Shown here: piece after piece, positions 1 to 64,000 of the stretch
Layout: each line of letters starts with the position of its first letter
Position numbering within the stretch: position 1 is the stretch's first letter
Source: Qipengyuania gaetbuli
Lineage (GTDB): Bacteria; Pseudomonadota; Alphaproteobacteria; Sphingomonadales; Sphingomonadaceae
Direction of reading: 5' to 3'
Assembly: GCF_009827315.1 (NCBI RefSeq)
Contig: NZ_WTYF01000004.1
Coordinates: 1,364,001 to 1,428,000 of the forward strand
Length of the DNA: 64,000 bases
Notes under the pieces: model-generated
Databases searched by the model: none
What the model was told of the DNA's origin: nothing
Seen by the model: the letters and a program-made list of their open reading frames with translations, nothing else
Position numbers and translations under genes: made by a program

Positions 1-2
1 AG

Positions 3-839
3 GCATCGAGCGGGTCTACCGCCGTATCCGAAGCCTATTTCGCCCGGATGCTGGGCCTGCCCTTCATCGCCGTGGTCCCCAAATCGACCGCGCAGGCCAA
101 GATCGATGCCATCGCCTTCCATGGCGGCAAGTGCCACTTCGTCGACAATCCTTGCGAGATGTACGACGCGGCCCAGTCGCTCGCTGACGAGCTTGGCGGT
201 CACTACATCGACCAGTTCACCTTTGCCGAACGGGCGACCGACTGGCGCAGCAACAACAATATCGCCGAATCGATTTTCGCCCAGATGGCACGCGAACCCC
301 ACCCGGTGCCGCGCTGGATCGTCTGCGGTGCGGGCACTGGCGGCACTTCGGCCACGATCGGCCGCTTCGCCCGCTACAACCGCCATGACACGCGCGTCTG
401 CGTGGCCGATCCGGAAGGCTCGGTCTTCCACCGCCACTGGGCCGACCGGTCGATCGAGCGCGTCGACCATCCTTCCGGCTGCATCGAGGGCATCGGCCGC
501 CAGCGCGTCGAGCCGAGCTTCCTGCCAGACGTGGTCGACCGCATGGAAGCGGTCAGTGACGAATGCTCCATCGCCGCCGCGCACGAGGTGAGCGAACGGC
601 TGGGAAGGCGCTGCGGCGGATCGACCGGGACCAATGTCTGGGCCTGCGCCAAGATTGCCGCCGACATGGCCGAACGCGGCCTCAAGGGCTCCATCGTGTC
701 CATCCTGTGCGACGACGGCGCGCGCTATGCCGACACGATCTTCGACGATGGCTGGCTGGCGCAGAAGGGCTTCGACATCACGCCCCAGCGCAAGAAGATC
801 GCCCATTTCTTCGAGACTGGCACTTTCGCAGCCGGCTGA
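3..839 (+). CDS. Cysteine synthase family PLP enzyme (5' end outside window)
   Basis: This is the C-terminal 278 codons of a fold-type II PLP enzyme of the cysteine synthase/cystathionine beta-synthase family. The frame is open from base 3, so the start and the PLP-binding lysine lie upstream of the window. Visible motifs are the substrate-binding loop SSGSTAVSEA right at the edge, the glycine-rich phosphate-binding loop GAGTGGTSA about 110 codons in, and GSTGTN near codon 205, whose serine normally contacts the pyridine nitrogen. It may make cysteine from O-acetylserine. It also resembles the Cds1-type group that can act as cysteine desulfhydrase, and the two cannot be separated from sequence alone. 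The family call is firm, the exact reaction is not. A DUF819 membrane protein follows after 27 bases and is probably co-transcribed. Confidence 0.85.
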   Translation, partial: ASSGSTAVSEAYFARMLGLPFIAVVPKSTAQAKIDAIAFHGGKCHFVDNPCEMYDAAQSLADELGGHYIDQFTFAERATDWRSNNNIAESIFAQMAREPHPVPRWIVCGAGTGGTSATIGRFARYNRHDTRVCVADPEGSVFHRHWADRSIERVDHPSGCIEGIGRQRVEPSFLPDVVDRMEAVSDECSIAAAHEVSERLGRRCGGSTGTNVWACAKIAADMAERGLKGSIVSILCDDGARYADTIFDDGWLAQKGFDITPQRKKIAHFFETGTFAAG

Positions 840-866
840 CCGGATTTCCCCCGAGGAGAGCAATAC

Positions 867-2081
867 GTGATTACCGACGACCGGATCATCCTGGGCCTGC
901 TGGGCGTCGTCCTGGCATTCGTCTTCGCGACGCGCGACCGGCCGGGCTGGCAGAGGTTCTACACCTTCGTGCCGATCATCCTCGTGTGCTATCTCGTCCC
1001 CTCTCTGATGGTGACCTTCGGCCTGATCGACGTCACGGAAAGCAATCTGTGGACCGTGGCGAAGGACTTCTTCCTGCCTGCCGCCCTGTTCCTGATGACG
1101 CTCAGCATCGACCTGAAAGGCATCCTCGGCCTCGGCAGCAAGGCGATCATCATGTTCCTGACCGCCACGCTCGGCATCGTGCTGGGCGGTCCGGTCGCGC
1201 TGTTCATCGTCGCACAGTTCGACCCCTCGATCATCGGGACGGGTGACAATGCCGCATGGCGCGGGCTTGCGACGCTCGCCGGCAGCTGGATCGGCGGGGG
1301 CGCCAACCAGACCGCAATGCTCGAAGTCTACGGCTACAATATCGAGCGCTATTCCGCGCTCATCGCGGTCGACATCATCGTGGCGAACATCTGGATGATC
1401 TTCCTGCTCTACGGCGCAGGGGCGAGCGAAAAGGTCGACCGCTGGCTCGGCGCGGACAGCAGCGCGATCGACGCGCTGCGCGACAAGATGGCCGATTACA
1501 CCAGCTCGGTCGAACGCGTGGCGAAGGCGAACGATTATGTCCTGCTCTTCGGCGTGACGCTGGCCGTGGTCGGCCTGTGCCACCTCGTCGGCAATGCGCT
1601 TGGCGGCTTCTTCGCCGATTTGCAGGGCGAGGACGCGACGCTGGCAAGCGGGTTCTTCTGGGTCGTGGTCATTGCAACCACGTTCGGCCTTCTCGCCAGC
1701 TTCACCCGCGCCCGCGAGCTCGAAGGCGTCGGCGCGAGCAAGTTCGGCACGCTGTTCATCTTCCTCCTCGTCGCGATCATCGGCACGAAGATGGACGTGA
1801 CACAGCTCGGCGAAGCGCCCGGTTTCATGGCCGTCGGCCTCATCTGGATGGTCTTCCACGTCATCCTGCTGCTGGCCGTGGCGAAGCTCATCAAGGCACC
1901 GTTTTTCTTCGTGGCGGTCGGCAGCAAGGCTAACGTGGGCGGCGCGGCGTCGGCCCCGGTGGTGGCAGCCGCGTTCCACCCGGCCCTTGCGCCGGTGGGT
2001 GTGCTGCTCGCCGTTCTGGGCTATGCCTTGGGCACATACGGCGCGATCCTGTGCGCGCAGATGATGGCAGCGGTCGGCTAG
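867..2081 (+). CDS. DUF819 family integral membrane protein
   Basis: This 404-residue polytopic membrane protein starts at GTG 867, with a good ribosome-binding site (GAGGAG) about eight bases upstream. The sequence is a run of hydrophobic helices with short loops. It contains the glycine/asparagine-rich stretch GSWIGGGANQTAM near residue 140 and SKANVGGAASAPVVAAA near residue 353, both typical of the DUF819 (YjcL-like) family. The family has no proven substrate; its shape suggests a transporter in the inner membrane. It sits 27 bases behind a cysteine-synthase-family gene, so a link to a sulfur or amino-acid compound is possible but is only inference from context. Confidence 0.8.
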   Translation: MITDDRIILGLLGVVLAFVFATRDRPGWQRFYTFVPIILVCYLVPSLMVTFGLIDVTESNLWTVAKDFFLPAALFLMTLSIDLKGILGLGSKAIIMFLTATLGIVLGGPVALFIVAQFDPSIIGTGDNAAWRGLATLAGSWIGGGANQTAMLEVYGYNIERYSALIAVDIIVANIWMIFLLYGAGASEKVDRWLGADSSAIDALRDKMADYTSSVERVAKANDYVLLFGVTLAVVGLCHLVGNALGGFFADLQGEDATLASGFFWVVVIATTFGLLASFTRARELEGVGASKFGTLFIFLLVAIIGTKMDVTQLGEAPGFMAVGLIWMVFHVILLLAVAKLIKAPFFFVAVGSKANVGGAASAPVVAAAFHPALAPVGVLLAVLGYALGTYGAILCAQMMAAVG

Positions 2082-2171
2082 GCGCAAATCAGGAGCGGTT
2101 TCATTTGATACCGGTTGATTTCGGAGCCTCTCCTTGCCAAGGCCGCTGGCAAGAAGAGAGAGGATTCCCCC

Positions 2172-3665
2172 ATGCGTCAGGTTGACCATTTCATCGTCGG
2201 CGACAGCCCGGCTCCCGTTCGCAAGCACCAGATCTGGAACCCCTCCACTGGCGAGGTCCAGGCCGAGGTCGCGCTGGGCGATGCCGCCCTCCTGCAGCAG
2301 GCCGTCGATGCGGCGAAGAAGGTCCAGCCCGCCTGGGCCGCGACCAACCCGCAGAAGCGCGCGCGCGTGATGTTCGAATTCAAGCGGCTGGTCGAAGCCA
2401 ACAAGCAGGAGCTGGCAGAACTTCTATCGAGCGAACACGGCAAGGTGGTGGAAGACGCGCATGGCGATGTGCAGCGCGGCCTCGAAGTGATCGAATTTGC
2501 ATGCGGCATCCCGCAGGCGCTGAAGGGCGAATACACGCAAGGCGCAGGCCCCGGCATCGATGTATATTCGATGCGCCAGCCGCTCGGCATCGGTGCGGGC
2601 ATCACCCCGTTCAACTTCCCGGCGATGATCCCGATGTGGATGTTCGGCATGGCGATCGCGGCGGGCAATGCCTTCATCCTCAAGCCGTCCGAACGCGACC
2701 CCAGCGTGCCGGTGCGCCTTGCCGAGCTGATGCTCGAGGCAGGCGCTCCCGAGGGGCTGCTGCAGGTCGTGCACGGCGACAAGGAAATGGTCGATGCCAT
2801 CCTCGACCATCCCGATATCCCGGCGATCAGTTTCGTCGGCTCGTCCGACATCGCGCAGTATATCTACTCGTGCGGCGCGGCCAATGCGAAGCGCGTCCAG
2901 GCGTTCGGCGGCGCGAAGAACCACGGCATCGTAATGCCCGATGCCGATCTCGACCAGGTGGTGAACGACCTGGCCGGCGCGGCCTTCGGTTCGGCGGGCG
3001 AGCGCTGCATGGCGCTGCCCGTCGTGGTGCCGGTGGGCGAGGATACGGCGAACCGCCTGCGCGAAAAGCTGATCCCCGCCATCAACGCGCTGCGCGTTGG
3101 CGTCTCCAACGATCCCGATGCGCATTACGGACCCGTAGTTACGCCGGAGCACAAGGCGCGCGTCGAAGGCTGGATCGACACGGCCGAGAAGGAAGGCGCC
3201 GAAGTCGTCATCGACGGTCGCGGCTTCAGCCTGCAGGGCCACGAGAACGGCTTCTTCGTCGGTCCGACGCTGCTTGACCGTGTCACCACCGACATGGACA
3301 GCTACAAGGAAGAGATCTTCGGCCCCGTGCTCCAGATCGTGCGTGCCAAGGATTTCGAGGACGCCGTCCGCCTGCCGAGCGAGCACCAATACGGCAACGG
3401 CGTCGCGATCTTCACCCGCAACGGCCACGCCGCGCGCGAATTCGCGAGCCGCGTGAATGTCGGCATGGTCGGCATTAACGTGCCGATCCCGGTGCCGGTC
3501 AGCTATCACAGCTTCGGCGGCTGGAAGCGTTCGGGCTTCGGCGACATCGACCAGTACGGCATGGAAGGCCTGAAGTTCTGGACCAAGGCCAAGAAAGTCA
3601 CCCAGCGCTGGCCGGATGGCGGCGGTGACGGGTCAAACGCCTTCGTCATCCCGACCATGGGATAA
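2172..3665 (+). CDS. mmsA: Methylmalonate-semialdehyde dehydrogenase, CoA-acylating
   Basis: The 497-residue ALDH-superfamily enzyme converts methylmalonate semialdehyde, NAD+ and CoA to propionyl-CoA, the last step of valine degradation. The start was set at ATG 2172 because an AGAGAGGA ribosome-binding site lies just upstream and the protein then begins at the usual family position; a TTG 57 bases further upstream is also open. The catalytic cysteine is C279 in AGERCMALP. The ELGG glutamate loop of hydrolytic aldehyde dehydrogenases is replaced by AFGGAKNH, as expected for the CoA-acylating branch. The Rossmann and C-terminal oligomerisation segments (SFGGWKRSGFGD) are present. The other four enzymes of the pathway lie between 5.3 and 9.5 kb on the same strand, which supports the assignment. 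Confidence 0.95.
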   Translation: MRQVDHFIVGDSPAPVRKHQIWNPSTGEVQAEVALGDAALLQQAVDAAKKVQPAWAATNPQKRARVMFEFKRLVEANKQELAELLSSEHGKVVEDAHGDVQRGLEVIEFACGIPQALKGEYTQGAGPGIDVYSMRQPLGIGAGITPFNFPAMIPMWMFGMAIAAGNAFILKPSERDPSVPVRLAELMLEAGAPEGLLQVVHGDKEMVDAILDHPDIPAISFVGSSDIAQYIYSCGAANAKRVQAFGGAKNHGIVMPDADLDQVVNDLAGAAFGSAGERCMALPVVVPVGEDTANRLREKLIPAINALRVGVSNDPDAHYGPVVTPEHKARVEGWIDTAEKEGAEVVIDGRGFSLQGHENGFFVGPTLLDRVTTDMDSYKEEIFGPVLQIVRAKDFEDAVRLPSEHQYGNGVAIFTRNGHAAREFASRVNVGMVGINVPIPVPVSYHSFGGWKRSGFGDIDQYGMEGLKFWTKAKKVTQRWPDGGGDGSNAFVIPTMG

Positions 3666-3712
3666 GAACCGGCCGCAGAGCGTTGGAAGGAAGCGTTTTC
3701 AAGGAGATATCG

Positions 3713-4189
3713 ATGCGCTTCCTGCTCTCCGCCGCCCCGCTGCTGCTCCTGGCGGCCTGCTCTGACCCCGTGCGGGATACGGACAGGCAGGACGGCGGCG
3801 ATGCTGCCATGCCGGTCGAACCCGGTGGCGGCATCGGCGACGGCGCGACGCCCCCTCCGGGTGCCCTTGTCTCGGACGATATTCCCGAGGCCTACCGCGG
3901 CATCTGGGACTATGTCGAGGGCACCTGCGACCCTGCGTCGGACCTGCGCATCGAGATCGCGCCCAAGTCGATCGCTTTCTACGAGGCGCGCGGCGAGGTT
4001 ACGCGGGTCGAGATCGACAATCCGGACCGCATCGTCGTCTCGCTCGCGATGGAGGGCGAAGGCGAGAAATGGGAAATGGCGCGCCAGTTTACGCTGAGCG
4101 AAAACGCGACCATACTCACCCCGCGTTCAGTGAACGAGGAGCAATTCGAGCCCATGCCGCTCATGCGGTGCGATAGCCAAGGAGAATGA
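3713..4189 (+). CDS. Putative lipoprotein of unknown function
   Basis: This 158-residue protein has an N-terminal lipoprotein signal, MRFLLSAAPLLLLAACS, with the lipobox cysteine at residue 16. The chosen ATG 3713 has an AAGGAG ribosome-binding site seven bases upstream. After a proline/glycine-rich linker (residues about 30-55) comes a compact domain with two more cysteines (in EGTCDP and LMRCDS) that could form a disulfide in the periplasm. I do not recognise the domain. It lies 47 bases downstream of mmsA and one base ahead of another small lipoprotein, so the two are probably translated from one message. Its function is unknown. Confidence 0.7.
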   Translation: MRFLLSAAPLLLLAACSDPVRDTDRQDGGDAAMPVEPGGGIGDGATPPPGALVSDDIPEAYRGIWDYVEGTCDPASDLRIEIAPKSIAFYEARGEVTRVEIDNPDRIVVSLAMEGEGEKWEMARQFTLSENATILTPRSVNEEQFEPMPLMRCDSQGE

Positions 4190-4190
4190 G

Positions 4191-4487
4191 ATGCGCCTGA
4201 TTTTCGCTGCGATGACCGCCCTTCCCCTTGCCGCCTGCGCCACGACGAGCGGCGCAGACGACCTGCCCGCCGCCCGCGCCGAAGGTTCGTGCAATGCGGC
4301 GGCGGCACAGGGCCACATCGGCCACACCGCCAGCCAGGGCATGGGCGCTGCGATCCTCAAGGACAGCGGCGCGCAGTCGCTGCGCTGGGGGCCGCCCGAA
4401 TCGGCTTGGACGATGGATTACCGCCCCGACCGGGTGAACGTGCGCTACGACCGCGACATGAAGATCACCGAAGTCACCTGCGGGTGA
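4191..4487 (+). CDS. I78-type peptidase inhibitor-like lipoprotein
   Basis: The 98-residue product begins with a lipoprotein signal (lipobox LAAC, cysteine at residue 16) and then carries the small I78 inhibitor-like domain, recognisable from the QGHIGHTAS segment, the RWGPPESAWTMDYRPDR core and the C-terminal strand RVNVRYDRDMKITEVTCG. Family members inhibit serine peptidases, so a periplasmic protease-inhibitor role is likely but unproven here. The start ATG 4191 has an AAGGAG site. Its stop overlaps the GTG start of the next gene by three bases. Confidence 0.75.
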   Translation: MRLIFAAMTALPLAACATTSGADDLPAARAEGSCNAAAAQGHIGHTASQGMGAAILKDSGAQSLRWGPPESAWTMDYRPDRVNVRYDRDMKITEVTCG

Positions 4488-4891
4488 GCGAGCGGCGGCA
4501 CGCCTTCACCGGCTCACCCTACGAAGCACAGTTCGGGTTCGCGCGCGCGGTGCGCACCGGCAACCGCATCACCGTCGCCGGGACCGGACCGGTCGAGGAT
4601 GACGGCTCCTCGACACAAGGCGGCGCTACGGAACAGGCCGCGCGCTGCTGCACGCTGATCCTGCGCGCTATCGAGGAACTCGGCGGCACGGCCGCAGACG
4701 TGGTGCGCACCCGAATGTTTCTGACCGACCCGGCCGACCAGGACGCGGTGGGCGAGGTCCACGCCCGTTTTTTCGGTGCGGCGAGCCCTGCAGCGACGAT
4801 GGTCGGAGCCGCGTGGCTATGCCGCAGCGAATGGCGCGTCGAGATCGAGGCCGAGGCAATCCTCGGCGACGGAAGCTCGGGCGGCGCCTAG
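4484..4891 (+). CDS. Rid (YjgF/YER057c/UK114) family protein
   Basis: This 135-residue member of the Rid family starts at GTG 4484, overlapping the preceding stop as GTGA. The family signature is visible in the segment VVRTRMFLTD and in the C-terminal strand WRVEIEAEAI. In archetypal RidA an arginine in the PARSCV segment binds the substrate carboxylate and is needed for 2-aminoacrylate/imine deamination. Here the matching segment reads PAATMV, so that arginine is missing. The protein is therefore unlikely to be a true RidA deaminase and fits one of the divergent Rid subfamilies. Its 3' end overlaps the convergent DUF2892 gene by four bases. Confidence 0.8.
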   Translation: MSERRHAFTGSPYEAQFGFARAVRTGNRITVAGTGPVEDDGSSTQGGATEQAARCCTLILRAIEELGGTAADVVRTRMFLTDPADQDAVGEVHARFFGAASPAATMVGAAWLCRSEWRVEIEAEAILGDGSSGGA

Positions 4892-5091
4892 CCAGTCTTG
4901 CAGGTGCTGATTCCGAAGGGCAGGTAGGCCGGGCAGAACGAGACGAGGCTCGTCACCACGAAAATCGCCGCCACCACGTAGGCTATGGTGGCGAACAGGC
5001 CGGTGATCGTTCCGATCGCTGCAAGCGCCACGAGGACGACCGCGGCAATCAGGCGGGCGGTCTTGTCGAGCGATCCCATATTCTTGCGCAT
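4888..5091 (-). CDS. DUF2892 (YgaP transmembrane-like) small membrane protein
   Basis: This is a 67-residue inner-membrane protein with two hydrophobic segments (residues about 11-30 and 33-52) and a conserved tail, SFCPAYLPFGISTCK, containing two cysteines, typical of the DUF2892 family related to the membrane anchor of the rhodanese YgaP. The start was set at 5091 because an AAGGAG site lies nine bases upstream; the frame stays open further upstream but without hydrophobic or conserved sequence. It converges on the Rid gene with a four-base overlap. Upstream, about 260 bases separate it from the divergent acyl-CoA dehydrogenase start; I see no recognisable site there. Confidence 0.8.
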   Translation of the reverse strand: MRKNMGSLDKTARLIAAVVLVALAAIGTITGLFATIAYVVAAIFVVTSLVSFCPAYLPFGISTCKTG

Positions 5092-5354
5092 CACTGGTTC
5101 TCCTTCAGGCCAATTCTGGCCAGCAACGCCCCCTGTGGGGGGCCTGTCCAGACTAGGTGCAAACCGGGCTGCGACATTGATCTGGCGCAATATCGAACGC
5201 CGGGAATCGGCCCGAAATGCGAGGGCAACAAAGCTAGCTTGTCCGAGTGCGTACAGCAGTGATTGGAAAGCGGGGCCGCACTGCCCGGCAATCGTTCGCG
5301 TGCGAGGAGGCGCCCCCCTTCCCTCGGGCCTCCAGCGGCGCTAGAGCGCGGGCC

Positions 5355-6500
5355 ATGACAGGACAATTCCAGCTCACCGAAGAACAGCTCGCGATCCAGG
5401 AGATGGCGCAGCGTTTCACCGCCGACAACATCACCCCGCACGCCGCGGAATGGGACGAGAAATCGCACTTCCCGCGCGACGTGATCCAGCAGAGCGCCGA
5501 GCTCGGCTTCGGGGCGATCTACGTGTCGGAAGAAAGCGGCGGCATCGGCCTCGGCCGGCTCGAGGCGGCACTGATCATGGAAGCCATGGCCTATGGCTGC
5601 CCGGCGACGAGCGCCTACATCTCGATCCACAACATGGCAGCATGGATGATCGACCAGTTCGGCGGCGCGGAAGTGAAGGCGAAATACCTTCCCGACCTCG
5701 TTACCATGGACAAGATCGCAAGCTATGCGCTCACCGAACCGGGCAGCGGCTCGGACGCGGCAGGGCTCAAGACGAGCGCCCGGCTCGATGGGGACCACTA
5801 CGTCCTCAACGGCACCAAGCAGTTCATTTCGGGCGGCGGCTTCAACGACGTCTACGTGACGATGGTCCGCACCTCCGACCACAAGACCAAGGGCATAACC
5901 TGCCTTGTGATCGACAAGGACACGCCCGGCATGTCCTTCGGCAAGCCGGAGAAGAAGCTGGGCTGGAATGCCTCGCCCACCGCGCAGGTCATTTTCGAGG
6001 ATGCGCGCGTACCCGTCGCCAACCGCGTGGGTGACGAAGGCGAGGGCTTCCGCTTTGCCATGATGGGCCTCGACGGCGGCCGCCTGAACATCGGCGCCTG
6101 TTCATTGGGCGGGGCGCAGCGCTGTCTCGACGAAGCGGTAGCATACACCAAGGACCGCAAGCAGTTCGACACGCCGATCGCGGATTTCCAGAACACGCAG
6201 TTCATGCTCGCCGATATGGCGACCGAGCTGGAAGCGGCCCGCGCCCTGCTCTACCTCGCCGCAGCCAAGGTGACCGACGGCGCGCCGGACAAGAGCAAGT
6301 ACTCCGCCATGGCCAAGCGCCTTGCGACCGACAGCGGATCGAACGTGGTCAACAACGCGCTCCAGCTGTTCGGCGGCTACGGCTACCTGCGCGAATACCC
6401 GATCGAGCGCTTCTGGCGCGACCTGCGGGTGCATTCGATTCTCGAAGGCACCAACCAGGTGATGCGCATGATCGTGGGACGGGACCTGCTTCGCCAATGA
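5355..6500 (+). CDS. Acyl-CoA dehydrogenase, probably isobutyryl-CoA dehydrogenase
   Basis: The 381-residue FAD flavoenzyme oxidises a short branched acyl-CoA. The FAD/substrate loop YALTEPGSGSDAAG (residues about 124-137), the KQFISGG segment, and the catalytic-base region SILEGTNQVMR near the C-terminus are all present. ATG 5355 gives the standard family N-terminus. The gene runs directly into 3-hydroxyisobutyryl-CoA hydrolase (ATGA overlap), enoyl-CoA hydratase and 3-hydroxyisobutyrate dehydrogenase. That context points to isobutyryl-CoA as substrate, making methacrylyl-CoA in valine breakdown. A general short-chain acyl-CoA dehydrogenase cannot be excluded from the protein alone. Confidence 0.9.
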   Translation: MTGQFQLTEEQLAIQEMAQRFTADNITPHAAEWDEKSHFPRDVIQQSAELGFGAIYVSEESGGIGLGRLEAALIMEAMAYGCPATSAYISIHNMAAWMIDQFGGAEVKAKYLPDLVTMDKIASYALTEPGSGSDAAGLKTSARLDGDHYVLNGTKQFISGGGFNDVYVTMVRTSDHKTKGITCLVIDKDTPGMSFGKPEKKLGWNASPTAQVIFEDARVPVANRVGDEGEGFRFAMMGLDGGRLNIGACSLGGAQRCLDEAVAYTKDRKQFDTPIADFQNTQFMLADMATELEAARALLYLAAAKVTDGAPDKSKYSAMAKRLATDSGSNVVNNALQLFGGYGYLREYPIERFWRDLRVHSILEGTNQVMRMIVGRDLLRQ

Positions 6501-7543
6501 CCGACGATATCAACATTCACCGCCACGGCGCGGTCGGCCACCTTTCGCTGAACCGACCCAAGGCGCTGCACGCGCTGACGCTCGACATGTGCCACGCGAT
6601 GAGCGCGGCGCTGAGGGAATGGGCGGGCGACGACGCCGTCGAGGCCGTGGTGCTCGACCATGCAGAGGGACGCGGCTTCTGCGCGGGCGGGGACATCAAC
6701 CTGCTGCGCAATTCTGCGCTGAACGACGGCGGCGCATCGGGCCGCGCCTTCTTCCACGACGAGTACCAGCTCAACCACCAGATGATGACCTATGACAAGC
6801 CGATCGTGGCTTTCATGGACGGCATCACCATGGGCGGCGGCGTGGGCATCGCCCTGCCTGCCAAATACCGCGTCGCGACCGAACACACCCGCTTCGCCAT
6901 GCCGGAGACGGGCATCGGCCTGTTCCCGGACGTTGGCGGCGGCTGGCACCTTTCGCGCCTCGGCGGACGGCTCGGCCAGTTCCTCGCGCTGACCGGCGCG
7001 CGGCTCGACGGGGCCGAATGCCTGTGGGCGGGCATCGCAACGCACTACCTCCCGGCCGAGAAACTGCCCGAGGCGAAGGCCCGCATCATCGAGCACCCGG
7101 GCCGCATCGCCGGCATCCTTTCGGAGCTTTCGGTGACGCCCCCACCGGCCCGGATCGAGGGCAATGCCGACAAGATCGCCAAGCATTTCGCCTCCGACCG
7201 CTACGAGGATATCCTCGCCAGCCTCGAGGCGGACGACAGCGACTGGGCGGCCAAGGAACTGGCGACGCTCGGCACGAAAAGCCCGCAAACCTGCAAGGTT
7301 GCGCTGCGCCAATTGGCCGAAAGTCAAAATCTCGACAATTTCGCCGACAACATGGCGATGGAGTACCGCATCGCTTCCCGCGTCCTGACTCGCCCTGATT
7401 TTGCCGAGGGCGTGCGCGCGGTGATCGTGGACAAGACGAACGACCCCAAATGGGATCCGGCGACGCCCGAGGGCGTGAGCGATGAACTGCTCGATCAGAT
7501 CTTCGCCCCGCTTCCCGCAGACGAGGAATGGAAACCCCTATGA
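6497..7543 (+). CDS. 3-hydroxyisobutyryl-CoA hydrolase (crotonase fold)
   Basis: This 348-residue crotonase-fold protein is longer than a simple hydratase and carries the hydrolase signature [17 protein letters not shown] together with the oxyanion-hole segments AGGDI and [12 protein letters not shown]. In HIBCH enzymes the glutamate of PETGIG and the aspartate of FPDVGG act in thioester hydrolysis, and both are present. The reaction would be 3-hydroxyisobutyryl-CoA to free 3-hydroxyisobutyrate, avoiding accumulation of toxic methacrylyl-CoA. It overlaps the upstream dehydrogenase and the downstream hydratase, each by four bases (ATGA), indicating translational coupling in a valine catabolic operon. 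Confidence 0.92.
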
Positions 7544-8337
7544 GCCCTACAACCTCAAACTACGAGACCATCACCGTCGAACAGCGCGACGCCGTCACGC
7601 TGATCACCTTGAACCGCCCGCAGGCGCTCAATGCACTCAACAGCAAGGTGCTCGAAGAACTGATCGAGGCTTTAGCCGCCTACCAGGCCGATGCCAGCCA
7701 GCTGTGCGCGGTCCTGACCGGATCGGGCGACAAGGCCTTTGCCGCCGGCGCCGACATCAAGGAAATGAGCGAGAAAGCGGCGGCCGATTTCTACCTCGAC
7801 GATTTCTTCAGCCCGTGGACGAGCGAGATCGTCAAGAAGACCCGCAAGCCGTGGATTGCCGCGGTCAACGGCTTCGCGCTGGGCGGCGGGTGCGAGCTCG
7901 CCATGATGGCCGACTTCATCATTGCGAGCGAGAACGCCAAGTTCGGCCAGCCCGAAATCAAGCTGGGCGTGGCACCCGGCATGGGCGGCAGCCAGCGCCT
8001 GACCCGCGCCATCGGCAAGTCGAAGGCCATGGAGATGTGCCTCACCGGCCGCATGATGGGCGCCGAGGAAGCAGAGCGCAGCAACCTCGTCGCACGCGTC
8101 GTGCCGCATGACAGCCTGCTCGACGAAGCCATGAAGACCGCCGCGCAGATCGCTGCCATGCCGCCCATGGCAGCCATCGCGAACAAGGAAATGGTCAACG
8201 CAGCATTCGAGACGAGCCTGGACCAGGGCCTGATAGTCGAGCGCCGCATCTTCCAGATCCTCACCGCGAGCGAGGACAAGCAGGAAGGCATGGCCGCCTT
8301 CATCGAAAAGCGCGAGGGCAAGTGGAAGGGTAGGTAA
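7540..8337 (+). CDS. Enoyl-CoA hydratase (short-chain / methacrylyl-CoA hydratase)
   Basis: This 265-residue crotonase has both catalytic glutamates of classical enoyl-CoA hydratase: one in [11 protein letters not shown] and the other in FGQPEIKLG. The oxyanion segment AAGADIKEM is also present. It starts at ATG 7540, overlapping the hydrolase stop. In this operon it should hydrate methacrylyl-CoA to 3-hydroxyisobutyryl-CoA, although enzymes of this type also act in fatty-acid oxidation. A small membrane-protein gene of unknown function follows after 12 bases, then mmsB. Confidence 0.92.
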
Positions 8338-8349
8338 GGGACAGAGCAC

Positions 8350-8637
8350 ATGCTCATATTCCCGCCCTACTTCTTTCTCATCCTTGCGATCATAGGCTTC
8401 GTAATCGGTTACGTGCTTGCCTGGTTCACCCAACGGCCGGTGCGCTCTATCGGTGTCGGGGTATTCGGCGTAGTATTTGTCGGCCTTTTCATCCTGGACT
8501 GGACGATCCCGGACCAGCCCGCCGATGCGATATGGCTGATTGCGATGCTAGGTGCGCTCTATGGGACCGCGACAGGACTTCCCGCACTGTTCGGCGCTGC
8601 GGTCGGGCGGAATTTGAAGAAGGAAATGCTCAAATGA
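8350..8637 (+). CDS. Small integral membrane protein, unknown
   Basis: This 95-residue protein is almost entirely hydrophobic, with about three membrane-spanning stretches (residues 5-25, 34-50 and 60-82) and a basic tail ending RNLKKEMLK. I recognise no family. It lies inside the valine operon, 12 bases after the enoyl-CoA hydratase, and its stop overlaps the mmsB start as ATGA, so it is almost certainly translated. Codon use is somewhat less GC-rich than that of its neighbours, with codons such as ATA and GTA that flanking genes avoid, which could mean later insertion into the operon. Confidence 0.7.
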   Translation: MLIFPPYFFLILAIIGFVIGYVLAWFTQRPVRSIGVGVFGVVFVGLFILDWTIPDQPADAIWLIAMLGALYGTATGLPALFGAAVGRNLKKEMLK

Positions 8638-9500
8638 AAATCGCCTTCATCGGCCTCGGCAACATGGGCGGCGGGATGGCCGCGAACCTCGTCAAGGCGG
8701 GGCACGAGGTGAACGCATTCGACCTGTCCGAAGCGGCGCTTGCAGCGGCCAAGGAGAATGGCTGCGCGACCTTCACCGATGCCAGCGAGGCCGTGCAGGG
8801 CGTCGACGGCGTCGTGACCATGCTGCCCAATGGCGGGATCGTGAAATCGGTCTACGAAGGCAGCGTGATCGGCAAGGCACCGGCAGGCGCGGTCCTGCTC
8901 GACTGCTCGACCATCGATGTCGCCACCGCAAAGGAAGTCATCGCTAAGGCGGAGGCAGCCGGATACGACATGGTCGACGCGCCCGTTTCGGGCGGTATCG
9001 CGGCAGCCAATGGCGGCACGCTCACCTTCATGGTCGGTGGCACCGACAAGGCGTTCCAGCGCGCCAGCGAAGTGCTCGACCCAATGGGCAAGGCCGTGAT
9101 CCACGCAGGCGATGCAGGTGCGGGCCAGACTGCCAAGATCTGCAACAACATGCTGCTCGCCATCACCATGATCGGCACTGCCGAGGCCATGACCATGGCG
9201 AAGAAGCTCGGCCTCGACCCGCAGAAGTTCTACGAGATTTCCAGCGTGTCGAGCGGCTACAACTGGTCGCTCAATGCCTACACGCCGCTACCCGGCGTTG
9301 GCGTGCAGAGCCCGGCGGACAATGACTACCAGGGCGGATTTGCCACCGCGCTGATGCTCAAGGACCTGCGGCTCGCGATGGAGGCCGCTGCCAGCGTCGA
9401 TGCGACGACCGTCCTTGGTTCGCAGGCGGCGGAGATCTACGAGGCTTTTGCCGAGCAGAACGGCGCACTCGATTTCTCGGCAGTGATCAAGACCCTCTGA
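8634..9500 (+). CDS. mmsB: 3-hydroxyisobutyrate dehydrogenase
   Basis: The 288-residue beta-hydroxyacid dehydrogenase oxidises 3-hydroxyisobutyrate to methylmalonate semialdehyde with NAD+. The N-terminal dinucleotide-binding motif GLGNMGGGMA, the substrate loop DAPVSGG, the catalytic lysine segment GQTAKICNN and the C-terminal PADNDYQGGF segment are all in place. ATG 8634 overlaps the stop of the small membrane gene. The product feeds MmsA, encoded 5 kb upstream on the same strand, completing valine breakdown to propionyl-CoA. Its 3' end overlaps the convergent Nmad3-like gene by 14 bases. Confidence 0.95.
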   Translation: MKIAFIGLGNMGGGMAANLVKAGHEVNAFDLSEAALAAAKENGCATFTDASEAVQGVDGVVTMLPNGGIVKSVYEGSVIGKAPAGAVLLDCSTIDVATAKEVIAKAEAAGYDMVDAPVSGGIAAANGGTLTFMVGGTDKAFQRASEVLDPMGKAVIHAGDAGAGQTAKICNNMLLAITMIGTAEAMTMAKKLGLDPQKFYEISSVSSGYNWSLNAYTPLPGVGVQSPADNDYQGGFATALMLKDLRLAMEAAASVDATTVLGSQAAEIYEAFAEQNGALDFSAVIKTL

Positions 9501-10209
9501 TTTCCTCGATGATCGCCGCGAGCCAGTCTCGCGGCGCTTTCCGGCGTCCGATATCGGCCACGAATTCCTGCCCGCGCGCGACGCTGCGCAGGCGGCCTCC
9601 GCGCAGCCAGCGATCGGGCCGGTCGTGATAGCTCAGGCCGCCGGGCTTCAGCCACGCCGGCCGGTGCCAGATCGATGGCGGTCCTTCTTGCACCGTAAGC
9701 CGCAAGGCATCGCTCGCCCGCGCCGCTACCTGCCCGTGTCCCGAATAGACGGTGTCGTTGCTGCCATGCATGGCGAGCGCGTGCGGATGGCCGCGTTCGA
9801 CCAGCCAATCGGGCGCTCCGCCAGCGAGCGGGATGATGTCCTCGATCTCGAGAAAGCCGAAAATCCGGTGGTGCGGATCGCCGCCATTTTCGCGGAAGAG
9901 GCCGAAGAAGAGGAACACGTCCCCCACTCCCACGCCGCGGTTTTCGAGATGGGTTTGTGCCGCCCCGACCTGGCCGAACAGGCAGCGTCCTTTCTCCACG
10001 AACATGGGATCGTGGTGGCAGGCCTCCTGCGCGCCATACCGGCCGCGGCTTGCCGCGTGGGCATGGTCGCCAAGGCCGAGATCGCCATACGTCGTATCCG
10101 AAGCCGCGCCAGCGGGGATCGGCAGGCTGACAGGCGCGCCGCCCACGATAGGCGAAGGTCCTCCGCCTGCCGCGCTATCGAAGCCCTTCCTGCTGAAGAT
10201 GATCCGCAT
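9487..10209 (-). CDS. Nmad3-like putative nucleotide modification protein
   Basis: This 240-residue protein begins MRIIFSRKGFDS, continues with GGGPSPIVGG and a histidine-rich GLGDHAHA segment, and has a central block reading HHDPMFVEKGRCLFGQVG followed by GVGVGDVFLFFGLF. From memory this matches the family annotated as nucleotide modification associated domain 3 (Nmad3), found in phages and bacteria near DNA base-modification genes. No activity has been shown for the family as far as I know. The start at 10209 was chosen over one eight codons upstream because the conserved domain begins there. It is divergent from a nucleotidyltransferase gene 64 bases away. No methylase, nuclease or phage gene is nearby. 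Confidence 0.6.
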   Translation of the reverse strand: MRIIFSRKGFDSAAGGGPSPIVGGAPVSLPIPAGAASDTTYGDLGLGDHAHAASRGRYGAQEACHHDPMFVEKGRCLFGQVGAAQTHLENRGVGVGDVFLFFGLFRENGGDPHHRIFGFLEIEDIIPLAGGAPDWLVERGHPHALAMHGSNDTVYSGHGQVAARASDALRLTVQEGPPSIWHRPAWLKPGGLSYHDRPDRWLRGGRLRSVARGQEFVADIGRRKAPRDWLAAIIEEIRGS

Positions 10210-10273
10210 GACGCTCTCGCTGCCCGTCGGCACAGGTCATGACAAGAGGCCTGTTGCTGGTTAGAGCCACATT

Positions 10274-11074
10274 ATGAGCCTGAACGAGAACCAAAAAGTC
10301 ACTGCTCTGGTCCTGGCCGGCAAGCGCTCGGGAGCGCTCGACCCCTTGGCCGAGGCGGCGGGTGTCGCGCAAAAATGCGTCGTCCCGGTCGCGGGAAAGC
10401 CGCTGATCGAACACGTGGTCACTGCCCTGGCGCATTGCCCCGAGGTGAGCAGCATCCGCGTGGTCGCGCACGAGCCTGACGAAATCGCTGCAATCGATGC
10501 GGTCGCGGCGCTGGTCGCGCAAGGCCGCCTCACTTTCCGGACCGGCGCACACAATCTCGTCGACAGTATCTTTGCAGGCGCGGAAGGAGCCTCGTTCCCG
10601 CTTGTCGTCACCACCGCCGACAACTGCTTGTGGCGGGCCGAAGATTATTCCGAATTCATCGCCAAAGCGCTGTCCGCCGGAGCCGACGCCGGCGCCGCCC
10701 TCGCCCGCAAGGAAGACGTGCAGGCCGCCGATCCGCGCGGACAGGCGAAATTCTACCAGTTCGCCGATGGTGGCTTTTCCAATTGCAACACCTACTGGGT
10801 CGGCAGCGAAAAGGCGCTGAAGGCTGCCGAAGTCATGCGCGGCGGCGGGCAGTTCGTGAAGCACCCGATGCGCATCGCGCAGGCCTTCGGCTTCATGAAC
10901 CTGATCCGCTTCTACCTCGGCAACGGCACGCGCGAGAAGCTGTTCGGCCAGGTCGGCCGCCGCATGGGACTGAAGATGGAACCGGTCGTCATGTCGAGCG
11001 GCACATGCGCCATCGACGTCGACAACCGGCGCACCTGGGAGGTCACCGACCGGTTGCTGCGCGAACGCAGCTGA
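10274..11074 (+). CDS. MobA-like NTP transferase family protein
   Basis: This 266-residue protein has a GT-A nucleotidyltransferase fold. The N-terminal nucleotide loop reads ALVLAGKRSG (residues about 11-20), followed by VPVAGKPLIEHVV with the lysine that normally contacts the sugar-phosphate or cofactor. The metal-binding region is TTADNC in place of a classical DxD. The C-terminal half has a membrane-leaning stretch (FGFMNLIRFYLGNG) and ends with ID-rich segments. Related enzymes act on molybdenum cofactor, isoprenoid precursors or sugar phosphates; I cannot name the substrate. It converges with gcvPB, and both stop codons sit inside a 12-base palindrome. Confidence 0.7.
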   Translation: MSLNENQKVTALVLAGKRSGALDPLAEAAGVAQKCVVPVAGKPLIEHVVTALAHCPEVSSIRVVAHEPDEIAAIDAVAALVAQGRLTFRTGAHNLVDSIFAGAEGASFPLVVTTADNCLWRAEDYSEFIAKALSAGADAGAALARKEDVQAADPRGQAKFYQFADGGFSNCNTYWVGSEKALKAAEVMRGGGQFVKHPMRIAQAFGFMNLIRFYLGNGTREKLFGQVGRRMGLKMEPVVMSSGTCAIDVDNRRTWEVTDRLLRERS

Positions 11075-11078
11075 CCGG

Positions 11079-12650
11079 TCAGGCCATGTTCGGGTCGTTC
11101 CAGGCGAGCACCGGCTTGCGGGCGGCCTGGGTTTCGTCGAGGCGGCGACGCGGCGCGTAGTGCGGCGCGGTCTTCATCGTCTCGTCACCCGCCTTCGCCC
11201 GTTCCGCAACGCTGCGCAGCGCCATGATGAACTGGTCGAGCGCCGCCTTGCTCTCGGTCTCGGTCGGCTCCACCAGCATCGCGCCATGCACCACCAGCGG
11301 GAAATACATGGTCATCGGGTGGTAGCCCTCGTCGATCAGCGCCTTGGCGAGATCGAGCGTCGAGAGGCCCTCTGCAAAACCGTCGTCCGAGAACAGCGCC
11401 TCGTGCATGCACGGGCCGCTCGGCCCGAAAGGTGCATCGAGCACGTCGTCTAGGCTACGCAGGATGTAGTTGGCGTTGAGGACCGCGTCTTCCGCCACCT
11501 GCTTGAGACCGTCCGCGCCGTGGCTGAGGATATAGGTCAGCGCGCGGGTGAACATGCCCATCTGCCCGTGGAAGGCGGTCATGCGGCCGAAGGCCTGCAC
11601 ATGGCCGTAATCGGCAGCGTTCTCTTCCTCGACGAGGTGGACCACTCCGTCGGCAGTGCGCGCCGTGAACGGCAGCGGACCGAAGGGCGACAGGGCCTCG
11701 GACAGCACCACCGGGCCCGAACCCGGGCCGCCGCCGCCATGCGGGGTGGAGAAAGTCTTGTGCAGGTTGATGTGCATCGCATCGACGCCGAGGTCACCGG
11801 GGCGGACCTTGCCGACGATGGCGTTGAAGTTCGCGCCGTCGCAATAGACGAACCCGCCCGCCGCGTGCACCGCGTCCGAGATCGCCTTCATGTCGCGCTC
11901 GAACAGGCCGCAGGTGTTGGGATTGGTGATCATCACCGCGGCAACGTCGGGGCCGAGGCGGGCCTTCAGGGCCTCCAGGTCGACGCGCCCTTCCGGGGTC
12001 GCGGGGATGTCTTCCACCTCGTAGCCGGCAAAGGCGGCGGTGGCGGGATTGGTGCCATGGGCGCTTTCGGGCACCAGCACGACCTTGCGCGCATCGCCGC
12101 GCGCTTCGAGAGCGGCGCGAATGCACAGGATCCCGCACAGTTCGCCATGCGCGCCTGCCTTGGGGCTCATCGCGACGCCGTGCATGCCGGTCAGCTCGAT
12201 CAGCCAGTGAGCGAGCTCGTTGATGACTTCCAGCGCACCAGGCACGGTCTGCACCGGCTGGAGCGGATGGACATCGGCGAAGCCGGGCATCCGCGCGACC
12301 TTCTCGTTGAGGCGCGGATTGTGCTTCATCGTGCAGCTTCCGAGCGGGAAGAGGCCGAGATCGATGGCGTAGTTCTGGCGCGAGAGGCGCGTGTAGTGGC
12401 GCACGGTTTCCGGCTCGGACAGGCCGGGCAGGCCGATCGCTGCCGCACGCTCCAGATCGCCGAGGCGCGTGGCAGCGCCGGAAGGTTCGGGCAGGTCAAC
12501 GCCGGTCGTCTCGACATGGCCGATTTCGAACAGCAGCGGCTCTTCGAGCATCAGCGCACGGTTGCCGGTCACGGTGTCGGGGCCGCTCATAGCGTTGTGG
12601 TCCTGGACAGGGGTGCCGGGCTTCCAGCCGGACTGGTTGGGCGCGTTCAT
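11079..12650 (-). CDS. gcvPB: Glycine dehydrogenase (decarboxylating) subunit 2
   Basis: This 523-residue beta subunit is the PLP-carrying half of the two-subunit glycine decarboxylase (P-protein). The cofactor lysine is about residue 298 in [14 protein letters not shown], and CDGANFNAI and [11 protein letters not shown] are family hallmarks. With GcvPA it decarboxylates glycine and passes the aminomethyl group to the lipoyl arm of GcvH. The ATG at 12650 overlaps the gcvPA stop by four bases (ATGA), so the subunits are translated in step. It is the last gene of gcvT-gcvH-gcvPA-gcvPB. Confidence 0.95.
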
Positions 12651-14008
12651 GCGAGCACCTCCTCGAGCGCGGAGGCAAGGGTTTCGACGTCCTCCTCCGT
12701 GGTGGTTTCGGTGACCGCGACCAGCAGGCCGTCGGCCAGTTCCTCGTTGTCCGGATAAAGCCGGCCCAGCGACACGCCGCCGAGAATGCCGCGGTCGGCC
12801 AGCTTGCGCACGACCTTGCGCGCGTCCTGGCCGAGGCGGACGGTGAATTCGTTGAAGAAGCTGTCGTTGAGCACGCTCACGCCGGGGACCTTGGCCAGCC
12901 GGTCGGCGGCGTGGCAGGCGAGGCGGTGGTTTTCCATCGCCAGGCGGCGCAGGCCCTTCTCGCCGAGCAGCGTCATGTGGACGCTGAATGCGAGCGCGCA
13001 GAGGCCCGAGTTGGTGCAGATGTTGCTCGTCGCCTTCTCGCGGCGGATGTGCTGCTCGCGGGTCGAAAGGGTAAGCACGAAGCCGCGCTTGCCCTCGGCA
13101 TCGACAGTCTCGCCGCACAGGCGGCCGGGCATCTGGCGCACGTGCTTGGGATCGCGCACCGCAAAAAGGCCGAGGTAGGGACCGCCGAACTGGAGGCCCA
13201 CGCCGATCGACTGGCCTTCGCCCACAACGATATCCGCACCCTGCTCACCCGGAGATTTGATCGCCCCCAGCGCCACCGGTTCGGTGTTGACGACAATCAG
13301 CAGCGCGCCCTTTTCATGCGCGGCATCGGCGATCTGCTGCAGGTCGGGCAGGCGACCGAGGATGTCGGGATACTGGACCACGACGCAGGAGGTCTGGTCG
13401 TCGATCCGCGCGATCAGGCCGTCATTGTCGGGGTGAGCCTGCAGTGCCGGGCGCGCATGGGCGATCTCGTCCTCGGTGAACTTCGCCATGGTCTTGACGA
13501 CCTCGGCATAGTGGGGGTGGAGCGCGCCCGAGAGTACGACGCGCTTCTTGCGCGTAACGCGCCCGGCCATGGCCACCGCTTCCCAGCACGCGGTCGAACC
13601 GTCGTACATCGAGGCATTGGCGACCGCACAGCCGTAAAGGCGGGCCACCTGCGTCTGGAATTCGAACAGCATCTGCAGCGTGCCCTGCGCGATTTCCGGC
13701 TGGTAGGGCGTGTAGGCGGTGAGGAATTCGCCGCGCTGGATGATGTGGTCGACGCTTGCCGGCACGTGGTGGCGATAGGCCCCTGCCCCGAGGAAGAAGG
13801 CCGCATCGGCCGCTGCGAGGTTCTTCTTCGACAGTTGCCGCATATGCTTTTCGACCGCCATTTCGCTGGCGTGCATCGGCAGGCCTTCGATCGGGCCGGA
13901 CAGGCGCGCCGCTTCCGGCACGTCTACGAACAGCGCATCCATATCGGGTGCACCGATCTTTTCCAGCATGGCCGAACGGTCGGCATCGGTAAGCGGCAGG
14001 TAACGCAT
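12647..14008 (-). CDS. gcvPA: Glycine dehydrogenase (decarboxylating) subunit 1
   Basis: This 453-residue alpha subunit of the P-protein has the N-terminal segment [10 protein letters not shown], then [27 protein letters not shown] and [14 protein letters not shown], all diagnostic of GcvPA. It lacks the PLP lysine, which is on GcvPB, as expected for the split form. The start 14008 lies 38 bases after gcvH. Expression should follow the glycine riboswitch ahead of gcvT, since no other promoter-sized gap occurs in the cluster. Confidence 0.95.
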
Positions 14009-14046
14009 CTTGGAAAAACCCCTAGTGCCCTTTGCGGGCAGTCAGA

Positions 14047-14418
14047 TCAGAGACCGTCGCAGAAGCTCTTGTAAGCAGCCTGGTCCATCAGGCCTTCGAG
14101 CTGCGACTTGTCGGAGACGGTCATGCGGAAGAACCAGCCGTCCTCTTCGGGCGAGCTGTTGACCAGTGCCGGATCGTCTTCGAGCGCGCCATTTGCTTCG
14201 GTCACTTCGCCGCTGATCGGCGCGTAGACGTCGCTCGCCGCCTTGACGCTTTCGACCACGGCGGCGTCCTTGCCCTTTTCGAGCATGGTGCCGACGCTCG
14301 GCAGTTCGACGAAGACGATGTCGCCGAGCTGGCCCTGTGCGTAATCGGTAATGCCGACCGTGGCGGTGTCGCCTTCGAGGTCGATCCATTCGTGTTCGTC
14401 GGTGAAGTAACGGGCCAT
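14047..14418 (-). CDS. gcvH: Glycine cleavage system H protein
   Basis: This 123-residue lipoyl carrier has the attachment lysine at K59 in [13 protein letters not shown] and the typical opening [10 protein letters not shown]. It shuttles the aminomethyl intermediate from the P-protein to the T-protein and electrons onward to lipoamide dehydrogenase, which is not encoded here. Length and motifs are standard. The start lies three bases after the gcvT stop, so the genes are tightly coupled. Confidence 0.97.
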
Positions 14419-14421
14419 GTG

Positions 14422-15597
14422 TCAGTTCCCTCTGTGATAGCGATGGGGGACGAAGGGCATGGGTACGACCTTCGCCGGCAGTCTCTTGTTACGAACCTCG
14501 ATCTCGACCTCGGTTCCCGGTTCGGTATGGCTTTGCGCCAGATAGCCCATGGCGATGGGCGCGCAGAGCGTGGGCGAGAAGCCGCCGCTGGTGATGCGGC
14601 CGATCTGCTTGTCGCCGTCGAACACCAGCGCACCTTCGCGGGCGGGCAGGCGCCCTTCAAGCGAGAGGCCGACGCGCTTCTCCGCCGGACCTTCGTTGAA
14701 GACCTTCATCACGGCCTCGTGGCCCATCCAGCCACCTTCCTCGCGGCGCTTCTTGGTCAGCGCGAAGACGAGATCGGCGGATACCGGATCGGTTTCGGTA
14801 GTGATGTCGTGGCCGTAAAGGGGGAGGCCCGCTTCGAGGCGCAGGGAATCGCGCGCGCCGAGGCCGACCGGGCGAACCTCGATTTCGGCACACAGGCGAT
14901 CGCACAGGCTCTCGGCGAATTCGGCGGGCACGGAAATCTCGAACCCGTCCTCGCCGGTGTAGCCCGCGCGCGTGATTCGCAGTGGCCATTCACCGAAGTC
15001 GTACGTCACGCTTTCCATGAAGACCATGTCGTCGATGACGTTGCGCATGACGCGGTTGAGCGCGGTCGCGGCATTCGGACCCTGCAGCGCGATCAGCGCC
15101 TGTTCGTCGAGATGGGTCAGGGTGATTTCGTCGGGCAGGTGCTCGCGCAGATGGGCGATGTCGTCCCATTTGGTCGCACCGTTGACGACGAGGTAATAGG
15201 CCGGATCGCCCCAGTGCCCTTCGGTGCCGGTCTCCTCGTCGGCTTCGATCCAGGGCGTGGCATTGGTGACCATGAGGTCGTCGATGATCCCGCCGTTCTC
15301 GTCGATCAGCAGCGAATAGCGCACTTTGCCCGGCTTCAGCGAGGCGATTGCGCCGGGCAGCAGCTTCTCGAGCTCTTCCGCCACGTTCTCGCCGGTCAGC
15401 ATGAGCTGGCCCATGTGGCTCACGTCGAACAGGCCCGCCTGCGTGCGTGTCCATTCGTGTTCGGCAACGATGCCGTCGAACTGGATCGGCATTTCATAGC
15501 CGGCAAAGGGCACCATGCGCGCGCCCTTGCCGCGATGCCACGCGTCGAGCGGCAGCTTCTCGATTTCCTGCACAATGTCGTCGTTATCGTCGCTCAA
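14422..15597 (-). CDS. gcvT: Glycine cleavage system T protein (aminomethyltransferase)
   Basis: The 391-residue aminomethyltransferase moves the methylene group from lipoyl-GcvH to tetrahydrofolate, releasing ammonia and making 5,10-methylene-THF. The motifs GYEMPIQFDG, LFDVSHMGQL, ITRAGYTGEDGFEI and the C-terminal ITSGGFSP loop are characteristic. The best start is TTG 15597, with GAGGA seven bases upstream; starting later would remove the region just before the conserved LDAWHRGKGARMVPF. Its leader, about 60 bases upstream, is a tandem glycine riboswitch, so the whole gcv cluster should be induced by glycine. Confidence 0.95.
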   Translation of the reverse strand: MSDDNDDIVQEIEKLPLDAWHRGKGARMVPFAGYEMPIQFDGIVAEHEWTRTQAGLFDVSHMGQLMLTGENVAEELEKLLPGAIASLKPGKVRYSLLIDENGGIIDDLMVTNATPWIEADEETGTEGHWGDPAYYLVVNGATKWDDIAHLREHLPDEITLTHLDEQALIALQGPNAATALNRVMRNVIDDMVFMESVTYDFGEWPLRITRAGYTGEDGFEISVPAEFAESLCDRLCAEIEVRPVGLGARDSLRLEAGLPLYGHDITTETDPVSADLVFALTKKRREEGGWMGHEAVMKVFNEGPAEKRVGLSLEGRLPAREGALVFDGDKQIGRITSGGFSPTLCAPIAMGYLAQSHTEPGTEVEIEVRNKRLPAKVVPMPFVPHRYHRGN

Positions 15598-15656
15598 GAC
15601 CCGTCCTCAAAGCCAAGCATGGCAGCGCCCGGAGCGGACGCCGTTACAACCCATGC

Positions 15657-15847
15657 CCCCTCTGTCGGGTGACCTGAGAGACTGGCCTGCAAATGAGCAG
15701 GTTTACCCCTTCGGTGGCGCATCGCGACTGGCACGAAGCGCGCTTTCCAGAGTGTCGATGGCAGCGCACGGTCCTGAGGCCTGAGAGTTTCCGGGGCGGT
15801 TGCTCCTTCGGCGCTGGCGGGTGTCCCCGGACCAGCTCTCCCATGCG
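15657..15847 (-). promoter_or_regulatory. Tandem glycine riboswitch upstream of gcvT
   Basis: Read on the minus strand, this leader contains two copies of the glycine-aptamer core. Aptamer 1 (about 15845-15777) has GGGAGAGC, then GCCGAAGGAGCAA, and ends AAACTCTCAGGC. Aptamer 2 (about 15730-15657) has GCCACCGAAGGGGTAAAC, then CTCTCAGG and finally GACAGAGGG. These are the conserved blocks of the known gcvT-type riboswitch, in the usual two-aptamer arrangement with a linker of about 45 bases. It ends about 60 bases before the gcvT start and should switch on glycine cleavage when glycine is plentiful. The region 15598-15938 holds nothing else I can identify. Confidence 0.93.
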
Positions 15848-15938
15848 CGCCTGCCGCAGAATCGCTCCCGTGGCCGACGGGAAACGCCCTGCGCGATAAG
15901 CGGGGCGCGGTCAATTCCCTTGGGTAGCCGAAATGCGC

Positions 15939-17123
15939 CTATTTCCCCGCCCTCGCGGCCTTTCCCATCGCGCGGCGGACCAGCCTGACCTCTTCGGGTG
16001 CAAAACCGCCTTCGTCGGGCGCGGTGCGGTCGGGCACGGAGGAGGTGAAATAGGCGATGCCGCGCCCCCCGACCGGATCGAACCACAAGCCCGATCGCAG
16101 GCCATAGGCCTCTCCTGCATGGCCGACATAGGCCTTGCCGTCCCCGACGAGTGCGTCGGCACAGGGCGCGGGTCGCATCTGGATTGCCTGGAAGCCCAGT
16201 GCGTAGGCGCAGAAGAAGTCTTCTTCGTTCGGGGCGACAAGGCCCAGCGAAGTGCCGATCTGGCCCCAGCGGCGCGCCGAGACCACGCGTTCATCGACCG
16301 TGACCAGCGCTTGGCCGAGCCGTGCAAGGTCGAGCATCCCGATCCTCACCCCGCCCTGCGGCGAGAAGATCGAGGCATTGGTGCCCGGCACATAACCGTC
16401 GAGCGTACAGGGGATGCCCTCGGCGACGGGGAAAGTACAGTTGGGCGGGAGGTCTGCGGCATCGTCGCGCGCCACTTCGCCCGTGCTGCGATAGAGCGTC
16501 ACGGCCAGCGCAATGGTGTCCGGCTCGCAGCCGATCCAGTTGAGACAGGCATCGATGCCGAGCGGGGCAAAGACCAGCCGGTCGACGAGGCGGTCGTAGC
16601 GCTCCCCGCTCGCCGCCTCGAGCACGGTTGCCACCACGGGCGAGCCGAGATTGGCATATTCGAACGGCGCTTCGCCGGGCGGGGCCTCGGCATACCATGC
16701 GCCGGGTTCGGAAAGCTTCGCCTCGAGGCTTTCGCCGAGCGGGATGACATAGCCTGCACCGTCGCGCAGGCCGGAGCGGTGGGACAGGATCTGCGCGACC
16801 GTAACCGGTGCGTCGGGAAAGGCGGGATTGCGCAATTTCCAGCCGAGATAGCGTGACACGTCGGCGTAGGGATCGAACTTGCCTTCGTCCGCCAGCTTCA
16901 TCGCGGCGAGCGCCATGACCAGTTTCGAAATGCTCGCAATCCGCACCGGATCGTTCGCTTGGACCGCCCTGCCGCTGTCGCGGTCGGCCAGCCCCTCCAC
17001 GATAATCGGCTCCGCGCTCTCCGCATCGAAGACCACGGCAACCGACGCGGGCCGTTGCTGCGCCGGCAGGCTTGCGCAGGCCGGCAGCATCACGAGGGCG
17101 GCAATGGCAGGAGCGATCCGCAT
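15939..17123 (-). CDS. Serine hydrolase, class C beta-lactamase-like lipoprotein
   Basis: The 394-residue protein has a lipoprotein signal (VMLPAC, cysteine at residue 16) and a beta-lactamase/transpeptidase fold. The nucleophile motif SxxK is S64-K67 in ASISKLV, and the YxN motif is Y156-N158 in FEYANLG. A HAGEAYGLRSG segment near the C-terminus likely supplies the third motif. Relatives include esterases, D-aminopeptidases and penicillin-binding-like enzymes, so the substrate is unknown. The start 17123 was chosen to place the signal peptide at the N-terminus; a start seven codons upstream is also open. It is the last gene of the minus-strand methionine cluster, perhaps by read-through. Confidence 0.8.
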   Translation of the reverse strand: MRIAPAIAALVMLPACASLPAQQRPASVAVVFDAESAEPIIVEGLADRDSGRAVQANDPVRIASISKLVMALAAMKLADEGKFDPYADVSRYLGWKLRNPAFPDAPVTVAQILSHRSGLRDGAGYVIPLGESLEAKLSEPGAWYAEAPPGEAPFEYANLGSPVVATVLEAASGERYDRLVDRLVFAPLGIDACLNWIGCEPDTIALAVTLYRSTGEVARDDAADLPPNCTFPVAEGIPCTLDGYVPGTNASIFSPQGGVRIGMLDLARLGQALVTVDERVVSARRWGQIGTSLGLVAPNEEDFFCAYALGFQAIQMRPAPCADALVGDGKAYVGHAGEAYGLRSGLWFDPVGGRGIAYFTSSVPDRTAPDEGGFAPEEVRLVRRAMGKAARAGK

Positions 17124-17160
17124 GGTAGGCGACGATTGCCGCACCCTGCGCGCCTGTCAA

Positions 17161-18077
17161 TCAGGCGCGGTTGAGCCAGAGGAGATAGAGTGCCGAGAAT
17201 ACGATCCATCCGCCATCCAGCGTCTTCAGCCGCCGCGCGCCGAGCCACAGGGCTATGGGGCGCGCAAGGAAGCCGCCTAGTGCCGCACCGGGCCCTGCAA
17301 GCAGCACGACTTCCCACTGTATGGTGCCCGCATCGATATGCCAGATAGCGCCACTAATGACGCTGACCGAGGAGATCAGGCAGGCGGCACCCGTGCAAAG
17401 CAGCACCGGATAATGCCGGATGAAGAGATAGAGCGCGACCAGTTCGCCGATCCCGACGGAGAACAGGGCAGTGAGCACGCCGCCCGGGATCGCCAGGAGC
17501 AGCAGCACCATCAGGTCGAAGCGTTCGAGCCGTTCCTTCTCTGGCCGCGCGAGATTGACCGTCCATGTGGAGGCGATCAGCGCAATGCCGAGCAGGATCG
17601 AAAAGCCCTTGTAACCCATCAGCACCGCATGCTGGTCGAACGACGTCAGCCGCTGGGTCAGAAGCATGGCCGGCAGCGACAGGGCCAGGACGGCAAGCGC
17701 GACGGTGAAGAAATCGCGGGGCAGCACCTTCGCGTGCAGCGGCTCCGGCTCGGGCTGGTGATAGAGGCGATCGGTCCAGCGCAGCGCGCCCATCGTCATG
17801 CCGAAACTCTGGATGCACATGGAGACGCCGACCACCTGCAGCGGCTGCAGGTCCATCACGCTCCATTCGCGCAGTGCGTTGAAGACCGGCACGAAAACTA
17901 CGCCGCCGCCGGTGCCCGAGGTGTTCGCGATGATCGCTCCGATGACGCCGATGCCGGGCAGGAACCACAGCCGCGCCATCAGCTCCGGGTCGAAGGGAAC
18001 GGAAAGCAAAAGCAGGGCATAGGCGACCAGCAGCACGCAGCCGCCGATCACCACCAACCGCCCCTTGGGCAGCGCGC

Positions 18078-18102
<25 letters not shown>
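17161..18102 (-). CDS. TauE/SafE (TSUP) family permease
   Basis: This 313-residue inner-membrane protein has about eight hydrophobic segments. The repeated half-family signature is visible as [18 protein letters not shown] near residue 51 and [18 protein letters not shown] near residue 208. TSUP permeases move small sulfur-containing or organic anions, for example sulfite, sulfoacetate or taurine-derived compounds. The start at 18102 overlaps the 3' end of metH2 by 25 bases. That placement in a methionine cluster suggests a sulfur compound as substrate, which is inference. No strong ribosome-binding site is visible, so coupling to metH2 translation is likely. Confidence 0.8.
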
Positions 18103-20683
<2,581 letters not shown>

Positions 20684-20684
<1 letters not shown>

Positions 20685-21724
20685 CAGGCGGCAATCGTGA
20701 AAGGTTCGAGGCCCGCAAGGCGCATGTCGGGCGAAATCTCAGGAAGCTGGCGAGGGGGCAGCCCCTTCACCGCTTTCGCCATGGCCGCGATGTGTGCGGG
20801 CGTGGAGCCGCAGCATCCGCCCAGCGCATTTATTCGGCCATTCTCCGCCCAGACCCGGGTCAGCGCCGCGGTTGTCTCAGGAACCTCGTCATATTCGCCC
20901 AGGTCGTTCGGAAGCCCTGCGTTGGGGTAGGCCATCAAATAGGTGTCCGCGATACTCGAAAGGATCTGGACGTGCGGCCGCAATTGTTCGGCACCGAAAC
21001 TGCAGTTGAGGCCGATTGTCAGCGGTTTCGCGTGGCGCACGGTATACCAGAAGGCCTCCACCGTATGACCCGAAAGGTTCCGGCCCGACAGATCGGTCAG
21101 GGTGAGCGAGATCATCAGCGGAATATCGCGGCCAAGTTCGCGCTCCAGTTGCTTGACCGCCATGATCGCGGCCTTGCAATTGAGCGTGTCGAACACCGTT
21201 TCGACCAGGATGAAATCCGCGCCGCCTTCCAGCAGGGCGCGGCATTGCTCGACATAGACGTCGACGATCTCGTCAAAGGTCACTTCGCGGAAACCCGGGT
21301 CCTCGACATCGGGAGAAAGTGACAGCGTCTTGTTGGTCGGGCCGACCGCTCCGGCAACGAAGCGGGCGACACCGTCGCCTCGCGCATCGACGGCTTCGCG
21401 GATGATGCGGGCGGCAGACACGTTGATGTCGTGTACCAGCCCTTCGGCGCAGTAGTCCGCTTGGCTGATCCGGTTGGCATTGAAGGTATTGGTCGCAAGG
21501 ATGTGCGCGCCGGCGTCGATGTAGCTGTCGCAGATCGCGCGGATGACCTGCGGCTGGGTCAGGTTGACGAGATCGTTATTGCCCTTCTGGTCATGGGTCA
21601 GCCCGGTGTCGCCGGCATAGTCTTCCGCTGCCAGCTTCGCGCGCTGGATTTCGGTCCCGTAAGGGCCATCCTTGATCAGTATGGCATTTGCTGCGGCAGC
21701 TTCGAATTCTTCACGCTTCGACAT
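20684..21724 (-). CDS. metH: Methionine synthase, homocysteine-binding domain (split MetH part 1)
   Basis: This 346-residue homocysteine S-methyltransferase domain is equivalent to the N-terminal module of full-length MetH. The three zinc-ligand cysteines are in place: one near residue 241 (GLNCSFG) and a pair near 304-305 ([10 protein letters not shown]). The N-terminal GPYGTEIQ and [10 protein letters not shown] segments also fit. The ATG at 21724 lies one base after the metF stop. With the next gene it makes one functional methionine synthase from two polypeptides, a known arrangement in alphaproteobacteria and not a frameshift: each gene has its own start and conserved N-terminus. Confidence 0.93.
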
Positions 21725-21725
21725 G

Positions 21726-22646
21726 TCAGGCCTTCGGGCGCAGGCCGAGCATATGGCAGATCGCATAGCTCAGCTCGGCGCGGTTGAGGGTGTAGAAGTG
21801 GAACTGGCGCACCCCGCCCGCATAGAGGCGGCGGCACAGTTCGGCAGCGATCGTGGCGCTCACCAGCTGGCGCGCCTCGGGGCGGTCGTCGAGACCGTCG
21901 AAAAGCCCCTCCATCCAGTGCGGGATTGCCGTGCCGCATAGGCCCGACATGCGCTGGACGGCAGCGAAGCTGAGCACCGGCATGATGCCCGGGACGATCT
22001 CGCCCTCGATCCCGGCCGCTGTCGCGCGATCACGGAATTCGAAGAAGCACTGCGGATCGAAGAAGAACTGGGTGATGGCCCGCGTCGCGCCGACATCGAA
22101 CTTGCGCTTGAGATTGTCGAGATCGGCCTGGCGATCAGGCGAATCCGGATGCACCTCGGGATAGGCGGCGACCGAGATTTCGAAATCGGCCACCTTCTTG
22201 AGGCCCGCGATCAGCTCGGCCGCATTGGCATAGCCGCCGGGATGCGGCGTATAGGCGGATCCGCCTTCCGGCGGATCGCCGCGCAGGGCGACGATGTGCC
22301 GCACGCCTTCTTCCCAGTATTCGCGTGCCACGGCATCGACCTCTTCGCGCGTGGCGTTGACGCAAGTCAGGTGGGCAGCGGCGGGCATCGCGGTTTCGTT
22401 GACGATCCGGCGCACGGCGGCATGGGTCCGCTCGCGCGTGGAGCCGCCCGCGCCATAGGTCACCGACACGAAGCGCGGACGGAGCGGAGCAAGCGTTTCG
22501 ACGCTGTGCCACAGGGTTTGCGCCATCGCCTCGGTCTTCGGGGGGAAGAACTCGAAGCTGACGTCGATATCGCCGGGCAGGCCGGAGAAGAGCGGCGCTT
22601 CGAGCGCGCGCTGGGCTTCGCGCATCTGGTCGAGCGTGGGGCTCAC
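21726..22646 (-). CDS. metF: 5,10-methylenetetrahydrofolate reductase
   Basis: This 306-residue FAD TIM-barrel enzyme reduces methylene-THF to 5-methyl-THF, the methyl donor for MetH downstream. Visible family features are SFEFFPPKTE with the catalytic glutamate, SVTYGAGGSTRERT, ALRGDPP and ITQFFFD. The GTG start at 22646 overlaps the stop of the regulator gene (GTGA) and has an AGGAAGG site eight bases upstream; the frame is open 14 codons further but without conserved sequence. Glycine cleavage, encoded 6 kb away, supplies its substrate. Confidence 0.95.
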   Translation of the reverse strand: MSPTLDQMREAQRALEAPLFSGLPGDIDVSFEFFPPKTEAMAQTLWHSVETLAPLRPRFVSVTYGAGGSTRERTHAAVRRIVNETAMPAAAHLTCVNATREEVDAVAREYWEEGVRHIVALRGDPPEGGSAYTPHPGGYANAAELIAGLKKVADFEISVAAYPEVHPDSPDRQADLDNLKRKFDVGATRAITQFFFDPQCFFEFRDRATAAGIEGEIVPGIMPVLSFAAVQRMSGLCGTAIPHWMEGLFDGLDDRPEARQLVSATIAAELCRRLYAGGVRQFHFYTLNRAELSYAICHMLGLRPKA

Positions 22647-23602
22647 GAGGCTTTCCTTCCTGCGGCCACGCGGCGCTGCGCGACCCAAATCTTCACGGCC
22701 AGTTCGCCGTCTGCGAGGGCAATCGGGGCTTCAGGGTCGAACCCTGCATCGGTCAGCAATCCTGCCATCTGCTCGTCGGAAAAGCCGAGGCGGGCATGGG
22801 CATGGCGTTCGCGCAGTTCCTCGCGCTGGTGAGCGGCGAAGTCGACGATGGCGACCCGTCCGCCGTTGCGCGTCACGCGGGCGGCCTCGGCCAGGACGGT
22901 CGCCGGATTCTGGGCGAAATGCAGCACTTGGTGGAACAGAACTGTATCGAAACTCGCAGGGGCAAACGGTAGCTGGGCGAAATCGCCCTGCACCAGCTCG
23001 ACCCGCTCGGTCGGCAGGTGCTGGAGCTTCGCGCGGGCAACGCGCAACATCGCCAGGCTCTTGTCGAGCGCGACGATATGGTCCGCCCCTTCCGCGAAAA
23101 GTTCCGCCATGCGGCCCGTGCCGGTTCCGATATCGAGCAGCCTGCCAAGCCGGTTGTCACCAAGCGCCCCGCGCAATGCCGTCTCCACCTCCGCGTCGGA
23201 AGAATGCAGCCGGCGTAGCTCGTCCCAATCATGCGCATGATCAGCGAAATACTGTTCGGCCTGCTCTTGCCGCGCGGCACGGATTTCCGCCAGCTTGCGG
23301 CGATCGTCTTCGCACAGGCCCGCAAACTCGGCATCGGCGCGTTCGGCGGCCTCCAGCAATTTGAGCACTTCGCTGCATAACGCCCCGTCGGCGCGGGCGC
23401 GCAGGAATATCCAGCTTCCCTCGCGGCGGCGCTCGGCAAGGCCGGCATCGCACAGGATGCCGATGTGGCGCGAAACGCGCGGCTGGCTCTGCCCCAGGAT
23501 CTGCGCAACCTCGCCCACGGCGAGCTCCATCGAGCCGAGGATGCGCAGAATGCGCAGTCGGGTCGGATCGGAAAGCGCGCGGAAGATGCTCTCAGTTCGC
23601 AT
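22643..23602 (-). CDS. sahR: ArsR-family regulator fused to SAM-methyltransferase domain (SahR type)
   Basis: This 319-residue protein joins an ArsR/SmtB winged helix (residues 1-80, LSDPTRLRILRIL and SQPRVSRHIGIL recognition region) to a class I methyltransferase fold (residues about 145-300, motif I DIGTGTGR at 157-164). No arsenic or metal cysteines are visible in the helix. This architecture in front of metF and metH is that of SahR, a regulator reported to repress SAM-cycle genes and respond to S-adenosylhomocysteine. I infer that the methyltransferase domain is the sensor. A perfect 6-4-6 palindrome lies 15 bases upstream of its start, indicating autoregulation of the operon. Confidence 0.82.
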   Translation of the reverse strand: MRTESIFRALSDPTRLRILRILGSMELAVGEVAQILGQSQPRVSRHIGILCDAGLAERRREGSWIFLRARADGALCSEVLKLLEAAERADAEFAGLCEDDRRKLAEIRAARQEQAEQYFADHAHDWDELRRLHSSDAEVETALRGALGDNRLGRLLDIGTGTGRMAELFAEGADHIVALDKSLAMLRVARAKLQHLPTERVELVQGDFAQLPFAPASFDTVLFHQVLHFAQNPATVLAEAARVTRNGGRVAIVDFAAHQREELRERHAHARLGFSDEQMAGLLTDAGFDPEAPIALADGELAVKIWVAQRRVAAGRKAS

Positions 23603-23616
23603 GAGGGAACATATAA

Positions 23617-23632
23617 AGATATTTTTATATCT
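23617..23632. promoter_or_regulatory. SahR-type operator
   Basis: The palindrome AGATAT-TTTT-ATATCT has two perfect 6-base arms around four T residues. It lies 15 bases upstream of the regulator start codon, in a strikingly AT-rich patch (about 23609-23640) within GC-rich flanks. The ATAT-rich core agrees with what I recall of SahR operators. Its position would overlap the promoter of the regulator-metF-metH operon, consistent with repression. The divergent GH3 gene starts 231 bases away; I see no second copy of the site in that gap. Confidence 0.72.
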
Positions 23633-23863
23633 GTAAACGTAGCAAAACCGCAGTCGCCGAAAGGTGTCCTGCGTGCGACCGGCAAGGCCTTGGCGCTAAC
23701 GGGAAATTTACCACCAGCCGCCAGAATTCTCCGCGAACCGTTCGCGGGGGCCCGTTCCCCGCATCCACCCCGTGCCTGCGGAGGGACAGATGGCGAAGCG
23801 CTCCCGCTCCCGGCCGATGCCGGCGCGACTGCCCCTCACGGGCAGGCGGGCGGAGGCGCGCGC

Positions 23864-25891
23864 ATGATCCATCTGCTGCCCGACAGCGATTGCGAACGCG
23901 TGATATCCGACCTGCTCGCTTACATGACGGTCGAGGAAAAAGCGGGCCAGCTCGCCATAGTCCAGGCGCCCGATCCCCAGGACCGAGCGGAAACCGAAGC
24001 CTTTGCCCGTGCCATTCGCGAAGGACGCGTCACCGCCGTCGAAGGAATCGGCTCGAAACTTCAGGCGGAAGCCTTCCAGCAGATTGCGATCGAGGAATCC
24101 CGGCTGGGCATTCCCTTGCTCTTTCCCGCCGAAACGGCGACCGGCGTCGATACCATCTTCCCCGCACCGCTCGCTGCTGCCGCCAGTTTCGACATGGACG
24201 CGATCACCGCGGCGGAACAGGTCATTGCGGACGAGGCCCATTCCCGCGGGATCAACTGGGCGCTGGGTCCGGCAGCGGGATATCTGCGTCTCGGCAGGGG
24301 GGCCAGCCATGCTTCGTCCGCAGAGCAGGTCCACCTCGCAGCGCGGATCGCCGCGGCTCGGGTAAGGGGTCTGCAGGCAGCGGACGACACGTCGCGCGAA
24401 GGCGTCCTCGCCTGCCTCGACCTCTCACGCATCCTGGCCCCCTCGAGTACCGGAGGACGGCAGGAAATCGCCGACGCCCTGCGCATCGCTGCCCATGTCT
24501 CGCAGCAGGGCTACCTGGGCTCGATCTCGTTTGGCGGCGCCGACGCCCGCCACCGCAACGCATTGCAGCGGGCCTTCTCGTTCCTGCAGGGACCGGGAGC
24601 TTTCGAAGGCATGGTGCTGTCCGAATGGCAGACGCTGGCCGCTGCCGCGCGTGACAGCGAACACGTCGAGATCGGGGATTACATGCCCATCGACGCCATC
24701 GTCGCGGCCGTCGAAAAACGCCAGATCCCCCTCTCGCGCCTGGACGATGCAGCGGCCCGCGTCCTGCGGGCCAAATACGCACTCGGCCTGTTCAGCCTGC
24801 CGCTGGGACGCGAGGCGGTGCGCCGCCGGGGGTCGCTCCCAACCCCGATCCAGAACCGCCAGGCGGCGCTGGATCTCGCCAAGAAGTGCTGCGTGCTACT
24901 GCGCAATGAGCCGGCAATGCTGCCGCTCGGCGTCGATTCAGGTGACATCCTCGTCATCGGCAATTCCGCCAATGACCGGTCCCTTCCGGTCGCAGGACGC
25001 GGCGGCCCGGGTGCCAGCGTCATCGACGGGCTGGAACAGCTCGGCATTCCCTACAAGTTCGCGCCCGGCCTCGCCCTGCGGCGTGAGAACGGGACCGTCG
25101 GTCGGCTGGTCGAGGCCGACAGCATGGCCATCGGCATGGCCTGCGAAGCCGCCAAGCGCTCGCGCACGGTCGTGGTGGTGCTGGGCGAATGCGAGAACGG
25201 CAGGCTGGCGGAGGCGGAGCACCAACTCCTGTCCTCGCTGCGCACGGTCACCGAGCGAATCGTACTCGTCACGCTCGGCACGCTCCCGCTCGATCCGGTC
25301 GTGTCCGGCGGCCCATTGCCGGCAGTGCTTCATGCCGGCCAACTGGGCACGATGAGCGGCCATGCGATCGCGGAGATCCTGACCGGAGAGGCCGCGCCTT
25401 GCGGCAAGCTGCCCGTGGCCATCCCGGCGAGCGAGCATAATCGCGGGCTGCCTTTCGGACATGGCCTCAATTACGCCGATTTCGCGCTGACCGACCTAAC
25501 ACTCGACTTGGCGACCGACCACATCGTCGCCAGTGCCCAGCTGCGCAACACGGGCGAAGTCTCAGGGGTCGAGACAGTCCAACTGTTCGTCCGCCGCTAT
25601 CGTGGACGCCACCTTCCCAGCCGGATGGAACTGCGCGATTTCGAGCGCGTCACGCTTGCGCCCGGAGAACGGCAAACGGTCCGTTTCGAGCTTGCCCGCG
25701 AAGAGGTCGGCGAGTTCCGCGAGGACGGCCGATTGGTCGCCGAAGGCGGCACGCTCGACATTCGCATCGGCCTTTCGGCGGGCCGCACTCTCGGCGGAGA
25801 GATCGAACTGCCCGAAGCCGTCGCGCGCGCCATGGGCGGCTTCGTCAAGGGTTTGCCCGGCAGTGCCGCAGACAGCCGCCGCCGCGCCTGA
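23864..25891 (+). CDS. GH3-family protein with lost catalytic residues (probable pseudoenzyme)
   Basis: This 675-residue protein follows the fold of periplasmic beta-glucosidases (BglX type): N-terminal barrel to about residue 300, second domain about 330-540, and a fibronectin-III-like tail about 560-650. Against the BglX pattern as I recall it, every landmark of the active site is changed. The D-x-x-H-G motif reads AETATG (89-94), the R-D-P-R-W-G-R motif reads LRLGRG (141-146), the KHF motif reads CLDLS (184-188), and the nucleophile S-D-H/W is SEW with glutamate at 254. No signal peptide is visible after the chosen ATG 23864, which has a GGAGG site. The fold is intact and the frame unbroken, so it is probably a non-hydrolytic or altered-function homologue. 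Confidence 0.75.
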   Translation: MIHLLPDSDCERVISDLLAYMTVEEKAGQLAIVQAPDPQDRAETEAFARAIREGRVTAVEGIGSKLQAEAFQQIAIEESRLGIPLLFPAETATGVDTIFPAPLAAAASFDMDAITAAEQVIADEAHSRGINWALGPAAGYLRLGRGASHASSAEQVHLAARIAAARVRGLQAADDTSREGVLACLDLSRILAPSSTGGRQEIADALRIAAHVSQQGYLGSISFGGADARHRNALQRAFSFLQGPGAFEGMVLSEWQTLAAAARDSEHVEIGDYMPIDAIVAAVEKRQIPLSRLDDAAARVLRAKYALGLFSLPLGREAVRRRGSLPTPIQNRQAALDLAKKCCVLLRNEPAMLPLGVDSGDILVIGNSANDRSLPVAGRGGPGASVIDGLEQLGIPYKFAPGLALRRENGTVGRLVEADSMAIGMACEAAKRSRTVVVVLGECENGRLAEAEHQLLSSLRTVTERIVLVTLGTLPLDPVVSGGPLPAVLHAGQLGTMSGHAIAEILTGEAAPCGKLPVAIPASEHNRGLPFGHGLNYADFALTDLTLDLATDHIVASAQLRNTGEVSGVETVQLFVRRYRGRHLPSRMELRDFERVTLAPGERQTVRFELAREEVGEFREDGRLVAEGGTLDIRIGLSAGRTLGGEIELPEAVARAMGGFVKGLPGSAADSRRRA

Positions 25892-25893
25892 GC

Positions 25894-26883
25894 TCAGCTT
25901 TTTTCGAGCAAGGCCAGTAGGGCGAAGCTCGCCAGCCAGTGTTCGCCCATGTAATCGCCCGCGACATGGGGCATGGCAGCCTCGAGGTGCTCCTGCGCCC
26001 TTGCCTCCAGTAACTCCTGCGCGAAATGATCGCCCAGCGCGCGCGAGGCTGCGCGCAGGTTCCACGCCCGGCTGAGGTTCAATCCGTCGAGATGGGCGAT
26101 CTTGCCGTCGCTGCGGTCCGACACCGTTACGGGCCTGCACTCACGCTCCACCCAGCCGTTCGACAGGACCAGCCCGTCGAGCCACGGCGCGTACTGGAGT
26201 TGCGGCATGATGCGGCTCATCAGCATGGCGACCGACAGGACGGGTGAGAGGAATTCATCGCCGCCCGGTTCCCAGCCCGCATAGTCCCGCCGCTGGCCGT
26301 ATGCCGCCAGCGCCCATTCGTCGATCGTCGCAACCAGCACGGAATCGCGCTCCTGTGCCCATTCGCGCGCCAGCGTGAGCGCGAAGGCGGAGTTGTAATG
26401 CGAGCCTACGGTTATCGGGTAGGTCAGAGTGCGCAGGTAGTCGCGAAATTGTTTGGCAAAGGCACGGGCAAGCGGCTCCAGCCTCGCGCCCCAGTCCCTG
26501 TCGCCATGCCGCACAGCCTCGTGGTGGAGATAGAGCAGCCACGCCCAGCCATAGGGCCGCTCGAACGAACGCGAATAGGTGCGGTCCAGATAGGCAAGTT
26601 CGACTGCCAGCTTTTCGTCGGTGAAGGTCGTTTCCGCCAGCGCAGCAATCTCCGCCGCTTCGGGCATGTGCGGATAGAGCCGGCGCAAGGTGAGCAGGGT
26701 CCACCAGCCATGGACACAGCTATGCCAGTCGAAACTGCCGAAAAAGACAGGATGCGCCTCACGCGGGGGGCGCACATCGTGATCGCCCTCGAACACGTGG
26801 TCGTCCTTGTAGGGATAGGGCCGCACCACGTGGCCCAGTGCGATGCGGGCGAAATGGCGGGCGATGTCTTCGGTCAGGTCCAC
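25894..26883 (-). CDS. DUF2891 family protein
   Basis: This 329-residue, probably cytoplasmic protein is rich in aromatic residues and histidines. Recognisable DUF2891 segments are FFGSFDWHSCVHGWW (residues about 47-61), FERPYGWAWLLYLH (about 114-127) and ITVGSHYNSAFAL. These look like the aromatic-lined cavity of an alpha/alpha-barrel, but no catalytic activity is established. The GTG start at 26883 lies inside the end of the DUF979 gene (10-base overlap). It is the last member of a coupled cassette with 5-oxoprolinase, DUF969 and DUF979. The same DUF set is, from memory, found with pyroglutamyl peptidase in other bacteria, so a role in 5-oxoproline or pyroglutamyl-peptide use is a reasonable guess. 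Confidence 0.75.
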   Translation of the reverse strand: MDLTEDIARHFARIALGHVVRPYPYKDDHVFEGDHDVRPPREAHPVFFGSFDWHSCVHGWWTLLTLRRLYPHMPEAAEIAALAETTFTDEKLAVELAYLDRTYSRSFERPYGWAWLLYLHHEAVRHGDRDWGARLEPLARAFAKQFRDYLRTLTYPITVGSHYNSAFALTLAREWAQERDSVLVATIDEWALAAYGQRRDYAGWEPGGDEFLSPVLSVAMLMSRIMPQLQYAPWLDGLVLSNGWVERECRPVTVSDRSDGKIAHLDGLNLSRAWNLRAASRALGDHFAQELLEARAQEHLEAAMPHVAGDYMGEHWLASFALLALLEKS

Positions 26884-27824
26884 AGCAGGAATGCTCCGAC
26901 ATAGATGATCACGACATTGCAGACCCACAGCGGCAATGCCGTGCCGACCTGCTGGCGGATGACGGCGTTCTGGTCTTTCAGTTCGAGCAGGGCGGCAGGC
27001 ACGATGTTGAAGTTGGCCGCCATCGGCGTCATCAGCGTCCCGCAGAAACCGGCCAGCATGCCGACCGCGCCGATCACCGCCGGATTGCCGCCATAGCCTT
27101 CGACCAGCAGCGGGATGCCAATGGCCGCAGCCATGACCGGGAAGGCGGCAAAGGCATTGCCCATGATCATCGTGAAGAGCGCCATGCCCAGCGCGAAGAC
27201 CACAACGGTAAGGAAAATGCTGCCGTCGGGAATGATCTCGCCCGCGATGCCACCGATAATGTCGCCCACGCCTGCCAGCGCGAATACCGCACCAAGGGCC
27301 GCGAGCATTTGCGGCAGGATACCGGCCCACCCGATCGAATCGAGCAGTCGCCGTCCCTCTTCCGCTGCGGCCAGGACCGGCGGCCTCAACCAGAGCATTG
27401 CTGCGGTTAGCGCGATGAGCGTGCCGAGGCTGAAGAGGATCAACGTCTCGCGACGTTCAGCCAGCAGGCCGCTCTCGCTAAGCGGCGTGTAATTGTAGAG
27501 CAGTGTGCCGGCGACGGCCGTCAGGGGCACGATCAGAGCAGGAAGGAATAGCCGGTTGCCCAGTCTCCCGGAATGCGCCTGCCGCTCTTCCAGCGTCGTC
27601 GTGGCCGGGTCGCTGCGCTTGAGAAGGCCGAGCCCCGCGATGCCCACAAGCGCGAGCACGAGCACGCCGTTCGCGAAATCGGACAAATGGCTGCCGAACA
27701 GGAAGCTCGCTGAAAGCAGTCCCCAGAAGGCGGCATTGCCCCATTTCGCGTCGCGCGCGGACAGGAGCGACCAGACGAGAAAGAAACCACCCGTCAGGAT
27801 GTAGAGCCATTCATAGGTGATCAT
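26874..27824 (-). CDS. DUF979 family membrane protein (putative permease subunit)
   Basis: The 316-residue protein has about eight to nine hydrophobic helices. The signature region near residues 220-280 (MIMGNAFAAFPVMAAAIG, then GFCGTLMTPMAANFN) matches the DUF979 family. DUF979 and DUF969 proteins nearly always come as an adjacent pair and are thought to form a two-component permease. The ATG at 27824 overlaps the DUF969 stop as ATGA. Linkage to a 5-oxoprolinase-type enzyme suggests the pair imports 5-oxoproline or a hydantoin-like compound. This substrate is inference. Confidence 0.8.
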   Translation of the reverse strand: MITYEWLYILTGGFFLVWSLLSARDAKWGNAAFWGLLSASFLFGSHLSDFANGVLVLALVGIAGLGLLKRSDPATTTLEERQAHSGRLGNRLFLPALIVPLTAVAGTLLYNYTPLSESGLLAERRETLILFSLGTLIALTAAMLWLRPPVLAAAEEGRRLLDSIGWAGILPQMLAALGAVFALAGVGDIIGGIAGEIIPDGSIFLTVVVFALGMALFTMIMGNAFAAFPVMAAAIGIPLLVEGYGGNPAVIGAVGMLAGFCGTLMTPMAANFNIVPAALLELKDQNAVIRQQVGTALPLWVCNVVIIYVGAFLLWT

Positions 27825-28492
27825 GCCCCTGCCCTCCCCAGACGCCGGTCGAGCGAACGGATCCGCCAGCCGTGGATGATGAAGGCGCAGATCGCCGTGG
27901 GGATGGCCCAGACCGACAATTGCAGCGGGGTAAGCGGATAGCCGTAGCTTTCGAACACGCCTTGGATCAGCAGTATGGAGGCGATCGCAAAGAAGATGTC
28001 CTCGCCGAAGAATAGGCCGACATTGTCGGTCGCCGCCGACATGGCCTTGACCTTTTCGCGATCTTCATCGGCCAGTGCACCGTGTGATTTCTCCGCCGCG
28101 GCTTCCGCCATCGGGGCGACCAGCGGGCGGACCGTCTGCGGGTGGCCGCCTAGACTGGTCAGGCCGAGTGCTGCGGTAATCTGCCGGAACAGGAGGTAGA
28201 TCGTCAGCAGCTTGCCCATGGTCGCACCGCGAATGCCCTCGATCACCGCGCGGGCGCGCTGCTGCAACCCGTAGCGCTCGAGCAGGCCGATTACCGGCAG
28301 GATGATCCACGTCACCGAGATGTAGCGGTTGTCGTTGAATGCCTTGCCCAGCGCCTCGATCACCGCGACGAGGTCGAGGCCTGCAAGGACGCCGGTCGCC
28401 AGCGCCGCGGTGACAACCACCAGCAGCGGATTGAAGCGCAGCGCAAAGCCCGCCACCACGATGGCGATGCCGGCCAGCGGCAAGTAGTTCAT
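27821..28492 (-). CDS. DUF969 family membrane protein (putative permease subunit)
   Basis: The 223-residue membrane protein starts [13 protein letters not shown] and has five to six helices. Characteristic segments are [15 protein letters not shown] near residue 64 and [20 protein letters not shown] near 113. It is the partner of the downstream DUF979 protein. The ATG at 28492 overlaps the stop of the fused oxoprolinase gene (ATGA). The pair probably makes one inner-membrane transporter; neither half resembles an ATP-binding or periplasmic-binding component, so transport would be secondary. Confidence 0.8.
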
Positions 28493-31400
28493 TCCCGTTC
28501 CTCCCCGTATCCGCCCCCGCCGGGCGTCAGAATGACGAAAGCGTCGCCCGGCTTCATTTCGGCATGACCGGTCGCGCCCAGTTCCTCGATGCTGCCATCG
28601 GTGCGTTCGACCCAGTTGTGCCCCGGCTGCGCATCGCCGCCGCCGCAAATCCCGCGCGGCGCGATTGCTCGCCGGTTGGCGAGCATGTTCGCGCGCATGG
28701 GTTCGAGGAATGTGACGCGCCGCTCCACCCCGTCGCCCCCGCGATGCACGCCCCTGCCTCCCGAGCCGCGCCTGATGGCGAAGCGGTCGAGCCGCACCGG
28801 CAGGCGCGTTTCCAGGATTTCGGGATCGGTCAGGCGCGAATTGGTCATGTGGGTCTGCACCGCACTGGTCCCCTCGTGATCTGGGCCTGCGCCCGAACCG
28901 CCGGCGATAGTCTCGTAATACTGGTGCCGCTCGTTGCCGAAGGTGAAATTGTTCATCGTGCCCTGTGACGGCGCAAGCTTGCCGGTCGCAGCGAACAGCG
29001 CGTCGGTGACGACCTGGCTCGTCTCCACATTGCCCGCCACGACCGCTGCGCCCGGTTCGGGGTCGAGCATCGAACCTTCGGGCACGACCAGTTCGACCGG
29101 CCGCAGGCACCCGTCGTTCATCGGGATGGCATCGTCGATCAGCGTACGCAGGACATAAAGGGCCGCCGCACGCGTGATTGAGCGCGGCGCGTTGAAATTG
29201 TCGGGCAGCTGCATACTGGTCCCGGTGAAGTCGAACACGGCGCTGCGGCTTTCGCGGTCGATGCGGATGGCCACCCTGACCTCGGCCCCGTTGTCCATCG
29301 GATAGGCGAAGCTGCCGTCGTCCAGCCGGTCCAGCAGCCGCCGCACGCTTTCCTCCGCATTTGCGAGGACGTGGCCCATGTAGGCCGCGACTACCGCCTC
29401 GCCCTGGTCGCGCGCCGACTGGACGAGTAGTTCGCTCCCCCGCGTGCAGGCGGCCAGTTGCGCGCGCAAATCGGAGATATTGCGGTCGGGATTGCGCGCC
29501 GGATAGCGGGCCGATGCGAGGACTTCGCGCACGGCGTCCTCGCGAAAATGGCCCTCGTCCACCATCAGGAGGTTGTCGATGAGGACGCCCTCTTCCTCGA
29601 TCGTGGCGCTTTCGGGCGGCATGGAACCCGGCGCGATGCCGCCAATGTCCGCATGGTGGCCGCGCGCCGCAACGAAGGCATCCGGTTCATCGCCAGTCTC
29701 GCCATAGAACACCGGCACAATGACCGTGATGTCGGGCAGATGCGTGCCGCCGCGATAAGGGTCGTTGAGGACATAGGCATCGCCCCGCCGGAAGCCGCGT
29801 CCGTCGCGTGCTTCGCCGCGCGCCTCGATGACGCGGGCGATGCTGTCGCCCATCGAACCGAGGTGCACAGGGATATGCGGTGCATTGGCGATCAGCGCGC
29901 CGCTCGCATCAAACAGCGCGCAGGAGAAATCGAGCCGCTCCTTGATGTTCACCGAAGTCGCGGTCGACTGGAGGACCACGCCCATTTCCTCGGCAATGGC
30001 CATGAAGAGGTTGTTGAATATTTCGAGCCGGACAGGATCGACAATTGTTCCGGCCGCACGGTCGCGTTCGAGCGCCTCGGTCCGGGTGAGGACCAGGCTG
30101 CCCTCCTTGGCGAGCCGCGCGTGCCAGCCGGGTTCCACCACGGTGGTCGAGCCGGGATCGATGACCAGCGCTGGTCCGGCAATTTCCTCGCCAACCTTCA
30201 TCGAACTGCGTTCCACCGTCGGCCATGTGCCGCTGGCAGTGCCTCTTGCCTCCTGCGGCTCCGCCTCGACCGCGCCGAGCCCGCCAGATGTGCCGCTGGC
30301 TTCGACGCTCAGCGCCTCCACAACAATGGGCGCAGTCTCGTCCGAATAGCCGAAGCGCTGGCGGTGAAGCTTGCGGAAGGCCGCGTCCATTTCGCGCGTC
30401 TCGCCGCAAGGTACGGCCAGCATGGAATCGCTGCCCGCGAAGCGCAGCCGTGCGCTCGCATCGATGCGGATGTCCTCGACACCCTGTGCGACAAGAGCAT
30501 CCCGCGCCTCGGCTTCCAGCGCGGCCAGATCGGCAGAATAATCGTCGCCCAGCGCGCGCACTAGGCTGACTTCGCGGATCGTCTTCACGGGTGCAAGGCC
30601 GATACCATAGGCGGACAGGATGCCGGCCAGCGGATGCACGAGGACGGTCTCGATGCCGAGTTCGTCGGCCACCTTGCAGGCGTGCTGCCCGCCCGCACCT
30701 CCGAAACAGGCCAGCGCGTACGCGGTGACGTCGTGCCCGCGCGCGACCGATATCTTGCGGATCGCATTGGCCATGGAGTCGACCGCGATGGCGAGGAAGC
30801 CTTCGGCGATTTCCTCCAGCGGCCTCGGCTCTGGCAACAACGCCGCCACTTCCTCCAGCCGCCGGCGCGCTGCTTCCGGATCGAGTGGTTCGTCACCTGC
30901 AGGCCCGAAGACACTCGGAAAGAAGGCCGGATCGAGCCTGCCGAGGAACAGGTTGCAATCGGTCACCGTCAGCGGTCCGCCCTTGCGGTAACAGGCCGGT
31001 CCCGGATCCGCGCCTGCGCTTTCAGGTCCGACGCGAAAGCGCGAGCCATCGAAACGGCAGATCGAGCCCCCGCCTGCAGCCACAGTGTGTATCTGCATCA
31101 TAGGCGCGGCCACGCGCACGCCCGCCACGACGCTATCGCCGGTTAGCTCGAACTCGCCCGAATAATGCGCGACGTCGGTGCTGGTCCCGCCCATGTCGAA
31201 GCCGATAATCCGATGATACCCGAGCGGAGCGCTGGCTGCGACCATGCCGACCACGCCGCCGGCCGGACCGGACAGGATCGCATCCTTGCCGCGGAAGGCG
31301 CCGACTTCGGCGAGGCCGCCGTTCGACTGCATGAAGCGCAGCCTTTCGGCCCCGGGAAGTTCCGCCTGCAACCCGTCGGTGTAACGCCTCAGAACGGGCG

Positions 31401-32040
31401 ATAGATAGGCATCCACCACCGTCGTATCGCCCCGTGGGACGAGCTTGATCAGCGGGCTGACCTCGTGGCTGACGCTGACCTGCGCGAAGCCCATATCGCG
31501 CGCGATCGCAGCGATTTGGGTCTCGTGAGCGCGATATTTCCACCCGTGCACCAGCACGATGGCAAGGGCATCGAAACCTTCCGTGCGCAGCTCTTCGAGA
31601 TCGGCACGGACCTGCGCCTCGTCGAGCGGTTGGAGGACTTCGCCATCCACCGCGACGCGTTCGGTCACCTCGACCACGCGCGCAGGCAATTGTTCGGGCA
31701 GGACGATATGGCGCGCGAAAATCTCGGGCCGCGCCTGCGTCCCGATGCGCAGCGCATCGCCGAACCCGCGCGTTATCAGCAGGGCCAACCGCTCTCCCTT
31801 GCGCTCGAGCAGCGCATTGGTCGCCACCGTGGTGCCCACGCGCAGTTCGGCAATCGGGCCCGGGCCGTGGCGTGCCATGAGACGGCGCACCGCCTCGCTC
31901 GCCGCATCGGCATAATGGCCGGGGTTTTCGCTCAGCAGCTTGTCGGTCACCAGCCGCCCTGCGGGCGTGGTGGCGACGACATCGGTAAAGGTCCCCCCGC
32001 GATCGATCGCGAAGCGCCATGCGGCTGCTCTCTCGCTCAT
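28489..32040 (-). CDS. Fused hydantoinase A/B, 5-oxoprolinase type
   Basis: This 1183-residue protein carries both subunits in one chain. The HyuA half (residues about 5-690) opens with the ATPase-fold motif [11 protein letters not shown] and includes [12 protein letters not shown]. The HyuB half (about 715-1180) has [31 protein letters not shown] and a C-terminal glycine-rich GGGGYGEE. Eukaryotic 5-oxoprolinase is fused in the same order, whereas many bacterial hydantoinases are two genes. The reaction would be ATP-dependent opening of 5-oxo-L-proline to glutamate, or of a hydantoin; the sequence does not decide. ATG 32040 was chosen over a GTG three codons upstream. Confidence 0.85.
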
Positions 32041-32087
32041 CGCGCGCACCCTAGGCGCGCGCGCGGCTCATGCAAGACGCGATCGGA

Positions 32088-32125
32088 CCGCCGCGCCGCG
32101 ACGCATCATGCGAACGGCGCGGCGG
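32088..32125. terminator. Strong GC hairpin between convergently spaced minus-strand genes
   Basis: A perfect 11-base inverted repeat (CCGCCGCGCCG and its complement) with a 16-base loop lies between the stop of the small lipoprotein gene and the start of the oxoprolinase gene, both on the minus strand. It is placed where a terminator for the lipoprotein message would be expected, but neither side has a T-run, so it may instead stabilise the 3' end or work with Rho. Confidence 0.4.
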
Positions 32126-32140
32126 CGCCGGTAATCGTGG

Positions 32141-32545
32141 CTATTCGGCGGCTTCTGCCGCGCGCGGCTTGACGGTGACGGATGTGCCTTCGTCGGAAGT
32201 GGCGGTGAAGGAACCGTCCGCTCCTTGCTCGCCTTCGGTCCAGCACAGGCCGTCTTCACCCGTCGGCGTGAAACAGGACTTGCCGTCCACGACCGCCCAG
32301 GTGCCGGAAATCTGCGAACCATCGGCAGCGGTCGCGACATAGGTCCCGTCGGCGCTGGTTTCCATCACGGACGCAGTCCCGTCTTCCCAGGTCACGTCAT
32401 AGGTGCCGGGCCCCGTACCGTTGGCGGTCGTCATTTCAGGGGCTTCGGCAGCGGCCGGTGTTTCCTCGGCAGCCGGTTCTTCTGCCGGTTCGGCAGTGCA
32501 GGCAACAAGGGTCAGTGGCAGGATGGCAATGGCAAGATAGCGCAT
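32141..32545 (-). CDS. Small putative lipoprotein, unknown
   Basis: This 134-residue protein begins MRYLAIAILPLTLVACT, a lipoprotein signal with cysteine at residue 16. A low-complexity Ala/Glu/Pro linker (about residues 18-40) follows, then a small domain of repeated short strands, rich in Thr, Gly and Asp, with cysteines in KSCFT and GLCWTE that could form a disulfide. The start at 32545 has a GGGAGG site upstream; the frame continues ten codons further without signal character. I recognise no family beyond general similarity to short sphingomonad lipoproteins. It is a single gene between the oxoprolinase cassette and an aldehyde dehydrogenase. Confidence 0.65.
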   Translation of the reverse strand: MRYLAIAILPLTLVACTAEPAEEPAAEETPAAAEAPEMTTANGTGPGTYDVTWEDGTASVMETSADGTYVATAADGSQISGTWAVVDGKSCFTPTGEDGLCWTEGEQGADGSFTATSDEGTSVTVKPRAAEAAE

Positions 32546-32634
32546 GAGGTCTCTCCCTCCCAAAAGGGCGACCACAGGCGCTCTCTTACCACGCCTTCAT
32601 CAAAAGCGGAAACGCCGTTCCGCTTGGGGGCGGA

Positions 32635-34059
32635 TCAGATATCCGCGTCGCGCTTCACCGTGATGACCTGCGGATAGGTGAATTCCTTGAGGCCATCGAT
32701 GCCGTATTCCGCGCCGAAGCCGGACTGCTTGTGCCCGCCGAAGGGCGCCAGCGGCGAGATGTGGAGATATTCATTCACCCACACCGTGCCGGTTTCCAGC
32801 TGTTCGGCGATCTCGACGCCCTTGTCGGCATCCTTGGTCCAGACCGCACCGGCAAGGCCGTATTCGGAATTGTTGGCGCGCTCGATCGCTTCCTCGACGC
32901 TGGAGAACTTCATCAGCGGCATGACCGGGCCGAACTGTTCCTCGGCCACGATACGCGCGTCCTCCGGCGGATTGTCGAGGATGGTGATCGGCACGTAATA
33001 ACCCGTGCCCGACGGATCGACGTCGCCGCCGGTAAGGAACTGGTAGCCCTGGTCCTTGGCGTCCTGGATCAATTCGCACACGCGGTCGAACTGCTTCTTG
33101 TTCTGGATCGGGCCGACGCCGGTGCCCTGCTGCGAACCGTCGCCCACGACCACGCCCTTGGCATATTCTGCGATCGCTTTCGACAGGTCGTCGTAAATGT
33201 CCTCGTGGATGTAGATGCGCTTGGCCGCGACGCAGATCTGGCCGGCGTTGGAGAAGCTCGACCAGAACAGCTGTTCGGCGACCTTCTCGACATCGGCGTC
33301 AGGCAGGACGATGGACGCGTCGTTACCGCCCAGTTCCAGCGTGATGCGCTTGAGGTCACGGCTGGCGCCTTCCATGATCTTCTTGCCGGTCGCGGTGGAG
33401 CCGGTGAAGGTGATCTTGTCGATGTCCGGATGCTCGGTGATCAGCGGGCCGAGCTCGTCGGGACCGGTGATGATGTTCACCGTGCCGGCGGGGACGATAT
33501 CCTTGATCAGTTCCGCGATCCGCAGCGTGGTCAGCGGAGTGAAGGGCGAGGGCTTGAGCACGATGGTGCAGCCCGAAACCAGCGCAGGGACGATCTTCTG
33601 GATCGCCATCATGACCGGGAAGTTCCACGGCACGATGCCGCCGACCACGCCCACCGGCACGCGGCGGGTGCGCGACAGGCGGGTGTCGTCGTCCTGGTTG
33701 ATCACGTCGTCGAGCGTCAGCGTCGACTGGGCGGCGGCAAGGCCGGCAGCACCGAAGATTTCCATCTGCGCCTGCGCGTGCGGCTTGCCCTGTTCGGTGG
33801 TCAGCAGGCGGAACAGTTCATCGCCATTGTCCTTGATCGCGGCGGCAATGCCCTGGACCACCTTCTGGCGTTCTTCGGCACTGGTCTTGCGCCAGCTCTT
33901 GAAGGCGCGGCGCGCAGCGGCGACGGCGCGGTCTAGTTCGTCCTTCCCGCAGGACGGGACGAGGCCGACGACTTCCTCGTTGGCCGGGTTCACGACCTCG
34001 AATGTGTCGGAGGTGGTGACCATCTCCCCGTCGATCAGGTTCGCATAGGTCTTGGTCAT
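32635..34059 (-). CDS. NAD(P)-dependent aldehyde dehydrogenase
   Basis: This 474-residue ALDH-family enzyme has an intact active site: E242 in TLELGGNDAS and the nucleophile C276 in NAGQICVAAKRIY, with the normal spacing of 34. The cofactor-site segments PWNFPVM and FTGSTATGKKI and the C-terminal PFGGHKQSGFG are all present. Substrate cannot be assigned; the nearest families act on general aliphatic aldehydes or aminoaldehydes. It is a single gene, 89 bases from the small lipoprotein and 75 bases from the remnant near the tRNA. Confidence 0.85.
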   Translation of the reverse strand: MTKTYANLIDGEMVTTSDTFEVVNPANEEVVGLVPSCGKDELDRAVAAARRAFKSWRKTSAEERQKVVQGIAAAIKDNGDELFRLLTTEQGKPHAQAQMEIFGAAGLAAAQSTLTLDDVINQDDDTRLSRTRRVPVGVVGGIVPWNFPVMMAIQKIVPALVSGCTIVLKPSPFTPLTTLRIAELIKDIVPAGTVNIITGPDELGPLITEHPDIDKITFTGSTATGKKIMEGASRDLKRITLELGGNDASIVLPDADVEKVAEQLFWSSFSNAGQICVAAKRIYIHEDIYDDLSKAIAEYAKGVVVGDGSQQGTGVGPIQNKKQFDRVCELIQDAKDQGYQFLTGGDVDPSGTGYYVPITILDNPPEDARIVAEEQFGPVMPLMKFSSVEEAIERANNSEYGLAGAVWTKDADKGVEIAEQLETGTVWVNEYLHISPLAPFGGHKQSGFGAEYGIDGLKEFTYPQVITVKRDADI

Positions 34060-34134
34060 GGTTCTCTCTCCTCAAGCCGCAAGAATCGGTTGCTTATCGA
34101 GACCCTATATGGCGCGCGGTCCCGCGACAATGCG

Positions 34135-34257
34135 CTATCGCTCGAAGCGGACTTCGCCTGCGTTGTAGTCGAACTCGAACAGCGTATCGCCGCGCCTTCG
34201 CCGGCGGATCCCTTCGGGCAGCGGCTCCGCTTCCGGGCCTGTCGCTTTCCAGCGAAT
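34135..34257 (-). pseudogene. Possible C-terminal remnant of a GH42-like beta-galactosidase
   Basis: Read on the minus strand, this stretch encodes about 40 codons ending in EPLPEGIRRRRRGDTLFEF and DYNAGEVRFER followed by a stop. The pattern LPEG-x-RxRRG-x(4)-F-x-F-x-Y resembles what I recall of the extreme C-terminus of GH42 beta-galactosidases. No start codon or rest of the gene is present: going upstream it runs straight into the tRNA-Ser at 34289. I read it as the tail of a gene whose body was lost by a deletion or insertion at the tRNA. A chance open frame cannot be excluded. Confidence 0.4.
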
Positions 34258-34288
34258 AGCAGTTCGTTCGGTTCTGGAAGATGGTGAC

Positions 34289-34378
<90 letters not shown>

Positions 34379-34539
34379 GCATGTCGGGTGCGCTTATCGG
34401 GCCATGGGCCCCGGTCGAAGCGAGCGCGCCCGTTAGCCCACGCCGCGGGCATTGCCAAGCCCTTTCGCGTGCGAAATCGGGGGACGAGAGCCGTGCTGCG
34501 CTTGTGCCCGGCCATATCGATCCCATATTCTCTCCAGAC

Positions 34540-34920
34540 ATGGACAGGACTTTGTTTTTCTCTCCGCAGGCAGGCCGCACTCTCGAGGCGCCCCGCCGTA
34601 TCCGCACCCGCTTCGCGATCGGCGACGTCGTCCGGCACAAGGTGTTCGATTTCAGGGGCGTGATCTTCGATATCGATCCCGTCTTCGCCAATAGCGAGGA
34701 ATGGTATTCGGCGATCCCCGAAGACATAAGGCCGGATCGCAACCAGCCCTTCTACCACCTGCTCGCCGAAAGCGACGAAAGCGATTACGTCGCCTACGTC
34801 AGCCAGCAGAACCTCATCGGCGATGCGCTGGCGGGGCCCGTTTCGCATCCCGACGTGCACCAGTATTTCCAGCATTTCGAACACGGGCGCTACCGGATGC
34901 GCCGCAAGCTCACCCACTAG
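34540..34920 (+). CDS. hspQ: Heat shock protein HspQ (YccV-like)
   Basis: The 126-residue protein has the compact YccV/HspQ domain: FAIGDVVRHKVFDFRGVIFD (residues about 21-40), EEWYSAIPEDIRPDRNQPFY (49-68) and the C-terminal AYVSQQNL and YRMRRKLTH segments. In E. coli HspQ influences Lon specificity and was also described as binding hemimethylated DNA. The start ATG 34540 fits family length, but no clear ribosome-binding site is visible; an upstream in-frame ATG would add about 50 non-conserved residues. It stands alone between two tRNA-Ser genes. Confidence 0.88.
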   Translation: MDRTLFFSPQAGRTLEAPRRIRTRFAIGDVVRHKVFDFRGVIFDIDPVFANSEEWYSAIPEDIRPDRNQPFYHLLAESDESDYVAYVSQQNLIGDALAGPVSHPDVHQYFQHFEHGRYRMRRKLTH

Positions 34921-34987
34921 CATTGCAGCCGTCTTGCGCTGCTTGGGCAACCCCGCTAGAGGCGCGCCCTTGCCCTAGCCGGCATGC

Positions 34988-35078
34988 GGAGCAGTGGCCG
35001 AGTGGTCGAAGGCGCACGCCTGGAAAGTGTGTATACGGTAACCCCGTATCGAGGGTTCGAATCCCTCCTGCTCCGCCA
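34988..35078 (+). tRNA. tRNA-Ser(GGA)
   Basis: This 91-base class II tRNA has acceptor GGAGCAG pairing with CTGCTCC, discriminator G and an encoded CCA. The anticodon arm is CACGC-CTGGAAA-GTGTG, anticodon GGA (serine, UCC/UCU). The variable and T arms are nearly the same as in the tRNA-Ser(CGA) 600 bases away on the other strand. Confidence 0.95.
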
Positions 35079-35200
35079 CTTTCCCAATGAATTCATCGGC
35101 TAAAGCCGCCCCGCGCTTCCCAATCCACGCTGCGCCGCGGCTTGCCCGCCCGGGTTTGCCGTGTTTAATGTCGCGCCAGTGATCGGGTGAGGCAACGGGG

Positions 35201-37603
35201 GTGCGCCGGGTGCGAAAACTAGTCTGGGCGATCCTGTTCGTCTTTGCCGCTTCAGCGCTCGGCAATCCGGCGCTGCTTGCGCAGGATGCTCAGCCCGCGG
35301 CACAGGAACCCGCAGCACCGACTAAGCCTGCCCGCGATATCGAGAATATCTCCGCAGAGCAGATCGAGGCCGACCCGGTCGGCATCGCGACCGAAATCCT
35401 TTCGACCCCGCCCGGACAATATAGCCTCGAGCGCCTCGCCAAGTTGCGCCAGTTGCGCTCCGCCCTCGGGAAGAGGCGTGAGGAAGCCCGCGCGATTGCC
35501 GATGCAGGAACGCTGGATTCACGGATTATCGAAGCCCAGATCGAAACGCTCGGCCCCGCCCCTGCGGAAGGCGAGACGGAGCCTGCAGCCACGTCGAAAC
35601 GGCGCGAAATCCTCTCCCAGCGTCTATCGGAGGAACTCGCACCGCTGCTCGTACTGCGCGAACATCAGGTGCGTGCCGCCACGCTTATCACCGAAGTGGA
35701 TGAACGGATTGCCACAATCCAGGAGGACCGGCTCTTCAGCTTCAACGGAACCCCCCTGAACCCGGCAACGTGGGCTAGCGCGATCACCGCCGCAGGCTCC
35801 ACGCTCACCTGGTATTTTGGAAAGTCGAGCATTGGAGCGATAGCCATTGGACTGTCACTCCTACTCGTTATCCCCGCCGGAATCCTCTGGCTCGGCAGGA
35901 AGTGGATGGCGACTGTGCGCAGCCGGGCAAAAGCCGCATCTAGCAGTGCCCGAAGTCTGGCGATCCTTCTGGTCGAAGATATTACCGGGCTGCTCATCGC
36001 CGTATTGGTCGTTGGCTCAATGGCATGCGGTGTGGCCGCACTCAGTTGGGGAGCTGCACCCCAAACCCTACTCCTGCAAATCTCTGTCATGGCTTTCGTC
36101 AGCGGGATTACGATTGCAGTCGCGCGCTGGCTGGGTCGGAGCATCTTCCGCTCGCCTATCGAGAGCTTGCGGATCGTCCTGCTACCCGAAGCTCTCGGGC
36201 GGCAAGCCTCGCGACTGACCGGGCTTATCGGGGTTACCATCGCGCTCGAAGCATTCCTCGAGGTAGTCGAGAACGACGGCATCGTCGTGTTGGCCGTATC
36301 GCGCCTGTTGTCCGCATTGCTGGTCCTGTGGGGTAGCTGGCTTGTATGGCGACTTGCCGGAATCATAGCGCGGCGCGAACGAAAGCCTCCCGAGCCCGAC
36401 CCGCTGGCCGACCAAGCCTCGAACGAGGTCGAGATACACGAGGCGATCGATTTCGCCGGCCCCTTGAGCAAGCTGGTCAAGGTCGTCGCACTCGCCGCCG
36501 TGGCTTCGGCAGTCGCGGGCTTCGTCTATCTGGCACGCGAAATTTTCTTCGATATCGTCGGGACGCTTGCCGTTATCGCGATGGCCTTTCTCGTCCAGCG
36601 GACCCTGCGATTGATCCTTGTGGTACTTGCCGAAGGGTATTTGCGCCGGTTCCGCGGCATCATCCATCTTCTGCCGGTATTTACGGGCTTCTTCATCGCG
36701 CTGGCCGCGGTCCCGTTACTGGCGATCATCTGGGGCTATAACGGCCAGGAAATCATCGACGGAATCATTGCCCTGCGGAACGGCGTCACGCTGGGTGACA
36801 TCACCATTTCCGCAGGCGATGTGTTCGCCTTTGCGCTCGTCTTCTTCCTCGGCTTTGTCATCACACGGTGGATCCAGCGCATCCTGCGCTTGTCGATTTT
36901 GCCGCAATTCGCGCTCGACCTCGGGGCGCGCTCGGCGATCGTCACCATAGTCGGTTACGTCGGCATTGTGCTGGCGGCGATAATCGCCATCACTTCCACC
37001 GGTCTCGACCTGTCGAGCCTCGCCTTCGTCGCAGGCGCGCTGTCGGTCGGCCTCGGTTTCGGCCTCCAATCGGTGGTGGAGAATTTCGTCAGCGGCATCA
37101 TCCTGCTGCTGGAAAGGCCTGTGCGCGAGGGCGACTGGGTAGAGGTCGGCCCCTATTCGGGCATCGTGCGCAAGATCTCCGTCCGCTCGACCCGGATCGA
37201 GACATTCGACAATCATCAGATCATCGTTCCGAACTCGCAACTCATCACCGAGACCGTCAAGAACCTCAGCTTCGCCGGGGATGCCGCGCGCATTATCGTG
37301 CCGGTCGGGGTCGCCTACGACACCGATCTGGACAAGGCGCGCACTGTATTGCTCGAAGTCGCAGCAGCCAACGAGCTAGTGATCGACGATCCCGCGCCGT
37401 CCGTTGCAGTCGAGGATTTCGGCGACAATTCGATCAACCTCAAGCTTCTGGCCTTCGTCCGCGACGTGACGACTGGAGCGGGGGTCAAGTCGGACCTGAG
37501 CTTCGCCGTCGCGAAACGCTTTGCGCAGGAAGGCATCGAAATTCCCTTCCCGCAGCGGGTCGTGACGCTGCGCGACGAACGCGCCGCGCCCGCCGGCGGC
37601 TAG
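35201..37603 (+). CDS. Large MscS-family mechanosensitive channel with DUF3772-like N-terminus
   Basis: This 800-residue protein has an N-terminal signal peptide (about residues 1-27), a soluble, partly coiled periplasmic region to about 190 that resembles the DUF3772 domain, then about ten membrane helices and a C-terminal MscS domain. The glycine/alanine-rich pore helix is VAGALSVGLGFGLQSVVENF around residues 608-627, followed by the beta-domain segment FDNHQIIVPNSQLI. It should release solutes on hypo-osmotic shock. It starts at GTG 35201. Parts of the gene (about 35800-36700) use more A/T-ending codons than its neighbours. Confidence 0.85.
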   Translation: MRRVRKLVWAILFVFAASALGNPALLAQDAQPAAQEPAAPTKPARDIENISAEQIEADPVGIATEILSTPPGQYSLERLAKLRQLRSALGKRREEARAIADAGTLDSRIIEAQIETLGPAPAEGETEPAATSKRREILSQRLSEELAPLLVLREHQVRAATLITEVDERIATIQEDRLFSFNGTPLNPATWASAITAAGSTLTWYFGKSSIGAIAIGLSLLLVIPAGILWLGRKWMATVRSRAKAASSSARSLAILLVEDITGLLIAVLVVGSMACGVAALSWGAAPQTLLLQISVMAFVSGITIAVARWLGRSIFRSPIESLRIVLLPEALGRQASRLTGLIGVTIALEAFLEVVENDGIVVLAVSRLLSALLVLWGSWLVWRLAGIIARRERKPPEPDPLADQASNEVEIHEAIDFAGPLSKLVKVVALAAVASAVAGFVYLAREIFFDIVGTLAVIAMAFLVQRTLRLILVVLAEGYLRRFRGIIHLLPVFTGFFIALAAVPLLAIIWGYNGQEIIDGIIALRNGVTLGDITISAGDVFAFALVFFLGFVITRWIQRILRLSILPQFALDLGARSAIVTIVGYVGIVLAAIIAITSTGLDLSSLAFVAGALSVGLGFGLQSVVENFVSGIILLLERPVREGDWVEVGPYSGIVRKISVRSTRIETFDNHQIIVPNSQLITETVKNLSFAGDAARIIVPVGVAYDTDLDKARTVLLEVAAANELVIDDPAPSVAVEDFGDNSINLKLLAFVRDVTTGAGVKSDLSFAVAKRFAQEGIEIPFPQRVVTLRDERAAPAGG

Positions 37604-37615
37604 CCGTGCAGGCGG

Positions 37616-38308
37616 TCAGATCTCGAAATTGAGGCGGTAACCCGGCTTGTAGACGAGCGTGATATCGGTAACCGACCGGTCGCCGAACCAGGTCGTGCGG
37701 TCCATCGTGAACAGCGCTTCCCCGGCAGCCGTCCCGAACAGTTCGGCAAGGCGTTCGTCGGCCACGCTGGCAGACAGGGCGACTTCCCCGCGGGAGAACG
37801 GGACTGTGCGCACCAGCCATTCGTTCGCGCTCGTCTCGGCAAGGTCCGCATCGCTGAATTCGGGCACCGTTTCCAGGTTCACCCAGCGCCGCTCGAAAGC
37901 AAAGGCCTTGCCGTCGGCGAGGTGAAGGCTCTCGAGAAAGGCGCAGCGCTGGTCCGTGCCAAGCCGCATCCTTTCGCGCAGCGCGGCAGGCGGCTTGCGC
38001 TGTTCGCGCCGCAGCACTCGGTGGGCGTATTCCTGTCCTCCTCCCTCCACCTGCTCGCGCAGGATCGGGATATTGACCTGCGCCTGCCTCGCCGGGAGCG
38101 GGCGCACGCGGGTCCCGCCCTTGCGCTTGCGCTCGACAATGCCTTCTTCGGCAAGGGCTTGGAGGGCGCGGTTCACCGTCGTGCGCGAACAGCCATATTC
38201 CTCGGCGAATTCGACCTCGCCCGGGATCAGCTCGCCCAGCTTCCATTCGCCGGCCACGATCCGGTCCCTGATCGCCTCGCGAATGCCGGAATGGGTTGCG
38301 CTGTTCAC
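37616..38308 (-). CDS. hutC: Histidine utilisation repressor (GntR/HutC family)
   Basis: This 230-residue regulator has a GntR winged helix (residues about 8-70, WKLGELIPGE and CSRTTVNRALQALAEEG) and a UTRA ligand-binding domain (about 90-225). HutC repressors release DNA when urocanate binds. The GTG start at 38308 overlaps the hutF stop as GTGA. A palindrome lies in the hutF-hutI gap, where the repressor should bind. Ten bases separate it from the convergent MscS gene. Confidence 0.92.
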   Translation of the reverse strand: MNSATHSGIREAIRDRIVAGEWKLGELIPGEVEFAEEYGCSRTTVNRALQALAEEGIVERKRKGGTRVRPLPARQAQVNIPILREQVEGGGQEYAHRVLRREQRKPPAALRERMRLGTDQRCAFLESLHLADGKAFAFERRWVNLETVPEFSDADLAETSANEWLVRTVPFSRGEVALSASVADERLAELFGTAAGEALFTMDRTTWFGDRSVTDITLVYKPGYRLNFEI

Positions 38309-39675
38309 AGGGCCTGCCTCAGGCGGGCCATGGTCCGGTGGAAACGCTCGCGGACGCGCCCTGCGCCGATATGTTGCCCGCCTTTGACGATGTGACGCCC
38401 TGCGGACCACACGTCGCTGACCGCACGTTCCTCTGCGCCGAATATCCAGCTGTCGAGGCGCGTGTCCGCATCCGCCCAGTCGAGGAAGGGAATATCGTCG
38501 CGCAGCGCCACCAAATCGGCCAACCGCCCTACTTCGATAGCTCCTGCGGGTCGCCCGATCGCCTGCGCCCCGCCGCTTGCCGCGCGCTCCAGCAGGTTAC
38601 GCCCGTTCGAGCGCACATCGTCGCTCGCCAGCACGGTCCGCTGGCGGTGGAGCAGGCGCTGCGAGACTTCGAGCATCCGCAGTTCCTCGGTCACCGAAAG
38701 GCGGATATTCGAATCCGAACCCAGTCCAAACCGCCCGCCGTGCTGCAGATAGTCGCGGGCCGGGAAGATGCCGTCGCCAAGGTTCGCCTCGGTCGTGGGG
38801 CAAAGACCAGCGACCGCGCCCGAGGCGGCAAGGTCGCGCACTTCGCCCTCGTCGATATGCGTCGCGTGGATCAGGCACCAGCGCTCGTCGACCGGCATGG
38901 AGTCGAGCAGCCAGCGAACCGGCCGCGCGCCGAGGAACTGTTCGACCTCCTCCACTTCCTTGACCTGTTCGGCAGCATGGATGTGGACCGGCCCTGTGGG
39001 ACAGAGCGCCAGGCAGGCCTCCAGCCCCTCGCGGTCGACCGCCCGCAGCGAATGGGGCGCAATGCCGAGACGGAAGTCGGACGGCATGCCCGTCGCCGCA
39101 TCGGCGATCCTCGCATAGAGTCCCTCGAAATGCGCCACGTCGCAGCCGAACCGCGATTGGCCCTGATTGAGAGGCCGCCGGTCCAGCCCGCCATGCGTAT
39201 AGAGCACCGGCAGATGCGTCAGGCCGATCCCGGTTTCGGTGGCAGCGGCAAAGATACCGAGCGAGGTTTGCGCCGGATCGTCATACCGCGCGCCGCCCGG
39301 GCGATGGTGTACGTAGTGGAATTCCGCCGAGGCGGTGTAGCCCGCCTCCGCCATCTCCACCTGCACCAGCGCCGCGATTGCCTCGATATCCTCCGGACTG
39401 AGCACGTCGAGGAAGCGGTACATGACCTGCCGCCAGGTCCAGAAATCGTCGGTTCCGCTCGGGCCGCGCCGCTCTGCCAGCCCCGCCATCGCGCGCTGGA
39501 AACTGTGCGTATGGAGATTGGCAAGGCCCGGCACCAGCGTGCCCACGGCAGACGCCGCATCGAAGCCTTCCTGCGAAACGCCCGTAATGCGCCCCGCATC
39601 GTCCCAGCTCACCACGCCGTCGGCCACCCAGCCGGATGGGGTGAGAATCTGCCGCGCTGACAATCTGCCGGTCAT
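38305..39675 (-). CDS. hutF: Formimidoylglutamate deiminase
   Basis: This 456-residue amidohydrolase converts N-formimidoyl-glutamate to N-formylglutamate and ammonia, the branch point of the five-step histidine pathway. Metal-binding histidines are H55 and H57 in LANLHTHSFQRA, with further ligands in PVHIHAAEQ and CLIHATHID, and GLGSDSN near the C-terminal part of the barrel. The start at ATG 39675 is preferred over upstream codons that would run into the palindromic operator. Having HutF together with HutG means this organism does not use the one-step HutG formiminoglutamase. Confidence 0.93.
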   Translation of the reverse strand: MTGRLSARQILTPSGWVADGVVSWDDAGRITGVSQEGFDAASAVGTLVPGLANLHTHSFQRAMAGLAERRGPSGTDDFWTWRQVMYRFLDVLSPEDIEAIAALVQVEMAEAGYTASAEFHYVHHRPGGARYDDPAQTSLGIFAAATETGIGLTHLPVLYTHGGLDRRPLNQGQSRFGCDVAHFEGLYARIADAATGMPSDFRLGIAPHSLRAVDREGLEACLALCPTGPVHIHAAEQVKEVEEVEQFLGARPVRWLLDSMPVDERWCLIHATHIDEGEVRDLAASGAVAGLCPTTEANLGDGIFPARDYLQHGGRFGLGSDSNIRLSVTEELRMLEVSQRLLHRQRTVLASDDVRSNGRNLLERAASGGAQAIGRPAGAIEVGRLADLVALRDDIPFLDWADADTRLDSWIFGAEERAVSDVWSAGRHIVKGGQHIGAGRVRERFHRTMARLRQAL

Positions 39676-39696
39676 CGCACCTTGCGCCTTTTCGCT

Positions 39697-39714
39697 ATTA
39701 TGTGCATACATAAT
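39697..39714. promoter_or_regulatory. HutC-type operator between hutF and hutI
   Basis: An 18-base palindrome, ATTATGT-GCAT-ACATAAT, with perfect 7-base arms sits in the 65-base gap between the divergent hutF and hutI starts (21 and 26 bases away). The T-G-T...A-C-A spacing is typical for GntR-family sites, and HutC is encoded in the same cluster. One site here could repress both directions. Confidence 0.75.
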
Positions 39715-39740
39715 CACGAAGGGAAGGTATTGGCAAGGCC

Positions 39741-40955
39741 ATGAGCGAGCGAGTCTATTCGGGCTGCACGGCAGCGACCATGGCCGGGGATACGACCTAC
39801 GGCCTGATCGAGGACGCAGCGATCGTCACCAGCGCGGGACGTATCGTGTGGGTCGGCCGCAACCGGGACTTGCCGGGCTGGTGCGCGCATATTCCGAACA
39901 TCGGCCTCGGCGGCGCGCTGGTCACTCCCGCCCTCATCGATTGCCACACGCATCTCGTGTTCGGCGGCGACCGATCGAAGGAATTCGCCATGCGCCTGTC
40001 GGGCGCGACCTACGAGGAAATCGCCCGGGCAGGCGGCGGAATCCGCTCGACGGTCGGCGCCACGCGCAGCGCCAGCGATGACGAATTGCTCGCAGGCGCG
40101 CTACGCCGGGTGGACGATCTGCTGGCCGACGGGGTTGCCGTCATCGAAGTGAAATCGGGCTACGGCCTGACGATCGAGGACGAAATGCGCATGCTGCGGG
40201 TGGCGCGCCGGATCGAACAGCACCGCAAGGTCCGCATCCGCACCACCTGGCTCGCCGCGCATGCCCTGCCCTCCGAATATGCCGACCGGGCCGACGACTA
40301 TGTCGCTGATGTCACGATCGAAGGCTTGAAGCGCGCGCACCAAGAAGGTCTGGTCGATGCGGTCGACGGCTTTTGCGAAGGCATCGGCTTCACGCCCCAG
40401 CAGATGCGCCGCGTGTTCGAAGCGGCAAGGGAGCTGGGCTTGCCGGTCAAGCTGCATGCCGAACAGCTGAGCGACCTGAAGGGCGCGGTCCTGGCCAGCG
40501 AATTCGGCGCGCTTTCCGCTGACCACCTCGAATATCTCGCGCGCGAGGATGCGCACCACCTTGCCCGCAGCGGCACGGTCGCCGTCCTGCTGCCGGGGGC
40601 ATACTTCGCGCTGCGCGAAACGAAACTGCCGCCCGTCGAGGCGCTGCGCGAGCACGGCGTGCGCATGGCGGTCGCGACCGATGCCAACCCCGGCAGTTCG
40701 CCGCTGTCTTCGCTGCGGCTCGCGATGGGCATGGCCTGCACGCAGTTCCGCCTGACGCCGGAAGAGGCGCTGGCCGGTGCCACGCGCAATGCCGCAGCCG
40801 CGCTCGGCCTCGAAAAGGATTACGGGACGATCGAACTCGGCAAGCGCACCGAGCTTGCGGTGTGGGATGCTCCCGGCCCCGACTTCCTCAGCTACTGGCT
40901 CGGCGGCGATCTCCTGCGCGGCCGGATCATCCACGGAGAATTCCATGAGCGTTGA
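39741..40955 (+). CDS. hutI: Imidazolonepropionase
   Basis: This 404-residue amidohydrolase opens 4-imidazolone-5-propionate to N-formimidoyl-glutamate. The metal site begins at H69 and H71 ([12 protein letters not shown]), with the glutamate of [12 protein letters not shown], histidine in KLHAEQLSD and the aspartate of [10 protein letters not shown]. Length is standard. It is the first gene of hutI-hutH-hutG-hutU, and its end overlaps hutH by 11 bases. Confidence 0.96.
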
Positions 40956-42480
40956 ACTCGCGCCCGGTGCGGTCAGCCTGGCCGAACTCGAACAGCTGTT
41001 CCGCACCGGATCGGCCTTCTATGTCTCGGGCGAGGCGATGGCCGATGTCGCGGCCGCGGTCGAGCGACTTGAGAAAGCGGTCGCTACGGGCGGCGCGCTG
41101 TACGGGGTGAACACGGGCTTCGGCAAACTGGCCAGCGTGCGCATCGCCGATGGCGACCTCGCCACGCTCCAGCGAAATATCGTGCTCTCGCACAGCGCGG
41201 GCTTCGGCAAGCCGCTCTTGCCGGAAATCGTCCGCCTCGTCATCGCGCTGAAGTGCATCTCGCTGGGCCGCGGCGCTTCGGCGGTGAGGCCCGTGGTGAT
41301 CGAGCGGCTGCAGCAGATGGTCGCCTGCGATGTCATTCCGGTAGTCCCCGAAAAGGGATCGGTCGGCGCATCGGGCGACCTAGCCCCGCTCGCCCACATC
41401 GCCGCCGTGCTGATCGGAGAGGGCGAGGCCTTCTACAAGGGCGAGCGCATGGCCGCAGGCAAGGCGATGCAGCTGGCCGGCCTCGAGCCGGTGGAACTGC
41501 AGGCCAAGGAAGGCCTCGCGCTGCTCAACGGCACGCAGGTTTCGACCGCGCTCGCGCTGGCGGGGCTGTTCGATGCCTGGCGCCTGTCGGTCAATTCGCT
41601 GGTGACGACCGCGCTGTCGGTCGATGCCGCGATGGGTTCTTCCGCGCCCTTCCGCGACGAGATCCATACGCTGCGCGGTCACCGCGGTCAGGTCGACGCA
41701 GCGCGGATCGTGCGCGGCCTGCTCGAAGGATCGGAAATCCGCGAGAGCCATCTCGAAGACGATTTGCGCGTTCAGGACCCCTATTGCTTGCGATGCGCCC
41801 CGCAGGTCGTCGGCGCCTGCCTCGACCAGCTGCGCCATTGTGCGCAGGTCCTGACGACTGAAGCCAATGCGGTGACCGACAACCCGCTGGTCCTGTCATG
41901 CGGCGAGGTGGTTTCGGGCGGCAATTTCCACGCCGAGCCCGTTGGTCTTGCCGCCGATGCCATCGCGCTCGCCATTTCGGAAGTCGGCAGCATCGCGCAG
42001 CGGCGCGTCGCCCTGCTGGTCGATCCTTCGCTCAGCTTCGGCCTGCCCGCCTTCCTTTCCGCCGATCCCGGCCTCCAGTCCGGCCTGATGATCGCGGAAG
42101 TCACATCGGCCGCGATCATGAGCGAGAACCGCGCGCTGGCTAATCCGCGCACGGTGGATTCGACGCCGACCTCGGCCAACCAGGAAGACCATGTCTCCAT
42201 GGCCTGCCATGCCGGGCGCCGCCTGCTCGAAATGAACGAGAATCTCGCCGCGATCCTCGGCATCGAGGCACTGTCGGCGGTGCAGGGTATCGAATATCGC
42301 GCCCCGCTGCGCACCAGCGGCGCGCTGCAGGCCGTCATCGCCTGCGTGCGCGAAGCTTCGCCGACGCTCGACAGCGACCGGCAGGTCGACGGCGACATCG
42401 CGGCGGCGGCAGAACTGCTCGCCTCCGGCCCGCTCGCGCCCGAGGTCGAGGGGGCCTTGATCGGCGAGGCGCTGGCGTGA
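40945..42480 (+). CDS. hutH: Histidine ammonia-lyase
   Basis: This 511-residue lyase removes ammonia from L-histidine to give urocanate. The self-processed MIO cofactor comes from A142-S143-G144 in [14 protein letters not shown]. The active-site segments [11 protein letters not shown] and NQEDHVSMA are also present. The ATG at 40945 lies within the end of hutI, and the stop overlaps the hutG start. This is the entry enzyme of the pathway and normally the main target of HutC control. Confidence 0.97.
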
Positions 42481-43264
42481 CACCGGTCACCGTTACCAGG
42501 GGCACTTCGCCCATCGTCCTTGCGCAACCCCATTCGGGCACCTGGCTGCCGGACGAGGTGCTGGAGGCACTCGAACCGTCAGCACGCGAGCTGGTCGATA
42601 CCGACTGGCGGATCCCGGAACTCTACGAGGGGCTGCTGCCCGATGCGACGGTCGTGCGCGCCGAATTCAACCGCTACGTGATCGACGCAAACCGTCCACC
42701 CGACGATGCCTCGCTCTACCCGGGCCAGAACACCACGGGTCTTGTCCCGCTGCATGATTTCGATGCCCGCCCGATCTGGCGCAGTGCGCCCGACGAGGCA
42801 GAGACGGCGCGCAGGCTCGCCCTCTACCATGCCCCCTATCACGAGGCGCTCCGCGGAGAGCTGGAGCGAGCCAAAGCGCAGCACGGTTTCGCCATCCTCT
42901 ACGACTGCCACTCGATCCGGTCCGAGGCGCCGTACCTGTTCGACGGCACGCTGGCCGATCTCAACATCGGCACGAATTCCGGCGCATCCTGCTCTCCAGT
43001 GATAGAGCGCGCGGTCGAGCGCACCTGCAAGGAGGCGGAAGGTTTCACCTCGGTCCTCAACGGCCGGTTCAAGGGCGGGTGGACGACGCGCCATTATGGC
43101 CAGCCGGACAGGGGCGTGCACGCGGTCCAGATGGAGATCGCGCAAAGCGCCTATCTCGAAACCGAAGCCCCGCCCTTTGCCCTTTCGCCTGAAAAATCGG
43201 CACGTCTGCGCGGGGTTCTCGCCCGCGTATTCGCTGCCATCGAAGACAGTTTTGGAGAGATTGC

Positions 43265-43268
<4 letters not shown>
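42477..43268 (+). CDS. hutG: N-formylglutamate deformylase
   Basis: The 263-residue protein belongs to the zinc N-formylglutamate amidohydrolase family: [13 protein letters not shown] at the N-terminus, DANRPPDD, and [16 protein letters not shown] around residue 142 carry the metal and substrate residues. It releases glutamate and formate, the final step after HutF. It starts with GTG 42477 in a GTGA overlap with hutH and overlaps hutU by four bases. Confidence 0.93.
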
Positions 43269-44938
<1,670 letters not shown>

Positions 44939-44955
44939 TCTCTGGCATAAGCCTT

Positions 44956-44982
44956 CCCGGCAGTGTTAGGGACACTGCCGGG
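44956..44982 (+). promoter_or_regulatory. Perfect hairpin between hutU and acs, reaching the acs ribosome-binding site
   Basis: The 11-base arms CCCGGCAGTGT and its exact complement enclose a five-base loop (TAGGG). The structure starts 18 bases after the hutU stop. Its 3' arm ends at the two G residues that begin GGAGAG, the likely ribosome-binding site of acs. No T-run follows, so it is not a textbook terminator; it may limit read-through or modulate acs translation. Confidence 0.55.
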
Positions 44983-44992
44983 AGAGATGCCG

Positions 44993-46942
<1,950 letters not shown>

Positions 46943-47010
46943 GATTTTTGCGACGAGTTGAGGGAACCGGGCAAATTCTCCCTCGTTTCGCAAATACCAC
47001 CCCCCAAGTC

Positions 47011-47048
47011 GTGGCGGTGCGCGGAATAGCATTCCCTGCGACCTCCAC
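47011..47048 (+). other. Stem-loop in the acs 3' region, possible small-RNA body
   Basis: A nested inverted repeat is visible here: GTGG and GGT on the left pair with ACC and CCAC on the right, and an inner perfect GGAAT/ATTCC hairpin has a three-base loop. An intrinsic terminator follows six bases later. The gap between acs (stop 46942) and the cyclophilin gene is 184 bases, so a short structured transcript or a processed 3' UTR RNA is possible. I recognise no known RNA family. Confidence 0.3.
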
Positions 47049-47053
47049 TACAG

Positions 47054-47095
47054 AGCCCCTTTCCGCCCGGCAAAACGCGCGGAAAGGGGCTTTTT
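47054..47095 (+). terminator. Rho-independent terminator after acs
   Basis: A 13-base stem (AGCCCCTTTCCGC with GCGGAAAGGGGCT) and a 12-base loop are followed directly by TTTTT. It is placed 112 bases after the acs stop and ahead of the cyclophilin gene, a textbook intrinsic terminator on the plus strand. Confidence 0.92.
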
Positions 47096-47126
47096 GTTTG
47101 GGCCGACAGGTGGCACGCTGGCGCGC

Positions 47127-48095
47127 ATGACCAAGCACCTGATTTCGCTCGCCGCGATGCTCGCCCTTGCCGCCCCTCTAGCCGCGCAGGAGGAACCGCA
47201 GGGCGCCCCTTCGCCGAACGAGATCGTTGAGCAGGCGAGCGCAGAAGAGTGGATCGCCATTCCGGCGGAAGACCTGCTGGTCATGACGCTCGCTCCCGCT
47301 GCGGATGGTTCTGCGCGCAAGGTCGTGATCCAGCTCATGTCCGCGCCGTTCTCGCAAGGCTGGGTCGAGAACATCCGCACCCTCGCCCGCGCGCAATGGT
47401 ACGACGACATCGCGGTGAACCGCGTGCAGGACAATTACGTCGTCCAGTGGGGCGATCCCAATTACGACAATCCGGAAAGCGAGGGTGCGGCGAAGCCGTT
47501 GCCCGACGGGCTGCGGGTCGTGGGGGAAAACGAGTACGTTGCCAATGTTATCGATGATGATCTTCTAGCGCGCCATCGTTACGCCGATCCATACAGCGGT
47601 TGGACTACCTTCATTGAAGGTTGGGCCGTAGGCTCAAAGCAAGAGTCGCTGCATTCTCTGGAATATCAAGCTTGGCCCGTACACTGTTACGGCATGGTCG
47701 GCGTCGGGCGGAACTACTCGCCCGACACGGGTTCTGGTGCCGAACTCTACACCGTGATCGGCCATGCACCGCGCCATCTCGACCGCAATATCGCGCTCGT
47801 GGGCCGGATCGTTGAGGGGATGGAGCACCTCTCCTCCTTGCCGCGCGGCACCGGCGCGCTTGGCTTCTACTCGGCCGAAGAGACGGACAAGCGTACCCCG
47901 ATCCTCTCCATCCGAGCGGCGAGCGACTTACCCGAAGGCGAGCGGCCGGCGTTCGAGTATCTTTCCACCGACAGTGAAACCTTCGCCCGCTATGCCAATG
48001 CGCGCGCCAATCGCCGCGATCCGTTCTTCATCGTCCCGGCGGGCGGCGCGGACATCTGCAATATCCCCGTGCCTGTGCGCCGCGCGGGCGAGTGA
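47127..48095 (+). CDS. Periplasmic cyclophilin-type peptidyl-prolyl isomerase
   Basis: This 322-residue protein has a signal peptide (residues about 1-21, LAAPLAAQ) and a cyclophilin domain with inserts: KVVIQLMSAPFSQGWVENI, WYDDIAVNRVQDNYVVQWGD, then HCYGMVGVGRN, the last resembling the conserved cyclophilin G-M-x-x-x-R region. It probably assists folding in the periplasm. ATG 47127 was chosen to begin at the signal peptide. A patch at about 47540-47690 is clearly lower in GC and uses codons such as CTA, GTA and TCA, rare in the flanks, although the protein sequence reads through normally. Confidence 0.85.
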   Translation: MTKHLISLAAMLALAAPLAAQEEPQGAPSPNEIVEQASAEEWIAIPAEDLLVMTLAPAADGSARKVVIQLMSAPFSQGWVENIRTLARAQWYDDIAVNRVQDNYVVQWGDPNYDNPESEGAAKPLPDGLRVVGENEYVANVIDDDLLARHRYADPYSGWTTFIEGWAVGSKQESLHSLEYQAWPVHCYGMVGVGRNYSPDTGSGAELYTVIGHAPRHLDRNIALVGRIVEGMEHLSSLPRGTGALGFYSAEETDKRTPILSIRAASDLPEGERPAFEYLSTDSETFARYANARANRRDPFFIVPAGGADICNIPVPVRRAGE

Positions 48096-48409
48096 GCGAT
48101 ACTATCACCTGCACCCTCCCCTTGCGCCAATGGCGCGGGGAGCGGGGCACCTACCACCTCGTGACGATCACCGGAGAAGAGGCCGAGGCGATCGCGATGC
48201 ACGAACGCCTCGCACGGCTCGAAGTCGGCAGCAGGCGCGGTTTCGGCTCGGTGAAGGTCATGGCCCGGATCGGCGGAACCCGTTGGAAGACCTCGGTGTT
48301 TCCTCAGAACCGCAAATCTGAGTGGGTATTGCTCGTGTCGAAAAAGGTGATGAAAGCGGAAGACCTTGCAGAGGGCGACCCTCTCACGGTCGAACTCCAG
48401 CTGCTCTAG
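48092..48409 (+). CDS. DUF1905 family protein
   Basis: This small 105-residue beta-rich protein reads SRRGFGSVKVMARIGGTRWK around residues 48-67 and KSEWVLLVSKKVMKAEDL after it, matching the DUF1905 family. No activity is known; related domains are found fused to YdeI-type proteins. The GTG start at 48092 overlaps the cyclophilin stop (GTGA), so the two are translated together. The 3' end overlaps the convergent VOC gene by four bases. Confidence 0.8.
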   Translation: MSDTITCTLPLRQWRGERGTYHLVTITGEEAEAIAMHERLARLEVGSRRGFGSVKVMARIGGTRWKTSVFPQNRKSEWVLLVSKKVMKAEDLAEGDPLTVELQLL

Positions 48410-48771
48410 AGCTTTTCCATCAGCTCGATACGGTTGCCGAAGGGGTCGGCAATATCGCCGCGGCGATAGCCGTCGAGCTTCTTGCCCGGCTTGAAGGGGA
48501 TGCCAGCCGCTTCCAGCTTGGCAACCATCGCGCCGAGGTTCTCGACCAACAGCGCGGGGTGCGCGCGGCGGGCGGGGAGGAAGGCGTCCTCAACGCCGCA
48601 GTGGATGGTGATGCCCTTGCCTTCGAACCAGCAGCCGCCATTGACCGCAAGGTGTGCGGGCTTGGCGACTTCTTCCAGCCCCATGAGGTCTGCCCAAAAC
48701 TTGCGCGCATGCGGCTCGCCCCCGTGGGGCATGGCCAGCTGCACGTGGTCGATACCGACGAGCAGGCTCAT
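48406..48771 (-). CDS. VOC (glyoxalase/dioxygenase fold) family protein
   Basis: This 121-residue single-domain vicinal-oxygen-chelate protein has likely metal ligands at the N-terminus (GIDHVQLAMP) and in the C-terminal strand (GNRIELMEKL), with an internal histidine in TIHCGVED. Substrate is unknown; relatives include glyoxalases, dioxygenases and resistance proteins. The ATG at 48771 overlaps the rel stop (ATGA), so it is the second gene of a rel operon. Confidence 0.82.
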   Translation of the reverse strand: MSLLVGIDHVQLAMPHGGEPHARKFWADLMGLEEVAKPAHLAVNGGCWFEGKGITIHCGVEDAFLPARRAHPALLVENLGAMVAKLEAAGIPFKPGKKLDGYRRGDIADPFGNRIELMEKL

Positions 48772-50861
48772 GCGCGCTCCGCCTGGGCCACGGCATCGCT
48801 GGCGCGCAGCGCGCTGAGGATGCGGGTGAGGTGGGCAAGGTCCTGCACTTCGAGATCGACCTCGTAAGTGGTGAAGGGGTGGTCGAGCTGGACCTGTTCC
48901 AGGCTTTTCACGTTCACGACGTTCTTGGCGAAGATACCGGCCATCTCGGCTAGCGTACCGGGCCGGTCGTAAAGTGTCACCCTGAGACGACCGACCGCGC
49001 CGCGCGAGCTCTTGCCCCACGACAAATCGAGCCAGTCGGTATCGATGCCGCTCGCGAGCTCGTGGCAATCGATCGCGTGGACTTCCACCCCCGAACTGGG
49101 TTTGCGAACGCCGACGATGCGGTCGCCCGGCACCGGGTGGCAGCATTCCGCCAGTTGGTAGCCGACGCCCGGCGTCAGCCCGCGGATCGAAAGCGACTTG
49201 CCGCTGCGCAGCCATTCGGCATCGTCGTCCGCCATGCCTTCGGTGCAGCCGGGGACCAGCGCCTCCATCACGTCACGGTCGGCGATATTGGCCGCGCCGA
49301 TGGCGTAATAGAGGTCGTCCTCTTCCTCCATCTCCAGCCGCTTCAACGCATCGCGAACCGCCTTCTTGCCGATCTTGGCAGGCACGCGGCTGGCGATTTC
49401 GTCGAACAGCTTGGTACCGATTTCCGCGACTTCGGCGCGTTCCTTGAGGCGGACAGCGCGGCGGATGGCGGCCCGCGCCTTGCCGGTGACGACGAAGCCC
49501 AGCCAGCTCATCTGCGGCTCGGCATTCTTGCCCTTCAGGATTTCGACCACGTCGCCGTTATGCAGCTGGGTACGCAGGGGCATGTGGCGCCCGTTGATCT
49601 TGGCCCCCACCGTCTGCGCACCGAGATCGGTGTGTACGGCGAAGGCGAAGTCGACCGCGGTCGAGCCCTTGGGCAGCTGGAACAGCGCACCCTTGGGGGT
49701 GAAGGCGAAGATGCGATCCTGGTAGATCGCCATGCGCGTGTGTTCGAGCAGTTCTTCAGGGTCGTGGCTGGCATCCACGATCTCGATCAGGTCGCGCAAC
49801 CAGCCGACCTGCCCGTCGGGGCGGTCGCCTTGCTTGTAGGCCCAGTGTGCGGCAAGGCCGAACTCGTTGGTGCGGTGCATCTCGCGCGTGCGGATCTGCA
49901 CCTCGACGCGCATCGACTTGCCGTAGATCAGCGAGGTGTGGAGGCTGCGGTAGCCATTCGTCTTGGGCGTCGAAATGTAGTCCTTAAAACGTCCGGGCAG
50001 GAACTGCCAGGTCGTGTGCAGCAGGCCCATCGCGCGATAGCAGTCGTCGACGCTTTCGGTGATGATGCGGAAGGCCATGATGTCGGTGACCTGTTCGAAG
50101 GACACGTGGCGTTCGGCCATCTTGCGCCAGATCGAATAGGGGTGCTTCTCGCGGCCTGACACCTCGACCGTCAGGCCCGCTTCGGCCAGCGCATGCTTCA
50201 TGTCGAGCGCGATGGCATCGACCTGCCCGCCGTCCTGCTGACGGATCTGGTCGAGACGCTGGGTGATCGTCTCGAAGGCTTCGGGCTCCAGCTGCTCGAA
50301 AGCGAGCATCTGCATTTCGCGCATGTATTCGTACATGCCCACCCGCTCTGCCAGAGGGGCGTAGATATCCATCGTCTCGCGCGCGATGCGTTGGCGCTTT
50401 TCCGGGTTCTTGATGAAGCCCAGCGTGCGCATGTTGTGCAGCCGGTCGCCCAGCTTCACCAGCAGGACGCGGATATCCTCGCTCATGGCGAGGAGGAACT
50501 TGCGCAGGTTCTCGGCCGCCCGTTCGTTCTCGGGCATCTGTTCGATCTTCGACAGCTTGGTCACGCCGTCGACCAGCCGCGCGACATCGGTCCCGAAATT
50601 GAGCTCGATATCCTCGATCGTGGCCAGCGTGTCCTCGACCGTGTCGTGGAGCAGCGCGGTGGCGATGGTCTCCTGGTCGAGCTTTAGGTCGGTCATCAGG
50701 CCCGCGACCTCGACCGGGTGCGAGAAATAGGGGTCGCCGCTGGCACGCGTCTGGGTGCCGTGCTTCTGCACCGTATAGACATAGGCACGGTTCAGCATCG
50801 CCTCGTCGGCGTCCGGGTCGTATTCCTTGACCCTCTCTACGAGTTCGTACTGGCGCAGCAT
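48768..50861 (-). CDS. rel: Bifunctional (p)ppGpp synthetase/hydrolase
   Basis: This 697-residue RelA/SpoT homologue has the full domain set. The HD hydrolase has H72-D73 and E76-D77 in LLHDTVEDT. The synthetase domain has REKHPYSIWRKM and GRFKDYI; the R-x-K-D motif is the bifunctional type rather than the E-x-D-D of monofunctional RelA. TGS (about 385-445, FAFTPKGALFQLPKGSTA) and C-terminal ACT (about 620-695) domains follow. It should be the single Rsh enzyme of this bacterium, controlling the stringent response. The start 50861 gives the usual MLRQYELVERV N-terminus. Confidence 0.95.
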   Translation of the reverse strand: MLRQYELVERVKEYDPDADEAMLNRAYVYTVQKHGTQTRASGDPYFSHPVEVAGLMTDLKLDQETIATALLHDTVEDTLATIEDIELNFGTDVARLVDGVTKLSKIEQMPENERAAENLRKFLLAMSEDIRVLLVKLGDRLHNMRTLGFIKNPEKRQRIARETMDIYAPLAERVGMYEYMREMQMLAFEQLEPEAFETITQRLDQIRQQDGGQVDAIALDMKHALAEAGLTVEVSGREKHPYSIWRKMAERHVSFEQVTDIMAFRIITESVDDCYRAMGLLHTTWQFLPGRFKDYISTPKTNGYRSLHTSLIYGKSMRVEVQIRTREMHRTNEFGLAAHWAYKQGDRPDGQVGWLRDLIEIVDASHDPEELLEHTRMAIYQDRIFAFTPKGALFQLPKGSTAVDFAFAVHTDLGAQTVGAKINGRHMPLRTQLHNGDVVEILKGKNAEPQMSWLGFVVTGKARAAIRRAVRLKERAEVAEIGTKLFDEIASRVPAKIGKKAVRDALKRLEMEEEDDLYYAIGAANIADRDVMEALVPGCTEGMADDDAEWLRSGKSLSIRGLTPGVGYQLAECCHPVPGDRIVGVRKPSSGVEVHAIDCHELASGIDTDWLDLSWGKSSRGAVGRLRVTLYDRPGTLAEMAGIFAKNVVNVKSLEQVQLDHPFTTYEVDLEVQDLAHLTRILSALRASDAVAQAERA

Positions 50862-50947
50862 CTCTCGTCCACGATGTGGGCAAATCGTGCTGCAATGCAA
50901 CGGGAAATGCGGATTCTGCCCGAAGTCTTGCCGCCATTCGAAAATTT

Positions 50948-52843
50948 TTACTCCGTCCAGCCCAGCACCCGGTCCACGCCTGCCCGCGTCGCCGCGTGGT
51001 AGCTGCCGCGCGTTCCTGCATAGATGCGCTTGGCGATCGGCTGGCCCCAGTCGCCTTCGTTCCACAACACCGTGAAGAGCGGGCGGACGAATTTGGCGCG
51101 GCCGACTTCGGCGAGGAACGCCTCGACCTGAGGCACTGCCGGTTCGTAGCGGTTCATCAGCGCCAGTTCGAGCCAGAGGAACAGTATCTCGTTGTTCCCC
51201 GTCTTCGACAGGCCCAGCGCCGTGTCGAGCGCGGCCAGCTGCGCGGCGGTGCGATCCTTGGGAATGTTGTCGACGAAGCGCATCTGCTCCGCCGCGGTCC
51301 AGCCGGCATAGGCTGCAGGGATTGCGCCCGAGGCCGTATAGGCGGCGACTGCGGTATCGACCTCGGCGAAGGCAGCCGGGTCGGGCTTGGCGACATTGGC
51401 GGGCAGGCCGGGCGCGAAAATCCAGTCGCGCAGCATCAGCGCCTCGGCCTCGGCCGGCGAGGCGACGAGGTTCTCCATCATGTCGGCGAGGAACATCTCG
51501 CTGGTGGCAGGCTGGAAGGCGTGGCCGTCGAACCACTGGCGCAGCCAGCCATCGAACCGCTCGCGGCCGACGATCCGCTCCACCGTGCGCAGGAAGAAGG
51601 CGCCCTTGTCATAGGCAATCGCGCTGCCGAGTTCGTATTCGCCATCGGTGCTGAGCGCGGTGCCGGGTTCGTCCGAACCCACTTCGGCCAGCACTTCCTG
51701 GATATTGGCATACATCAGCGCAGCTTCCTGTTCGGCGCGCTTCTTGCCATAGACTTCCTCGACGATGCGGTTCTCGAAATAGGTCGTCACGCCTTCGTTG
51801 AGCCAGCTGTCGCCCCAGGTCGCATTGGTCACCAGATTGCCCGACCAGCTGTGCGCCAGTTCATGCGCGACGAGGCCGTTGTTCGACCGGTCGCCCGCGA
51901 TGAAGGTGGGGGTGAGGAAGGTCATCACCGGGTTTTCCATCCCGCCGAACGGGAAGGCAGGCGGCAGCACGATCATGTCGTAGCGGCCCCAGCGATAGGC
52001 GCCGTATAGCCGTTCCGCAGCGACCACCATTTCTTCGGTATCGGCCACCTCGGCATGGGCGCGGGGCAGGACCGAGGGTTCGGCCCAGACGCCCGTGCGC
52101 GGCCCGATCGCCTTGAAGTCGATATCGCCTGCAGCGAGCGCGATAAGGTAGGGCGGCACCGGCTTGTCCATCACGAAACGGAAGGCGCGGCGGCCATCGT
52201 CGAGGTCTTCAGGCTCGCCCTGGCGCACGCCGCTCATCACCACGTCGAGGGGCTTGGGCGCGGTGATGCGCGCGGCCCAGGTCTGGCGGATGCCGGGGCT
52301 GTCCTGCGTCGGGATCCAGGTACGGTTGCGGATCGCCTGACCCTGGCTGAACAGGAAGGGGTGGACCTTGCCCGCGGTCTGTTCGGGGCTCAGCCATTGC
52401 AGCGCGCTGGCATCGGCAGGCGCCTTGTAGGCGATGCGGATATTGCGCGCACCGTTCAGCGCAATCGTCAGCGGCGCGCCCTTGCCGCCAGCCTCGACCG
52501 TCTCGCCCACCGAATAGGAAAGTTCGGCGCCGCGGCTGTCGGTGATCTTCTCTATTTCCAGCCCGTAGCTGTCGAGCACTAGCCGCTCTTCGCCCGGAGC
52601 CACCAGCAGCCTGAGTTCGGCCACGCCGCCAACCCGCTGCTTGGCAAAATCGAGGTCGAGATCGAGCTCGACATGGGTGACCCGCGCTTCCTGCGGGCGG
52701 GCATAGGTCGAAGTATCGAGCGCTTCGGGAGAGGTCAGGATCGGCGCGACCAGCGGCTCCGGATAGCCGCCCGTCTCGGCCGGGATCGACGTGCAGGCAG
52801 CGCTGGCGAGCAGCAGGGAAAGCGGGGCGACGATACGGCGCAT
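50948..52843 (-). CDS. M1-family aminopeptidase lipoprotein
   Basis: This 631-residue zinc peptidase is of the leukotriene-A4-hydrolase/aminopeptidase type. A lipoprotein signal (ASAAC) leads; GGMENPVMTF is the exopeptidase motif, and the zinc site is HELAHSW beginning at about residue 327, with the third ligand in WLNEGVTTYFEN. A C-terminal helical domain ends the protein. It would trim peptides in the periplasm. The start 52843 puts the signal at the N-terminus. The gene is divergent from the GH16 gene, with a 156-base shared upstream region in which I see no defined site. Confidence 0.92.
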   Translation of the reverse strand: MRRIVAPLSLLLASAACTSIPAETGGYPEPLVAPILTSPEALDTSTYARPQEARVTHVELDLDLDFAKQRVGGVAELRLLVAPGEERLVLDSYGLEIEKITDSRGAELSYSVGETVEAGGKGAPLTIALNGARNIRIAYKAPADASALQWLSPEQTAGKVHPFLFSQGQAIRNRTWIPTQDSPGIRQTWAARITAPKPLDVVMSGVRQGEPEDLDDGRRAFRFVMDKPVPPYLIALAAGDIDFKAIGPRTGVWAEPSVLPRAHAEVADTEEMVVAAERLYGAYRWGRYDMIVLPPAFPFGGMENPVMTFLTPTFIAGDRSNNGLVAHELAHSWSGNLVTNATWGDSWLNEGVTTYFENRIVEEVYGKKRAEQEAALMYANIQEVLAEVGSDEPGTALSTDGEYELGSAIAYDKGAFFLRTVERIVGRERFDGWLRQWFDGHAFQPATSEMFLADMMENLVASPAEAEALMLRDWIFAPGLPANVAKPDPAAFAEVDTAVAAYTASGAIPAAYAGWTAAEQMRFVDNIPKDRTAAQLAALDTALGLSKTGNNEILFLWLELALMNRYEPAVPQVEAFLAEVGRAKFVRPLFTVLWNEGDWGQPIAKRIYAGTRGSYHAATRAGVDRVLGWTE

Positions 52844-52999
52844 GGGCGACTCCGGAAGCGGTTGATCTGGTTGGGACGGGGCGCCATCTCGCAAATTCGG
52901 GAGGCTCTGGCCAGAGCGGCAATGAAATCGTACCCGCAGGACTCGCCAAACCGGCCCAGATCGGCAATGAGAACGTTATCAAGAACCAAGAGGTCCCCG

Positions 53000-53863
53000 A
53001 TGAAATCGATCCTGCTGTCGCTTGCCGCCGCCCTTGCCGCCATCCCCGCCGCCGCTTCGGCGCATGACATGAGCGGGCGCGAGCTGCTTTTCGCCGACGA
53101 GTTCGATGCAGGTTCGCTCGATCGGGAAAAGTGGATCACGATCGGCCCGGATTTCTGGGTCAACAACGAACAGCAGGCCTATGTCGACGATCCCGGCGTG
53201 ATCAACTTCCTGCAGGACATCCCGGGCGCGGACGACGGCGTCCTGATGCTGCGGCCCGTTTTCAGCCCGGGCATCGACCCCAAGAAGGACCGCAACGCGC
53301 CCTTTGTGTCGGGCCGGATCGAGAGCAAGGGCAAGTTCGACTTCACCTATGGCCGCGCCGAAGCGCGCATCCGCATGCCCGATGCCGAAGGCGCATGGCC
53401 GGCCTTCTGGCTGCTGGGTAACGGCAAGTGGCCCGACACCGGTGAAATCGACATCATGGAATATGTCGGCGAAAAGGACTGGATCGGCGTGGCGCTGCAC
53501 GGCCCCGGCTATTCGGGCGAGACCCCGCTGGTGAACAAGTATTTCTTCCCCGAAGGCATCGATGTGACCGACTGGCACGACTATGCCGTCGAGTGGGGCG
53601 AGGACAAAATCGAGTTCCTCATCGACGACCGCGTGATCTACCGCGTCACGCGCCCGATGGTCGAAAACTACGGCAAGTGGCGCTTCGACAATCCGAAATA
53701 CCTGATCCTGAATTTCGCGATGGGCGGTGCCTATCCGTTCAAAACCAACGGCATCAAGGAACCCTATAACGGCGTGCCGGCGGAAACGGTCGAGAAGGTG
53801 AAGACCGGCAAGGTCGCCATGCTGGTCGACTGGGTGCGGGTCTGGGGCCCGGAGAAGAAGTAG
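53000..53863 (+). CDS. Secreted GH16 family beta-glucanase
   Basis: This 287-residue protein has a cleavable signal peptide (residues 1-21, ending AAASA) and a GH16 jelly-roll domain. The catalytic motif E149-x-D151-x-x-E154 is intact in TGEIDIMEYVG, and the aromatic substrate cleft is visible (GAWPAFWLLG). It likely cuts beta-1,3- or mixed-linkage glucans such as laminarin, which would fit a marine habitat. ATG 53000 has AAGAGGT upstream. It converges tail-to-tail with the Rieske gene, one base apart. Confidence 0.92.
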   Translation: MKSILLSLAAALAAIPAAASAHDMSGRELLFADEFDAGSLDREKWITIGPDFWVNNEQQAYVDDPGVINFLQDIPGADDGVLMLRPVFSPGIDPKKDRNAPFVSGRIESKGKFDFTYGRAEARIRMPDAEGAWPAFWLLGNGKWPDTGEIDIMEYVGEKDWIGVALHGPGYSGETPLVNKYFFPEGIDVTDWHDYAVEWGEDKIEFLIDDRVIYRVTRPMVENYGKWRFDNPKYLILNFAMGGAYPFKTNGIKEPYNGVPAETVEKVKTGKVAMLVDWVRVWGPEKK

Positions 53864-53864
53864 C

Positions 53865-54728
53865 CTAGGTCGGGTCCTGCAGGACCAGTCTGCCGCGATC
53901 ATCTTCCGCGACTCCGAAGATCTCCAGCGCCGGGCAGCGCCCGCCTTCCTCGTGGCCGTCTTCCAGCGAAAAGCGATAGCCATGCCACGGGCAGCTCACG
54001 CGGCCATCGGCGACCTCGTGACCTGACAGCGGCCCCAGCAAGTGAGGGCAGGTCGCGCGGTGCGCCAGCCAGCGGCCCTCGTGGAAACGCAGGACCATCT
54101 CGCCCCCGCCTGCGGAGACGATATTGGCGCAGGCCTTGTCGAAACCGGACGAGGCACCCAGCGCGGTACCCGCCTCCGGCCGCGCATGGCCACCCGATGA
54201 CTTGAGCTCGATAGCCGCCTGGCGCCCGTTCATCAGCTGCTCGTCCTCATCATAGAGCGTGGCATATTGCTGCTGGAGAGCGGCGAGGAGGAACCGGGCC
54301 TGCGCTTCGCTTTCCGGCGGCTGGGGGAGGTAGAATGCCACGCGTACCGTGATCCCGTCTTCGGGCACGGCAGTCGCCTGGGTATGGATTTCCACGCCCT
54401 GCCCGAACCCCTCGACCACGCAGGTCGCCCAGTAATGCCGCGCCGCGTCGACGAGCAGTTCGATGAACTGGCTGCCCGCAGAGCCCGGAAGCGATGCCTT
54501 GCACCGCCAGCCCCAGCTGCCCTGTTCGACCAGCGCGATATCGCCAAACGAGGTCGGATGGACGAAGGGCAGGTGTTCCCAGTCGTAGGCGTTTTCCATC
54601 ATCCTCTGCAGGTTCACCGGCAGCTTGCGCTCGTAGGTGCCAAGGCAGTGGAGGTCCTCGAGGCGCGCCCGGTCGATCCGGTCGGACCTGCCGGCGAAGA
54701 CCGCCAAATCGGCCTCGCTCAGCTCCAC
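53865..54728 (-). CDS. Rieske-type oxygenase with permuted domain order
   Basis: This 287-residue protein has the parts of a Rieske non-haem iron oxygenase in reverse order. The N-terminal half carries the mononuclear-iron motif N46-x2-D49-x2-H52-x4-H57 (NAYDWEHLPFVH) and a likely third ligand, D162 in LYDEDEQLMNGRQ. The C-terminal part has the Rieske cluster C227-x-H229 and C246-x2-H249 (TCPHLLG and SCPWHGY). Classical enzymes have the Rieske domain first. The GTG start at 54728 overlaps the hemF stop by ten bases; no reductase is nearby. The substrate is unknown. Because it is coupled to hemF, a role in tetrapyrrole metabolism is possible but is only inference. Confidence 0.8.
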   Translation of the reverse strand: MELSEADLAVFAGRSDRIDRARLEDLHCLGTYERKLPVNLQRMMENAYDWEHLPFVHPTSFGDIALVEQGSWGWRCKASLPGSAGSQFIELLVDAARHYWATCVVEGFGQGVEIHTQATAVPEDGITVRVAFYLPQPPESEAQARFLLAALQQQYATLYDEDEQLMNGRQAAIELKSSGGHARPEAGTALGASSGFDKACANIVSAGGGEMVLRFHEGRWLAHRATCPHLLGPLSGHEVADGRVSCPWHGYRFSLEDGHEEGGRCPALEIFGVAEDDRGRLVLQDPT

Positions 54729-55576
54729 ACGGCCTCGGGCGGCAGGCTCATGAGGATCGCGTCGATATTGCCGCCGGTCTTGAGGCCGAACAGCGTGCCG
54801 CGGTCGTAGACGAGGTTGAATTCGGCATAGCGCCCGCGCCATTCGAGCTGGGTCAGCTTTTCTTCGGGCGTGAATTCGCTCTCCATCCGGCGGCGCACCA
54901 GCTTGGGGAAGATGTCGAGGAAGGCCTCGCCCACGTCGCGCGTGAAGGCGAAATTGCGCTCGAAAGCGGCTTCGTCCGTACATTCCAGGTGGTCGTAGAA
55001 AATCCCGCCCACGCCGCGGTGCACGCCGCGGTGGGGGATGAAGAAGTAATCGTCGGCCCACTTCTTGAACCGCTCGTAATAGGTCGGGTTGTGGGCCGAA
55101 CAGGCCGCGCGGAAACGGGCGTGGAAGTCGTTCGTGTCCTCTTCGTACGGGAGCGGCGGGTTAAGGTCCGCCCCTCCGCCGAACCAGGCGGCCTGCGTGG
55201 TGAGGAAGCGCGTGTTCATGTGCACGGCGGGAACGTGCGGGTTCGCCATGTGCGCGACCAGGCTGATGCCGGTGGCGGTGAAGCCGGGATTGTCGGCGCT
55301 CGCCCCGTTGATCGAGGCGGCGAATTCGGGCGCGAAATTGCCGCGCACGGTCGACACGTTGACCCCGACCTTCTCGAACACCTTGCCCTTCATCAGGCCC
55401 TGTACGCCGCCGCCCGGATCGTCATTGCCCGCTTCCTCGCGCTGCCACGGCGTGTAGGCGAAGGCGGCATCCGAACCAGCCTCACGCTCGATCGCCTCGA
55501 ATTCGGCGCAGATGCGGTCGCGCAGGGTTTCGAACCAGTTGCGCGCTGCTTGGGTCTGTTGTGTCCAGTCGGTCAT
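54719..55576 (-). CDS. hemF: Oxygen-dependent coproporphyrinogen-III oxidase
   Basis: This 285-residue enzyme performs the oxidative decarboxylation of coproporphyrinogen III to protoporphyrinogen IX in haem synthesis. Family blocks are GGGVQGLMKGKVFEKVGVN, PHVPAVHMNTRF, WFGGGADLNP and RGVGGIFYDHL near residue 172. ATG 55576 is the usual start. The Rieske oxygenase gene follows with a ten-base overlap; upstream, 45 bases separate it from the divergent pdeM. Confidence 0.96.
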   Translation of the reverse strand: MTDWTQQTQAARNWFETLRDRICAEFEAIEREAGSDAAFAYTPWQREEAGNDDPGGGVQGLMKGKVFEKVGVNVSTVRGNFAPEFAASINGASADNPGFTATGISLVAHMANPHVPAVHMNTRFLTTQAAWFGGGADLNPPLPYEEDTNDFHARFRAACSAHNPTYYERFKKWADDYFFIPHRGVHRGVGGIFYDHLECTDEAAFERNFAFTRDVGEAFLDIFPKLVRRRMESEFTPEEKLTQLEWRGRYAEFNLVYDRGTLFGLKTGGNIDAILMSLPPEAVWS

Positions 55577-55621
55577 GCGTGGGGCCTTGCCATCCCGATT
55601 TCCCTACGGCAATAGCGCCGC

Positions 55622-56326
55622 ATGGTTCCCCTTTCGTTCGCAGGCGAGGAATGGCTCCTGACAGAGGGCCGCGCACTGTACTGGCCGCGCGAGCAAGCGC
55701 TGCTGGTCGCCGACCTGCACCTCGAGAAAGGCAGCTTTTTCGCCAAGCACGGGCAGATGGTCCCCCCATACGACAGCCGCGAGACGCTGGAACGCGTCGC
55801 CCTCGCCATCCGCGAAACGGGCGCGCGCCGCGTCATTACGCTGGGCGACAATTTCCACGATTCGGACGGGTCGGCCCGGCTCGAACCACACGCCTGCGGC
55901 ATGCTGGAAGCGCTGACCAAGGCGGTCGACTGGGTGTGGATCACGGGCAATCATGATCCCGACATGGACGCGCGCTGTGGAGGTACGCTGGCAGAGGAGC
56001 TGGAAATCGGCGGCGTGATCCTGCGCCACCGCGCGCAGAAGGGCGAGACGCGGCCCGAACTGTCGGGCCACTATCACCCGCGCCTCCAGCTCAAGGTCCG
56101 GCAGCGCATGATCCGGCGGCCCTGCGCGGTAGTCAGCGCGAACGAGGGCACGGGCGGAAGGCCAAGCGGGCGCATGATCCTGCCTGCGTTCGGGGCCTAT
56201 ACCGGCGGCATGAACGCGGCCGATCCGGCCATCCTCAAGGCGCTCCAGCCTGCCGATCGCATCGATGCGGTAGTCCCTGCGGCAGGCAAGCTGGCGCGTT
56301 TCAACCTGTGGCATCGCGCCGCCTGA
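55622..56326 (+). CDS. pdeM: PdeM-type metallophosphoesterase (ligase-associated)
   Basis: This 234-residue calcineurin-like phosphoesterase has the dimetal motifs VADLHLEKG, LGDNFHD, TGNHDPD and SGHYHP. The length and the LHLEKGSFF segment match PdeM, the DNA-damage-response endonuclease usually encoded with an ATP-dependent DNA ligase (LigD-type or ligase/helicase pair). Those partners are not in this window. It starts at ATG 55622 and is divergent from hemF. Confidence 0.85.
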   Translation: MVPLSFAGEEWLLTEGRALYWPREQALLVADLHLEKGSFFAKHGQMVPPYDSRETLERVALAIRETGARRVITLGDNFHDSDGSARLEPHACGMLEALTKAVDWVWITGNHDPDMDARCGGTLAEELEIGGVILRHRAQKGETRPELSGHYHPRLQLKVRQRMIRRPCAVVSANEGTGGRPSGRMILPAFGAYTGGMNAADPAILKALQPADRIDAVVPAAGKLARFNLWHRAA

Positions 56327-56388
56327 GTTTCGCCCTAGCGAAAAGGCGCGTTTCTCCCTACATAGCGCGCACACCAAACGGCAGAATC

Positions 56389-56404
56389 AGGAGATTGCCC
56401 CATA
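56389..56404 (+). promoter_or_regulatory. infC ribosome-binding site and likely AUA start codon
   Basis: AGGAG (56389-56393) is followed after eight bases by ATA (56402-56404), in frame with infC. The first ATG in frame, 24 bases later, has no Shine-Dalgarno sequence. infC genes are known to use rare start codons such as AUU so that IF-3 limits its own synthesis. An ATT at 56394 is out of frame and meets a stop after three codons. Confidence 0.65.
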
Positions 56405-56944
56405 GCCCGTCCACCCCGGCGCAGCATGCAAATGCCCGTGAAAAGCGGCCCGCGCTACGATAACATGATCAACGTCCCCAAGGTCCGCGTGATCGATCAC
56501 GAAGGCGAAAACCTGGGGGTGATGTACACCCGCGAAGCGGTAGAGCAGGCCAACGAACTGGGTCTCAACCTCGTCGAAGTGTCCCCCAATGCGGACCCGC
56601 CGGTGTGCAAGTTCCTGGACGTAGGCAAGTATCGCTACGAGGCGCAGAAGAAGGCGAACCTCGCACGCAAGACCCAGAAGACGCAGGAGATCAAAGAGAT
56701 CAAGATGCGTCCCAACATCGACGATCACGATTACGACGTGAAGATGCGCAACGTGAACAAGTTCATCGAGCATGGCGACAAGGTGAAGGTCACCCTGCGC
56801 TTCCGCGGTCGCGAAATGGCGCACCAGCAGCTCGGCATGGACCTGCTCAACCGGGTGCGCGACGACGTCGAGGAAATCGCCAAGGTGGAAAGCTTCCCGC
56901 GCCTCGAAGGGCGCCAGATGCTGATGGTGCTCGCACCCAAGTAA
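56402..56944 (+). CDS. infC: Translation initiation factor IF-3
   Basis: IF-3 binds the 30S subunit and checks start-codon pairing. The protein has the N-domain ([20 protein letters not shown]), a helical linker rich in lysine ([18 protein letters not shown]), and the C-domain ([17 protein letters not shown] and [19 protein letters not shown]). From the AUA codon it is 180 residues; from ATG 56426 it is 172. I prefer AUA because a clear AGGAG lies eight bases upstream and the ATG has none, and because family members often have a short basic extension here. An intrinsic terminator follows 31 bases after the stop. Confidence 0.95.
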
Positions 56945-56975
56945 GCGTCTGCCGGCAACGGATCGACCGGACAAG

Positions 56976-57010
56976 AGCGGGGCGGTGCCATGGCACCAGC
57001 CCCGCTTTTT
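56976..57010 (+). terminator. Rho-independent terminator after infC
   Basis: An outer stem AGCGGGGC/GCCCCGCT and an inner stem GGTGCC/GGCACC form a 14-pair hairpin with one unpaired base and a minimal loop, followed by TTTTT. It lies 31 bases after the infC stop. A further small palindrome (TGGGCTT-GGC-AAGCCCA, 57013-57029) follows immediately. Confidence 0.92.
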
Positions 57011-57195
57011 CATGGGCTTGGCAAGCCCAGCTCCATCGACGAGGGGCGAATAGTCGTCCCTCCTATCGACCAAGTGCTTGCCCCAATCGGCAGGCTGCCC
57101 TGCCCCTGCCATGAAATCTGAAGTATAAGGTCGGCGATTTTCTTGGGGCTGCGACATCAGGCCCCGTCACGACTTCACCAGGCAGGTATCGCAAC

Positions 57196-58365
57196 ATGGG
57201 CAAACGACTTCTCGCTTCGGCAGCCATCGCATCGCTTCTTGCGCCGCCCGCAACGCCTGCCCTCGCGCAGGATGCCGCGCCGCTGGCCGCAGCGCAGGCT
57301 GCATCGGTGGACGCCGAATTCGCCCGCTTCGCGCCGCGCCCGTCGAAGAACCTCCAGCTCGATTTCTCGGTCTGGCAGGATGCGCTGCGCTACATGGTCC
57401 TGCGCATGGGTCCGTCCACGCGCCTCGGTGCGAACACCGTCCTGCCTCTGACAGGCACGCGCTTCGTCTACGGGCACGATTCGCGCATCCGCCTCGAAGG
57501 TAACCGGATTCCCTTCTCGATGTTGAGCGAGGAGGCGATTGCCCCGCTGACCGAATACCGCGAGGATCTGCAGCGCATCGCCGGTGAAATCGACATCGCC
57601 AGCCTGCCGAAGAACCAGCAGCTCGCATTCTGGATCAACCTCCACAATGTCGCCGTGATCGAGAAGATCGCGCTGAACTATCCCGTCACTTCGCCCTCGC
57701 TCATCCGGCTCGACGGCAGCGACAAGCCGCTCGACGAAACGAAGTTCATCACCATCGCCGGCGTCGCGATGAGCCCGAAGGACATCCGCACCAAGATCGT
57801 CTTCCCCCACTGGGACGACCCCAAGGTGATCTACGGCTTCTTCCGCGGCGAACTGGGCGGCCCCACTATCCCGCGCGAAGCCTATACCGCGGCCAATGTC
57901 GATGCGCTGCTGGCCGAAAACGGCAGCGAGTTCGTCAATTCGCTCCGCGGCGTGGAAAGCATCGGCGGCAAGCTGCTGGTCTCCGAAATCTTTGAGGAAG
58001 CGGCCCCGTTCTTCTTCCCGCGCATGGACGATGACCTCAAGGCGCACCTTGCAACGCTCGCCGAAGAAGACGTCTCGGCGCTGCTCGCCGAAGGCAAGTC
58101 GATCAAGGTGAACACATATGTCGACACGGTCGCCGACCTTGCCGGGGGCGAGAAGGAACCGCTGTTCTACGAACTCCAGTCGAACGGCGAATACGCATCG
58201 GCCAAGTTCACGCCTTCGATCCTGCGCCTGCTTGGCGAACGCGCGCAGAAATATCGCGTGCTGCAGGAACAGGGCCGCCTCGGCCGCGTGATCCTGCTGC
58301 CCAATCCCGGCGAGACGATCGAACCTGCCGAGGAAGCCGGCGAGCCAGCCCAGCCCGAGCAATAA
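57196..58365 (+). CDS. Secreted DUF547 family protein
   Basis: This 389-residue protein has a signal peptide (residues about 1-24, ending ALAQ) and a DUF547 domain (about 100-260), recognised by NQQLAFWINLHNVAVIEKI and by GELGGPTIPREAY with the following conserved helix. The family is widespread and exported; its biochemical role is unknown, although the fold has been compared with papain-like hydrolases. A Pro/Glu-rich tail closes the protein. It has its own upstream gap of 185 bases after the infC terminator, and an SLC13 transporter gene follows after 92 bases. Confidence 0.85.
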   Translation: MGKRLLASAAIASLLAPPATPALAQDAAPLAAAQAASVDAEFARFAPRPSKNLQLDFSVWQDALRYMVLRMGPSTRLGANTVLPLTGTRFVYGHDSRIRLEGNRIPFSMLSEEAIAPLTEYREDLQRIAGEIDIASLPKNQQLAFWINLHNVAVIEKIALNYPVTSPSLIRLDGSDKPLDETKFITIAGVAMSPKDIRTKIVFPHWDDPKVIYGFFRGELGGPTIPREAYTAANVDALLAENGSEFVNSLRGVESIGGKLLVSEIFEEAAPFFFPRMDDDLKAHLATLAEEDVSALLAEGKSIKVNTYVDTVADLAGGEKEPLFYELQSNGEYASAKFTPSILRLLGERAQKYRVLQEQGRLGRVILLPNPGETIEPAEEAGEPAQPEQ

Positions 58366-58457
58366 GCGCTGCCGCCGCCATGAAAGCGGCATAGGCACCA
58401 CGTGAAGCCTTGCTCCCTCCCGCCCCTGCCCGTTAGCAGGGCAGCGGGAGAGACGCA

Positions 58458-59867
58458 GTGAGCGCACAACGCATCGGTCTGGTAATCGGCATTCTTGCCC
58501 TGCTGGCAGGCATTTTCGCGCCTTTGCCTGCGGGGATGGAACGCGGGGCCGGGATCGTTGCCGGCCTCGTCGTCCTCATGGCCGCATGGTGGATGACCGA
58601 GGCGCTGCCGCTGACGGCGACGGCGCTGATGCCGTTCCTCGTGCTGCCCTTTGCCGGAGTGATGGACGCAAAGACTACGGCATCGGCCTATTATTCGCCC
58701 ATCCTGTTCCTGCTCCTGGGAGGTGCCTTCATCGCCCTCGCCATCGAGCGCACCGGATTGCACAAGCGCCTGGCGCTCGCGCTGCTGCGCATGGTCGGCG
58801 GGCGCGGCGGGCAGGCCGGCGTGCTGCTGGCCTTCATGGCGACAGCGGCGATCCTGTCGATGCTGATCTCCAACACCTCCACCGCGCTGATCATGATGCC
58901 CATGGCCGTCGCCGTGCTGGCAGGCGGGGGCATCGGCGATGAGGACACCGAAGGCCTGTCGGGCGCCCTGCCCATGGGGATCGCCTTTGCGGCCAGCATC
59001 GGCGGGCTCGGCACGCTGGTCGGATCGCCCACCAATGCGATTGCCGTGGGCCTGCTCGACACGCTGACCGGCACGCGCATCACTTTCGCGCAGTGGGCCT
59101 TCTACGGCCTGCCGGTTGTCGTGATCGGGGTGCCGCTGGCCGCCTTCCTCGTCGCGCGGGTCCAGAAGGTCGCGGCGCATCCCTTCGATGCGCGCGCCGC
59201 ACGCACGGCGATCGACACGCATTCTGCCTGGTCGAGCGCGGAGAAGCGGCTGGTCCCCGTCGTCGCAGTGACCTTCCTCTTGTGGATGGGGCAGATGTGG
59301 ATCGCACCCTATCTGCCGGACGGATCGCTGACCGACGGCACCATCGCCATCCTGATGAGCCTGACGCTGTTCCTCCTGCCCGATGGCACGGGCAGGCCGC
59401 TGCTGACCTGGGACGAGGCGAACCGCGCGCCATGGGGCGTCATCATGATGTTCGGCGGCGGACTGGCGCTGGCGGCCGGCATGGCGGCGAGCGGCCTTGC
59501 CGACTGGTTGGGGCAGGCCCTGTTGCCGCTGGAGGCCTGGCCGCTGGTGCTCGTCGCGATTGCCGTGGTCGCGATGGTCGTGCTGATCACCGAGTTCGCC
59601 AGCAATGTCGCCACGGCCAGCGGTATCATCCCGGTCGTCGCCAGCCTCGTCGTGGCGCTGGGGGCCGATCCGGTCCTGCTCGCCATGCCGGCCGCACTTG
59701 CGGCGAGCTGGGGCTTCATGCTGCCGGCCGGAACCGGTCCCAATGCCATCGCCTGGTCGACCGGTCGCATCCGCATCGAACGGATGGTCAAGGCAGGCCT
59801 GCTGCTCGACCTGTTCGGCATCGTGATGATCGTGGCCGTGGTGTGGGGCATGAACGCGCTGCTCTGA
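58458..59867 (+). CDS. SLC13/DASS family anion:sodium symporter
   Basis: This 469-residue inner-membrane transporter has about eleven helices. The two substrate/sodium-binding hairpins carry the SNT-type motifs: MLISNTSTALIMMPMA near residue 135 and ITEFASNVATASGIIP near residue 378. Family members import dicarboxylates, citrate or sulfate with sodium. It starts at GTG 58458 with a GGGAGAG site upstream. Substrate is not determined by sequence; the downstream sulfur-amino-acid gene leaves sulfate open, but the motif resembles the dicarboxylate branch more. Confidence 0.87.
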   Translation: MSAQRIGLVIGILALLAGIFAPLPAGMERGAGIVAGLVVLMAAWWMTEALPLTATALMPFLVLPFAGVMDAKTTASAYYSPILFLLLGGAFIALAIERTGLHKRLALALLRMVGGRGGQAGVLLAFMATAAILSMLISNTSTALIMMPMAVAVLAGGGIGDEDTEGLSGALPMGIAFAASIGGLGTLVGSPTNAIAVGLLDTLTGTRITFAQWAFYGLPVVVIGVPLAAFLVARVQKVAAHPFDARAARTAIDTHSAWSSAEKRLVPVVAVTFLLWMGQMWIAPYLPDGSLTDGTIAILMSLTLFLLPDGTGRPLLTWDEANRAPWGVIMMFGGGLALAAGMAASGLADWLGQALLPLEAWPLVLVAIAVVAMVVLITEFASNVATASGIIPVVASLVVALGADPVLLAMPAALAASWGFMLPAGTGPNAIAWSTGRIRIERMVKAGLLLDLFGIVMIVAVVWGMNALL

Positions 59868-60004
59868 CGGGCGTTTTCCTACCGTCAGTCTACTTGCTAT
59901 CGCCGCCCTGATGGCGCCGAAAAATCTCTCCTCCAACGCTTCCGTGTGGGCGTCGTCTGGGGTCCGGGATTTTCTCCTGTGGACTGTGTTCCAAGCGTTC
60001 CATC

Positions 60005-60162
60005 CTGTGGGACCGGTCGCAGTTGAAACCAACATCGCTCCAACATAAGAGATGGCCCACAGCGGCTGTCGGCGGAGAGGCGTTCCTGCGGAGGTTAGGA
60101 ACGGGCGCCCCGGCAGCCTCATCGGCCCCCGCCTTCCTGGGGGCGAAGATACAGGAAGGATG
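60005..60162 (+). promoter_or_regulatory. Structured 5' leader with anti-Shine-Dalgarno hairpin, candidate riboswitch
   Basis: The 303-base gap 59868-60170 contains, in its last 160 bases, consecutive stems. A: CTGTGGG (60005-60011) with CCCACAG (60056-60062). B: GGCTGTCGG (60064-60072) with CCGGCAGCC (60110-60118), nine pairs including one G-U. B1, nested in B: CGTTCCT (60081-60087) with AGGAACG (60097-60103). C: GCCCCC (60125-60130) with GGGGGC (60139-60144). The loop of C contains CCTTCCT (60132-60138), exactly complementary to the ribosome-binding site AGGAAGG (60153-60159) of the downstream gene. It matches no riboswitch consensus I can recall (SAM-I, II, IV, V, SAH or cobalamin). Bases 59868-60004 hold nothing I can identify. 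Confidence 0.55.
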
Positions 60163-60170
60163 CTCGCGCC

Positions 60171-61433
60171 ATGAGCGACGTCACCAAGATCAACGGCCGC
60201 CCCCTGAAACCCAGCACGCTGATGATGGGCCACGGTTACGACCCCGTGCTGTCCGAAGGCAGCCTCAAGCAGCCGCTGTTCCTCACCAGCACCTTTGCCT
60301 TCCCCAGCGCCGCCGACGGCAAGCGCCATTTCGAAGGCATCACCGGCAAGCGTCCGGGCGGTGCGGACGGCCTCGTCTATTCGCGCTTCAACGCGCCGAA
60401 CCAGGAAATCCTCGAAGACCGCCTGTCCATCTGGGACAGCGCGGAAGACGCCCTGTCCTTCTCCAGCGGCATGTCCGCGATCTGCGTCCTGCTGCTGACC
60501 TATGCCAGCCAAGGCGACGTGATCGTCCATTCGGGACCGCTCTATGCCGCGACCGAAGGCTTCGTCGCCAAATGGCTGAGCAAGTTCGGCGTCAGCTACA
60601 TCGACTTCCCGGCCGGCGCGACGCGCGAAGAGATCGACGCCGTGCTGGAACAGGGCAAGGCCAAGGCCGCCGAACAGGGCGGCAAGGTCTGCATGGTCTA
60701 CCTCGAAAGCCCGGGCAATCCGACCAATGCGCTGGTCGACGTCCAAGCCGTGCGCGCCGCGGTCGACGCAGCGGGGCTGGAATGCCCGATCGCGATCGAC
60801 AACACCTTCCTCGGCCCGCTGTGGCAGCGCCCGCTCGAACATGGTGCGGACATCGTGGTCTATTCGCTGACCAAGTACGTCGGTGGCCATTCGGACCTCG
60901 TCGCCGGCAGCATCGCCGGGGCCAAGAAGTGGATGGACCCGGTGCGCATGCTCCGCAACACGATGGGCGGCATCTGCGATCCGAACACGGCATGGATGCT
61001 CTGCCGCAGCCTCGAAACCGTCGAACTGCGCATGCAGCGGGCGGGCGAGAATGCGGAAAAGGTCTGCGCCTTCCTTGCCCAGCACCCCAAGGTCGAAGGC
61101 CTCGGCTATCTTGGCATGATCAAGGATGCGCGCCAGCAGGACATCTACGACCGCCATTGCCTCGGCGCAGGCTCGACCTTCTCGCTGCTGCTCAAGGGCG
61201 GCGAGGCTGAATGCTTCCGCTTCCTCGACAGCCTCAAGATCGCCAAGCTGGCGGTCAGCCTAGGCGGCACCGAGACGCTGGCCAGCCACCCGGCCTCGAT
61301 GACGCACCTCTCGGTGCCGGACGAGCGCAAGGCGGCGCTGGGCATCGGCGACAACCTGATCCGCATCTCGATCGGGATCGAGGACGCGGACGACCTCATC
61401 GCCGACTTCGAACAGGCGCTGGAACAGGTCTGA
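60171..61433 (+). CDS. Cystathionine gamma-synthase family PLP enzyme
   Basis: This 420-residue Cys/Met-metabolism PLP enzyme carries its cofactor lysine at K235 in YSLTKYVGGHSDL. Other family blocks are VYSRFNAPNQEILEDRLS (tetramer and PLP contacts), SSGMSAI, ESPGNPTN and TLASHPASMTH. Members include cystathionine gamma-synthase, cystathionine gamma-lyase, O-acyl-homoserine sulfhydrylase and methionine gamma-lyase, and the sequence does not separate them. ATG 60171 has AGGAAGG 11 bases upstream, which is the element contacted by the leader hairpin. An ATP-grasp gene follows two bases after the stop. Confidence 0.88.
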   Translation: MSDVTKINGRPLKPSTLMMGHGYDPVLSEGSLKQPLFLTSTFAFPSAADGKRHFEGITGKRPGGADGLVYSRFNAPNQEILEDRLSIWDSAEDALSFSSGMSAICVLLLTYASQGDVIVHSGPLYAATEGFVAKWLSKFGVSYIDFPAGATREEIDAVLEQGKAKAAEQGGKVCMVYLESPGNPTNALVDVQAVRAAVDAAGLECPIAIDNTFLGPLWQRPLEHGADIVVYSLTKYVGGHSDLVAGSIAGAKKWMDPVRMLRNTMGGICDPNTAWMLCRSLETVELRMQRAGENAEKVCAFLAQHPKVEGLGYLGMIKDARQQDIYDRHCLGAGSTFSLLLKGGEAECFRFLDSLKIAKLAVSLGGTETLASHPASMTHLSVPDERKAALGIGDNLIRISIGIEDADDLIADFEQALEQV

Positions 61434-61434
61434 A

Positions 61435-62337
61435 GTGACGACAAGGATCGGCTTCCTCGCCTGCGCCGACACGCTGCCTCCGCCTGAAGGCGCAGCGGAC
61501 GAACGGCGCGGGGACGCTTTCGAGCACGATCTCGAGACCGCGGCCCTGCGCCCGGCATTCGCTGCGACGGGACTGGAGCTGGTGGAGATCGACTGGCGCG
61601 CACCGCTGGGTGAGTTCGAGGGTATGGCCTTGGTCATGCTCGGCACGGCCTGGGACTATCAGGACCATCCGGACGAGTTCCTCGACAGGCTGGAAGCCCT
61701 GGCCGGCATGGGTATTGCAGTCTGCAATCCGCCGGACGTCGTGCGGTGGAATGCGGACAAGCGCTATCTTCGCGAGCTGGAAGAGCGCGGCGTGACCACC
61801 GTACCCACGCTCTGGCTCGACGATCTCAACCATGCGGACGCGTTGGAGGCGATGGACGACTTCGCCTGCGAGCGCATCGTGGTCAAGCGGCAGGTCGGCG
61901 CAGGAGGCCTCGGGCAGCACAGCTTCTCGCGCGCCCAGCTGCCCGCAGAGGGCTGGCGCATGGGTCGCGCCTGCATGGTCCAGCCGTTCCTGTCGAGCGT
62001 TGTCGAAGAGGGCGAATACACCTTCCTCTTCATCGATGGCGCCTTCAGCCACGGCGTGCTGAAGCGGGCGGCGGAGGGCGAATACCGCATCCAGTCGCTC
62101 TATGGCGGCTACGAATGCGATTTCGAGCCCGATGCCGCCGATCTCGCCAGGGCACAATCGGTGGTCGCTTCGCTGCCGTTCGACCGGCCGCTATATTGCC
62201 GCATCGACATGGCGCGCCTGCCTTCAGGTGACCTTGCGGTGATGGAAGCCGAAATGATCGAGCCCTACCTCTACCCGCAGCAGGGGCCGGAACTCGGCAA
62301 ACGGATGGCCGAGGCCATTCTCGGCAGGCTGGGTTAG
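61435..62337 (+). CDS. ATP-grasp domain ligase
   Basis: This 300-residue protein of the RimK/glutathione-synthetase/DcsG-like ATP-grasp group shows IVVKRQVGAGGLGQHSF with the ATP lysine and glycine-rich loop (residues about 147-163), EEGEYTFLFIDGAFSHGVLK, and CRIDMARL...EAEMIEPYL, which supplies the metal-binding acidic residues. It should couple a carboxylate to an amine or thiol with ATP. The GTG start at 61435 is two bases behind the cystathionine-gamma-synthase-family gene. The pair is probably one operon under the structured leader. A sulfur-amino-acid-containing product is a tempting guess, without direct evidence. Confidence 0.8.
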   Translation: MTTRIGFLACADTLPPPEGAADERRGDAFEHDLETAALRPAFAATGLELVEIDWRAPLGEFEGMALVMLGTAWDYQDHPDEFLDRLEALAGMGIAVCNPPDVVRWNADKRYLRELEERGVTTVPTLWLDDLNHADALEAMDDFACERIVVKRQVGAGGLGQHSFSRAQLPAEGWRMGRACMVQPFLSSVVEEGEYTFLFIDGAFSHGVLKRAAEGEYRIQSLYGGYECDFEPDAADLARAQSVVASLPFDRPLYCRIDMARLPSGDLAVMEAEMIEPYLYPQQGPELGKRMAEAILGRLG

Positions 62338-62624
62338 CTAGGCCTCACGTCCAGCGCGGCGAGGATTTGCGGCAGGAGGGGTCGGGTGAACTGCACGCCA
62401 GCTTCCACCCCCTGGACCCAGACGACTTGTCCCGCGAAGGCAAGACGGTCGTCGATTTCGAAGATCAACATTGCACCTGGCTCTGCCGAGGCATCGAACA
62501 GTTCGACGCGGCAACCGGTGGGGGAGACGTCGCACAAGATCGCCTGGACCCGTTGCCGCGAAACGAGGCAGTCGAGCACGACATTCGTGGCGTGACGCGG
62601 AGTGAGGCGCTGCTGTATCGTCAT
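62334..62624 (-). CDS. Small PilZ domain protein
   Basis: This 96-residue single-domain protein has a degenerate PilZ pattern: an N-terminal RLTPRH arginine region and CDVSPTGCRVEL in the position of the D/N-x-S-x-x-G motif. PilZ domains bind cyclic di-GMP. The arginine spacing is not the classical RxxxR, so binding is likely but not certain. The stop overlaps the end of the convergent ATP-grasp gene. Confidence 0.72.
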   Translation of the reverse strand: MTIQQRLTPRHATNVVLDCLVSRQRVQAILCDVSPTGCRVELFDASAEPGAMLIFEIDDRLAFAGQVVWVQGVEAGVQFTRPLLPQILAALDVRPS

Positions 62625-62721
62625 GGTCCGTTCTAGGACCGTTTGTAGCAGGCACAGGGGAAGAAATCGTAAACGGGGCCTTTACTATGGGAAGCCGCGA
62701 AAACAGTGGCTTAGAAAGGTA

Positions 62722-63255
62722 TCAGCCCTTCCATTCGCGTCTTTCCTCGGCAGATTTTAGGATTTCGTAGGCGAGCGAATATTTCTGGAACTGTGCCGCT
62801 GCACCCTTGTCGCCCGGCTTGACGTCGGGGTGCACTTCCTTGGCCCGGGCGCGAAATGCCTTCTTCACGGTCGCGAAATCGGCATCGGCCTCCAAGTCGA
62901 GCACTTCGAGCGCGCGCATCTCGTCGGCGCTGCGCGATCCGTCGCCGCTGCCTGCCCAGCCGTAATGCTGTGCCTCGGCATAGCCGGCATTCTCGGTTCG
63001 CTCTGCCTTGGCGCGGGCCTCCTTCTCGGCCTTGTCGAGGCCTTCGAAATAGTCCCAACCGCGATTGTATTCGGCGGCATGGGCCTGGCAAAACATCCAG
63101 CGCTCGGGACTGTTGGGTGCCTTGGGAGCGGGACAATCGCCGACTTCCTCGCACCCGTGCCGGTCACACAGGCGCACGGGCGCGGCTTCGCGGCTGGCGT
63201 CGTAACCGCGCCAGCGGGGAAATCCCCAATCGTTGGAGCGCCGCGCCTTAGGCAC
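62722..63255 (-). CDS. J-domain protein with N-terminal cysteine cluster
   Basis: This 177-residue protein has a C-terminal J domain (about residues 113-175, with H142-P143-D144 in EVHPDVKPG) that would stimulate a DnaK partner. The N-terminal half has four cysteines (C30, C35, C41, C56) and histidines (DRHGC, CQAH) that look like a zinc-binding site. This arrangement, J domain last, is unlike DnaJ itself and is seen in short sphingomonad proteins of unknown client. It is a single gene with an ATG at 63255. Confidence 0.82.
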   Translation of the reverse strand: MPKARRSNDWGFPRWRGYDASREAAPVRLCDRHGCEEVGDCPAPKAPNSPERWMFCQAHAAEYNRGWDYFEGLDKAEKEARAKAERTENAGYAEAQHYGWAGSGDGSRSADEMRALEVLDLEADADFATVKKAFRARAKEVHPDVKPGDKGAAAQFQKYSLAYEILKSAEERREWKG

Positions 63256-63403
63256 GGTAGATCGTTCCGGAAGTCGTTTGTCGGGCTGGCATGGTCGTCA
63301 ATCTAGGAGCACTGGCGAACTTGGCAAGGATATGGGAACCAGTTTCAATTCGAAATGTTGCGTTGCAACGATTGTTTCACGTTTCCAGCCTAGGGGCCAT
63401 GTC

Positions 63404-63553
63404 ATGAGCAAGCAGCTTACGCTTTCTGCCATCGCCGCCGCACTGACCATGGGCCTTTTCGCCCTGTCGGCGGGCGCGGGCTTTTTCGATATTCCGGCCG
63501 GCAGCCAGCTTGCCGGTCAAGCGCCGCTGTTCGACCTGAACGCGCGCTTCTGA
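63404..63553 (+). CDS. Small secreted peptide, unknown
   Basis: This 49-codon frame begins MSKQLTLSAIAAALTMGL, a signal-peptide-like stretch with a likely cleavage near ALSAGA, leaving about 25 residues rich in glycine, phenylalanine and alanine. No ribosome-binding site is strong, but it has its own upstream gap of 148 bases and a hairpin terminator 6 bases after the stop. I know no family. It may be a real small exported peptide. Confidence 0.5.
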   Translation: MSKQLTLSAIAAALTMGLFALSAGAGFFDIPAGSQLAGQAPLFDLNARF

Positions 63554-63558
63554 GCGAA

Positions 63559-63581
63559 ACGGGTCCCGGCTCGGCCGGGAC
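63559..63581. terminator. Bidirectional hairpin terminator
   Basis: A perfect ten-base stem, GGGTCCCGGC with GCCGGGACCC, has a three-base loop between the small plus-strand peptide gene and the convergent pal gene. T-runs on either side are short, so termination may be partial. The position is what is expected for a shared terminator. Confidence 0.7.
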
Positions 63582-63595
63582 CCGCTCCTTCATCA

Positions 63596-64000
63596 TCAGT
63601 TGATCGTAATCGTCGCGGCGCGGCGGTTGAGTGCCCATGCGGATTCGTTCGAACCGAGCGCCACGGGGCGTTCCTTGCCGTAGCTGACGGTGCGGATGCG
63701 GTTGGCCGGAATACCGATGCTGACGAGGTAGTTCTTCGCCGCATTGGCGCGGCGCTCGCCCAGGGCAAGGTTATACTCGCGCGTTCCGCGTTCGTCGGCA
63801 TGGCCTTCGATCGTGAAATTGATCTGCGGATACTGGCTGAAATACTGCGCCTGCGTCTGCAGCTTGGCACTGTCCTCGGCGTCGATGTTGTAACGGTCGG
63901 TCTCGAAATAGACGACCGTGTTCGACTGTCCGACGGCGGCGATGAAGTGCTGCATCGAGCCCACCGCCGGTCCGGTGGAGGTCGGCGTCGGGGTCGGCGT
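63596..64000 (-). CDS. pal: Peptidoglycan-associated lipoprotein, C-terminal part
   Basis: This is the OmpA-like domain of Pal (5' end lies beyond the window; the frame is open to base 64000). Visible features are VYFETDRYNIDAED, INFTIEGHADERGTREYN with the diaminopimelate-binding aspartate and arginine, NLALGERRANAAKNYL and IRTVSYGKERPV. Upstream is a threonine-proline repeat linker, as in lipoprotein Pal proteins. Together with Tol proteins it links the outer membrane to peptidoglycan; tolB would be expected upstream, outside the window. Confidence 0.92.
   Translation of the reverse strand, partial: TPTPTPTSTGPAVGSMQHFIAAVGQSNTVVYFETDRYNIDAEDSAKLQTQAQYFSQYPQINFTIEGHADERGTREYNLALGERRANAAKNYLVSIGIPANRIRTVSYGKERPVALGSNESAWALNRRAATITIN

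Follow-up and report, generated by a model that had tools for sequence, protein, structure and literature searches.

A conserved leader RNA with an anti-Shine-Dalgarno-like loop precedes a cystathionine gamma-synthase-family gene in Sphingomonadaceae

INTRODUCTION

SAM-II (SAM_alpha) riboswitches, which belong to methionine genes of Alphaproteobacteria, control translation through a pseudoknot near the Shine-Dalgarno (SD) sequence. In riboswitches of the preQ1-I type, an H-type pseudoknot can arise from pairing of a hairpin loop with a stretch further 3' that overlaps the SD, and the loops of guanidine-II riboswitches are of the ACGR type. The guanidine-II (mini-ykkC) RNA consists of two hairpins whose loops were proposed to kiss (PMC7544219). 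The metXZ element is a predicted RNA found in betaproteobacteria before metX or metZ and is reported to be of the terminator-antiterminator type (PMC4239095).

The leader studied here precedes a cystathionine gamma-synthase-family gene of Qipengyuania gaetbuli, within a window (the whole stretch of DNA that was analyzed) of 64,000 nucleotides, to which all coordinates refer. Like SAM-II, it is a short alphaproteobacterial leader before a gene of Cys/Met metabolism, but it has a two-arm layout and different conserved loops. It shares with guanidine-II two hairpins with a possible loop-loop contact, although its loops are not of the ACGR type. As in preQ1-I, a hairpin loop (L3, below) is able to pair with the downstream SD; unlike preQ1-I, the leader has an additional conserved arm, P1-P2, located 5' of that hairpin. 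It is further set apart from all three by the lack of an Rfam match. The metXZ element is likewise a predicted RNA 5' of a gene, its genes being those of the methionine pathway; the present leader differs in having no terminator, a different gene, and a different bacterial class as its host, a distinction drawn from the description of metXZ and not from its sequence.

Scans with Rfam 15, which includes the SAM, SAH, cobalamin, and glycine classes, gave no match at 60005-60175, nor did the SAM-II model (RF00521) match in those scans. At a relaxed threshold two matches of 15 to 16 bits appeared, far below their gathering scores, and in 19 divergent relatives nothing overlapped the motif at an E value of ≤1. 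An earlier reading of this locus, made from its letters and here called the sequence-only reading, had judged the leader to be unlike the known SAM, SAH, and cobalamin riboswitches, and the scans bear this out. A literature search over titles and the openings of abstracts, which reached few subscription papers, found no published description; an earlier mention is possible. The leader belongs to a new family of structured cis-regulatory leaders. Elsewhere in the window, at 15652-15853 on the reverse strand, there is a tandem glycine riboswitch, seen as two RF00504 matches of 57.7 and 45.8 bits.

RESULTS

The leader before the cystathionine gamma-synthase-family gene is a real feature, and its elements follow the same order across the family: P1, an internal loop (GGAGANGC/GGGNGCC), P2 capped by GCGGAGGUU, P3 capped by GCCUUCCU, and the SD. 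All of them lie on the forward strand of the window. P1 is formed by 60064-60072 and 60110-60118; its sequence is variable and mostly paired across leaders. The two strands of the internal loop, GGAGANG (60074-60080) and GGNG with a closing CC (60104-60109), are conserved columns, the first two G residues of the former pairing with 60108-60109. P2 (60081-60087 with 60097-60103) is capped by L2, a 9-nt loop (GCGGAGGTT, 60088-60096) that is near-invariant among 98 sequences. P3 (60125-60130 with 60139-60144) carries L3, an anti-SD-like loop (GCCTTCCT, 60131-60138) that is likewise near-invariant. The SD AGGAAGG (60153-60159) ends 11 nt 5' of the ATG at 60171 and is the exact 7-base complement of CCTTCCT at 60132-60138, as the sequence-only reading had pointed out.

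That reading had also counted four stems. P1, P2, and P3 are conserved helices with covariation; the first and outermost stem (about 60005-60011 with 60056-60062) is not conserved. The nearest relatives (L002 and L003) retain it, but by our own reading of the sequences it is absent from others such as L004 to L007, and 60005-60062 was ruled out as part of the leader. Because this stem overlaps a TTGAAA/-10-like arrangement common to many relatives, it is probably mostly untranscribed.

The fold was assessed with 98 family-wide leaders, comprising 27 of the 60 genus loci and 71 others from the family (locus L145 was not in the set). In their alignment, which was fitted to the structure and so favors it in pair statistics, 94.5% of cells were standard pairs. 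Two-sided changes were present in 15 of the 19 pairs, and 500 shuffles did not once equal the observed value in any of five measures. Branch events were counted on a tree built from 82 sequences of the protein encoded downstream, the other 16 of the 98 having too little gene sequence. Both partners changed with a standard pair kept in 97 events, compared with 1 to 11 when partners were shifted by one or two columns and 11 to 17 in five partner shuffles. Pair-breaking events on the same tree numbered 66, versus 31 to 85 for shifted and 204 to 217 for shuffled partners. P2 had 27 double events over its seven pairs; its six inner pairs showed 4 breaks, and its outermost pair showed 9 that were uncompensated. 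The six pairs of P3 had 16 double events and 2 breaks. The four outer P1 pairs of the alignment contributed 43 double events, yet also 48 of the 66 breaks; in the P1 of the window, covariation and the most breaks fall on the inner four pairs. These compensatory changes support the fold and make the leader a conserved structured 5' domain with covariation, as is asked of a riboswitch.

Folding energy was unremarkable for the leader (z = -1.17, with 31 of 200 shuffles as good) and for a trimmed version of it (z = -0.31, with 75 of 200 as good). Since folding energy alone does no better than shuffles, the case rests on comparison among relatives. The sequence-only reading had accepted that its proposal would fall if stems and loops lacked covariation or conservation, or if a known Rfam class matched; covariation was found, and an Rfam match was not.

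The orthologous gene, preceded by the same leader core (allowing up to 4 substitutions), was found in 60 of 60 Qipengyuania genomes searched, the window's own included; the downstream gene of L220, from Q. gaetbuli, shows 99% protein identity. A model, R1, was made from 46 non-redundant genus leaders out of 59 distinct ones, sequences more than 95% alike having been dropped. At an E value of ≤0.01, R1 gave matches in 71 of the 199 family genomes sampled, or about 67 once four genomes with weak matches and no gene downstream (G064, G086, G101, and G187) were removed; in G193, G241, and G245 the gene lies directly 3' of the match. An order-wide sample of 296 genomes gave matches in 94; all but one weak match came from the same family, and at least 8 of the 94 have only weak, gene-less matches. 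A family-wide model, R2, matched 4 of 385 genomes in a class sample and 11 of 398 in a phylum sample at an E value of ≤0.001. Three R2 matches outside the family were weak (23.4 to 24.9 bits), and the two that were examined, L212 and L368, had no gene nearby. Because weak matches are lost to the stricter filters of the large searches, some distant relatives may have escaped notice. A pattern scan of viral contigs and a search of plasmids found no leader. The hosts are mostly genera of the Erythrobacteraceae, together with some Novosphingobium, Sphingorhabdus, Parasphingopyxis, Blastomonas, and Sphingomonas and unclassified metagenome-assembled genomes.

The gene is more widespread than the leader. 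At an E value of ≤1e-120 it is present in 157 of the 199 family genomes, against about 67 with the leader, and more than half of the gene-bearing genomes gave no match to the leader model. When 40 upstream regions of relatives were inspected by eye and by pattern, 39 were without the leader and the fortieth, L211, had both loops; L207, counted among the 39, has a distant L2-like word with two mismatches. A tree of 116 gene sequences, rooted at its midpoint and weak at its deep nodes, shows genes with and without the leader interleaved, which suggests several losses or transfers of the leader. In four relatives without the leader (L180, L182, L185, and L192) a -10 box resembling TACACT or TACGAT is found 7 nt 5' of the ATG, a position that suggests that the gene has leaderless transcripts in relatives in which the RNA is missing.

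Where the leader occurs, it accompanies one gene. A search of 90 sources with R1 found it immediately 5' of the same gene in 72, and the other 18 sources gave 22 weak matches in which the gene was not downstream. A gene-blind pattern scan of genome contigs yielded at least 120 named loci, partly overlapping with the 72, and among the matches listed the gene followed the leader in 120 of 120, starting 77 to 186 nt past the beginning of the L2 pattern. Among these matches, copies before other genes were ruled out; by our own reading, the gene-less weak matches are nearly all CCCCCGCCTTCGCGGGGG-type REP-like hairpins. Such hairpins occur in some sphingomonad genomes (L147, L148, L149, and L156, among others) and resemble P3, which accounts for the false model matches. 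Bit scores overlap at the margin, the best gene-less match scoring 33.6 (L154) and the weakest gene-linked match 32.2 (L145). The matches L366 to L368 (24.9 to 28.9 bits) were rejected as having neither the gene nor L2, and L212 was rejected as having no gene match worth counting.

The leader-linked gene (60171-61433, forward strand) belongs to the cystathionine gamma-synthase family NF005455/PRK07049 (653.9 bits; cutoff, 504) and matches the Pfam domain Cys_Met_Meta_PP (PF01053). The same genome encodes a clear methionine gamma-lyase (722.7 bits; cutoff, 666) and a MetZ-like protein just below the TIGR01325 cutoff (501 versus 510 bits); the leader gene is a third cystathionine gamma-synthase paralog, its predicted function being one of family resemblance. 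Next to it, an ATP-grasp gene (61435-62337) starts 1 nt past its stop codon and scores 119.9 bits against the D-cycloserine synthetase DcsG (cutoff, 360); of 80 named loci, many of whose sequences are incomplete, 20 contained a relative of this gene.

Upstream of the leader, a putative promoter (60023-60049, forward strand) consists of a TTGAAA -35 box (60023-60028) and a CATAAG -10-like box (60044-60049) with a spacer of 15, and many relatives have a similar arrangement at a similar distance. We infer a transcript start near 60056-60058 from this arrangement, since a strict consensus scan found no sigma-70 promoter in the 60023-60049 region. Overlapping the -35 box is a palindromic operator-like site, GGTCGCAGTTGAAACC (60015-60030, forward strand), one mismatch away from GGTTNCANNTGNAACC. 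The exact palindrome GGTTNCANNTGNAACC occurs at 35 places in 29 of 119 family genomes, compared with 3 for the reversed control, and at 0 in the window's own genome; in relatives it precedes hpd, phhA, hglS, sdaA, maiA, and the leader gene. At 30 loci around exact sites we found hpd (8), phenylalanine 4-monooxygenase (3), L-serine ammonia-lyase (2), prolyl-oligopeptidase-like genes (2), and hglS, maiA, and the leader gene (1 each), with 7 lacking an assignment; the catabolic gene names come from family scans, except at L363, where the name comes from resemblance only. Five of the 30 (L342, L346, L351, L352, and L354) have GGTTCCACGTG-type sites, which we presume to be parS-like, and a ParA-like gene lies beside L346. 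In Sphingomonadaceae, GGTTNCANNTGNAACC thus appears to be an operator of an amino acid catabolism regulon. Because the palindrome at the leader gene's promoter also precedes amino acid catabolism genes, it suggests a role for the leader gene in amino acid catabolism rather than in methionine synthesis. As a third paralog with an operator-like palindrome common to catabolic genes, it is not clearly a methionine biosynthesis gene. The sequence-only reading had suggested that the leader could be an undescribed metabolite-sensing RNA of sulfur amino acid metabolism; neither Rfam nor the literature searched offers a match.

Among 197 distinct leaders, a set from which L146 to L163 and L335 onward were excluded and in which duplicates were merged, L3 was GCCTTCCT in 188, GCCTCCCT in 8, and GCCTGCCT in 1 (L135). 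A full AGGAAGG precedes the start in 127 of the 197; a few of the 70 that lack it come from false starts picked inside the leader (e.g., L073, L076, L108, L250, L278, L294, and L297). In 929 kb, both strands counted, with 120 named loci among the matches listed, AGGAAGG-N4-11-ATG occurred 68 times at the leader gene and 60 times elsewhere, whereas plain AGGA-N4-11-ATG occurred 115 and 782 times, respectively; the AGGAAGG counts carry no correction for shared inheritance. This motif count replaced a more favorable count based on open reading frames, in which AGGAAGG preceded 33 of 70 leader genes and 1 of 519 others, with a crude choice of starts (AGGA was present at just 71 of the 519 controls). 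The 7-bp complementarity of L3 and the SD is exact, conserved, and enriched at the leader gene. Some complementarity to any SD is to be expected, since L3 resembles the 16S anti-SD. Eight relatives (L125, L128, L135, L139, L142, L260, L261, and L263) apparently have a third hairpin inserted between P3 and the start codon and use another SD, such as AGGGAGG or AGGAGGG, which retains part of the complementarity to L3.

The L3-SD duplex has a calculated energy of -13.4 kcal/mol. In the 52 of the 98 leaders with both GCCTTCCT and AGGAAGG, P3 and the alternative L3:SD hairpin had medians of -15.05 and -14.85; the two lay within 3 kcal/mol of each other in 43, and the SD hairpin was the lower in 20. 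P3 and the SD are joined by a linker of 7 to 9 nt in 44 of the 52. The near-equal energies and the length of the linker would suit a two-hairpin switch and an H-type pseudoknot alike. L3 has a second potential partner, since GGAGGU of L2 (GGAGGT at 60090-60095, forward strand) is able to pair with GCCUUC of L3 (60131-60136) at -7.3 kcal/mol. In the variant GCCTCCCT, pairing with L2 is stronger (-10.2) and pairing with the SD is weaker (-8.9), which hints that the L2-L3 contact may be kept where SD pairing is not; GCCTGCCT, from L135, would weaken both. Because L2 and L3 hardly vary, covariation is silent on both pairings.

DISCUSSION

We put at roughly two in three the probability that the leader is a structured RNA of about 115 nt that acts in cis to control how the PLP-enzyme gene 3' of it is translated. 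The leader RNA probably turns translation of the gene on or off in response to a signal. Most likely, the P3 loop has two alternative positions in this switch, one over the SD and one away from it, the latter possibly through contact with the P2 loop. With the switch OFF, L3 would pair with the SD and hide the ribosome site, either in an H-type pseudoknot that keeps P3 or in a hairpin that replaces it. In the ON state, the P1-P2 arm, stabilized by the signal, would keep L3 off the SD, perhaps through a kissing contact between GGAGGU of L2 and GCCUUC of L3. The sequence-only reading had proposed translational control by loop-SD pairing. That pairing is conserved and enriched at the gene; it may be one of two states, since L3 is also able to pair with the P2 loop. 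The most likely signal would be a small molecule with a link to the enzyme, for instance methionine or some other sulfur amino acid, and because the enzyme looks catabolic, a ligand would be expected to switch expression on.

More tentatively, and with the odds somewhat against it, the leader may be a new class of metabolite-sensing riboswitch, found in Sphingomonadaceae and there mainly in Erythrobacteraceae, in which a loop swap turns on a PLP enzyme of sulfur amino acid catabolism. The ligand-bound P1-P2 arm would present its GGAGGU loop as an SD mimic, capture the anti-SD-like GCCUUCCU of P3, and so free the true SD.

Since only one gene was ever associated with the leader, a protein regulator fits this association as well as a ligand does, and the enzyme itself or another RNA-binding protein could sit on the P1-P2 arm and decide whether L3 covers the SD. 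The strict association with one gene (120 of 120 loci among the matches listed), the occurrence of strong matches one per genome, and near-invariant loops that would suit a protein site are consistent with such autoregulation. We nonetheless consider it unlikely, as many relatives have the gene without the leader RNA and the Pfam matches in the enzyme are to the PLP-enzyme domain only.

A leader peptide is far less probable. An upstream open reading frame (uORF) in P2, ATG-CGN-NNN-TGC-GGA-GGT-TAG (M-R-x-C-G-G-stop), could act as an attenuator through ribosome pausing at the Cys codon, and 68 of the 98 sequences do have an in-frame start within 60 nt 5' of the GGAGG of L2, with the peptide MRSCGG recurring. 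However, the base that makes the ATG is free (T in 50, G in 29, A in 17, and C in 2 of the 98), 30 of the 98 have no in-frame canonical start, the window's own leader among them, and TGC is TGA in 3. The third positions of GGA and GGT barely vary, the amino acid at codon 3 changes together with the opposite strand of P2, and by our own reading the frame is shifted in one clade (L130, L134, L164, L165, and L169). A conserved, translated uORF with constraint at the codon level was not found in this set, and leader-peptide attenuation was rejected.

A constitutive or thermometer-like structure that sequesters the SD without a specific signal appears just as improbable: the nearly equal energies of P3 and the SD hairpin would permit a temperature response, but the near-invariant L2 and the conserved internal loop, both far from the SD, would be left unexplained. 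Transcription attenuation was rejected, the sole terminator-like site in 59870-60250 being at 59956-59968, 5' of the leader, with none after P3.

The leader is an orphan cis-regulatory RNA that is well delimited, shows strong compensatory evolution, and has one target gene. Should it bind a metabolite, the leader would represent a new class of riboswitch, possibly one for a sulfur amino acid, and the capture of an anti-SD loop by an SD-mimic loop, if true, would be an unusual switching mechanism. The leader also offers a handle on the PRK07049 family of enzymes, which is without an assigned function.

Follow-up and report, generated by a model that had tools for sequence, protein, structure and literature searches.

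Pseudoknots that hide the Shine-Dalgarno (SD) sequence are classic in protein-mediated control, as in T4 gene 32 and rpsO, and these leaders share with the preQ1-type riboswitches an H-type pseudoknot in which a hairpin loop pairs with the downstream SD. Some SAH and SAM/SAH riboswitches also hide the SD, and the SAM-II riboswitch is itself a small pseudoknot. In the accessible part of PMC9373788, SAM-II (SAM_alpha, RF00521) is described as an alphaproteobacterial element located ahead of methionine genes, with translational control predicted for metA, and the accessible part of PMC4239095 assigns SAM_alpha to Rhizobiales and Rhodobacterales and gives only the SahR regulator for Sphingomonadales. 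The same portion of the latter source describes the metXZ RNA element of beta-proteobacteria, a candidate regulator of homocysteine-synthesis genes that occurs in single copy per genome ahead of metX or metZ and acts at the transcriptional level, a terminator following it (PMC4239095).

The leader analyzed here, at positions 60005-60162 of a 64,000-nt stretch of Qipengyuania gaetbuli DNA (the window), lies on the plus strand, as do all features below unless indicated, ahead of a PRK07049-type gene of cysteine/methionine metabolism (ORF 60171-61433, 420 aa, a PLP enzyme with PF01053). This ORF passed the model NF005455/PRK07049, "cystathionine gamma-synthase family protein," with 653.9 bits against a cut-off of 504, and remained below the cut-off of the methionine gamma-lyase model TIGR01328 (337.7 vs. 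549.7 bits). Within the leader, positions 60064-60159 form a conserved RNA element, about 95 nt long, made up of three stems, the last loop and the complementarity between this loop and the SD. The element resembles SAM-II in its alphaproteobacterial setting, methionine-gene context, putative small pseudoknot and putative translational control, but differs from it in having two hairpins with the conserved loops GCGGAGGUU and GCCUUCCU and no Rfam match. It resembles the SAH (RF01057) and SAM/SAH (RF01727) riboswitches in being Proteobacterial and associated with SAM-cycle genes, whereas it has no Rfam match to them and precedes a different gene. The preQ1-type riboswitches and the gene 32/rpsO leaders would work alike, by a loop pairing with the downstream SD, but the present element has in addition, further upstream, a distinct P1-P2 domain that bears a conserved loop of its own, precedes another gene and again lacks an Rfam match. 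As far as the accessible text of PMC4239095 goes, the metXZ element is likewise a single-copy candidate RNA regulator of homocysteine-synthesis genes, and it is set apart from ours by its description (beta-proteobacterial, transcriptional, ahead of metX or metZ).

The preliminary description of this leader had seen no fit to the SAM, SAH or cobalamin riboswitch consensus and had proposed an Rfam scan as a check. Scanning the whole window against Rfam 15 at gathering scores returned tRNA and glycine riboswitch matches only, and recovery of these in the same window indicated that the scan works. The leader itself yielded, up to E = 10, two snoRNA-type matches of 15.0-15.6 bits against cut-offs of 45-49, neither of them credible, and 20 relatives yielded no matches up to E = 0.1; the element thus matches no family of Rfam 15, the SAM, SAH, SAM/SAH, cobalamin and preQ1 families included. 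No description of it was found in the openly readable literature searched, and no such element appears in the accessible parts of PMC4239095, PMC6970198, PMC11109978, PMC8632094 and PMC6429828, which include large RNA discovery papers. The suggestion that this could be an undescribed RNA of sulfur amino acid metabolism therefore holds in its first half, as neither an Rfam match nor a published description was found; its second half depends on the ligand, as discussed below. By analogy, the element would act like the riboswitches with SD-hiding pseudoknots while lying outside every family tested. Our main reading, to which we assign a probability of roughly 0.57, is that translation of the PRK07049-type enzyme is controlled in cis by the roughly 95 nt with which its mRNA begins, these acting as an orphan translational riboswitch with an SD-hiding pseudoknot.

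By comparative evidence, the element is composed, in order, of a P1-P2 hairpin with an internal loop and the loop L2, a linker, the hairpin P3 with the loop L3, and, in most leaders, an SD complementary to L3. The 5′ strand of P1 (60064-60075; GGCTGTCGG, a bulged C at 60073, and GG) is followed by a conserved internal-loop strand AGANGC (AGAGGC in the window, 60076-60081) and by the 5′ strand of P2 (GTTCCT, 60082-60087), which is defined by pairing and compensatory changes. The loop L2 (GCGGAGGTT, 60088-60096) contains an SD-like GGAGG and leads into the 3′ strand of P2 (AGGAAC, 60097-60102), recovered by RNAalifold and by covariation, the 3′ side of the internal loop (GGGC, 60104-60107, from the alignments A1 and A3 described below) and the 3′ strand of P1 (CCCCGGCAGCC, 60108-60118), assigned from the minimum free energy (MFE) fold and from coevolution. 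The two strands of P3, GCCCCC (60125-60130) and GGGGGC (60139-60144), are again defined by pairing and compensatory changes and enclose L3 (GCCTTCCT, 60131-60138). The anti-SD part of L3 (CCTTCCT, 60132-60138) is exactly complementary to AGGAAGG (60153-60159), just as the preliminary description had it; AGGAAGG sits 11 nt 5′ of the ATG at 60171 and would provide stem 2 of the proposed H-type pseudoknot. With stems of 6 and 7 bp and loops of 1, 0, and 8 nt, the modeled geometry in the window would be that of a classic H-type pseudoknot. P1, P2, and P3 are all present in the MFE fold of the window leader. The folding energy of the leader, however, is ordinary for its composition (z −0.51, with 60 of 200 shuffles folding equally well), so that single-sequence folding provides no evidence, and AGGAAGG appeared by chance in 132 of 20,000 shuffles of the 26 nt separating P3 from the ATG. 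These two measures aside, conservation and covariation among relatives constitute the decisive evidence beyond chance. The MFE fold also contains a small hairpin, GCUC…GAGC, around the start codon (60162-60176), which by eye is apparently common in the genus where the protein begins with MSD.

Four stems had originally been claimed, and P1, P2, and P3 were found to be conserved, whereas the first was not. That first stem would join CTGTGGG (near 60005) to CCCACAG (near 60056); only 3 of 60 genus genomes have the two arms in exact form, and the stem straddles a promoter-like TTGA, on which grounds it was dropped. Judging from the sequence, it probably lies outside the transcript. The promoter-like region (60023-60051) includes TTGAAA (60023-60028) and a −10 region resembling CATAAGAG. 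TTGA was present in 57 of the 60 genus genomes and lay 65-69 nt 5′ of GGAGGTTAGG in 55 of these, and from this fixed distance the transcript is expected to begin close to P1, with a predicted mRNA start at about 60058-60062, just 5′ of P1. An imperfect palindrome, AGTTGAAACCAAC, at 60021-60033 overlaps the −35 region; GTTGAAACCAAC occurs in 23 of 60 genus leaders, and GTTKC-N4-GAAAC-like palindromes were seen upstream of 6 of 40 homologs lacking the element. The upstream palindrome is perhaps a transcription factor site, possibly for SahR, that was kept or replaced.

To describe the distribution, leaders from 60 genomes of the genus were picked by a protein search for the gene and not by the element. 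The gene was found in 60/60 genomes and the element ahead of it in 60/60, with GGAGGTTAGG and its surroundings present in all 60 of these leaders chosen via the gene alone; one leader (L051) escapes a stricter regular expression because its P2 carries a compensated change. A core pattern with up to two mismatches was matched in 51 of 199 family genomes and gave zero control matches. The named-genome collection (84,980 genomes, one per species) was scanned for AGANGCGNNNCTGNGGAGGTTAG, a pattern that includes neither P3, L3, the SD nor the gene, which yielded at least 120 stretches. Among the 120 matches listed, 119 have a PRK07049 gene downstream, at most 260 nt away and in the same orientation; at the remaining one (L306) the locus extends only 141 nt beyond the match start. 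The 80 titles listed among these matches were Erythrobacter, Qipengyuania, Citromicrobium, Porphyrobacter, Aurantiacibacter, Altererythrobacter, Novosphingobium and similar Sphingomonadales, together with metagenome-assembled genomes named only as Alphaproteobacteria or Proteobacteria; the carrier group consists of marine and soil bacteria.

Covariance-model searches delimited this range. Model R1 matched 144 of 396 genomes of the order at E ≤ 0.1, chance matches included, 4 of 385 genomes of the class, where the sole match outside the family reached 25.9 bits, and 6 of 299 genomes of the phylum at E ≤ 0.01, where the sole match outside the family, in a genome outside the class (G1038), reached 31.1 bits. 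The broader model R2 matched 66 of 236 genomes of the order at E ≤ 0.001, 63 of them with at least 54 bits and 3 with less than 35, and 2 of 200 genomes of the class, both within the family of the window. Strong matches outside this family were therefore absent from the 299 phylum genomes and from the 385 (R1) and 200 (R2) class genomes. When 40 lower-scoring R1 matches were fetched to seek other target genes, all 19 with at least 39 bits preceded a PRK07049-type gene, and the 21 with less than 34 bits had no PRK07049-type gene following; 14 of these 21 match on both strands and are palindromes. In the order searches with R1 and R2 the element was nearly always single-copy, second matches occurring in a few other genomes such as G347; the matches that were read point to a single site in each genome and a single associated gene. 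The same enzyme family occurs without the element elsewhere in the family and in other families, and 40 sequences lying ahead of the gene in genomes that had no strong model match gave at best 8.5 bits with filters off. Some lineages thus employ an RNA for a gene that their relatives retain without one.

The preliminary description had made its case depend on conservation and covariation of stems and loop among relatives, and both proved strong. In alignment A1 (71 leaders), RNAalifold recovered the inner pairs of P1, together with P2 and P3, unprompted; under the structure described above, 92.1% of cells were paired and 68 cells were changed on both sides, a result reached by 0 of 500 shuffles and compared with 5-36 cells when the partners were slid by 1-3 columns. 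In A3, with 70 more diverse leaders, 87.7% of cells were paired and 15 of 19 pairs showed both-side changes, amounting to 134 cells, against 0 of 500 shuffles and 26-77 cells for slid partners. Alignment-free, anchor-based counts on 181 unique leaders showed that each of the six positions of P2 pairs in 178-181 leaders, with many compensatory changes at positions 2-4, and that each position of P3 pairs in 175-181 leaders, with compensatory changes present. Fitch parsimony on a FastTree tree of the enzyme, with the 143 of 181 leaders whose enzyme had at least 300 aa, counted for P2 and P3 64 double and 64 single pair-keeping changes, 14 breaks and 1 restoration, compared with 1-4 double changes for slid partners, which cover fewer pairs. 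In the same table the gene strand showed 121 G-U wobbles against 4 A-C mismatches, which identifies the structure as RNA of the mRNA strand and not as DNA or antisense RNA. For P1, own strands had a mean of −14.5 kcal/mol compared with −11.7 for swapped strands (sd of the swapped means 0.11; 181 leaders) and ranked among the top 10% of swaps in 61 of 181 leaders. All six P1 pairs of A3 showed both-side changes; a fixed register fits only 66-78% of cells, and the 66% in A3 is due to the register shifting between species. By this comparative evidence, P2 and P3 covary and P1 coevolves. With its fixed place before one orthologous gene and its covarying stems, the element has the marks of a conserved structured cis-regulatory RNA, and we consider it virtually certain that a conserved, structured RNA lies on the mRNA strand just 5′ of the start codon.

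The two loops are also strongly conserved, L2 as GCGGAGGUU and L3 as GCCUUCCU or, rarely, GCCUCCCU. The leaders used in the loop, stem and SD counts match G-NNN-CT-G-N-GGAGGTTAG within 320 nt of the gene match, and this selection fixed most of L2, the two adjoining P2 pairs and the first G of the P2 5′ strand, so that the constancy of L2 and of these pairs there is built in; the loci from the named collection and from the family were likewise selected by the core pattern. Under this selection, L2 is GCGGAGGTT in 175 of 181 leaders, and the other 6 differ at the second base, the sole base left free. The filter dropped seven leaders that have both element and gene (L128, L130, L131, L134, L138, L139, and L141); six of them retain CTGCGGAGGTTAG, and L138 has the shorter loop TGGAGGT, still reading GGAGGT. 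Compensated P2 changes occur among them as well (GCGACCU/AGGUCGC in L134 and GCAUCCU/AGGAUGC in L130). AGANGC, found in 172 of 181 unique leaders, was part of the pattern used on the named collection and absent from the genus protein search and the family core pattern. As for L3, GCCTYCCT is matched by all 253 leaders of the SD-pairing set, which include same-genome repeats (181-182 unique); L3 reads GCCTTCCT in 176 of 181 and GCCTCCCT in 5 of 181; in one of the five (L239) the loop had been misplaced, and its true L3 is GCCTTCCT. GCCTCCCT also occurs in 4 of the 7 dropped leaders. L239, from Sphingomonadaceae, has two CCTYCCT stretches close together and possibly a rearranged P3.

Part of the conserved L2 could in principle be read as coding. 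An upstream ORF ending at the TAG of GGTTAG would make the leader an attenuator responding to cysteine or methionine supply, and the in-frame TGC GGA GGT TAG is indeed conserved, giving MRSCGG* where an ATG is present, as it is in the core of 66 of 181 leaders. However, 44 of 181 leaders have no in-frame ATG, GTG, or TTG within 90 nt, the start position varies where one is present, and the changes in P2 are compensatory. Since a conserved short ORF with a start codon was thus not found, the peptide-leader attenuator was rejected, and we regard it as extremely improbable.

The pairing between L3 and the SD was examined in 180 leaders, all of which were scored with the consensus loop GCCTTCCT and not with their own loop, using ATG starts only for element leaders and ATG or GTG for controls. 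At least 7 contiguous bases, G-U allowed, pair with the pre-start region in 140 of 180 leaders, compared with 3 of 39 homologs lacking the element (1 of the 40 had no start); with Watson-Crick pairs only, the counts were 133/180 and 0/39, and shuffled loops reached at least 7 pairs in 3.5%. L239 counts as 0 in this set because of its misplaced loop, and its true loop reaches 7, as do the dropped leaders L134, L138, and L139. Fifteen of 180 leaders pair at most 5 bases with the SD region, some of their starts being possibly misassigned. The distance from P3 to the start codon is 21-26 nt in most leaders, and the spacer from P3 to AGGAAG is 6-10 nt in 142 of 181, with no AGGAAG within 30 nt in 33. 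In L238 and L253 (Citromicrobium), L3 is GCCUCCCU and the SD is GGAGGC, both changed and still complementary over 6 bases. L026, L029, L032, and L258 have GCCUCCCU, yet their SD remains GGAAGG, leaving a mismatch; the first three count as 7 under the consensus loop, whereas the own loop of L026 and L029 gives a run of 3, and L032 has the same loop and SD as these two. In L128, L130, L131, and L141, which were dropped by the filter and are absent from the 180, L3 is also GCCUCCCU and the own loop pairs only 3-4 bases. The P2 and loop spacing of this lineage is shifted by one base.

The sequence features of an H-type pseudoknot sequestering the SD are therefore found in most leaders and not in two GCCUCCCU lineages. 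The translational control through loop-SD pairing suggested in the preliminary description applies accordingly to most leaders, and the two lineages with the changed loop depart from it: SD pairing is the rule but not universal, and L3 is conserved even where the SD mismatches. From these sequence comparisons, it is quite probable that the SD is hidden by an L3-SD pseudoknot in most species. In most leaders, the same pairing would explain the final third of the element if P3 and its loop simply tuned translation as a structured ribosome-binding site or RNA thermometer with no specific signal. We consider such an explanation improbable, because it leaves unexplained the conservation of L2 (60/60 genus leaders) and AGANGC, the covarying P1-P2 domain, and the conservation of L3 despite a non-matching SD.

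In the proposed riboswitch mechanism, the pairing of L3 with the SD, well supported though not in every lineage, would form the H-type pseudoknot that hides the SD (OFF), the P1-P2 domain with L2 would serve as the sensor, and a small molecule from the metabolism of sulfur amino acids or SAM would, once bound, shift the balance between the OFF state and an SD-free ON state, in which L2, whose GGAGG mimics the SD, may hold L3 in a kissing complex. We lean towards the element being a candidate metabolite riboswitch, with ligand binding and switching as predicted properties; a ligand from sulfur amino acid or SAM metabolism, suggested by the single associated gene, has in our estimate slightly less than an even chance, one gene per genome giving little hint of the ligand. 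An argument against a ligand pocket is that the internal loop varies between genera on its 3′ side, which is unusual for a pocket: this strand is GGGC in the window and a CCCUGG- or GCCA-type strand in some genera. At least three types of this strand (GGGYG, CCCUGG, and GCCAG) follow the genera, as seen at L063, L065-L068, L076, L124, L219, and L228, and the pocket or its specificity may differ by type if a ligand binds there.

The same conserved parts can be explained by a protein-binding leader, in which the enzyme itself or another protein would bind P1-P2/L2 and stabilize or open the L3-SD pseudoknot. Proteins commonly bind at a conserved loop carried by a covarying stem, and an element before one gene only, nearly always once per genome, fits autoregulation; the enzyme, however, shows PF01053 and a weak PF00155 in Pfam and no RNA-binding domain, and the same enzyme family occurs in other genera without such a leader. 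We therefore judge this explanation unlikely, albeit one to be taken seriously. The conserved unpaired SD-like and anti-SD-like loops could also be met by the seed of a trans-acting sRNA at L2 or L3, but the covarying P1-P2 structure would then be superfluous, which makes an sRNA target very improbable.

Within the riboswitch reading, we tentatively propose an exchange of loop partners. The calculated L2-L3 pairing is −7.3 kcal/mol and becomes −10.2 with the loop changed from GCCUUCCU to GCCUCCCU, whereas the SD-L3 pairing goes from −11.1 to −6.6 kcal/mol, so that the loop change favors L2-L3. The mismatch of the two GCCUCCCU lineages to their own SD is what would be expected if L2-L3 is the pairing that must stay, and the lineage of L128, L130, L131, and L141 offers a natural test of which loop pairing matters. 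On the other hand, the L2-L3 complementarity is unremarkable for its composition, as 556 of 5,000 permutations of L2 pair as well, for which reason the exchange is kept as a hypothesis; random 9-mers pair with L3 as well as L2 does in 81 of 5,000 cases. It is accordingly doubtful, though conceivable, that the element represents a new class of loop-exchange riboswitch shared by the Erythrobacter/Qipengyuania/Citromicrobium group with some Novosphingobium-like lineages, in which L2 and the SD compete for L3 and a sulfur amino acid or SAM-cycle metabolite is sensed. If L2 and the SD truly compete for L3, this would be a compact switch, of value to designers and to research on pseudoknot control. 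Conserved, with covarying stems, in well more than 100 genomes that represent different species, and unmatched in Rfam, the RNA is in any case an orphan riboswitch candidate.

The direction of control would depend on the role of the enzyme, being feedback repression if it is biosynthetic and induction if it is degradative. The genome itself encodes paralogs of methionine gamma-lyase (L324, above cut-off), MetZ-like (L325, just below) and MetC (L326, above) type, and the PRK07049 enzyme is thus not plainly the sole sulfur-transfer enzyme. What we take to be the active-site cysteine motif of methionine gamma-lyase is absent from the PRK07049 enzyme and present in the L324 paralog. As the enzyme is annotated merely as a family member, identification of the ligand would reveal its role. 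Around the gene, a DASS/Na-sulfate symporter gene is the immediate upstream neighbor in 108 of the 151 loci that extend far enough (window 58458-59867), and an ATP-grasp protein, DcsG-like but below cut-off, just downstream in 45 of 106 loci (window 61435-62337). Elsewhere in the window, a tandem glycine riboswitch with two RF00504 aptamers of 57.7 and 45.8 bits is located at 15652-15853 on the minus strand, where by eye it precedes GcvT-like (14422-15597, minus strand) and GcvPA-like (12647-14008, minus strand) ORFs.
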